Virus record (IMG/VR): IMGVR_UViG_3300008448_000506
Location: 1-26,998 of that record
Length of the DNA stretch: 26,998 bases
DNA from: a virus
Reading direction: 5' to 3' (one strand)
The position numbers were made by a program, and so were the translations under genes. The notes beneath the pieces were generated by a model, which was not told where the DNA came from, searched no databases, and saw nothing but the letters and a program-made list of their open reading frames with translations. Shown here one piece after another: positions 1-26,998 of the stretch; positions within the stretch are counted from its first letter, which is position 1, and each line of letters starts with the position of its first letter.

Positions 1-303
1 TAATTTAACACTCATTATTGAACCATCGAAGATATATTTATCAACCAAGAAAGCTAATAGTATAGCACCCATATAGAAAAATGTCTTAACGACTATGTTG
101 AATAATTTATTAGAACGGAATGATTTAACACCATTGACCTTTACGGTCCAATAGATAGCTAAAGCTGTATCTGATACAACGAATAATCCGATGATAATAA
201 TGAAGGCTTGAATCGGTGCAAGTATGGTTAGAAGGCTTATTCCTAAAGCCAAGATGTATTCTTTCATAAGTAAGTTATTTCTTAATAAAACAGTTTTTTC
301 CAT
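1..303 (-). CDS. Putative holin, C-terminus cut by window edge
   Basis: The reading frame opens with ATG at 303 and stays open to base 1, giving at least 101 residues; the C-terminus lies outside the window. The protein has a short charged N-terminus, a strongly hydrophobic stretch at about residues 17-45, a basic loop (around KSFRSNK) and a second hydrophobic stretch at about residues 70-88. This layout, with a polar residue after the first segment and a basic linker, resembles the toxin-secretion/phage-lysis holin family. A holin would form lesions in the inner membrane so that the cytoplasmic endolysin encoded at 22691-23152 can escape. The holin call rests on membrane topology and loose family resemblance only. 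It lies far from the other lysis genes, which is uncommon. It could be another small phage membrane protein. Confidence 0.5.
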   Translation of the reverse strand, partial: MEKTVLLRNNLLMKEYILALGISLLTILAPIQAFIIIIGLFVVSDTALAIYWTVKVNGVKSFRSNKLFNIVVKTFFYMGAILLAFLVDKYIFDGSIMSVKL

Positions 304-315
304 TGATGTTAGATA

Positions 316-435
316 TTATTTGTTGATTATTTGTCTTAGTATTTCCATAAAAGTTAAAGGTCTAACCATATCAACTTCAGAATCAATTTGTTCTAATTTT
401 CTTGAAGCCCATTCTATTCCTTCGTCTCCACCCCA
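316..435 (-). pseudogene. Orphan duplicate of the C-terminus of the 918-1427 gene
   Basis: Read on the minus strand from 435 to the TAA at 316-318, this stretch encodes about 39 residues beginning WGGDEGIEWASRKL and ending LRQIINK. It matches the last 36 residues of the protein at 918-1427, which begin WGGDEGIAWAQKKL and end LREIIKKK; I count about 23 identical positions. It has no start codon of its own, and an in-frame stop lies one codon upstream. The homology begins at CTGGGG, exactly the codons where the 918-1427 copy enters its WGGDEG motif. Its first bases overlap the last seven codons of the endonuclease gene, which reads them in another frame. The simplest reading is a host-gene 3' end displaced when the endonuclease element inserted. 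Confidence 0.8.
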
Positions 436-905
436 GATTTAAGTTTTTGTTTAATCCTATGTATAGTACCATTTGAACAACCTATAGATTTTTTGATTTT
501 ATTTTCAGAGAAACCTTTAAGTATAAGTTCAATTATTTGTGATTCATAATCATCCCATTTAGATTTACCTTTATTGTTGGATTTTCTACCTTTCATTTTA
601 TTTTTAGCTTCTTCAGTATGTTTTAAACCTAAACCACCAGTACCACCATCAGTTAAATTACACAAAGTACCAGTTTTTAAATCTTTTCTACCATATAGTA
701 AAATAAATTCTTTTTCTTTTTCTTCAGCTATTTCTCTAGTTAAACCATCTAAAACGATTTCAGCTTCCCAATCTGTAACATTTACAATATGATTCCAATA
801 TCTGTTTCTACTAAATTTAGATTTAAACCTATCTTTAGTTCCAATACCAATATAGAAAACTTCATTGTTATCTAATCTAATATGTCTATATAAATAATAT
901 TCCAT
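414..905 (-). CDS. GIY-YIG homing endonuclease
   Basis: This 163-residue protein has an N-terminal GIY-YIG nuclease fold: YLY at 4-6 in place of GIY, YIG at 18-20, Arg26, a conserved acidic position at Glu64/Glu66 and Asn83 in CNLTDGGTGG. A NUMOD3-like DNA-binding motif follows at about 92-108 (GLKHTEEAKNKMKGRK). A helix-turn-helix-like segment occupies about 120-157 (ELILKGFSENKIKKSIGCSN). Such enzymes nick or cut a conserved site in phage genomes lacking the element and spread by repair. It lies 12 bases after the stop of the 918-1427 gene. Its last seven codons are out-of-frame sequence of the orphan C-terminal copy at 316-435, so its 3' end was created by the insertion. There is too little non-coding sequence around it for a group I intron, so I read it as a free-standing homing gene. 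Confidence 0.85.
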   Translation of the reverse strand: MEYYLYRHIRLDNNEVFYIGIGTKDRFKSKFSRNRYWNHIVNVTDWEAEIVLDGLTREIAEEKEKEFILLYGRKDLKTGTLCNLTDGGTGGLGLKHTEEAKNKMKGRKSNNKGKSKWDDYESQIIELILKGFSENKIKKSIGCSNGTIHRIKQKLKSGVETKE

Positions 906-917
906 CGTACAAATATA

Positions 918-1427
918 CTATTTCTTTTTAATTATTTCACGTAATCTTTCGATAAAGGTTAAATTGGTTTCACCGTCAATCTCTTTTAATTTTTTCTGAG
1001 CCCAAGCAATTCCTTCGTCCCCTCCCCAGCTGTACCACATAAGACGACCACAACCGTCACCTAGTTTTTTATCTGAGTATTGTCTATGTCTTTCAAAAGC
1101 TGACATTCTAGCAATGGTATCTCTTGATATTGGTTCTTTGTTGGCTAATTGGTTTGCTCTTGCTTTTCCAACTGGTGTACCACAAGAACCCCATCCATTT
1201 TCATCAGCCCAACGCAACGCAATCTTTGCGTTTTCTGATGCTGCTTCTGGATAATCAGTATATGATTCTTGAAGGTTATATTCACCGATAGCGGCAGCTT
1301 GTGCCAATGCTTTTTTCTTAGCATATTCATAACTTCTAGTTGAATCACATATATAAAAATACTCGTGACCTTGGTCACCCCATTTTATAAAACATTGTCC
1401 TTGTTTTTTTCCTGTTTTTAGTGGCAT
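918..1427 (-). CDS. Conserved phage protein with WGGDxG domain; homing target
   Basis: The frame is open further upstream, but I choose ATG at 1427, two bases after the preceding stop (1430-1432), giving 169 residues starting MPLKTGKKQG. From about residue 75 it carries a domain I recognise from many phages and prophages, often near or fused to head proteins. Its landmarks are WGSCGTPVGKARANQLAN, SRDTIARMSAFERHRQ, and a C-terminal GCGRLMWYSWGGDEGIAWA. Its biochemical role is not known to me. The N-terminal part resembles the short MPLKxGK leader often attached to this domain. The last 36 residues may be a replacement brought in by the neighbouring endonuclease, since a second diverged copy of the same 3' end lies beyond that gene. 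Confidence 0.75.
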   Translation of the reverse strand: MPLKTGKKQGQCFIKWGDQGHEYFYICDSTRSYEYAKKKALAQAAAIGEYNLQESYTDYPEAASENAKIALRWADENGWGSCGTPVGKARANQLANKEPISRDTIARMSAFERHRQYSDKKLGDGCGRLMWYSWGGDEGIAWAQKKLKEIDGETNLTFIERLREIIKKK

Positions 1428-1429
1428 AG

Positions 1430-1792
1430 TTAGTTCATTAAAAAAATTAGTGTTATGATTATGCTTATGATTGATGGAACCCAACCAATGATAACATCTT
1501 TATCACTATCGAATTTATCTTGGTTGCTAACACCCTTATACTTAGCATACATTCCTTGAACACGTTCAAAGCCCCAGCATATGCAAAATGAAATAAACAT
1601 AGGAACAAAAAATTGAAACCATAATGCTTCACCATTGTTGAATGAATTATGGGTTACGTAAGCTAAGAATGCACCTAGAACCAAACCAACTGGTACGTGT
1701 CTATGCCATCCATTCTTTATCATTTTTTGTTTGCTTTTCATATCTTCTATTGAAGATTTAAATACTTCGATAATATAGTTTATTTTATCCAT
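1430..1792 (-). CDS. Small membrane protein, unknown
   Basis: I place the start at ATG 1792 (MDKINYIIEV), four bases after the stop of the upstream gene. An upstream ATG at 1813 would overlap that gene by 17 bases and add only seven residues. The 120-residue product has an amphipathic N-terminal helix, a WHRHVPVGLVLG segment and three hydrophobic stretches at about residues 33-48, 60-77 and 103-120, the last at the extreme C-terminus. The invariant-looking histidines just before the first membrane segment and the charged linker (GVSNQDKFDSDKDV) recall small membrane proteins of Bacteroidota phages that I cannot name. Position near the holin suggests envelope association. It could contribute to lysis, but nothing proves it. 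Confidence 0.65.
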   Translation of the reverse strand: MDKINYIIEVFKSSIEDMKSKQKMIKNGWHRHVPVGLVLGAFLAYVTHNSFNNGEALWFQFFVPMFISFCICWGFERVQGMYAKYKGVSNQDKFDSDKDVIIGWVPSIISIIITLIFLMN

Positions 1793-1796
1793 AATT

Positions 1797-2126
1797 TTAT
1801 AATTTAATTGCATCTAAACAATGCTTCTTTCCTAATATCCATACAAGAGCTTTTCCTGTTTTCGTTAGGTTATTTCTAAGTATATTTTTACCCAACACAC
1901 TTGATATCGTCTCACCTTGTATACCAAATGGGTTAGGCATTTTATTTTTAATTAAATGGTTGTTCCAGAATGTTCTAAATTCTACATTGGCCCAAATATC
2001 TAAGTTAAGAGCTGTATTTTTAAAATAATCTTTTTTATTGGTAACCTCAAAGAAGTTAACAATTGTCATAACAAAGATAAGAATCAATGCTAATGTAAAT
2101 AACAAAAATCCAATTATCTGTTTCAT
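1797..2126 (-). CDS. Small single-pass membrane protein, unknown
   Basis: This encodes 109 residues. Residues 3-26 form one strong hydrophobic segment directly after MKQ, consistent with a signal anchor, with the rest outside the cytoplasm. The remainder contains the landmarks YFKNTALNLDIWANVEFRTF and GIQGETISSVLGKNILRNNL, and a C-terminal GKKHCLDAIKL with one cysteine. I recall similar proteins in phages of Bacteroidota without an assigned function. The start at 2126 is six bases downstream of the previous stop. It sits in the run of small membrane-protein genes between the lectin-like gene and the holin, so an envelope role at lysis or superinfection is possible but unsupported. Confidence 0.65.
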   Translation of the reverse strand: MKQIIGFLLFTLALILIFVMTIVNFFEVTNKKDYFKNTALNLDIWANVEFRTFWNNHLIKNKMPNPFGIQGETISSVLGKNILRNNLTKTGKALVWILGKKHCLDAIKL

Positions 2127-2132
2127 ATTACA

Positions 2133-2522
2133 TTATACTAATTCCCAAGATATCTCTCTTACATTCTCAGAATTATTAATCAATAAATGACCTAATTCAG
2201 TGTATTTTTTTCTTCTATAAGCACCAGTCTCTGTAATAGTATACATTTGGTCCAAAGCATCAGTTAAAGCGTCAGCTTCAACAAATGTCATTACTCTAAC
2301 GTGTTTTCTTATCACATCTTTTTTTATAAAGTTACCTTGAACCAAATCACCATTCTCATCTGGAACCATTTCAGAATAAGGTATCTCAACCCATTCTTCG
2401 ATATTAAGAGTATAGGTTTCATTTTCGTCATTTCTTACAGTTGTTGCTATTTTAGCATATACAACTTGCATCAAGGATGGTGTTATGTAGTCGTAAGAAA
2501 TTGCTTGTGTTGTTTTTATCAT
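2133..2522 (-). CDS. Hypothetical phage protein
   Basis: This encodes 129 residues with no signal peptide or membrane segment. The N-terminal half is beta-rich and hydrophilic (MIKTTQAISYDYITPSLMQV), followed by an acidic loop with EMVPDENGDLVQGNF and a helical C-terminal half (EADALTDALDQMYTITETGA). I do not recognise a family. It is separated by 25 A/T-rich bases from the lectin-like gene upstream and by six bases from the membrane-protein gene downstream. A location immediately after fibre and lectin genes is compatible with a small accessory structural or fibre-assembly protein, but that is inference from position. Confidence 0.6.
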   Translation of the reverse strand: MIKTTQAISYDYITPSLMQVVYAKIATTVRNDENETYTLNIEEWVEIPYSEMVPDENGDLVQGNFIKKDVIRKHVRVMTFVEADALTDALDQMYTITETGAYRRKKYTELGHLLINNSENVREISWELV

Positions 2523-2547
2523 TTTTGTTTATTTTTATATTTTGTTA

Positions 2548-3246
2548 TTAATAAAATGTCGTATAAATATTTGTTATTTCAGCTGCTGTTAGTTGTCTAT
2601 TTCTCCAAACTCTAATACTATCCATTTGACCATTAAAATAACCACCAAGGAAATGCCCAGCACGACCAATAGCTAATGGTGGGTTACCAGCAACACCTGT
2701 AAATGTACCAAAACTAGCTCTAGTTGCTGTAAGTACTTCACTTCCATTCCAATAAGCTTTTAAACCAGCAGATGAAGTACCACCACTAAATGTAAACGTT
2801 AACATATTCCAGTTCGTTGTTGAAAGTGTTATAGGTAGTGTTATTCTTATACCATTGGCAGCACTATTTGTATATAAATTATATGAAATAGAAGAAGTAC
2901 TATTATATACTAATTCCATTGATGCCCCACTCGAAAACCTTGCAGCAAATATAGTACCCGAATTTGTTACTGGTTTAACCCATATATTAAATGAAATAGG
3001 TAATGTACCAGATGCTAATATACTATTCATAACAGCTTGTGTTACAGTAATAACAGATGATGTACCATTAAAAGTAGCACAATTTCCATTTATACCTGTA
3101 TTAGCATAAGAAATATTTGTACTTGTACCATTTCTGCCACTAATCAATTCATTAGCATTGCTATCAAGTGGGTAATACATAATCTGATTAGCTAGATATG
3201 GGTCTATTTGAATTTGTTGTATTAAACTTCTATAATTTGTACTCAT
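2548..3246 (-). CDS. LamG-like (concanavalin A-fold) lectin protein of the tail
   Basis: This 232-residue protein is almost entirely a LamG/laminin-G_3 type jelly roll. After a short N-terminal helix (residues 1-22) comes IMYYPLDSNANELISGRNGT, the usual opening strand of this family, then CATFNGTSSVITV, SFNIWVKPV, NWNMLTFTFSGG, LKAYWNGSEV, and the characteristic closing motif FNGQMDSIRVWRNRQLTAAEI. These domains bind sugars or proteins. Directly after two tail-fibre genes (four bases from the previous stop), it is probably a receptor-binding or surface-decorating protein contacting host glycans. Which glycan cannot be read from the sequence. The domain call is strong; the exact place in the virion is inference. 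Confidence 0.8.
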   Translation of the reverse strand: MSTNYRSLIQQIQIDPYLANQIMYYPLDSNANELISGRNGTSTNISYANTGINGNCATFNGTSSVITVTQAVMNSILASGTLPISFNIWVKPVTNSGTIFAARFSSGASMELVYNSTSSISYNLYTNSAANGIRITLPITLSTTNWNMLTFTFSGGTSSAGLKAYWNGSEVLTATRASFGTFTGVAGNPPLAIGRAGHFLGGYFNGQMDSIRVWRNRQLTAAEITNIYTTFY

Positions 3247-3250
3247 AATT

Positions 3251-5029
3251 TTACGATTGTTGTACTATCCAGTATTCAACTCTAGCAGAAATATCCCATT
3301 CTGCATAGATTATGTTCAAAGATGAATTAACGTAACTACCAGCACCTAATTTAACCCATCCTGCTGGAAAACTTGGTGCAGTTGCTGATTGATGATATAT
3401 CTTTTGAACAATACCTATTTTTGCTGAAGTTAAGTCTTGAGTAATACCTGTAGCTGATGATGGTGCTGATGATGAATTATAAATATCTAAACCACTAAAA
3501 GAAATAGTTGAACCAGTTTTTCTAGTTGCTCCAATAGGTAAGTTATAATAAGTTGTTGCAGAAACAGATGTTGCACCTAAACTACCATCAACCTGTAATT
3601 TATAAGCAGGTGTTGTTGTCCCTATACCAACATTATTACTAAAATTTTGAAGAATCAAATCACCACCAGAACCACCACCATTGCTTCTAGAGTTAATACT
3701 AGTATATGTTGAACCAGTTTGACTTAAAAAATATAAAAGAGCTCCAGCACTACCACTACTATAATCTGGTGAAACAATCGTTAATGGTTGAGCATTTTTC
3801 AATAATGTTTGACCTAAAAATGTTTTATTATCATCAATAGTTTCATCATCTGTTAAATGAACAACATTAGAATCATTAGCTGGTGTATAACCTAATACAG
3901 TCGCTATTGATTTATTTTTCCATAATGAAGTTGAACTTTCAAAGAATAAACCTTGATTGTTGGTTGCACCAGAAATGAATACATTATGTAACTCATCCAA
4001 TTCCCAACCATTCATTATTTTCACATATATTTTACCGTTGTTAATATGTGCATATTCAACATAACCAATAATAACGATATGACCAGTACTACCATTAGGT
4101 TTAATATTAGTAAGTTTACCAGGTGTTGTTGGACTAAGATATAATACATCACCATCGGCCCAAGTTTCACCTTGTAATGACCCAGTTGTGTTAATACCTT
4201 CCAATTGACCAACAGTCATAATAAAACCTTCTTGATTTGTTGCAATTGTTTCAATAACAACACCCAATGTATCAGCTGAATTATTATCATTATTAGCTTG
4301 TGCATAAGCAACAGCAAGTCTTTGACCTTGAGCTCCAGATATTCTTACAACTGGATAGTTTGCTTTGGTTAAAGTTGTATTTGGACTTACTTTATTAACA
4401 ACACGTGCAACCAAGTCAATACCATTTTTCAATACAACACTATCACCTTTCAAAGTTGTTTCAGATACACCAAGACTATCATTCCATCTTGTTGTTCCAA
4501 CACTAGTTGTTCCAGTTGGTGTTATGTCTAAAGTAAACTGACCAGCTTTTAAAGCATACTCACCTAAATCAACATTCTTTGTTGCACCAGTATATGGAAC
4601 ATAATCACCAGTTGCAGTTCCACCAGTTATTTCAACCCAAACACCATTGTTTCTACCGTAAGTTATACCAGAAAACGGAGCCTCTTCAACTTTTGAATTA
4701 AGAATAACTACAATATCATTCAACGCATCATTGATGGCTTGAATAGAAGCGTTTATAGCCATCATATCACCAATGTAGGTACTAGCAGATATTTTACTGT
4801 TTAACGTTGATTGTAGGCCTTGTATTTGAGCTATAGTATGTGTATGGTTCAATAAAGAACCATCATTAACTTTAGTAATGGTTACATTAATCAAATCAAT
4901 CTCATCAGCAAATGATGAATCAGCTGCATATAACTCAAGAGTCATTGCATTGATTTTATCCATTGCTACTTTTAACGTATCACCTAGACCACTATCTGCT
5001 GGAGTGTTGTTTATATTTTGTCTAGCCAT
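3251..5029 (-). CDS. Tail fibre protein
   Basis: This 592-residue protein starts with MARQNINNTPADSGLGDTLK, nearly identical to the start of the 144-residue protein encoded just upstream, so residues 1-35 are probably a shared virion-attachment module. A coiled-coil-like region follows to about residue 110. The central part is beta-rich, with VPYTGATKNVDLGEYALKAG, a repeat type common in phage fibres, and low-complexity Gly/Ser/Thr stretches. FSNNVGIGTTTPAYKLQVDG is the GIGTxxPxxKLxV motif that often precedes fibre tips. I see no S74 intramolecular chaperone; the C-terminus ends in a small beta domain (SARVEYWIVQQS). Role: host recognition as a trimeric fibre, inferred from family features and position. 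Confidence 0.8.
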   Translation of the reverse strand: MARQNINNTPADSGLGDTLKVAMDKINAMTLELYAADSSFADEIDLINVTITKVNDGSLLNHTHTIAQIQGLQSTLNSKISASTYIGDMMAINASIQAINDALNDIVVILNSKVEEAPFSGITYGRNNGVWVEITGGTATGDYVPYTGATKNVDLGEYALKAGQFTLDITPTGTTSVGTTRWNDSLGVSETTLKGDSVVLKNGIDLVARVVNKVSPNTTLTKANYPVVRISGAQGQRLAVAYAQANNDNNSADTLGVVIETIATNQEGFIMTVGQLEGINTTGSLQGETWADGDVLYLSPTTPGKLTNIKPNGSTGHIVIIGYVEYAHINNGKIYVKIMNGWELDELHNVFISGATNNQGLFFESSTSLWKNKSIATVLGYTPANDSNVVHLTDDETIDDNKTFLGQTLLKNAQPLTIVSPDYSSGSAGALLYFLSQTGSTYTSINSRSNGGGSGGDLILQNFSNNVGIGTTTPAYKLQVDGSLGATSVSATTYYNLPIGATRKTGSTISFSGLDIYNSSSAPSSATGITQDLTSAKIGIVQKIYHQSATAPSFPAGWVKLGAGSYVNSSLNIIYAEWDISARVEYWIVQQS

Positions 5030-5033
5030 TGTA

Positions 5034-5468
5034 TTATAGGTTATTTATGATGTTATAGATATCAGCAATTTGTCCATTGATTGTTGCTATTTGACCATTT
5101 TGTGTATTGATAATACCATTCATTGTTACAAGAGCAGCATTAATCGTTGCAATATCATCAGCATTAGTATTTGTATTGTTGGTTAAATTAGTAATAGCTG
5201 TATCAACGTCATCTAATATAGCAGATAAACCTGTAACACCAGAAATAGCTATTGTAGTTGGAACATCGTTGATAGTTATGAATGGGTTAACACCATCTTC
5301 ACCATCATTGGTTAAATCAGATGTTTTTGTGATAGCGGTTGCACCAGAAATACTAGCTACGTTATTATATACTTCAGTAAAGTTAGCATTGATTTTATCC
5401 ATAGAAGCCTTTAGTGAATCACCAAGGCCAGAATCTGCTGGGGTATTATTTATATTTTGTCTTGACAT
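5034..5468 (-). CDS. Short fibre protein sharing the anchor of the main fibre
   Basis: This encodes 144 residues. Residues 1-34 (MSRQNINNTPADSGLGDSLK and onward) are close to identical to the start of the 592-residue fibre. The rest differs: a beta stretch (GEDGVNPFITINDVPTTIAI) and then a long heptad-like helical region with repeated Asn/Thr/Ile (DTAITNLTNNTNTNADDIAT, then INTQNGQIATINGQIADIYN), typical of a trimeric coiled coil. It ends without a receptor-binding head. It may be a second, shorter fibre, a whisker, or a length/adaptor subunit attaching through the same site. The start overlaps the small 5446-5562 gene by 23 bases, and the stop lies four bases before the main fibre. Confidence 0.7.
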   Translation of the reverse strand: MSRQNINNTPADSGLGDSLKASMDKINANFTEVYNNVASISGATAITKTSDLTNDGEDGVNPFITINDVPTTIAISGVTGLSAILDDVDTAITNLTNNTNTNADDIATINAALVTMNGIINTQNGQIATINGQIADIYNIINNL

Positions 5469-5562
5469 TATCTTTTGGTTTATCTTCTTTAATTATTTTT
5501 TCATAAAGCTTTTGTAGCTTTATTATATTATCTTTCTTGATAACATATTCTTTTTTAGTCAT
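5446..5562 (-). CDS. Very small lysine-rich protein (38 residues)
   Basis: This small open frame begins with ATG at 5562 inside the last codons of the connector gene (8-base overlap) and ends at TAA 5446-5448, 23 bases into the short-fibre gene in another frame. It fills what would otherwise be an unusual 86-base gap in a tightly packed operon. The product starts MTKKEYVIKKDNIIKLQKLY and is highly charged and helical, with no recognisable domain. Overlap on both sides and complete gap coverage support a real gene; the short length and simple composition argue for caution. It might be a small assembly factor or simply an expressed linker. Confidence 0.45.
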   Translation of the reverse strand: MTKKEYVIKKDNIIKLQKLYEKIIKEDKPKDNVKTKYK

Positions 5563-6067
5563 TACAGCTTCTACGTTTAAGTATCCAACCACCAACATTG
5601 ATTACGTTTGGATTATCATTTTTAACACTTGCTGGATATTCAGCCAAAGGATTAGCTTGAATCCAAGTACGAAACTCATCTTCGTAGTGTAACAATAGTT
5701 TTCTTGACGCTTGAACCATATAATCAACTTCTTCTTTAGAAATAGTTTCTGAGCTATCTGTTTTTGATTTTGTGATACCATTATTTGAAATTTGATATGC
5801 ACCAAACATAAGATAGTTCTCGGTTCCACCGTGAATACACATTTCTTTAACTATATCATCATATAACTCTAGATATAATCCAGCCAACGTACCAGCTTCA
5901 AAGTCAGCACAAATCTTATTATAAAGAGCTGTACCTAAAAGAGATTTAAGTCTAGTTTTTTGATAATCTTTGATTGGTGGTACTAATTTAGATACATCAA
6001 TGTTACCACCCAATAGAGTGTTTTTAGTGATGTCATCTGGAGATAATAAAATTGTTGTTGTTGCCAT
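5555..6067 (-). CDS. Head-tail connector (neck) protein
   Basis: This encodes 170 residues. The N-terminus ILLSPDDITKNTLLGGNIDV, followed by PPIKDYQKTRLKSLLGTALY, is the pattern I know from connector-type proteins of Bacteroidota phages that sit directly after the portal gene. It is mainly helical, with a conserved-looking GTENYLMFGAYQISNNGI segment and an amphipathic helix around 120-140 (EEVDYMVQASRKLLLHYEDE). Such proteins bind under the portal and close the packaged head before tail joining. It lies eight bases downstream of the portal stop, which supports the role. No catalytic motif is visible. The function is inferred from similarity of pattern and context. Confidence 0.65.
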   Translation of the reverse strand: MATTTILLSPDDITKNTLLGGNIDVSKLVPPIKDYQKTRLKSLLGTALYNKICADFEAGTLAGLYLELYDDIVKEMCIHGGTENYLMFGAYQISNNGITKSKTDSSETISKEEVDYMVQASRKLLLHYEDEFRTWIQANPLAEYPASVKNDNPNVINVGGWILKRRSCND

Positions 6068-6075
6068 AGTATATA

Positions 6076-7503
6076 TTAGTTATTAAAAGTTCTTCCTACT
6101 CCTGGTAACTGTGCAGTCACGTCTGGATTATTATCATAGAATACGTCTAAAGCTAGCTCAAGGACCTTGGCCACTTTAGCCTCATTAGAACCTGTAGCGT
6201 AAATTCTAGATTCAGCTATTCCATTTGCTGCTGCATATTCTTTCAAAGCTGAATCATCTGAACGTGCAGAGATTAAATATACATCATTGTTATCAGCAAT
6301 TTCTTTTGCTACCCATTCTTTACCTTTTGCAGTATTAGCTGTTTCATCGAAGTCAAAACCAATTTTCATACCAGCCATTCTAATAGCTTTCATTTGAGTT
6401 GGTTGTGCTTCAGCTGGAGTTTGTACTCTTAATTCTTCGTAATCAACAAAAGCAATTTCAACACTTGGGTCATTTAATTTTAATGCTTGTTCAATACCTT
6501 TGGTAATGATTTTTCTCATTGGATTTATTTGACTTCTATAAAGTATTTTCAATGCTTGAACTTGTTGGTCAGCAGCACTAGAGAAACCTGTTGGTGTTGG
6601 AAGACCAAACAACCCTGGGTCATTTACTTTGTGAGCCATCATTATCTTCTCTCTAGCAGACTTTTCTAAAGTTTCGAACTGTTGGTACGCATCAGTGATT
6701 TCAATTGAATCTACAGTCGTTTTTGAATCTGGGTTATCATTGAAACTAATAATTGGTGTACCAGCATTTGATGTACCAGCCAAGTTACGAGTAATAGCAT
6801 TTATTTGAGCTTCCATAGCTTCATCGGTCCAATCTTTACCTTGATAGATATTAACGATTTTTCCAGCACTAAAATTGTTTTGAATATGTGAGATATAGTA
6901 ATTACTTAATGCTTCTTCTAACTGGCTATATTGAAGCCCAGAAACCCAGTCGGGAAGTGCAAAGAGTGGTTGTGGTGATTGACGTTTGATACATAGTATT
7001 TCAGTCTCGTTGTTAACACCATATCCGAATGCTGGGATTTTATAAGGTTTGAATGTAGTTTTGTTTTTCCAATCGAATGAATACCAGTAACCTTCAATGT
7101 CATCAGATAAATCAGCTTGTTTTTCAATAGCGATTGATTTAGTTGGAACATAAACAAGTTTAGCTGTTCTTTTTTCTTTTGAATAACCATAGATTACTTG
7201 GAAATAACCTTGTCCTTGGATTTTAAAATCTGAAACAAAGTTTCTAAGGTCTTCTTCAGATAAGATTGATTTCAAATCAACGTTACCAGCAATAACCTCA
7301 AGGCCATCTGCTATCACATAGTTCACTACATTGTCAATAATACATTGTGTAGTAGGTGAACCGATATAACATCTTTCAACGTAGTAAAAGAAATCATTAT
7401 CAACACCATTTGTAACATATTTATTTGTTTGTTTAACTAACGTATGTGGATTTGGTCTTACATAGTTATTTAAGTTTATTGGTAATTGTTTTACTTTAAG
7501 CAT
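6076..7503 (-). CDS. Portal protein with C-terminal HAD-like phosphatase domain
   Basis: This encodes 475 residues. Residues 1 to about 365 form a phage portal: DNVVNYVIADGLEV in the N-terminal wing, GYFQVIYGYSKE, LYRSQINPMRKIITKGIEQA near the end of the core, and a helical stem around 270-295. The portal is the dodecameric ring through which DNA is packaged. After a linker (PAEAQPTQ), residues 379-475 show all four HAD-superfamily motifs: FDFDET (Asp384, Asp386, Thr388), VYLISARS (Ser412), Lys443 or Lys446 in SNEAKVAKV, and VFYDNNPD (Asp457, Asp461). The frame is uninterrupted. Portal C-termini usually face the capsid interior, so the extra domain may be enclosed with the genome; a nucleotide- or DNA-end phosphatase role is speculation. 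Confidence 0.85.
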   Translation of the reverse strand: MLKVKQLPINLNNYVRPNPHTLVKQTNKYVTNGVDNDFFYYVERCYIGSPTTQCIIDNVVNYVIADGLEVIAGNVDLKSILSEEDLRNFVSDFKIQGQGYFQVIYGYSKEKRTAKLVYVPTKSIAIEKQADLSDDIEGYWYSFDWKNKTTFKPYKIPAFGYGVNNETEILCIKRQSPQPLFALPDWVSGLQYSQLEEALSNYYISHIQNNFSAGKIVNIYQGKDWTDEAMEAQINAITRNLAGTSNAGTPIISFNDNPDSKTTVDSIEITDAYQQFETLEKSAREKIMMAHKVNDPGLFGLPTPTGFSSAADQQVQALKILYRSQINPMRKIITKGIEQALKLNDPSVEIAFVDYEELRVQTPAEAQPTQMKAIRMAGMKIGFDFDETANTAKGKEWVAKEIADNNDVYLISARSDDSALKEYAAANGIAESRIYATGSNEAKVAKVLELALDVFYDNNPDVTAQLPGVGRTFNN

Positions 7504-7507
7504 AGTT

Positions 7508-7912
7508 TTATATTTTAATTATATTATTAAGGCCTGGTTTTGTCATACTGAAATTCTCAAGGTCCGTTTGTGATGTTGCAAAAGCTTTACCTCTCCATAA
7601 TAGTTCACCTGTTATAAGCTTGTTTACGGTAACTTGAAAGCTATCGTTTTCTTCCACTTCATCCAAAGCAAAATCGAGCTTTAAAAGGCCTCTAAAATCG
7701 CTACCGTAACCAGTTATTGTTTGAGTTGTATCTTTTAATTCATTATAGAATATCATTTCACATTCAGCAACGAATTCTCTAGAAGTTATTACAAAACTAA
7801 AACCAGAAAAAGTATTAGTGGTTGCATCAACTGTAATTGAAGTTGAATCGACTGTGATTAAAGTAGAGTCTACTGTTAAAGTAGTACCAGATGTTAGTTT
7901 TAATATTTTCAT
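7508..7912 (-). CDS. Hypothetical structural protein with TVDST repeats
   Basis: This 134-residue, beta-rich protein has no membrane segment. Residues 10-32 carry a tandem repeat, TLTVDSTLITVDSTSITVDA, in which the unit (I/L)TVDST recurs three times. The rest has alternating hydrophobic strands (FSFVITSREF, DFRGLLKLDFALDEVEENDS) and ends with KPGLNNIIKI. I do not recognise the family. The gene lies between the tail tube gene (with a terminator between them) and the portal (four bases downstream), so a minor virion or head-tail joining protein is plausible. The repeat could be a short beta-solenoid turn or a recently slipped sequence. Confidence 0.6.
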   Translation of the reverse strand: MKILKLTSGTTLTVDSTLITVDSTSITVDATTNTFSGFSFVITSREFVAECEMIFYNELKDTTQTITGYGSDFRGLLKLDFALDEVEENDSFQVTVNKLITGELLWRGKAFATSQTDLENFSMTKPGLNNIIKI

Positions 7913-7950
7913 ACCTATATAATTGTTTTTTTTGATTTTGTTTTAAAACA

Positions 7951-7981
7951 AATAATGCTACCCGTAATGAGTAGCATTATT
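7951..7981 (-). terminator. Rho-independent terminator after the tail tube gene
   Basis: A perfect 11-base stem (AATAATGCTAC at 7951-7961 with GTAGCATTATT at 7971-7981) encloses a 9-base loop. In the leftward sense the stem is followed by TTGTTTT. It lies just after the stop at 8003, so it should end or attenuate transcription of the tail tube gene before the downstream gene and portal. Confidence 0.8.
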
Positions 7982-8002
7982 ATTTTTTTTATAGTTTTAA
8001 GA

Positions 8003-8551
8003 TTATCCTTGGATGTTATCTGAAGATACGAATGCTAACAATGCAGCAATTGTAGTGTTATTCAAATACCAGATTGGGTCTTTCTCCATTGCAGTAGCAG
8101 ACATAACGTATCCGTTAAGAGAGTCCATTGTACCACCAACTTGAGAGTTACCAGCAATTTCACATCCGTGTTCAATACCCATCAAGAAGAATTGACCAGA
8201 ATTCATTTCAACAAAGATAAATGGACGACCATAAGCAGCCATTTTAACTTGGTATTCCATTTCAGCTGAAAGTTTAGTTAACGTGAAGTTAACAACTTGT
8301 TGGAAGAAAGTAGTACCATTGTCTCTATTTGATGTTATGTCTTGTTGGAAATTATTTCCCGAATTCTTTAATTCGTATTTAAACACTTCATTAGACCCTA
8401 AAGTACCTAATGATGTTAAAGTGTGTCCAGATTCGGTTGAAGTACCAGAAAAACCATAATCATCGTAGTTTACTAAGTAAATGGCTTTAAGACCAGATAC
8501 AGCATCTTTACATACTAATTGATTTTTACCTTTTGTAATATCACAGCTCAT
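8003..8551 (-). CDS. Major tail (tube) protein
   Basis: This encodes 182 residues starting MSCDITKGKNQLVCKDAVSG. The pattern is one I recognise from tail tube proteins of Bacteroidota phages: an N-terminal CDIT...C..AVSGLKAIYLVNYDD, then a YELKNSGNNFQQDITSNRDN stretch, GTTFFQQVVNFTLTKLSAEM, and FFLMGIEHGCEIAGN. Tube subunits stack as hexameric rings around the tape measure and carry DNA during ejection. Its own terminators on both sides indicate a separately controlled, high-copy product, in keeping with a major structural protein. No sheath gene is visible, so the tail is likely non-contractile. The sequence alone does not fully exclude another abundant virion protein. Confidence 0.7.
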   Translation of the reverse strand: MSCDITKGKNQLVCKDAVSGLKAIYLVNYDDYGFSGTSTESGHTLTSLGTLGSNEVFKYELKNSGNNFQQDITSNRDNGTTFFQQVVNFTLTKLSAEMEYQVKMAAYGRPFIFVEMNSGQFFLMGIEHGCEIAGNSQVGGTMDSLNGYVMSATAMEKDPIWYLNNTTIAALLAFVSSDNIQG

Positions 8552-8599
8552 TTTTTATAATGTATTTATTTTTATTTGTTATTTTTTATAAACAAAAAA

Positions 8600-8619
8600 G
8601 GTGGTGAAATTCCACCACC
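8600..8619 (-). terminator. Rho-independent terminator after the major capsid gene
   Basis: GGTGGTG at 8600-8606 pairs perfectly with CACCACC at 8613-8619 around a 6-base loop. In the leftward sense the stem runs into CTTTTTTGTTT. It sits between the major capsid gene (stop at 8654) and the tail tube gene and is the most GC-rich hairpin in the window. It should cap the capsid transcript and let it accumulate separately. Confidence 0.85.
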
Positions 8620-8653
8620 CTTATTGTTTTGTTTGTTTATTAATTATTTAAAA

Positions 8654-9565
8654 TTATGGACGAGACCAAACGATTTCAGCACCCCAGTAGTAAGCAACAC
8701 CACCATTGAAGCTAATAGTAGCTTGAACGATATCATTGTTAGAGTAATCTGAAAGGTCAGTTAATTTAACATCATTTAAGTCTGATTCAAGACCTGTACC
8801 CATTGCTAAGTTTTTGATTCTATAAGCAACAATACTAGAACTTGGTAAAGCACCTACTGATTCAACTCTGATACCTAAGAAATCAAGTTCTTTGTCGAAG
8901 TTAGTAGTGTTAACACCTTGAGCAGCCAAAGATAATTTGTAAGCTCTTGCAACGTTTGGAGCAACAGCGAATACAACATCAGCTTCACCCATAATAGCTT
9001 CTGGGATAGCTTGGTAAACAGCAGTCATTGCAGAAACAACGTTAGCTACAGTTACAGTAGTACCAGTAATATCAATTACGTCAGCATCAGCAGCAAATTG
9101 AGTTAAGAAACCATTGAATTGAGTAGAACCATCGTTTCCGTTCCAGATGTTATTATCTAAAGATTTTCCAAAATCAGCTAAGATTTGTGAAAGTATCGCT
9201 TCTTGTACAGTTGCTGGAATACCTTGGTTGTTACCGTAATCACCAGCAAGTTCTGTTTGGAACATTTGACGGTAATCACCTTTACAGTGCTCAGAGTCTA
9301 ATCTGAATCTTTTAGTTACTAAAGCTTTGTCAACGTAAGATTGAGTACCTGTTGGAGCAAATGCACAGTCGTAAGCAGCAAATGAATTAGAGTGAGAAAT
9401 TTTTGGTAAAGCACCAGTACCCAAGATATTTGGCAATACAGTTACCAATCCTTTTTCGATAGTATCTGATTTCAAAAGAGCTTGTCCTAAGATTTCACCA
9501 GCCAATGCACCATTGTATCTAGAAGTTACAGTAGTAGTTGTGTCTAATTTAATAAGTTTTTTCAT
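8654..9565 (-). CDS. Major capsid protein
   Basis: This encodes 303 residues. Position directly after the protease-scaffold gene, its own strong terminator, and an Ala/Gly/Thr-rich composition with few cysteines fit a major capsid protein of the HK97 fold. Landmarks include TKRFRLDSEHCKGDYRQMFQ near residues 84-103, a helix like the HK97 spine (VQEAILSQILADFGKSLDNN), the segment VVFAVAPNVARAYKLSLAAQ and a C-terminal GGVAYYWGAEIVWSRP, resembling capsid proteins that end with a beta strand of the P domain. It lacks a separate delta domain, so scaffolding is likely supplied in trans by the upstream gene. Its leader is a 37-base A/T-rich stretch without Shine-Dalgarno sequence. The role is inferred from context and composition. 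Confidence 0.75.
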   Translation of the reverse strand: MKKLIKLDTTTTVTSRYNGALAGEILGQALLKSDTIEKGLVTVLPNILGTGALPKISHSNSFAAYDCAFAPTGTQSYVDKALVTKRFRLDSEHCKGDYRQMFQTELAGDYGNNQGIPATVQEAILSQILADFGKSLDNNIWNGNDGSTQFNGFLTQFAADADVIDITGTTVTVANVVSAMTAVYQAIPEAIMGEADVVFAVAPNVARAYKLSLAAQGVNTTNFDKELDFLGIRVESVGALPSSSIVAYRIKNLAMGTGLESDLNDVKLTDLSDYSNNDIVQATISFNGGVAYYWGAEIVWSRP

Positions 9566-9602
9566 TTTTTTATTAGTTTTTTGTTTTTATTATTTTATTA
9601 TT

Positions 9603-10208
9603 TTATGCTTTTGCAAGAATAGCTCTTAATGTATCCATTTCAGTTACTGTTTTTGGAGCTTGGTTTGATAACATAGCTTTTAGTTTAGTAGCATTTGGGA
9701 TAGTTGAAAGTTGTTCTTTCATTGCAACATTTTCACTAGTAATAGTTTCTTTTTGTTTTGTTATAATTTCTAATTGAGATTCAAGGTCAGCAATCTTAGC
9801 TTTCAATGCTTCAACATCAATTTCTTCAACTGGAACGCTAGTAACTTCTTCAACGATATCAGCAGCGACAGTAGCAACTTCATCTTGAACTTCTGGTGCA
9901 ACGTCTTCCATTACAACTTCTTCTTCTGGTGTAATATCTTCAACAGCAACTTCTTCAACAGCTGGTTCTTCAGAAACAATTTCTTCTTTAGATACAATAG
10001 CACCTGTTTCATCGGTTGTAAAAGCATAACCATCATATTCGAATGATTGTGATACCAATGGTTGCATAGCACCTTCAACATCAGCATAAACGATGTTTCC
10101 TACTTCAAATGCATCAGCAGTCAAATCACCCATACCTTCGATAGTAATCGTTTCAAGGTTAATGTTTTCTTCTGAGAACATTTTGATTAATTTTTTTAAT
10201 AAACTCAT
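9603..10208 (-). CDS. Probable internal in-frame scaffold product
   Basis: Within the protease-scaffold gene, ATG at 10208 (Met189, starting MSLLKKLIKMFSEENINLET) is preceded by a 40-base run of almost only A and T. The matching residues NNNKKINKKEK look like a translated leader rather than a structured domain, and the run closely resembles the A-rich leader before the capsid gene at 9565. This would yield a 201-residue scaffold without the protease, in excess over the full-length protein, as in lambda where the scaffold starts inside the protease gene. It is an inference from sequence composition; no product has been observed. The fusion may instead be made only as one chain. Confidence 0.45.
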   Translation of the reverse strand: MSLLKKLIKMFSEENINLETITIEGMGDLTADAFEVGNIVYADVEGAMQPLVSQSFEYDGYAFTTDETGAIVSKEEIVSEEPAVEEVAVEDITPEEEVVMEDVAPEVQDEVATVAADIVEEVTSVPVEEIDVEALKAKIADLESQLEIITKQKETITSENVAMKEQLSTIPNATKLKAMLSNQAPKTVTEMDTLRAILAKA

Positions 10209-10772
10209 TTTTTCTTTTTTATTAATTTTTTTGTTATTATTTATTATTGACATTGAAACCTTTTGTAAGTCTAAGAAAGAATCAATAGAGAATCCTTTAG
10301 CTTTACCAGTTTCAATATATTGTGCCCAAAGTTCATCAGAAAGTTTCATTGAAACCATCCACGTTCCTTTTGGTAATCCTTCAAATCCTAAAGCATTAGC
10401 TTTATCATTCATCGGGTCCTCAATTATCCATTGTTCAACAACGCAGATACCATCTAGATAAGAACCCATATGGTTGTATGTTGAATTAAGTTGATAACCT
10501 TTACGTAAAAAATCTTGTGATAAATTTAGTATTGTTTCTTCTGAGAATTTAATGTTGAATGGTGTACCATCTTCGAATTCTCTATATATCAATTGTTCTG
10601 GGACCAAAACAACACCTGTAAGAATTTGTTTCTTCTTATCGGCCAATTGTATTTTTTTTGCTTGTTCAGATAAAGTAATAAATTGCATTCCATTAGCTGG
10701 TGAATCAACAATACTAATTGCATATAAGTCACCATCTTCTGGGTTGTTGTATTTTATATCGAATAAATCCAT
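9603..10772 (-). CDS. XkdF-like prohead protease fused to scaffold
   Basis: This encodes 389 residues. Residues 1 to about 170 match the XkdF-like serine protease family of phage heads: an N-terminal LYAISIVDSPANGMQFI strand, LTGVVLVPEQLIYR, then the likely catalytic His101 in STYNHMGSYLDGI, the EQWII strand, GTWMVSMKLSDELWAQYIET, and the likely nucleophile Ser162 in GKAKGFSIDSF. Residues 188-389 form a scaffold region: very acidic and Val/Glu-rich at 260-325, a coiled coil at 322-357 (ALKAKIADLESQLEIITKQK), and a short C-terminal tail. In such fusions the scaffold guides capsid assembly and the protease then removes it. A likely internal start for the scaffold alone is listed separately. Confidence 0.8.
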   Translation of the reverse strand: MDLFDIKYNNPEDGDLYAISIVDSPANGMQFITLSEQAKKIQLADKKKQILTGVVLVPEQLIYREFEDGTPFNIKFSEETILNLSQDFLRKGYQLNSTYNHMGSYLDGICVVEQWIIEDPMNDKANALGFEGLPKGTWMVSMKLSDELWAQYIETGKAKGFSIDSFLDLQKVSMSIINNNKKINKKEKMSLLKKLIKMFSEENINLETITIEGMGDLTADAFEVGNIVYADVEGAMQPLVSQSFEYDGYAFTTDETGAIVSKEEIVSEEPAVEEVAVEDITPEEEVVMEDVAPEVQDEVATVAADIVEEVTSVPVEEIDVEALKAKIADLESQLEIITKQKETITSENVAMKEQLSTIPNATKLKAMLSNQAPKTVTEMDTLRAILAKA

Positions 10773-10823
10773 AGTTAGTTGTTTTAAGTATTAATAGTTT
10801 TTTTGTGTTATGTTATAAATAAG

Positions 10824-10855
10824 AATAATCTAGATAACTCAATACCTAGATTATT
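10824..10855 (-). terminator. Hairpin after the tape measure gene
   Basis: A perfect 10-base stem (AATAATCTAG at 10824-10833 with CTAGATTATT at 10846-10855) surrounds a 12-base loop, six bases past the tape measure stop at 10862. The following leftward sequence (CTTATTTATAAC) is only weakly T-rich, so it may be a partial terminator or an RNA processing/stability element between tail and head genes. Confidence 0.55.
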
Positions 10856-10861
10856 ATAAGA

Positions 10862-12733
10862 TTATAGGAATAAGAATAATCCAATAAAAGGCAATAGAGT
10901 CAGAAACGTAGCTGTGGTTATTCTATTTCTATCTAAAGCTTGTTGTGTCGTCATATCAGAACCAACAACATATGCGTTAACTGGTTTGTTCTGTGCTGCA
11001 CCAATCGCTGCTGCAAGTTGGTTGTTTCCAGAAGCACCTACAATGTTAAATTGTGCTTGTGGTGCAGCTGCACCACCACCACCTGTTGCACTACCAGTAT
11101 CATTAGTTAATGTTTCAGAATTAATTGCTCTAATTGATTTAGCTGCACTAGCAATACCACCAGCAATACCTAAAGCAGTTGAAACAGTATTAATTGTTAC
11201 CCAAGGTTGTCCAAAGGTTGTTGGTGATGCTGCAACAGCTTTAGCATTAGCAGCAACCAAATTATTGATAGCTTCACCAGTAGCTCTAGCTTGTTCGATT
11301 ATAACACTAGCAATAGCAAATCTTTTAGAATCTTTTTTAGATTTTTCACCAAATAAAGAAGCAATATTTAAAATATCTTGAGCAGCATTTGCACTTGCAT
11401 TGGTTATATAATCCCATTTCTCTTGTTCAATCTCAGTTTGTCTGATTTTACTATCATATAATATAGCAGTTTTTTCTTCTTCACTTAATGTTGTAGAATC
11501 TTGAATATGTTTATTAAATTGTTCGAAAGCAGAAAGTCTTTCATCATACCATTTGTTTTCATTATCGATTACTGATTTAAACTTATCAGCTCTCATTAAA
11601 TCTATATCAGCTAAATCTGGTAGTTTACCTGGGTCTAGAATTGTATATTCTTTATCAGCTAAAAAGTCTATCTTTTTCTGAGCTAAATCAGCCATCTCAG
11701 TAAGCTTTTTATAGTTCTTAGATAATTCAGATTCACCAACAAGTTTTGCTTTGCTAGGTTCTTTTACATCTATTAAAATATTAGCATTTCTTAATTGTAA
11801 TTTTTGTTTTTCTAAATTATTATTTTCAGATTCTAATTTATTACGTTCTTTTATAGCTTCATTGTTTGCATCATAATTCGTTAACTTATCTTTTTCAACT
11901 TGTAATTCATCTCTTAATTTTGTTAAACGTAATTCAGCTATATTAATATTTCTTTGATTTCCAGATAGATTTGCTGATAATCTAAATTCTAAAGCTTTTT
12001 GAATTTTAGTTTCTAAATCATCTATTTCTTTTAAAATATCATTTCTTTCTTTATCCTTATCAATAACTTGGTTTAAACCAGTTATTTCTTCAACCATCAT
12101 TCTTTGATTAGCTTTTCTACCGTTTATTCTATCATCATTTAATTTTATTTGTTTTTCAATACCTTTTATGGTTATATCATTTAATTCTTTTTCTAATCTA
12201 GATATTTCAGATTTACTTTTACCTTGTTTTTTTGCTATATCTAAAGCTAATTTTGCTGCTTCAACTTCATTATCAGTATATGATTGAGCTTTTTCTCTCT
12301 CTTGATTAAGTCTAACAGCACCAGCATTATATTTTTCTTGAGCATCAGCAGCACCAGTAATAGCATCAGCAACTGCTTCCCAGTTACTAGCTAAATAACC
12401 TACAGCAATAACCAATGCACCAATACCAGTTGCAATCATTATCCCTTTGAAACTATTCAACGATACACCAGCAAGACCTATTGCTTCTGAAGCATCTTTG
12501 AATGTCATTGCAAGTCCACCTGTAAGTTCATTCAATAAACCCATAGCACCACCATTCTTAACTATAGCTTCAGTAGAACTATGAGTTTGATTGGTTAATG
12601 TTTTGGTTGATTGTGTAACCTTGGTTGTATTCTTATCAACCTTGTCTAAGTTTGTTGCTGTTTTGTTTAAAGCTGTATTAGCTTCACTATTGTTAACAGT
12701 AAGCTTAATTAAACGTTCTATGAAATTGGCCAT
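10862..12733 (-). CDS. Tail tape measure protein
   Basis: This 623-residue protein begins MANFIERLIKLTVNNSEANT and continues with a tape-measure-like helical region rich in Asn/Thr/Lys. A strong hydrophobic segment at 96-116 (FKGIMIATGIGALVIAVGYL) is followed by a long charged coiled-coil region at about 140-345 and an Ala-rich helical part at about 470-560. The extreme C-terminus is hydrophobic (TATFLTLLPFIGLFLFL). Tape measures set tail length, and membrane-active segments help DNA cross the envelope. At about 0.15 nm per residue the tail would be near 90 nm, a rough estimate only. The start overlaps the stop of a 48-residue gene in a TAATG. The gene lies before the head genes, an uncommon order. 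Confidence 0.8.
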   Translation of the reverse strand: MANFIERLIKLTVNNSEANTALNKTATNLDKVDKNTTKVTQSTKTLTNQTHSSTEAIVKNGGAMGLLNELTGGLAMTFKDASEAIGLAGVSLNSFKGIMIATGIGALVIAVGYLASNWEAVADAITGAADAQEKYNAGAVRLNQEREKAQSYTDNEVEAAKLALDIAKKQGKSKSEISRLEKELNDITIKGIEKQIKLNDDRINGRKANQRMMVEEITGLNQVIDKDKERNDILKEIDDLETKIQKALEFRLSANLSGNQRNINIAELRLTKLRDELQVEKDKLTNYDANNEAIKERNKLESENNNLEKQKLQLRNANILIDVKEPSKAKLVGESELSKNYKKLTEMADLAQKKIDFLADKEYTILDPGKLPDLADIDLMRADKFKSVIDNENKWYDERLSAFEQFNKHIQDSTTLSEEEKTAILYDSKIRQTEIEQEKWDYITNASANAAQDILNIASLFGEKSKKDSKRFAIASVIIEQARATGEAINNLVAANAKAVAASPTTFGQPWVTINTVSTALGIAGGIASAAKSIRAINSETLTNDTGSATGGGGAAAPQAQFNIVGASGNNQLAAAIGAAQNKPVNAYVVGSDMTTQQALDRNRITTATFLTLLPFIGLFLFL

Positions 12734-12879
12734 TATTTTTTAATTTTAAATTTATCTTTTATTTTTGTAGTCAACACTTTTAATGTTGATGGGTATTCAT
12801 ACTTACCTTTGGCTATTTGTACTAACTCGTTACCATCAGTGAAATTTGTCATATGTAATAATTCTATTATATCTTTCAT
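12733..12879 (-). CDS. Small protein before the tape measure (48 residues)
   Basis: An open frame from ATG 12879 to TAA 12733-12735 gives 48 residues starting MKDIIELLHMTNFTDGNELV and ending KFKIKK. Its stop shares one base with the ATG of the tape measure gene (TAATG), the same coupling used at six other junctions in this operon, which is good evidence that it is real. It is helical and basic at the C-terminus, with no known domain. The position just before the tape measure is where many siphoviruses encode tail assembly chaperones, but the usual chaperones are longer and use a frameshift, and neither feature is seen here. Function unknown. Confidence 0.65.
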   Translation of the reverse strand: MKDIIELLHMTNFTDGNELVQIAKGKYEYPSTLKVLTTKIKDKFKIKK

Positions 12880-12908
12880 ACCTATTTAATTGTTTATCGT
12901 TATAATGT

Positions 12909-15900
12909 TTATAAACCAATTTGCGTAATTCTTACACTTCTATAGATTCCATTGAAATTAAATAATAAATCCATATATCTTGGGTTATTTAAAGCTGGTG
13001 CTGTTTGGTTTGTTTTATCTTCTATTCTAATCAAAGCTTCACCAGCACCTGTACCAGATGTTGTCAATAATGTAACCCAATCAGTTCCCCATCCTAAATC
13101 AATAGTAGATAAGGTCCAAGATTGGTTCTTTAAAATATTAATACCATAATACTTCATACCAGCATTTGCTATTATTGAATTGGTTGATAATATTGGTAAT
13201 GCTTCATCACTAATCATTTCTGTATTACCAGATAATAGATTACCATAAAATCTATCACCAATAGTGTATATGTTTAAATACTCTTTATCAAAAGTTCTAT
13301 AAACACTACCATCAGCATTTAATACAATACTACGATTAGCTGTTAAACCATTATAAGTTGTAAAAAATCCTTGTAATAATATTTTATCACCTAAAACTTT
13401 AGCACCAGAATAAACACCAGCATTAAAACCAGATAGTGATAAGAAAGATGTATCAATTTGTCCTGTAGGTAAAACCTTACAAATACGATTTGCAGCCTGT
13501 CCACTATAGGTTGTGAAATAACCATAGATGTAAATACCATCATTACCGTCACTAATAAGACCTACTGGTTGATTACCAACTGAGTTAAGTCCAGTACCAT
13601 AAACAAAAGATGTATCAATAGCACCATTAGAACTAAGTTTAATGATTTTATTAGCTGCAACTCCAGCATAAAATGTAAAATAACCACCAACATACATTGA
13701 GTTATCTGAATTGATTACGATGCTATTTGTAACATCATTAAAACCAGTTCCAGTAACCAATGAGTTATCTATAGTACCATCAGTATTTAAACGAATAATT
13801 CTATTTCTAGTAACAACATCACCGTTATATGATGAGAAAGAACCACCAACAACTATTTTACCAGTACTATCAATAGCTAATGCTGAAGTTATATTATCAA
13901 ATCCAGTACCAGCACTAAATGATGTATCTATGGTACCACCAGAAGTTAATCTAATGATTCTATTAGCACTAACACCATCATAACTAGTAAAGTTACCACT
14001 TGCCATTATTTTACCGTCTGGTAATGCTAAAATTGATTGTGTGCTAAAACTATTAGCATTGAATCCAGATAATGGTGCAAAGCTTGTATCAACATCACCA
14101 TTCTCTTTTAACTTAACAATATAACCTTTAGGTACTGAATCATAAGAAGTGAAGTTACCATAAACATAAACTGTACCATCAGCATTATCATTATAATCAA
14201 AAATAAACCAACCATTTGGTGCAAACTTACGCGGTGTGTAACTAAAAGCACTAGGAAATGAATATTCATTCCAATCATAGATATCATTGAATAAAGTAAG
14301 TTTTGATTTACCAGTAGATAAATCAATCGTGTAATCATTAATCTTATAACGGTTATTATTGATTATAAGTCTATCATTCAATGATAATTCTTCAACATAA
14401 CGAGGTGGTAAATTAGCTTCAAAAGTAAATTTACGTTGTTTGATTGAATAGATTGTATTAACCCAGTTAGACCAATAGTTTAAGAATAAAGAATTATTAA
14501 CTTCAACAAGATGCCAAGGGTCTATCTCAGCACCCCAGTTAATAGTATCTGTTACTTGTGGTAATTGTTCATCGTTGGTATTACCAATTAAAAAACTATT
14601 AGTCATAGCTGAAATAGTAGTACTAGTATTAAATGCTACTTTAATTGGTGTATCTTCAAAATTAGTTATACCATTGTTAAAGAATAGGATTGGTTTTGAA
14701 TTATTCTTAGTGAATGTTTCATTATCGGTTGTTGAAATAGATTGTCCAATAGAAATATTTGTTTGATTACCAGCATTTACATTTGGTGATAAAACAGTCA
14801 TTCTTTCAAACATCATATTCTCAAATGGTAATTCAACCTTTAATTCTTCTTTGGTATCCAATGTAACGTATTGTGCTCTTAAATCACCATAACCAATTAC
14901 ATCATCTGGGTCGTTATTTTTTCTAAAGGTAGCACCAGCAATGTTATTTGTTTTTTGGAATTGGAAATATAAATTTCTATAAATTAAAGGTCTTTCAATC
15001 TCAACTGTTTCTTGGTTAACAAAATCTGTTATATCTAAAATATTACCTTCACTATAATAACCATCAAGTGTATTTACATAAAATTGAGTTGGTGATAAAG
15101 GACGTATGATTATTTTAAAAGCTTTCATCAAGCCTTGGAAGAAATCAATTACTTTCAGTCTAGGTAAGTTATCTGATATTATTATTTTTACGTCTAACGT
15201 ATTTATATTGTTATCTGATAATACATTAGCATAAACAACTGTTCCACCACCTGGTGGAATATTAATATTAACAGCAACTACATCCATACTATATTCAAAA
15301 GTCTGGGTTGGTACTAAAACTAATTTAAAAGAAGTTGTAACCAAAGAAGTATCAGACCCAACAGGAGATTCTAAAGAAATATTAAATTCTTTAGTTCCAG
15401 TTTGAGAAAAATAACTTTTAACTCTATCACCGTTTTGATTTACAATATGAGCATCATAAACAATTGTTGGGTCAACAGGTGTTATTAACCAGAACCATCT
15501 AGAAATAAATTGACCTAAAGACATTCTAGTATTTTTTATTCTTGTTATACTAACATAATTACCATCTAGAAAAACACTACCATTATTAGTACCAGAGAAT
15601 GGTACCGTAATATTTGGTGTGAATTCTTCTAGAACTGAAAAATCACTAGTATTTGCATTCATCCACATAAACAAATTATTAAACATAGCTTTACCAAAAA
15701 AACTTCTTGTGAAAGAAATACCATATTTAGCTTCGATAGCTTCAATTAATTTTATAACGCGAATTGCTGGACGTAATTCGTTAGATAAAATTTTACCAGA
15801 ATTAAGACTAATATCATATGTAGTATTAATACCACCCCAGTTCCAATCTCTATCTGAGTATTGAATCAATGGAGTAATAATATTACCTGTATCACCAAGT

Positions 15901-16772
15901 GGTCCAAATGATGGGTCATTAAGTGTTCTAAAGAAATTTTCTTCAGTAAAATTATAATCAAATTTTGAAAGGTTATTTAATGATGGAGTTTCTTCTGTAA
16001 CACCAGTATTAAAATCTTTTAAGTAATCTAACTTATCAATAGTATCATCACCAAATAAATCACTGATTTGTTTTAAAGCACCATAGAATGTTATCTTATA
16101 GTTTTCTGGTCTTTGGTTCTTAACCGTGATACCTTCTAATTGTATTTTACCATATCTGAATGGAAATGAATCAATCTCAATATAACCCAATACTCTAATG
16201 TTTGCATTGAAAGTATTATCAATGTCAACGTCATAATAATGTTTGAATAGTTTATTATTGTTTGGTGTTGCTGGAATAGAAAACGTGTCACTAAAATCAA
16301 GGAATACATTAGATAGTTTTTCGATATCAGATAGCTTGGTTGTAAAACCAATATTCTCATCTTCGAATAAATCTAATAAACTAAAATCTTCATAAGCTAC
16401 ATCACCATAAACATCTTCAGCATAACCAAATGAATTACTATAAACAACATTAAATATTGGTGAACCATTATTCATACTTACTGTAACGAAAGTATCACCA
16501 GAATTATGTGTTGCAGTTATCTCAGTCCATTCACCACCTACTGTTATATCAGATACAAAATCTTCAGCCATTTCTTCATTACTATATGGTGATGGTACTG
16601 TAAATATAGGTGTTACTACTGTTAAGACATTATCTTTTAGTGGGTAATCGGTGTAGTAATCAAACGATACTGTATCAGTACCACCAGAAGCTGGTGAACT
16701 AGTAAAATAAAATTTCTTAGCAACTACTTCTTGTTTAATTACTGTCTCTCCTATGTATATTTTAACTTTCAT
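12909..16772 (-). CDS. Tail tip/hub protein with beta-propeller and BACON-like domain
   Basis: This encodes 1287 residues. The N-terminal ~850 residues resemble a tail-tip or hub protein of Bacteroidota phages: LSNVFLDFSDTFSIPATPNN, FPFRYGKIQLEGITVKNQ, and a beta-rich body. From about 860 to 1188, six to seven repeats contain G(N/S/Y)F(T/S)(S/T)Y followed some 25 residues later by (G/D)xIDTSF; this is the delta-60 (DUF5122-type) beta-propeller repeat. Residues ~1189-1287 (LPILSTNSIIANAGMKYYGI, then SWTLSTIDLGWGTDWVTL, ending YRSVRITQIGL) fit a BACON domain, proposed to bind carbohydrate or mucin. The protein probably joins the tail end to the cell surface. It starts in a TAATG with the upstream tail gene. 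The domains are clear by pattern; the ligand is unknown. Confidence 0.75.
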   Translation of the reverse strand: MKVKIYIGETVIKQEVVAKKFYFTSSPASGGTDTVSFDYYTDYPLKDNVLTVVTPIFTVPSPYSNEEMAEDFVSDITVGGEWTEITATHNSGDTFVTVSMNNGSPIFNVVYSNSFGYAEDVYGDVAYEDFSLLDLFEDENIGFTTKLSDIEKLSNVFLDFSDTFSIPATPNNNKLFKHYYDVDIDNTFNANIRVLGYIEIDSFPFRYGKIQLEGITVKNQRPENYKITFYGALKQISDLFGDDTIDKLDYLKDFNTGVTEETPSLNNLSKFDYNFTEENFFRTLNDPSFGPLGDTGNIITPLIQYSDRDWNWGGINTTYDISLNSGKILSNELRPAIRVIKLIEAIEAKYGISFTRSFFGKAMFNNLFMWMNANTSDFSVLEEFTPNITVPFSGTNNGSVFLDGNYVSITRIKNTRMSLGQFISRWFWLITPVDPTIVYDAHIVNQNGDRVKSYFSQTGTKEFNISLESPVGSDTSLVTTSFKLVLVPTQTFEYSMDVVAVNINIPPGGGTVVYANVLSDNNINTLDVKIIISDNLPRLKVIDFFQGLMKAFKIIIRPLSPTQFYVNTLDGYYSEGNILDITDFVNQETVEIERPLIYRNLYFQFQKTNNIAGATFRKNNDPDDVIGYGDLRAQYVTLDTKEELKVELPFENMMFERMTVLSPNVNAGNQTNISIGQSISTTDNETFTKNNSKPILFFNNGITNFEDTPIKVAFNTSTTISAMTNSFLIGNTNDEQLPQVTDTINWGAEIDPWHLVEVNNSLFLNYWSNWVNTIYSIKQRKFTFEANLPPRYVEELSLNDRLIINNNRYKINDYTIDLSTGKSKLTLFNDIYDWNEYSFPSAFSYTPRKFAPNGWFIFDYNDNADGTVYVYGNFTSYDSVPKGYIVKLKENGDVDTSFAPLSGFNANSFSTQSILALPDGKIMASGNFTSYDGVSANRIIRLTSGGTIDTSFSAGTGFDNITSALAIDSTGKIVVGGSFSSYNGDVVTRNRIIRLNTDGTIDNSLVTGTGFNDVTNSIVINSDNSMYVGGYFTFYAGVAANKIIKLSSNGAIDTSFVYGTGLNSVGNQPVGLISDGNDGIYIYGYFTTYSGQAANRICKVLPTGQIDTSFLSLSGFNAGVYSGAKVLGDKILLQGFFTTYNGLTANRSIVLNADGSVYRTFDKEYLNIYTIGDRFYGNLLSGNTEMISDEALPILSTNSIIANAGMKYYGINILKNQSWTLSTIDLGWGTDWVTLLTTSGTGAGEALIRIEDKTNQTAPALNNPRYMDLLFNFNGIYRSVRITQIGL

Positions 16773-18217
16773 TATATGATATTATTAACTGTATTATGTG
16801 ATTGCTTAACCTTAACTGTGTATTGAATCATCTTATCGTTTAAAGATGTTTTAAAAGCTAATGAGCTATCTTGTTTAATTACTGGTATAATATTACCAGC
16901 TGAATCTATTAACCACATTTCTTCGGTTAACATTGCTTCTTTGATTGGTTGGTTCATATATTCTGGTAAGAAATCTGTATTCAATATCCATTCTTCATTA
17001 CCAGTAACATTGAATTGTTTAGATGTGTGTCTATTGATATTAAAATCGCCTTCATAATTAACAATAGAACGAAGATAATCGGTGCTATTGATATTGATGG
17101 CCTTTGATGACTTTTTACTCATTGATAACGTTTCTAAGATACCATATTTGTTTTTGAATACCAAATCATAATTATCATATTTACATTCATCATAGAAATA
17201 AACTGTAACGTTTTCAGTTGACGCTGAAGCGTAGTTAAAATTATAACTAACCCATTCAGCATTCAAATCACTATTATCAACTTTAACTGATTTTACATAA
17301 CCATAGTTGTAAGATAAATCACCACTAAAAGTTATATTAGTTGGTGTTGGATTTTCTGATGTAGTATATGTAGCACCTGTAAGGTTATTTGTTTTGAAAT
17401 AGATTCTTTCATTAGAACCTTTGTAAAGATATCTTTTGGTACCAGTCATTAAAATGTTTGGTAAACCTTGTGTTTCATTAGGTTCAATATAACCATCAGT
17501 AACAAAATAAAAAGTATCAGCACTAGAAATCACTGTTGATAGATAAGATAAACTTGTATTTACATTAACCCATTTGCTTTCATTTAAAGAAAGATTTCTT
17601 GCTGTGGTATAATCAATATCTTTATAATAAGAAACATCGCTCTCAAGGTCTTCTTTAACTAAATTAGATATGTTAACCCAAATGTTATTTTGAATTGATA
17701 CTATCTTGCTTTTTGTTTTAACATATGATGTTGGTTGTAATGCATATGTATTGATTTCATCCTCATATTGTTTAATAACATAAGAAGTATTTGTAAAGGT
17801 TGTTGCTGTATCACCAGTTGAAATTAATAGATAAGGTGAACGAACTCTTACATCTTGAATTATAGGTAAATTAATAGATATTGTGAAATCATTCCAATCA
17901 TTTATAGAACTAAAAATAGTGCTACCAGATTCTACTAAAAAGTTAATACTCCAATCACCACTACCAGTACCATTTTCATACACACCCCAAATAAATGGAT
18001 ATGGGTCACTAGTTGAACCAGTATATATTTCACTCCAAGGTGCTGTTTCTAATGAAGGTGCTTTTATACCACTTAATGTTTCTATTGATAATCCGTAATG
18101 GTTATAAATAATTTCTTGAGCATCAATAGCTGAGATACTAAATTTCCATATAGCTGGGAAAATACCAGCTGGTGGAATTACGACTCTACTTATTATATTT
18201 ATATTTTGTATTGGCAT
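16772..18217 (-). CDS. Tail structural protein, probably distal tail
   Basis: This encodes 481 residues, beta-rich, with no membrane segment. It begins MPIQNINIISRVVIPPAGIF and contains many aromatic/Asn/Ser strands, for example WSINFLVESGSTIFSSINDW and YVKSVKVDNSDLNAEWVSYN, ending with SLNDKMIQYTVKVKQSHN. I do not recognise a named family, but the composition and tight coupling (TAATG) to the large tail-tip gene suggest that the two act together at the distal tail. Loss of either might block tail-tip assembly. It could be a distal tail ring, a tip collar or an adhesin carrier; the sequence does not decide. Confidence 0.6.
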   Translation of the reverse strand: MPIQNINIISRVVIPPAGIFPAIWKFSISAIDAQEIIYNHYGLSIETLSGIKAPSLETAPWSEIYTGSTSDPYPFIWGVYENGTGSGDWSINFLVESGSTIFSSINDWNDFTISINLPIIQDVRVRSPYLLISTGDTATTFTNTSYVIKQYEDEINTYALQPTSYVKTKSKIVSIQNNIWVNISNLVKEDLESDVSYYKDIDYTTARNLSLNESKWVNVNTSLSYLSTVISSADTFYFVTDGYIEPNETQGLPNILMTGTKRYLYKGSNERIYFKTNNLTGATYTTSENPTPTNITFSGDLSYNYGYVKSVKVDNSDLNAEWVSYNFNYASASTENVTVYFYDECKYDNYDLVFKNKYGILETLSMSKKSSKAININSTDYLRSIVNYEGDFNINRHTSKQFNVTGNEEWILNTDFLPEYMNQPIKEAMLTEEMWLIDSAGNIIPVIKQDSSLAFKTSLNDKMIQYTVKVKQSHNTVNNII

Positions 18218-18246
18218 TGTTTATGTTTTATTTTCTTATTATTTTA

Positions 18247-18291
18247 TTATTCTAATCCTGGTGGAACTGGATATATTTCTGTATCTTCCAT
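18247..18291 (-). CDS. Possible 14-residue peptide, TAATG-coupled
   Basis: The stop of the 18291-18734 gene (TAA at 18291-18293) shares one base with an ATG that opens the frame MEDTEIYPVPPGLE, ended by TAA at 18247-18249. It occupies the first 45 bases of a 73-base gap, and the remaining 29 bases before the next start are the usual A/T-rich leader. The start context is identical to six longer coupled genes, which is why I list it. The length is very short and nothing else supports a function, so this may be a reinitiation relic. Confidence 0.3.
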   Translation of the reverse strand: MEDTEIYPVPPGLE

Positions 18292-18734
18292 TATTTGTCT
18301 GGTGTTTTATTATCATCATAGAAATCTTCCCATAATGCTTCTATTATATTATCTCCTAATTTTGTTGTATCATCATCAATATGGTCACTAATAAACCCAC
18401 GTGGTTTAATTCCTTTGCGATACATTGAATTAGCCAAGGCATATGGGCTAATGCCTATCGCATCAGCGTATGGTGTTATAGCACCGATGTTTGGATAACC
18501 TTTGAATGTATATGGTGAACCATAAGATACTTCAGAACCGTTAACACCTTTATCAATAAAAGCACCGTAACCTAAACCATCAACAGCAATTGTAAAACCA
18601 TCAGTACTAACATCAAAACTACCATCAAAACTTTTTGATAAATTACCAGTAAATTTAGGAGCTCTACTTCCTAATTCACCTGTGATAGTTTCAATAAATC
18701 TACCTAATACTTTTACTTGGTTATTTTGTTTCAT
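18291..18734 (-). CDS. HK97 gp10-like neck/tail completion protein
   Basis: This encodes 147 residues. The central pattern GYGAFIDKGVNGSEVSYGSP, followed by SPYALANSMYRKGIKPRGFI, is typical of the HK97 gp10-like group (YAxFxDxGTxG near the middle, then a helix and KGxxPRxFF), which act at the neck or tail terminator during head-tail joining. The N-terminus is a helix (VLGRFIETITGELGSRA), and the C-terminus is acidic (WEDFYDDNKTPDK). It overlaps the upstream gene by 14 bases. In this phage it sits with tail genes and far from the portal, which suggests tail completion rather than head closure, but the distinction is inference. Confidence 0.65.
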   Translation of the reverse strand: MKQNNQVKVLGRFIETITGELGSRAPKFTGNLSKSFDGSFDVSTDGFTIAVDGLGYGAFIDKGVNGSEVSYGSPYTFKGYPNIGAITPYADAIGISPYALANSMYRKGIKPRGFISDHIDDDTTKLGDNIIEALWEDFYDDNKTPDK

Positions 18735-19239
18735 CGATTAATTCTTTTGTATTGTTTATTAAACTTTTATTTGCAGCCATCATTAAGCTTAGGGTTAATT
18801 GTTTGATGTAATCTATGGCACCAACAATAATAACACAATCAACAAGATTCATTATCTTCTCATATTTTGTATATGATTCATAAGGTTCAATATCGTAATA
18901 TTCATTGAATGACTTGGTTATTGGTCGATATAGAATCGATGCTATTTTATTTAACTGTTTACCTTCTTTCAATAACTTATCCAAGTCTAAACATTCTTGT
19001 GTAGTTATATTTTGAAGGTTAGGAATAAAACCATACTCAATACCATTGAATTCAAAACGATTAATAAAATCTTCATTAAGTTTAATCTTAACATAGATAT
19101 CGTTTGTAAGCTTATTCTTTTCTTCTTGTGTTTTATCTTGGTAATCAAATATCTTGTAGACTTCTTCATTGATTCTTTCTTCATTATCTTTGAATACTTC
19201 AACCAATAAAACTATCTTCATATATTGCTCAATAGTCAT
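18721..19239 (-). CDS. Hypothetical tail-region protein
   Basis: I start at ATG 19239 (MTIEQYMKIVLLVEVFKDNE) because it forms a TAATG with the preceding stop; an ATG six bases upstream is less likely. The 172-residue protein is helical and acidic/lysine-rich in its first 60 residues. It then shows IPNLQNITTQECLDLDKLLK followed by IASILYRPITKSFNEYYDIE, and a C-terminal hydrophobic helix region (CVIIVGAIDYIKQLTLSLMM). The ITTQECLDLD...LYRP part resembles a pattern in the protein at 19728-20447 (KVGRFLDADN...INFMAAVY), so the two may be distant relatives. I recall this pattern from Bacteroidota phage operons without an assigned role. A tail assembly chaperone is one possibility by position. Confidence 0.55.
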   Translation of the reverse strand: MTIEQYMKIVLLVEVFKDNEERINEEVYKIFDYQDKTQEEKNKLTNDIYVKIKLNEDFINRFEFNGIEYGFIPNLQNITTQECLDLDKLLKEGKQLNKIASILYRPITKSFNEYYDIEPYESYTKYEKIMNLVDCVIIVGAIDYIKQLTLSLMMAANKSLINNTKELIDETK

Positions 19240-19694
19240 TAACATACGCTAATATCATTTGGAATACTTAATGTTATTGTAACACCCCAACCATCCAATA
19301 TATTGAAATCAGAGAATAAGATTGGTTCTAAATTACTTACAGAAACCAATTCAATATATTCATCGTTGTTTTGTAATGATAGATATGTTAATAAATCGTT
19401 GATAATTGTGTGACAAACATTTAGGTTATCCAATACGTTATCATTACCTTCGAACTTTGTATCAGTATGAAGTTTATTGATATCACGTTGTTCAACAACT
19501 CTAATCTGCAATGACACCTGGTTCACTTGACTTGTGGTCCAAGGGCTTGCTTGTGGGATGATGTGTGCCAATGGATATAAGTTTTTCTTATATAAATCTT
19601 TGTCTTCAACACGTGCAAAAATAAGTGTGTTGACCATTGGATTATCAGCTAATCTAGCTCTTACTAGTTCTATAATTTTATAAAAATTGTTCAT
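19239..19694 (-). CDS. Putative tail terminator/completion protein
   Basis: This encodes 151 residues, starting MNNFYKIIELVRARLADNPM. An N-terminal helix is followed by beta strands (NTLIFARVEDKDLYKKNLYP, VSLQIRVVEQRDIN), a helix (NVCHTIINDLLTYLSLQNND) and a C-terminal beta hairpin ending LDGWGVTITLSIPNDISV. This helix-sheet-helix-sheet order, with a final GWxxxxxLxIPN strand, resembles small tail terminator proteins that cap the tube before joining to the head. No catalytic residues are seen. It ends in a TAATG with the next gene and starts 33 A/T-rich bases after the previous stop. The assignment is by fold impression and location next to the gp10-like gene. Confidence 0.5.
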   Translation of the reverse strand: MNNFYKIIELVRARLADNPMVNTLIFARVEDKDLYKKNLYPLAHIIPQASPWTTSQVNQVSLQIRVVEQRDINKLHTDTKFEGNDNVLDNLNVCHTIINDLLTYLSLQNNDEYIELVSVSNLEPILFSDFNILDGWGVTITLSIPNDISVC

Positions 19695-19727
19695 ATTGTT
19701 TGTTTAGTTATTAAATAGTTTTATTGT

Positions 19728-20447
19728 TTAGTGTTTATAGCTATTTTGTATGCGAATATTATCTAACTCGCATTTTCTTTTAAAGAAGTTCATAAAGGTT
19801 AAAAACTCATCAGCATCAACATTCTGAACCACATCTCTGATGCTCATATATTGTTCTTTGCTAAATGTATATAGCATACTATACCAACCAAATTCATTTT
19901 GGAATTCTTCTTCACCACCACCGATAGAGAAACTACCACTCAATTGTCTTTCTTGGTCGTCCTCATCTATTTCTTTATACAAATACTTAAATCTACTAAC
20001 TAGGTCAAGTTTGTATTGTATGAATTTATTCTTTGCATAGATAAGATAAATACAAGGCACTTCATCAAAAATATCTTTCTTCTTGGTTGTTCCTTCATAT
20101 TCTTCACCATCATCATATACTGCTGCCATAAAGTTAATTAGATTCTCTGGTTCATTAACGTAGTTATCGGCATCCAAGAATCGGCCAACCTTTATCTTAT
20201 CGAAGTTAACTAGCTTATACGTTTTGAAATCATATGATAGTTCGGAGAAGTTATCTTTGATTTCTGAGTTTAAGCTTTGCATTAGATTCGATACTATCTT
20301 ATTGGTTTCGTGTACTGGTAGATGGTTTAAGTTGAATAGGTCTACTATGTTTTGTTCTAACTTATTTTCATCTTTATCTTTTTGCCATTGTTGAATGAAT
20401 TTATTCATTTGGCTAAATTGTTTAATGGTTATATCTTTTAATGTCAT
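19728..20447 (-). CDS. Hypothetical protein after terminase
   Basis: This encodes 239 residues, acidic and helical, with no membrane segment. It starts MTLKDITIKQFSQMNKFIQQ. The middle contains LVNFDKIKVGRFLDADNYVN followed by ENLINFMAAVYDDGEEYEGT, then a long helix (YLIYAKNKFIQYKLDLVSRF), a Ser/Gly/Glu linker (SGSFSIGGGEEE) and a helical C-terminus ending NSYKH. I do not know its function. It is translationally coupled to the large terminase by TAATG. The sequence pattern around RFLDAD is shared loosely with the protein at 18721-19239. A role as a tail chaperone or packaging accessory is possible. Confidence 0.55.
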   Translation of the reverse strand: MTLKDITIKQFSQMNKFIQQWQKDKDENKLEQNIVDLFNLNHLPVHETNKIVSNLMQSLNSEIKDNFSELSYDFKTYKLVNFDKIKVGRFLDADNYVNEPENLINFMAAVYDDGEEYEGTTKKKDIFDEVPCIYLIYAKNKFIQYKLDLVSRFKYLYKEIDEDDQERQLSGSFSIGGGEEEFQNEFGWYSMLYTFSKEQYMSIRDVVQNVDADEFLTFMNFFKRKCELDNIRIQNSYKH

Positions 20448-21760
20448 TAGGCATATATTTTAAATTTGGTTATTGTTTGTGGTCCTAATAAGAAATACAT
20501 TCTCATCATTAAAGCATCACTATAATCGGGTGAACGACCAATCATTTGTTTAACTTCTTGTTTATTCTTCATCTTTAATTTACCATCATCTGAATCGGCA
20601 GCTTTAACTTGTTCTAATTCTTCTATGATTGATTGTTGTTCTTCTTCACTTATATCAGCTGAGAAATAGATTTCATTTCTCTCTATAAGTTCTGATAGTT
20701 TATAATAACATTGGGTCTTTAAATTTTGATAGTTCTCATCATTTAATGCTTTACTGTTATTGATGAATCCTTTTATCTTTAAGTTATCAACAAGTCCACC
20801 ACCAACACCATCCTCATCGGCTATGATATTACTATTTGCAACACCGTGTTTATTTTTTAACGCATTGATATGCGTTGTTAGTTCTGTTATTTTTGACACA
20901 TCATATGTTAGCATATCAATAACTTCAAGACCTCTCCATACTAATATTACTGCTTTATCTGAACCCATACGTGCAACGTCACAAGTAATATATTTCTTAG
21001 CTTTCTCATCAACGATATGTGTGTTGGTAAATAAGTTAAGAATATTGTCGTAAGTTATTAATTGATTTGGGTCATCATCTGATTCCCAGTTACCATAAAG
21101 TAATCTTTGCTTAGAGGCATTAGGTAACGATTGAAGGTTATTGATATAGTGTTTAGAAATAAATGGGTTATCGGTAACCAATGCCTGGATAAAGATTTTA
21201 TCCTGGTCCAATTTACCTTCTTTTTGTTTCTTGTAGAAATTTTTGTATACCCAATTCTTTGATGGGTTACAAGTTCCAATTATTTTAGGTATAAGGTCGT
21301 ATTCATCTAACTTATAACGAATACGTGATTTAACGATTTGCCAACCTAATTCAACGACTTGATTAACCTCGTCAATAAACGCACCAGTTATCTCTAACGA
21401 ACCCAATTCATCAAAGTTAGGGTCACTAGGATAATAAGCTAAATCTTTCATTAAAATCTCTGAACCATTAAAAAAAGTTATGGTGTTACTTTGGCCATTG
21501 ATATTGAAATGTTCACCAAGATTTATACCTTGCATTTTACAAACTTCTAGGAAACTATTTAACGTAGTTTCTTTTAGTGTCTTTAGTTTCTTTCTACCCA
21601 TTAACCAACGTGTCTCTGGATACTTTAAACACATCTTTAGCAACCAATAACATCCAATGATTGATTTGGCTGAACCAGCACCACCACCGAATATTATTTC
21701 TTTTGTTGTTTTATCTTCTAGCTTATCTAGAGCTATTGTTTGTTTGATTGTTAATTGCAT
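20447..21760 (-). CDS. terL: Terminase large subunit
   Basis: This encodes 437 residues, a normal length. The packaging ATPase has Walker A GGGAGSAKS at 25-33, the adaptor-like WLMGRKKL at 52-59, Walker B ITGAFIDEV at 124-132 with Asp130-Glu131, and coupling motif GTCNPS at 162-167. The RNase H-like nuclease follows: CDVARMGSD at 260-268 with Asp261, IIADEDGVGGGLVD at 312-325 with Asp315/Asp317, and SPDYSDALMMR at 410-420 with Asp412/Asp415. The enzyme cuts concatemeric DNA and pumps it through the portal. TAATG junctions couple it to the small subunit upstream and to the unknown gene downstream. The portal gene is about 13 kb away, an unusual separation. Confidence 0.95.
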   Translation of the reverse strand: MQLTIKQTIALDKLEDKTTKEIIFGGGAGSAKSIIGCYWLLKMCLKYPETRWLMGRKKLKTLKETTLNSFLEVCKMQGINLGEHFNINGQSNTITFFNGSEILMKDLAYYPSDPNFDELGSLEITGAFIDEVNQVVELGWQIVKSRIRYKLDEYDLIPKIIGTCNPSKNWVYKNFYKKQKEGKLDQDKIFIQALVTDNPFISKHYINNLQSLPNASKQRLLYGNWESDDDPNQLITYDNILNLFTNTHIVDEKAKKYITCDVARMGSDKAVILVWRGLEVIDMLTYDVSKITELTTHINALKNKHGVANSNIIADEDGVGGGLVDNLKIKGFINNSKALNDENYQNLKTQCYYKLSELIERNEIYFSADISEEEQQSIIEELEQVKAADSDDGKLKMKNKQEVKQMIGRSPDYSDALMMRMYFLLGPQTITKFKIYA

Positions 21761-22233
21761 TAATCATTTAATTTATTTGGATATGTTTTTTGTTCAACCC
21801 AAGTAATTTGATTTATATTTTCACCATTGGTTGTAACATCTATCTTATTTGTATAATGACCACCTAGTTTTGCTAATAAATCAATACTCTTAATTAAACT
21901 ATTTCTATCTGGAGTATAAATACGTCTTCCGTTATCATCACGTTCAACTGTTTCACTCATTACATCATAAATAACACTCTTAAGATTTTGAACCAAGAAT
22001 GATAGTTCAATGTTTTCTTTATTTCTAAGGGTCATTTTTCTTATCTCAAGTTCTTTTTGTATGTGTGGTTTTTGTATTAACTTTGATGCTTCAGTGCGTG
22101 CTGCATCATAAGAAACGTTAGGTTTTGCAAGGACGTATGCTCCTGTTGCATTGAAACCATTCTGCATATAGATACTAAGGAACTTATCCTCAACATCATT
22201 TATTTCTTCTGTTGTTTTCTTTTGTCTTGCCAT
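21760..22233 (-). CDS. terS: Terminase small subunit
   Basis: This encodes 157 residues. Residues 14-65 carry the Terminase_2-type helix-turn-helix pattern: DKFLSIYMQNGFNATGAYVL, AARTEASKLIQKPHIQKELE. The central part is a helical oligomerisation region (LSFLVQNLKSVIYDVMSETV), and the C-terminal tail is polar and ends TYPNKLND, likely contacting the large subunit. It recognises the packaging site and loads the motor. Both its start and its stop are in TAATG junctions, with the lipoprotein gene upstream and the large subunit downstream. Confidence 0.85.
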   Translation of the reverse strand: MARQKKTTEEINDVEDKFLSIYMQNGFNATGAYVLAKPNVSYDAARTEASKLIQKPHIQKELEIRKMTLRNKENIELSFLVQNLKSVIYDVMSETVERDDNGRRIYTPDRNSLIKSIDLLAKLGGHYTNKIDVTTNGENINQITWVEQKTYPNKLND

Positions 22234-22688
22234 TATTTTTTATTTATATAATAATCAAATGTTATGTAACCTAAAATCGCAATTATAATCCAATATATTA
22301 TTGAAATGTTGTTATTGTATCTTTCTTGTTTCTTATCTTCGGTTTGAATCTTGGTATCTATATCCTTTTTATTTGAAATGGCTGCTTTTAAGGCACTATT
22401 ATTTTTTTTTGATATACTGATACCTTTTTTAATTTTTGTGGTCTCTATTTTAACATTTTGATATTTCTTACCATCAATGATAAAAGGTAATGCTGAATTT
22501 ACAGGAATATATTTTCTAATGAATAAAAATGATGTATCAACTTCTTCTGTTTTAATATCATTCTTGGTTGATATTGTTGCATCTTCTTTTATTGATACCT
22601 CTTGTTTTATTTCTTCAGTTTTCTTTTCAACTTTTCTGGTGCTGCACCCTAAGCTGATTAAAGCTAGTAATATTATTATCTTTTTCAT
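22233..22688 (-). CDS. Putative unimolecular spanin (lipoprotein with C-terminal anchor)
   Basis: This encodes 151 residues. Residues 1-15 (MKKIIILLALISLGC) are a lipoprotein signal, with Cys15 as the expected lipidated residue; the lipobox is slightly atypical (SLGC). Residues 16-125 are charged and extended, with Lys/Glu-rich stretches. Residues 126-146 form one transmembrane helix (SIIYWIIIAILGYITF), followed by a short positive tail. An outer-membrane lipid anchor plus an inner-membrane helix in one chain is the architecture of unimolecular spanins, which fuse the two membranes in the last step of lysis. It starts two bases after the endolysin stop, which strongly supports this role. The call is architectural; spanins rarely show sequence similarity. 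Confidence 0.7.
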   Translation of the reverse strand: MKKIIILLALISLGCSTRKVEKKTEEIKQEVSIKEDATISTKNDIKTEEVDTSFLFIRKYIPVNSALPFIIDGKKYQNVKIETTKIKKGISISKKNNSALKAAISNKKDIDTKIQTEDKKQERYNNNISIIYWIIIAILGYITFDYYINKK

Positions 22689-22690
22689 AG

Positions 22691-23152
22691 TTATGCTTTA
22701 TAAAACAATGCAGCTTCTGCTGCTCTTCTTCTTATTAATCCGTTGGATGGTTTACCGTTAGCATTTATCCACTTGTTAAAGTTTTGTGCTATTTTAACCA
22801 CATCATTTGGATTGTTATTTATTAATTTCAATAATGTACTACCTTTCAATGCTTGTGTTCCTAAGTTATAAGCAAACGAAACCATAGCATCGAATTGGAA
22901 CTGATTGATATCATCTCTTGTATATGCATCGACTGCTAACTCATATTGTCTTAGAGTTGCTAAGAATAGTTTATCAGCTTCTTCTTTGGTTATTGGTTCA
23001 TCATCCAATGTTACTTTGGTACCATCTGCATATCTAGTGCTACCCCAACCAATTGTTGGAACACCAGCACTACATAGATAAGGTTTGCTTCTAAACCCTT
23101 CGAATGATTTGATTAGTTTGAACCCTTCTGGTCCTAGTTTAGTTATCTTCAT
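22691..23152 (-). CDS. Endolysin, GH24 lysozyme (T4/P21 type)
   Basis: This encodes 153 residues. The active site fits the GH24 spacing E-8-(D/C)-5-T: Glu18 (SFEGFRSKPY), Cys27 and Thr33 (VPTIGWGST). The rest follows the family: YADGTKVTLDDEPITKEEAD, FDAMVSFAYNLGTQALKGST, and the C-terminal GLIRRRAAEAALFYKA. It hydrolyses the glycan strands of peptidoglycan. There is no signal peptide or N-terminal anchor, so it should be cytoplasmic and depend on a holin. It is followed after two bases by the putative spanin, while the holin candidate lies at the far end of the window. Confidence 0.92.
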   Translation of the reverse strand: MKITKLGPEGFKLIKSFEGFRSKPYLCSAGVPTIGWGSTRYADGTKVTLDDEPITKEEADKLFLATLRQYELAVDAYTRDDINQFQFDAMVSFAYNLGTQALKGSTLLKLINNNPNDVVKIAQNFNKWINANGKPSNGLIRRRAAEAALFYKA

Positions 23153-23195
23153 ATCTTATAAATTGTTTTTTCATTATTTGTTTAAACCAACAAAA

Positions 23196-23212
23196 CCACC
23201 AGTGATTGGTGG
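23196..23212 (-). terminator. Hairpin terminator before the lysis genes
   Basis: CCACCA at 23196-23201 pairs perfectly with TGGTGG at 23207-23212 around a 5-base loop. In the leftward sense the stem is followed by TTTTGTTGGTTT. It lies 9 bases after the stop at 23222 and 44 bases before the endolysin start, separating the early-type small genes from the lysis-packaging operon. Confidence 0.7.
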
Positions 23213-23221
23213 CTTGTATTG

Positions 23222-23626
23222 TTAGTCTTGGTTTAATAGAAGTTCTAGTCTTTCAACTACGGTCCTAAGTAATCCTGGACATTGACATCTTTTGATTGGT
23301 CTTTGTGGTGAGTATATTCGGTTATACAGAGCAAATAGTGCATCAACGTCATCGTTTTGTACTGCTGATGGTGTTTTTCTTATTCGCAACATTAGAGCTT
23401 CATCTTCACCTTGTAATGGTTCCATTTCATTTGCTTTTAACCACGGGAACATTTTATTTAATGATTTACGTCTTTCTTCACATTTATTGCACGTTGGTAT
23501 TCCTATTGCATTTGTGATTGATTTTACTATGTCACCTAGGCCAGCCGCTGGTAGCGTTTGCTCATCTTGTGTTGCTGGTGCTGTTAGGTCAATTGGTTCT
23601 TCTTTTTTAATTGTTTTTTTTGCCAT
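23222..23626 (-). CDS. Small cysteine-motif phage protein, unknown
   Basis: This encodes 134 residues. After a disordered N-terminus (MAKKTIKKEEPIDLTAPATQ), it has GLGDIVKSITNAIGIPTCNK with CNKC at residues 55-60, directly followed by ERRKSLNKMFPWLKA, and near the C-terminus a CQC motif (KRCQCPGLL). The four cysteines could bind a metal ion. The pattern GLGDxVxxxTxAxGIxxCxxCxxRRxxLNxxFPW is one I recall from Bacteroidota phages, usually near lysozyme or terminase genes, with no known role. It starts within the last codons of the sigma-like gene (20-base overlap) and ends in a terminator hairpin. Confidence 0.6.
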   Translation of the reverse strand: MAKKTIKKEEPIDLTAPATQDEQTLPAAGLGDIVKSITNAIGIPTCNKCEERRKSLNKMFPWLKANEMEPLQGEDEALMLRIRKTPSAVQNDDVDALFALYNRIYSPQRPIKRCQCPGLLRTVVERLELLLNQD

Positions 23627-24140
23627 TTTGTTTGTTATTAAAATTGTCTTTTATTTTATCTTTTATTTTCTTCACTCGATAGTGTATTTGGATGAGTTGA
23701 ATATCCGTTTCTTTGCTTATTTTTCTTTGACTCATACCTTTAACAAAATGTAGATAATATAATTGTTTATCAAATGTTTGAAGTTGGTCATATGTCTCAC
23801 TTATTGTATTTAACTTTTGTTGTTTCTCCAAGTCTTCATCTTTCATTTCATTTATCTCATCAATGGTTGTTAATTCATTTTGTTGGTGCTGTAAATGAAA
23901 GTAATCCTCAAAGAAGTTCTTTCTAAATTGTCTATTATTCTTTTGAATCTCTAACAGAAAAATGTTTTTCATTGTTGTAAAGCACCACGAATTATTAACT
24001 GAATCTTTAGGATACTTATGTTCATTTTCTAACATAAACATTAAAAAGTTTTGTACAAGGTCCTTGGCTTCATCTTCATCGCCATTGATAATCTTTGCAT
24101 AAGCATATAGCTTATTCCATTCTTTTTGTGTTAGTGTCAT
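23607..24140 (-). CDS. Sigma-70-like (ECF-type) transcription factor
   Basis: I prefer ATG 24140 (MTLTQKEWNKLYAYAKIING, 177 residues); an upstream ATG at 24176 would lengthen the overlap with the previous gene to 65 bases. Residues 8-72 resemble sigma region 2: EDEAKDLVQNFLMFMLENEH, then SWCFTTMKNIFLLEIQKNNR. Residues 112-163 resemble region 4 with a helix-turn-helix: YDQLQTFDKQLYYLHFVKGM, SQRKISKETDIQLIQIHYRV. The region between is acidic and variable, as in ECF sigma factors. It would redirect host RNA polymerase to phage promoters, perhaps the late operon that follows. The C-terminus is Lys/Asn-rich. Which promoters it uses cannot be read here. Confidence 0.7.
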   Translation of the reverse strand: MTLTQKEWNKLYAYAKIINGDEDEAKDLVQNFLMFMLENEHKYPKDSVNNSWCFTTMKNIFLLEIQKNNRQFRKNFFEDYFHLQHQQNELTTIDEINEMKDEDLEKQQKLNTISETYDQLQTFDKQLYYLHFVKGMSQRKISKETDIQLIQIHYRVKKIKDKIKDNFNNKQNGKKNN

Positions 24141-24360
24141 TTTGTTGGATAAATTTTGCTTGTTCTTCTTTAGCAAACTCTTTTAGTTTTCGATAAAAAA
24201 TTGAGTATTCACCTTCAGATAGAGAGAATGTTATTAATTCATCATCAGCTGGTTCTTCTATGTTATTTGCTTTACAGGTTAGCTGATGGTGGTGGAAAAG
24301 GGTCATATGAAATGTTGGACCCATTCTAAGTAAAAAATCGTTGGTTTCTTTATCTATCAT
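24112..24360 (-). CDS. Hypothetical small protein
   Basis: This encodes 82 residues, starting MIDKETNDFLLRMGPTFHMT and containing a histidine cluster (FHHHQL at about 22-27) and one cysteine. The middle is acidic (EEPADDELITFSLSEGEY), and the C-terminus is helical (FYRKLKEFAKEEQAKFIQQN). I recognise no family. Its start overlaps the previous gene by 11 bases, and its end overlaps the sigma-like gene by about 29 bases. It may be a co-regulator or simply an early phage protein; no function can be assigned. Confidence 0.55.
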   Translation of the reverse strand: MIDKETNDFLLRMGPTFHMTLFHHHQLTCKANNIEEPADDELITFSLSEGEYSIFYRKLKEFAKEEQAKFIQQNDTNTKRME

Positions 24361-24547
24361 TGTATTTTTTTATTTGATTGATTGTTAGTATTGAAACAAT
24401 GGTTATAAGTAAACTAGTTAAATAACCAAGAGGTGTAAACAACATAAGGACCGATGGTCCTATGATAAATGTTGTGATAACTTTAAGTACGTTGTAAGAT
24501 AATCTATTGATTAATTGATTATATCTTTGTTGGTCTTTATTCTGCAT
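24350..24547 (-). CDS. Small membrane protein (65 residues)
   Basis: A polar N-terminus (MQNKDQQRYNQLINRLSYNV) is followed by a hydrophobic region at about 20-57 that can form two transmembrane helices around a short Pro-Leu-Gly turn (VLKVITTFIIGPSVLMLFTP, then TSLLITIVSILTINQI), ending with a basic tail KKYNDR. It overlaps its neighbours by 11 bases on each side. Small early phage membrane proteins of this kind can block superinfection or modulate the host envelope, but nothing here identifies the role. A second holin is conceivable but unlikely so far from the endolysin. Confidence 0.6.
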   Translation of the reverse strand: MQNKDQQRYNQLINRLSYNVLKVITTFIIGPSVLMLFTPLGYLTSLLITIVSILTINQIKKYNDR

Positions 24548-24929
24548 TTTTGTTAGCTAGGTTTTGTTGTGTTATTTGAAAGTACTCATCTGTATAATGA
24601 AGATGCCAGAAATCTTGTTCTCTTTCGTCTTCAGTTAAAAACATATTTTCTATTTCTTTTTTCATCACCATAGATTGTTTATTGTGTGCTTTGTTTACAA
24701 GAGCTATAAGCTCATATTTTTCTTCAATGAATGCTTGTTCTATGATTGCTAAAAATACTGATTGTAATGCATCGTATAAGTCTAGTTCGGTTAGTTCTTC
24801 GTTAGCTGTTAAATCTTCTTTATAACCTATGTTAAGAAGAAAGCTAAGTGCTGCACCATTATATTCTTTACTTAGGGTTGAGATAGCTGATTCAAGTTCT
24901 GTCCATTCGTTATTTTTTACTTTCATCAT
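24537..24929 (-). CDS. Hypothetical acidic helical protein
   Basis: This encodes 130 residues, starting MMKVKNNEWTELESAISTLS; the second Met (24926) is an equal candidate. It is acidic and largely helical, with NEELTELDLYDALQSVFLAI and EQAFIEEKYELIALVNKAHN, and a C-terminal part rich in aromatics and Gln (DFWHLHYTDEYFQITQQNLA). There are no catalytic motifs and no membrane segment. The start overlaps the 43-residue gene upstream by 20 bases. Function unknown. Small acidic early proteins often bind host enzymes, but this is general knowledge and not visible here. Confidence 0.55.
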   Translation of the reverse strand: MMKVKNNEWTELESAISTLSKEYNGAALSFLLNIGYKEDLTANEELTELDLYDALQSVFLAIIEQAFIEEKYELIALVNKAHNKQSMVMKKEIENMFLTEDEREQDFWHLHYTDEYFQITQQNLANKNAE

Positions 24930-25041
24930 TTTTAAGAATTATTTTATGTAATTGTTTTTGTGATTTATCCAACTTTTTAATTAATTTCATTATCGCTTTT
25001 AAGTTGGTGTCTTCCAGTTGGTCTATTTGTTTGTGTGTCAT
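24910..25041 (-). CDS. Small basic protein (43 residues)
   Basis: The open frame extends upstream to 25116, overlapping the nuclease gene. I choose ATG 25041 (MTHKQIDQLEDTNLKAIMKL), which follows the nuclease stop by 43 bases and sits just after a promoter-like sequence. The product is a lysine-rich helix ending KKLDKSQKQLHKIILKNDES. It has no recognisable domain and could bind nucleic acid. The longer alternative (68 residues) would add a Met/Asn/Lys-rich N-terminus and remove the gap. The choice is uncertain. Confidence 0.45.
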   Translation of the reverse strand: MTHKQIDQLEDTNLKAIMKLIKKLDKSQKQLHKIILKNDESKK

Positions 25042-25045
25042 TGTA

Positions 25046-25073
25046 ATTATACTATTTTTTATGTTATTGTCAA
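25046..25073 (-). promoter_or_regulatory. Sigma-70 consensus-like promoter before the 43-residue gene
   Basis: On the leftward strand TTGACA (25073-25068) and TATAAT (25051-25046) are both perfect matches to the E. coli-type consensus, 16 bases apart, entirely in the gap after the nuclease stop. A transcript would begin near 25039-25040, on or just beside the ATG at 25041, so the message would be nearly leaderless. In an AT-rich genome chance matches occur, and Bacteroidota normally use a different consensus. Confidence 0.4.
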
Positions 25074-25084
25074 GTTTATTTTTA

Positions 25085-25615
25085 TTAGAATGGTAACCCA
25101 TCATCTTCATTTCCATCTTCCATTTTTGCTTTATAATCCATCAATGGTTTGAATATGCTTTTATCTAAATCTGTTTCATATTTATCAGCGTCAATGTGGT
25201 GAAGATGATATACTTTTTTAAGAACCACTTCGGTTGTATAATCATTCTTTTGTAAATTTTGCATTGAGAATGGTGTATTAACCAAATCTAAATCTGTTAC
25301 GTCCCAAATCATTGTTACATTGTTTTTAAAGATATTGATATATGTAGCTCTAGTTGTTGGGTGCTGCTTTTGTAATTCTTGAAGTGCTTCTAATTTATCA
25401 CCTTGGATATACCAATCATTAAAATCAGTTGAATTGTAATCTCTTACTTTAATCTCACCGATGTATGCTTGTTTTTTGATGTAATAGCTTACATCCCATT
25501 TAGCATATTCTTTTCTAGCTTCTTTATTAAATGTAAAGATTGGTTGTTGTTTGCAGAAGGTTTTGAATATTTGTCTTCCTTTTTTATCATCCTGTTGAAA
25601 TTGTGTTGTTGTCAT
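25085..25615 (-). CDS. PD-(D/E)XK nuclease-like protein with SSB-type C-terminal tip
   Basis: This encodes 176 residues. The N-terminal half shows a helix (GRQIFKTFCKQQPIFTFNKE) and then the signature AKWDVSYYIKKQAYIGEIKV, where Asp41 and the Glu54-Ile-Lys56 pair fit the D-x(n)-E-x-K active site of the PD-(D/E)XK superfamily. FNDWYIQGDKLEALQELQKQ follows, then a beta-rich second half. The last residues are acidic and end EDDGLPF, close to the DDDIPF tip by which bacterial SSB recruits repair enzymes. A nuclease in DNA processing or recombination is likely. The tip may mimic SSB or recruit its partners. It is the first gene of the leftward cluster, downstream of a palindrome. Confidence 0.6.
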   Translation of the reverse strand: MTTTQFQQDDKKGRQIFKTFCKQQPIFTFNKEARKEYAKWDVSYYIKKQAYIGEIKVRDYNSTDFNDWYIQGDKLEALQELQKQHPTTRATYINIFKNNVTMIWDVTDLDLVNTPFSMQNLQKNDYTTEVVLKKVYHLHHIDADKYETDLDKSIFKPLMDYKAKMEDGNEDDGLPF

Positions 25616-25635
25616 TTGTTTATTGTTTTATTATT

Positions 25636-25652
25636 GCGGTGATTATCATCGC
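25636..25652. promoter_or_regulatory. Operator-like inverted repeat, divergent region
   Basis: GCGGTGAT-T-ATCATCGC is a 17-base palindrome with one mismatched pair. It can be extended to 14-base arms with three mismatches into flanking TTATTATT/AATAATAA-like sequence. It starts 21 bases upstream of the nuclease gene and is the only GC-containing element in that AT-rich stretch. It is likely a repressor or activator site for the leftward early genes, or an RNA hairpin in their leader. The binding protein is unknown. Confidence 0.5.
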
Positions 25653-25735
25653 ATTATTGTTATACTAATAAATATGTTCACTTTTGCATTTGTTAAAATT
25701 TTTTTTAATATTTAACAATTTTTTAACATTAGAAA

Positions 25736-25767
25736 TTTGTTAATTTAATTAAAAAGGCGTATTTTTG
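25736..25767 (+). promoter_or_regulatory. Bacteroidota-type promoter for the rightward gene
   Basis: TTTG at 25736-25739 (-33 box) and TATTTTTG at 25760-25767 (-7 box, consensus TAnnTTTG), 20 bases apart, are a full match to the primary promoter consensus of Bacteroidota. The transcript would start near 25773, leaving a leader of about 12 bases before ATG 25785. The 9-base inverted repeat at 25758-25780 covers the -7 box. Confidence 0.7.
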
Positions 25768-25780
25768 TATAAAAAATACG
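25758..25780. promoter_or_regulatory. Perfect palindrome over promoter -7 box and start site
   Basis: CGTATTTTT (25758-25766) and AAAAATACG (25772-25780) are perfect inverted repeats around a 5-base spacer GTATA. The element covers the -7 box and the expected start point of the rightward transcript and ends four bases before the ATG. This is the classic placement of a repressor operator. Possibly the product of the rightward gene or a neighbouring regulator binds here. Confidence 0.55.
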
Positions 25781-25784
25781 ATTT

Positions 25785-26225
25785 ATGGAAGATAAAAAAA
25801 ATAAAAAATGTGGTACCGAAAAAACAATTAAACATAAAAATGGTAAAATAATTATTGGAACCATAGATAAAACTAATTGTCGTGCTGCATACGTTAGATT
25901 AGAAACGTGGGTTACGGTTCAAGAAAGTCTTGAGACTTCAATAGCTTCGATTAGACGAAGAATAATTGCAAATAGGTATCGAATATTCAATGTTTATTTT
26001 GAAGGGCTTAAATCGTCTCTAATTGATATTGCTTATAATAAAACAAAAGGTTATGGTTATGCTGGAAAGAAATCTTTTATCTCAATTGAGATTACGCTTC
26101 TTGCTGATGATAGATTTGATTATGATGAAGATTTTATATTTAACTGTCAAGCCTTCGGAGATACGCTTTTTGAGCTATTAGAGACATTATCTGAATATTT
26201 TGATATGTCACCATCGTTTAAATAA
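25785..26225 (+). CDS. Hypothetical protein, only rightward gene
   Basis: This encodes 146 residues. The N-terminus is very lysine-rich (MEDKKNKKCGTEKTIKHKNG). The middle contains RLETWVTVQESLETSIASIR, then RRRIIANRYRIFNVYFEGLK, helical and strongly basic; the C-terminus is beta-rich and acidic (FISIEITLLADDRFDYDEDF) followed by a helix (LFELLETLSEYFDMSPSFK). I find no known domain. The basic helices could contact DNA or RNA. It has its own Bacteroidota-type promoter overlapped by a palindrome and ends in a bidirectional terminator, so it is an independently regulated single-gene unit. Opposite orientation to all other genes suggests a regulator or an early or lysogeny-related function, by analogy only. 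Confidence 0.7.
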   Translation: MEDKKNKKCGTEKTIKHKNGKIIIGTIDKTNCRAAYVRLETWVTVQESLETSIASIRRRIIANRYRIFNVYFEGLKSSLIDIAYNKTKGYGYAGKKSFISIEITLLADDRFDYDEDFIFNCQAFGDTLFELLETLSEYFDMSPSFK

Positions 26226-26227
26226 AA

Positions 26228-26246
26228 AAGAGGCTTATAGCCTCTT
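26228..26246. terminator. Bidirectional terminator between convergent genes
   Basis: AAGAGGC (26228-26234) pairs with GCCTCTT (26240-26246) around loop TTATA. It is followed by ATTTTGTTTT rightward and by TTTTTATTT leftward, so it can stop transcripts from both the 25785-26225 gene and the sigma gene, whose TAA (26245-26247) overlaps the stem. Confidence 0.85.
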
Positions 26247-26838
26247 ATTTTGTTTTAATCATTATTTCTTGTAATTGTTTGATAGCTTTTTCTTTTTGTT
26301 GAGATACTGCTTGTCTACTTATACCAAGATATTCACCTATTTGCTTTCCATCATAGCCTTCGGCTGTCATTGACATTATGGTTTGCCATTGTGGTTTCAA
26401 CGTTGATATAGCTTGTTTAAGCAATGATGTATCTGTTTCAGTATATTCTTCATCATCATATGCTATCGTTGAATACAGAGCTTCTCCTGTATCAAAATAA
26501 GTATCATCCAATGATTGAATATAATCAGTTGGTTGTGGTTGTCTTTCTTTATCATATATTTTATTTGTTGGTATACGAACTATTCTAATATTTTGATTGA
26601 TATAGTTTAACATTTCTTTTCGCATATACGTCCATACCCAACTAGTATAAGTGCTTCCAGCACCTTCTTTATATGTGTTGATAGCTTTATATAACCCAAT
26701 CTTTGAACATTGAATTAAATCTTCTCTATGACTTGAATCTACGTTGAAAGATAAATATAGTTTATACGCCATATTTTTATATTTTTCCCAGTTGGTTTCA
26801 AATGTTTCTGTAATTCCAGTTGATATTGTTGCTTTCAT
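26245..26838 (-). CDS. Sigma-70-family RNA polymerase sigma factor
   Basis: This encodes 197 residues. Residues 18-83 fit sigma region 2: SHREDLIQCSKIGLYKAINT, then GSTYTSWVWTYMRKEMLNYI, with the aromatic residues used in promoter melting. The IRIVRIPTN stretch at 84-92 matches the start of region 3. A variable acidic linker follows (SLDDTYFDTGEALYSTIAYD). Residues 137-190 form region 4 with a clear helix-turn-helix: ISTLKPQWQTIMSMTAEGYD, GKQIGEYLGISRQAVSQQKE. It should bind host core RNA polymerase and direct it to phage promoters. It stands alone, upstream of the rest, and its transcript is capped by the bidirectional terminator, so it may be an early gene controlling later ones. Confidence 0.88.
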   Translation of the reverse strand: MKATISTGITETFETNWEKYKNMAYKLYLSFNVDSSHREDLIQCSKIGLYKAINTYKEGAGSTYTSWVWTYMRKEMLNYINQNIRIVRIPTNKIYDKERQPQPTDYIQSLDDTYFDTGEALYSTIAYDDEEYTETDTSLLKQAISTLKPQWQTIMSMTAEGYDGKQIGEYLGISRQAVSQQKEKAIKQLQEIMIKTK

Positions 26839-26998
26839 TGATATTTGTTTTATTATAAATATATCAATAAAAAGAAAAAAACAAAATATTTTATATTGAT
26901 ATTAAATAGTGCAAAACCATCACATATTGCCGTAGGCTTAATAATAATATATAATATTCTTTTTACTTTTATCTTTTAATTAATAAAGAAAATATATA
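26839..26998. other. Non-coding AT-rich stretch upstream of the sigma gene
   Basis: These 160 bases contain no credible open frame on either strand, no tRNA and no strong hairpin. About 85% of the bases look to be A or T. The leftward strand should hold the sigma gene promoter; the best candidate (TTTTG near 26915, ATATTTTG near 26886) matches the Bacteroidota consensus only partly. Runs of TATATAA at the right edge might be the beginning of a regulatory region continuing outside the window. Confidence 0.5.

Follow-up and report, generated by a model that had tools for sequence, protein, structure and literature searches.

Why does a gene in this viral genome carry its 3' end twice, once in use and once more behind an endonuclease gene? 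The window, that is, the whole stretch of DNA that was analysed, comprises 26,998 bp and is an entire IMG/VR virus record, possibly itself a genome fragment. An earlier reading of the letters alone, referred to below as the original prediction, had proposed that a foreign 3' end and an endonuclease gene entered a host gene as one mobile unit and left the native 3' end behind. With high confidence, the window is identified here as the site of a phage homing element that replaces the 3' end of its host gene in the manner of the WHO elements of yeasts. The features related to the element all lie on the minus strand and are as follows.

1..303, minus: next gene, in a holin-like position; starts 12 nt past the orphan stop and extends beyond the window; neighbour conserved in locus L093
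316..436, minus: orphan, the putative displaced native 3' end, WGGDEGIEWASRKLEQIDSEVDMVRPLTFMEILRQIINK-stop; 39 codons plus stop
414-416, minus: endonuclease stop codon TAG, likewise supplied by the displaced copy
417..437, minus: last seven endonuclease codons, SGVETKE, an out-of-frame reading of the displaced copy
414..905, minus: endonuclease gene, 163 aa; start 12 nt past the host stop codon
437..1029, minus: putative mobile unit, 593 bp; substitute host-gene 3' end plus endonuclease gene
918..1029, minus: substitute 3' end in current use, WGGDEGIAWAQKKLKEIDGETNLTFIERLREIIKKK-stop; putatively foreign
1030-1427, minus: 5' part of the host gene; putatively native
918..1427, minus: host (target) gene, 169 aa, putatively chimeric; PHROG 2859

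A duplicated gene end with an endonuclease between the copies

The host product contains an N-terminal WGDQG domain of about 50 aa, an ANQLAN/WGGDEG module and a basic tail. The WGGDEG module is also fused to longer proteins, such as an XkdF-type prohead protease in locus L020. The orphan duplicates the final 36 codons of the host gene, does not open with a start codon and is immediately preceded by an in-frame stop. A tblastn search of an 81-locus database found the orphan and the host-gene C-terminus to be identical at 23 of 39 columns (59%, E = 6e-11). At the DNA level, a repeat search aligned positions 376-441 with 969-1034 (74% over 66 nt, spacing 593) and 314-358 with 919-963 (76% over 45 nt, spacing 605), the shift in spacing being due to a net 12-nt indel within the copies. 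The predicted duplication was thus confirmed, with 74-76% DNA identity in register, and so was its predicted start at CTGGGG, which heads the copies at 1029-1024 and 436-431. A stop-anchored scan for duplicate 3' ends was run over 81 endonuclease loci, with about 2,000 mismatched pairings as the null; the window scored 44, a value equalled or passed by only 0.05% of these pairings, which excludes chance as the origin of the repeat. The boundaries of the mobile unit were drawn from the repeat register and the junction sequences, and a matching geometry was found in two further genes, X and Y, described below.

The gene between the copies was shown to have the catalytic residues of the GIY-YIG type (Y6, YIG 18-20, R26, E64 and N83), and Y6, Y18, G20, R26, E64 and N83 are invariant across 53 family sequences. 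The protein matches PHROG 314, 'homing endonuclease' (E 2e-11), in agreement with the predicted homing endonuclease. A Pfam search with it gave no significant GIY-YIG match; among its relatives, PF01541 was matched by 3 of 53 and NUMOD3 by 33 of 53, and the homing-specific motifs NUMOD1 and NUMOD3 are common. The predicted structure (pLDDT 87) comprises an N-terminal alpha/beta domain and a C-terminal TrpR/HTH-like helical domain. The best Foldseek match of the N-terminal domain in the PDB was the PD-T4-3 nuclease, a GIY-YIG enzyme, although this match is weak (prob 1.00, E 0.0099). Searching PDB sequences with a profile of the endonuclease yielded no useful match. The seven out-of-frame codons with which the gene had been said to end were found as SGVETKE, followed by TAG.

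Which of the two 3' ends is native? Over about 16 aligned residues, 44 distinct homologous WGGDEG 3' ends were compared with both copies; 36 were found to be nearer to the orphan and five nearer to the upstream copy, with three ties. Among these five is the end in L020 (15/16 residues versus 12/16), the only other WGGDEG 3' end with this endonuclease family directly behind it. The L020 endonuclease is 55% identical to that of the window and starts 2 nt past the stop. This locus and the count of 36 fit a history in which the orphan would be the native end and the upstream 3' end would have arrived with the endonuclease. This assignment of native and foreign ends in the window is inferred from some 16 aligned residues and by analogy with X and Y.

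Several candidate relatives were considered as empty sites. Collection scans found no close endonuclease-free relative of this phage, the nearest syntenic locus being L093, the sole syntenic relative that is free of the endonuclease. In this locus, the neighbour gene is 64% identical, but the comparison is not decisive: identity in the target gene reaches only about 50%, the module is of another subtype, and the tail does not discriminate between the copies. L124 has only the N-terminal domain in common with the host gene, and Muminvirus phages have the downstream gene in common but lack the target gene. Neither the host gene nor its N-terminal domain gave a match in scans of genome collections, a scan with the upstream neighbour (1433-1813) gave no relatives, and searches of phage collections gave distant or partial matches only.

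The loci with the nearest endonuclease relatives, L020 and L082, were both found to contain no orphan. In L082 (2904-4477), an endonuclease 75% identical to that of the window lies behind a different C-terminal module (HAD-like, FDFDDTL), so that the gene ends preceding closely related endonucleases differ. Elsewhere in the window, a portal-like protein (6076-7503) ends in a HAD-like FDFDETANT module, which is also present in L082 and is joined to a WGDQG domain in L124. Modules of this type seem to shuffle among phage genes.

Occupied and empty sites in genes X and Y

Locus L203 emerged from a six-frame scan in which 87 related endonuclease loci were screened for duplicated flanks; its target is a 134-aa HNH-like gene, here called X. 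This gene is present in 80 viral loci, 17 of which have an endonuclease of one of four types (A-D) shortly past the X stop, 21-47 nt past the start of the stop codon. An orphan 3' end of 12-19 codons plus stop was found in 14 of the 17 occupied loci, often directly behind the endonuclease, with 51-74% identity to its own upstream copy. In several X loci, the displaced end supplies the endonuclease stop codon with its opening bases (TTT[TGA]TGC, AAA[TAA]TCC), an economy also seen in the window.

The two parts of X have different relatives. When the last 51 nt of X are compared across 14 distinct occupied loci, 13 have their closest match in another locus with the same type of endonuclease; for the 5' part, this is true of none of the 14. 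L199 and L201 are 56-75% identical across most of X, and their identity jumps from 35-75% to about 100% over the final ~100 nt of the gene and the endonuclease. The reverse pattern is seen in L203 and L205, in which a 5' part of 92-100% identity is followed by a differing 3' end and endonuclease, and then by shared sequence again. Four pairs of occupied and empty loci (L225/L268, L235/L241, L199/L279 and L272/L222) fix the right insertion edge to a few nucleotides. In L225/L268, the 5' part of X is 100% identical, as are the orphan and the downstream sequence; the other three pairs resemble it. In L235/L241, the insert is clean, because the left-hand identity ends exactly where the identity of the orphan starts in the empty gene.

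Some X loci contain further reading frames. L203 (1845-2144) and L205 (3069-3353), which are close relatives with different endonucleases, each have a small ORF (MEEILDV...) between endonuclease and orphan. It is likely to be cargo or the remnant of an earlier insertion, as repeated homing predicts. A different ORF (MTKEFVPYEL...) separates endonuclease A from the orphan in L199 (3072-3500) and L212, with a similar one in L201, and is possibly further cargo.

Gene Y encodes 67 aa. In its four carriers, L128, L285, L286 and L287, the gene ends in KVKSNITFGRHIEK-stop or nearly so; the endonuclease ATG overlaps the Y stop in three of them, and a displaced Y end follows the endonuclease in all four. 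Among the carriers, the substitute 3' ends share 85-100% identity, and the 5' parts are nearest to endonuclease-free relatives. The L128 orphan differs at 1 of 54 nt (98% identity) from the endonuclease-free locus L311, in which the matching DNA forms the genuine 3' end of Y (DIIVKPNITFKRYGNN), overlapping the ATG of the next gene. In both X and Y, therefore, DNA that is an orphan in carriers is the real gene end in endonuclease-free relatives, with identity of up to 98-100%.

On these sequences, 3'-end replacement in X and Y is close to certain: the layout, the boundaries, the swapped 3' ends moving with particular endonucleases and the empty sites are all demonstrated at the level of sequence comparison. 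It had been expected that relatives of the window without the endonuclease would have 3' ends closer to the orphan than to the upstream copy. In the window itself this expectation could be followed only through weakly comparable loci (L093 at about 50%, and the 36 of 44 ends nearer to the orphan), whereas in X and Y it was borne out decisively. The 593-bp unit of foreign 3' end and endonuclease, with the native end left behind, is in turn supported by the repeat register, by the majority of homologous ends and by the X and Y geometry, and the unit in the window appears to have been inserted as one piece.

Two other loci have related but distinct arrangements. In L184 (4801-6348), a 61-codon 5' fragment (MIIFIPESHQY...) precedes a related endonuclease, behind which lies a gene whose 5' end is homologous to the fragment; judged by this order, L184 could be a mirror-image element that replaces 5' ends. 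In L183 (2231-4895), one gene (MKVEGKQYCD...) is present twice at full length, as diverged copies on either side of a related endonuclease and a small ORF.

Competing explanations and the proposed homing route

A similar layout might arise if the 3' end of the gene had been partially duplicated in tandem and an ordinary intergenic endonuclease had then been inserted between the copies. The copies are indeed paralogous and adjacent, and an empty site was not found for this lineage, but the explanation is improbable. The window copies have a dN of 0.22 and a dS of 1.09 (dN/dS ~0.2; Nei-Gojobori, 36 codon columns, a small sample), indicative of divergence mostly under protein-level selection. Such a low ratio at a dS of about 1.1 is hard to attain in an untranslated duplicate, and it is therefore a poor fit to a recent tandem duplicate decaying in place. 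Tandem copies in relatives lacking the endonuclease were the pattern that the original prediction had named as speaking for simple duplication; a second copy was seen in none of the endonuclease-free loci of X or of the WGGDEG family. Moreover, the 3' ends of X and Y move between genomes together with the endonuclease.

Alternatively, the endonuclease may be an ordinary free-standing gene that inserted between genes and converted a long flank, the orphan being a by-product of imprecise repair. Free-standing endonucleases of the T4 type do cut conserved genes beside their own gene and convert the flanks (PMC2988022). By itself, however, co-conversion leaves no second copy, and 14 of 17 occupied X loci, like all four Y loci, have an orphan; it starts at nearly one codon behind different endonuclease types and often provides the endonuclease stop codon. 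This account is more doubtful still than tandem duplication. The notion of a group I intron or an intein, with the two 3' ends as exon pieces, has next to no likelihood and is refuted as it stands: a homing endonuclease does interrupt coding sequence here, but an Rfam search across the window gave no match, the upstream copy runs intact to a stop codon of its own ahead of the endonuclease, and in X and Y the endonuclease likewise forms a separate ORF past the stop of the target gene, in keeping with the predicted invasion of coding sequence by neither route.

For the 3'-end-replacing element, the following route is proposed. In a phage without the element, the endonuclease would cut the native 3' end of the host gene. 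Repair from a carrier would then bring in the unit, that is, a diverged yet functional 3' end and the endonuclease gene. The repair arms would be the 5' part of the gene on the left and, on the right, the displaced end of the carrier, which matches the native end of the recipient. The resulting host gene would be a chimera of its own 5' part and an imported 3' end, still made and presumably resistant to cleavage. The recipient's own 3' end would be moved behind the endonuclease as a new orphan, no longer translated. The orphan is thus probably more than debris: it would mark the insertion point and serve as the right-hand homology arm for the next round of homing. The divergence of the two copies would protect the carrier from cutting its own DNA and the unit from being lost when direct repeats recombine. 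Such a route would explain why the orphan is retained, matches empty relatives and starts at nearly one codon even though several endonuclease types precede it, and why the copies are diverged in every case; co-conversion during repair would explain why some pairs have a left X boundary that is indistinct over tens of nucleotides.

There is also good, if somewhat lesser, confidence that these elements form a widespread and previously unrecognised phage class, with three or more unrelated target genes and no fewer than five distinguishable endonuclease groups, four of them competing at one site in X, that drives the evolution of chimeric gene ends; the window would be an older member. The mechanism accounts for 3' ends of phage genes whose history differs from that of the remainder of the gene. 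Such chimeras should not be taken for ordinary recombination, nor orphans for pseudogenes. As the X and Y loci are natural pairs of occupied and empty sites, the target site, resistance and homing are directly testable.

Comparison with known systems

What distinguishes these elements from other mobile endonucleases? In the parts of the sources consulted, T4-type Seg and Mob endonucleases (PMC2988022) and phage endonucleases at exchange boundaries (PMC10448857) are likewise free-standing GIY-YIG or HNH genes beside or within phage genes that drive genetic exchange; those parts describe intergenic insertion, introns or the splitting of host genes, and no substitute plus displaced 3' end. A phage case of 3'-end replacement with this layout was found nowhere in the literature searched, which covered subscription papers poorly, in line with the original prediction, which knew of none.

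An engineered home-and-rescue drive is described as targeting and rescuing an essential gene by homing (PMC7968924), analogous to an endonuclease with a substitute gene end. That drive is a synthetic CRISPR system in insects, whereas the phage elements are natural, and those of X and Y are in principle its natural counterparts.

In fungal mitochondria, mobile ORFs with a foreign C-terminus have been described for Allomyces atp6 and for Glomus atp6, atp9, cox2 and nad3 (PMC3630166). As in the phages, a foreign C-terminal end and an endonuclease displace the native end, which is kept downstream and matches that of relatives. The fungal cases concern organelle genes and mostly LAGLIDADG endonucleases, with GIY-YIG in atp9 (PMC3630166), whereas the phage cases concern double-stranded DNA phages. 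The original prediction was right in naming fungal mitochondria for this strategy; the strategy is not confined to them, because yeast nuclear WHO elements do likewise (PMC7282813). The present elements extend to bacterial viruses this third lifestyle of endonucleases in coding sequence, neither intron nor intein, previously known from yeast nuclear and fungal mitochondrial genes.

The closest parallel is provided by WHO elements at FBA1 in Torulaspora and Lachancea yeasts, in which the 3' end is replaced at each integration and allele-specific cleavage was shown experimentally (PMC7282813). The WHO unit consists of a 3' end that confers resistance and an endonuclease (PMC7282813). Both systems have an endonuclease behind a full-length host gene and a host 3' fragment behind the endonuclease, and in both the host gene is chimeric with discordant 5' and 3' histories (PMC7282813), clearly so here in X and Y. 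WHO elements reside at a yeast nuclear gene and have an intein-derived zinc-finger endonuclease (PMC7282813), whereas the phage elements have GIY-YIG-type endonucleases and several unrelated targets, and are known from sequence alone. In place of intein-like and zinc-finger domains, GIY-YIG-type residues with NUMOD and HTH domains were found. Overall, the phage endonucleases match WHO elements in working principle, but not in descent.

Follow-up and report, generated by a model that had tools for sequence, protein, structure and literature searches.

The portal protein encoded in the analysed DNA, a 26,998-base virus record (IMG/VR IMGVR_UViG_3300008448_000506) referred to in its full length as the window, ends in a HAD phosphatase-type domain (Table 1). 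The occurrence of the same domain on head proteases and on small proteins of related phages suggests that it is an optional single-copy passenger module of the head and packaging apparatus and is not specific to portals. We assign a probability of about 0.5 to the reading that this module is a catalytically competent phosphatase, carried in the virion as a passenger of the head and packaging machinery and acting where packaged or entering DNA is handled; catalytic activity and virion presence are both what we infer for it.

Table 1. Positions of the portal-HAD gene and its parts in the window.
Feature	Position	Strand	Basis
Portal-HAD fusion gene, 475 aa	6076..7503	(-)	Open frame; phrog_33693, E 2e-60; full-length model pLDDT 85.9
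Portal core, residues 1-363	6415..7503	(-)	Structural match to the portals of RcGTA (Z 21.2) and HK97 (Z 19.0); phrog_33693 at residues 9-366
Linker, residues 364-378	6370..6414	(-)	Residues 364-375 at pLDDT <50 in the full-length model
HAD phosphatase-type domain (predicted), residues 379-475	6079..6369	(-)	AlphaFold2 pLDDT 91.8 with 64 relatives; fold matches
Motif I, Asp384 and Asp386 (D-F-D)	6346..6354	(-)	Both Asp invariant, 64/64
Motif II, Ser412-Ala413-Arg414	6262..6270	(-)	Invariant, 64/64
Motif III region, Asn440, Lys443, Lys446	6166..6186	(-)	Invariant, 64/64, but within one search pattern
Motif IV, Asp457-Asn458-Asn459	6127..6135	(-)	Invariant, 64/64

The portal assignment is solid. 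The gene is read without interruption down to the stop codon at 6076-6078, and the portal part, in addition to its phrog family, matches PF04860 and TIGR01540, both under cut-off. The Z scores of the full-length model against the RcGTA and HK97 portals (VIA) refer to residues ~20-378, and the core itself (residues ~18-363) has an HK97/GTA-like fold. Among named phages, Nonlabens phage P12024S has the closest portal found (36% identity over residues 9-352); the C-terminal extension of that portal differs from the HAD extension described here. The window also encodes terminase genes, so that the portal-enzyme fusion belongs to a phage with portal-terminase packaging, and a head protease of the XkdF type (PF14550). 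The fusion protein of the window consists of the portal and the HAD domain only. The sequence-only reading had described it as an in-frame fusion, and this description holds. A frame fusion caused by an assembly or sequencing error has a vanishingly small probability, since further distinct portals, each in an independent record, have this joint as well, and the differences between the window and its relative L002 are mostly synonymous on both sides of the joint.

The 97-residue domain was modelled by AlphaFold2 from an alignment of 64 sequences (the window and IMG/VR loci) with a mean pLDDT of 91.8. The order of alternating strands and helices in the model is that of a minimal HAD domain of the capless kind, and the cap insert between the motifs is absent, the domain being only 97 residues long with short connections. 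An outcome other than a Rossmann-like fold, which would have spoken against the originally proposed HAD domain, was looked for and not seen. In comparisons with the PDB, KDO8P phosphatases were the top Foldseek matches (best E 1e-3), and VIA gave Z scores of 11.6 for phosphoserine phosphatase, 10.8 for the CopA P-domain and 10.1 for T4 PNKP. Universal stress proteins reach Z scores similar to those of HADs, so fold comparison alone is insufficient, and the assignment combines fold with motifs.

Sequence comparisons gave weaker signals. At cut-off, no curated model, for HAD or otherwise, matched the last 97 residues; their only matches are to phage families without an assigned function and, at a weak level, to a 'nucleotidase' family. 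A phmmer search of the PDB with the single sequence returned noise only; the 64-row profile returned weak phosphoserine-phosphatase-like matches. Two other families were considered and rejected, namely Pfam ADH_zinc_N (matched by 43 of the 64 members, best E 2.5e-5) and PADLOC CARF3 (matched by 37/64 members in alignment A2, best E 2e-7). Given the complete set of HAD motifs, both matches are probably due to a similarity common to Rossmann-type folds. Judged from the model and the motifs together, residues 379-475 form a true HAD domain of the phosphatase type, belonging to the capless (C0) class.

Residue conservation was counted over the same 64 aligned sequences. The motif set (DxDx[TV], Ser/Thr, Lys, Asp) is complete, and the motif residues listed in Table 1 do not vary at all, although the T/V position of motif I is not among the invariant ones. 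The fourth position of motif I is Glu in the window alone (D-F-D-E-T), the others having Asp (35) or Gly (28 of 64). The acidic residues proposed for catalysis were checked for conservation, which was confirmed for Asp384, Asp386 and Asp457 but not for the second acid of motif IV: in the 'YDNNPD' stretch that had been proposed as this motif, D457-N458-N459 is constant, whereas position 461 varies (Asp in 50 of the 64, Asn in 8, Glu in 4, and Tyr and Thr once each). The second acid of the D-x3-D form is thus not a conserved feature of the family, yet HAD membership is retained because a D-N form of motif IV is found in some HAD phosphatases. In the predicted chemistry, Asp384 would attack the phosphoester and Asp386 would serve as acid/base, while Ser412 and Lys443 (or Lys446) would hold the phosphate and Asp457 together with Asn458 would bind Mg2+.

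The sequence patterns that fetched most of the relatives include NEAKVAK and K[IV][SG]FD[YF]D[GD], and they bias the columns of motif I and of the lysines; motifs II and IV are unaffected by this bias. All motifs are kept in the copies that were fetched via the portal core alone (L105, L106, L112 and L108, the last being a copy of L060). A loose HAD motif pattern, written with the window sequence in view, was satisfied by 54 of 200,000 shuffled sequences. The extension is a real feature beyond chance, and at least 435 relatives of the 97-residue domain were found in IMG/VR.

The HAD domain is under strong purifying selection, with a constraint nearly equal to that of the portal. Between the window and L002, dN, dS and dN/dS are 0.060, 0.683 and 0.087 for the HAD part and 0.044, 0.585 and 0.075 for the portal part; the linker, for which few codons were compared, has dN 0.17 and dS 0.12. 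The fold might in principle serve only as a spacer or as a protein- or DNA-binding part for which catalysis is irrelevant. HAD-like domains devoid of activity do exist, and several other small modules take the same spot on related portals. Nonetheless, we regard such a structural or binding role as improbable, since it would not require the predicted catalytic residues to be invariant across all carriers, as they are.

In the full-length model, the confident portal core and the HAD domain, itself a separate confident unit, are divided by the low-confidence stretch. The alignment of the core with the RcGTA and HK97 portals runs to residue ~371-378, and hence the HAD domain begins about where the HK97/GTA portal models stop. 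A flexible linker of ~15 residues would tether it to the end of the core and, by homology to these portals, up to twelve copies might stand at the DNA channel, on the side that faces the head lumen. The lumen-side placement put forward in the sequence-only reading is therefore plausible by analogy, and the XkdF-type protease of the window could cleave the domain off.

Three Met codons (371, 376 and 379; window 6367-6393, minus strand) are located where the portal and HAD parts meet, and in several portal-HAD fusions Met-Ala is retained ahead of the HAD domain, resembling the starts of free-standing genes. These residues may be remnants of a start codon or may mark an internal start; no clear Shine-Dalgarno-like sequence, from which a free HAD protein could be initiated, precedes Met371, Met376 or Met379.

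To describe the distribution of the module, loci were gathered with the HAD profile or with the portal core, and distinct proteins were counted. The most frequent carriers are XkdF-type proteases (26 proteins) and small proteins in which the domain follows a Cys-containing module (25). It stands alone in 12 proteins and together with other small modules in 4, and portals account for 11, the domain being either at the very C-terminus (7) or followed by a MuFC-like domain (4). The view of the HAD domain as a special feature of this portal was accordingly abandoned: the same module is found on head proteases and in separate genes near the terminase or protease genes. Almost all small proteins with the Cys module (22/25) are encoded no more than 3 kb from a large terminase gene, against a rough expectation of 23% (binomial 1e-11, a value overstated by the relatedness of the phages). 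One-half of the bare HAD genes (6/12) lie within 1 kb of the protease gene, and 5/12 have a large terminase gene at a distance of up to 3 kb. The link of these small stand-alone forms to the virion is putative. Each of the 30 carrier records contains exactly one HAD module, and none was found elsewhere in the recovered parts of 17 records, most of them partial, that have related portals without HAD.

The search of named phages by tblastn with the HAD domain of the window gave no match, and a search with the domain of a relative gave distant matches only (~30-32% identity), which are annotated as HAD family hydrolase in Flavobacterium elemoviruses. No relative was found in genome_contigs via the sequence patterns used.

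Relatives of the window protein carry further added modules of unknown function (CysM, SYTDYP or MuFC). The MuFC-like module of portals is also fused to XkdF-type proteases (L126, L127, L137, L141 and L106), and HAD is thus not the sole module common to both carriers. A small protein encoded in the window (918-1484, minus strand; phrog_2859, function unknown) consists of two modules, WGDQG and SYTDYP, which also adjoin the HAD module on proteases and portals of related phages. Elsewhere in the window, two minus-strand ORFs (3251-5029 and 5034-5468, together spanning 3251-5468) have near-identical starts of ~30 residues, M[SA]RQNINNTPADSGLGD..., a pattern that duplication of the N-terminal part would produce. 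Another minus-strand ORF (414-905) has a start, YYLYRHIRLDNNEVFYIGIG, that resembles a GIY-YIG nuclease; in Pfam it shows a weak Trp_repressor match at 123-160 only.

Gain or loss of the domain can be followed in closely related portals. The portals of L108, with HAD, and L109, without it, are 92.3% identical, and the similarity of their DNA (92.8%) ends about at the joint and returns at the next gene. Another pair, L074 and L084, has most of a portal in common and differs by a Cys module ahead of the HAD domain. The portal tree shows five changes in the presence of HAD, with at least four changes forced by well-supported branches; such counts do not tell gain from loss. In the tree of the HAD domain, the copies at portal ends cluster (support 92, not starred), and the simplest account is therefore that this portal lineage acquired the domain once and later lost or exchanged it. 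The same tree implies 14 changes of carrier, few of which are forced by supported branches, the alignment having only 100 columns; the case for carrier switching thus comes mainly from the architectures and the near-identical pairs. Pairs of the L108/L109 type indicate that a portal can do without the domain, and these natural pairs make its role directly testable.

Overall, the data speak for an active phosphatase linked to the head-assembly block; the main placements of the module, on the portal, on the protease and beside the terminase, all fall there. A more specific proposal, which we hold tentatively and at somewhat less than even odds, is that a single-copy phosphatase has moved among portal, head protease and terminase-side gene, so that the head/packaging machine receives one whatever its carrier. 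If so, the moved module would be a virion enzyme whose phosphate substrate is handled in packaging or at the start of infection.

Packaging action and host delivery both fit the data, which set neither apart. An enzyme of the packaging stage would act while the head is being filled and need not remain in the virion; its targets might be, for instance, the ends of DNA or RNA, or nucleotides at the motor. We consider this unlikely: the placements in the head/packaging block and the position of most small forms beside the large terminase gene agree with it, but such a neighbourhood equally fits late co-expression, close relatives dispense with the domain at the same portal, and the recovered parts of the 17 related records lack it altogether, so that packaging as such does not require it. 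Alternatively, the head-carried HAD might enter the cell with the DNA and dephosphorylate a host or defence molecule. Its patchy presence is typical of accessory effectors, and portals fused to PBECR, 2H phosphoesterase and InPase domains have been read in this way (PMC5512222). On the other hand, a domain tethered to the portal would need to be cleaved off before injection, and the data point to no substrate or host target, the PADLOC matches being weak and to other folds; an injected effector is possible, though we lean against it. The broader reading of a virion-carried phosphatase covers action at either stage.

Promiscuous Ig-like domains resemble the HAD module in that one domain type occurs on different virion proteins of related phages; they differ in being displayed on the virion surface and in having no enzyme active site. 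The phosphatase domain of T4 polynucleotide kinase/phosphatase (PNKP) is likewise a HAD fold in a phage enzyme, and its VIA match covers 99 residues, but the identity is only 13% and PNKP is a free enzyme with a kinase domain. The same domain as in the window is present in protease and small-protein contexts among the XkdF and 'HAD-like' proteins of uncultured Caudovirales phages in UniProt/BFVD (e.g., A0A6J7WUA4 and A0A6J5MPA4), which are named by the database alone; the three best matches have 38-44% identity, and the portal fusion is absent among the matches listed. A description of a HAD-portal fusion or of the change of carrier was not found in the open-access full-text literature. Enzyme-portal fusions and XkdF or small proteins with the HAD domain are already known, whereas a HAD domain on a portal, of which we found no report, is apparently undescribed. 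The closest precedent is provided by the 'polyvalent proteins', in which PBECR, 2H phosphoesterase and InPase domains are fused to portals and delivery into the host has been proposed (Iyer et al., 2017; PMC5512222). They share with the window protein a small, optional, modular enzyme domain on a portal and portal-terminase packaging. The present case differs in its HAD phosphatase fold, not found in that paper, and in that the module also occurs on head proteases or in a small gene of its own; a conserved single-copy enzyme domain with a varying carrier offers a handle on whether and why phages carry head phosphatases.
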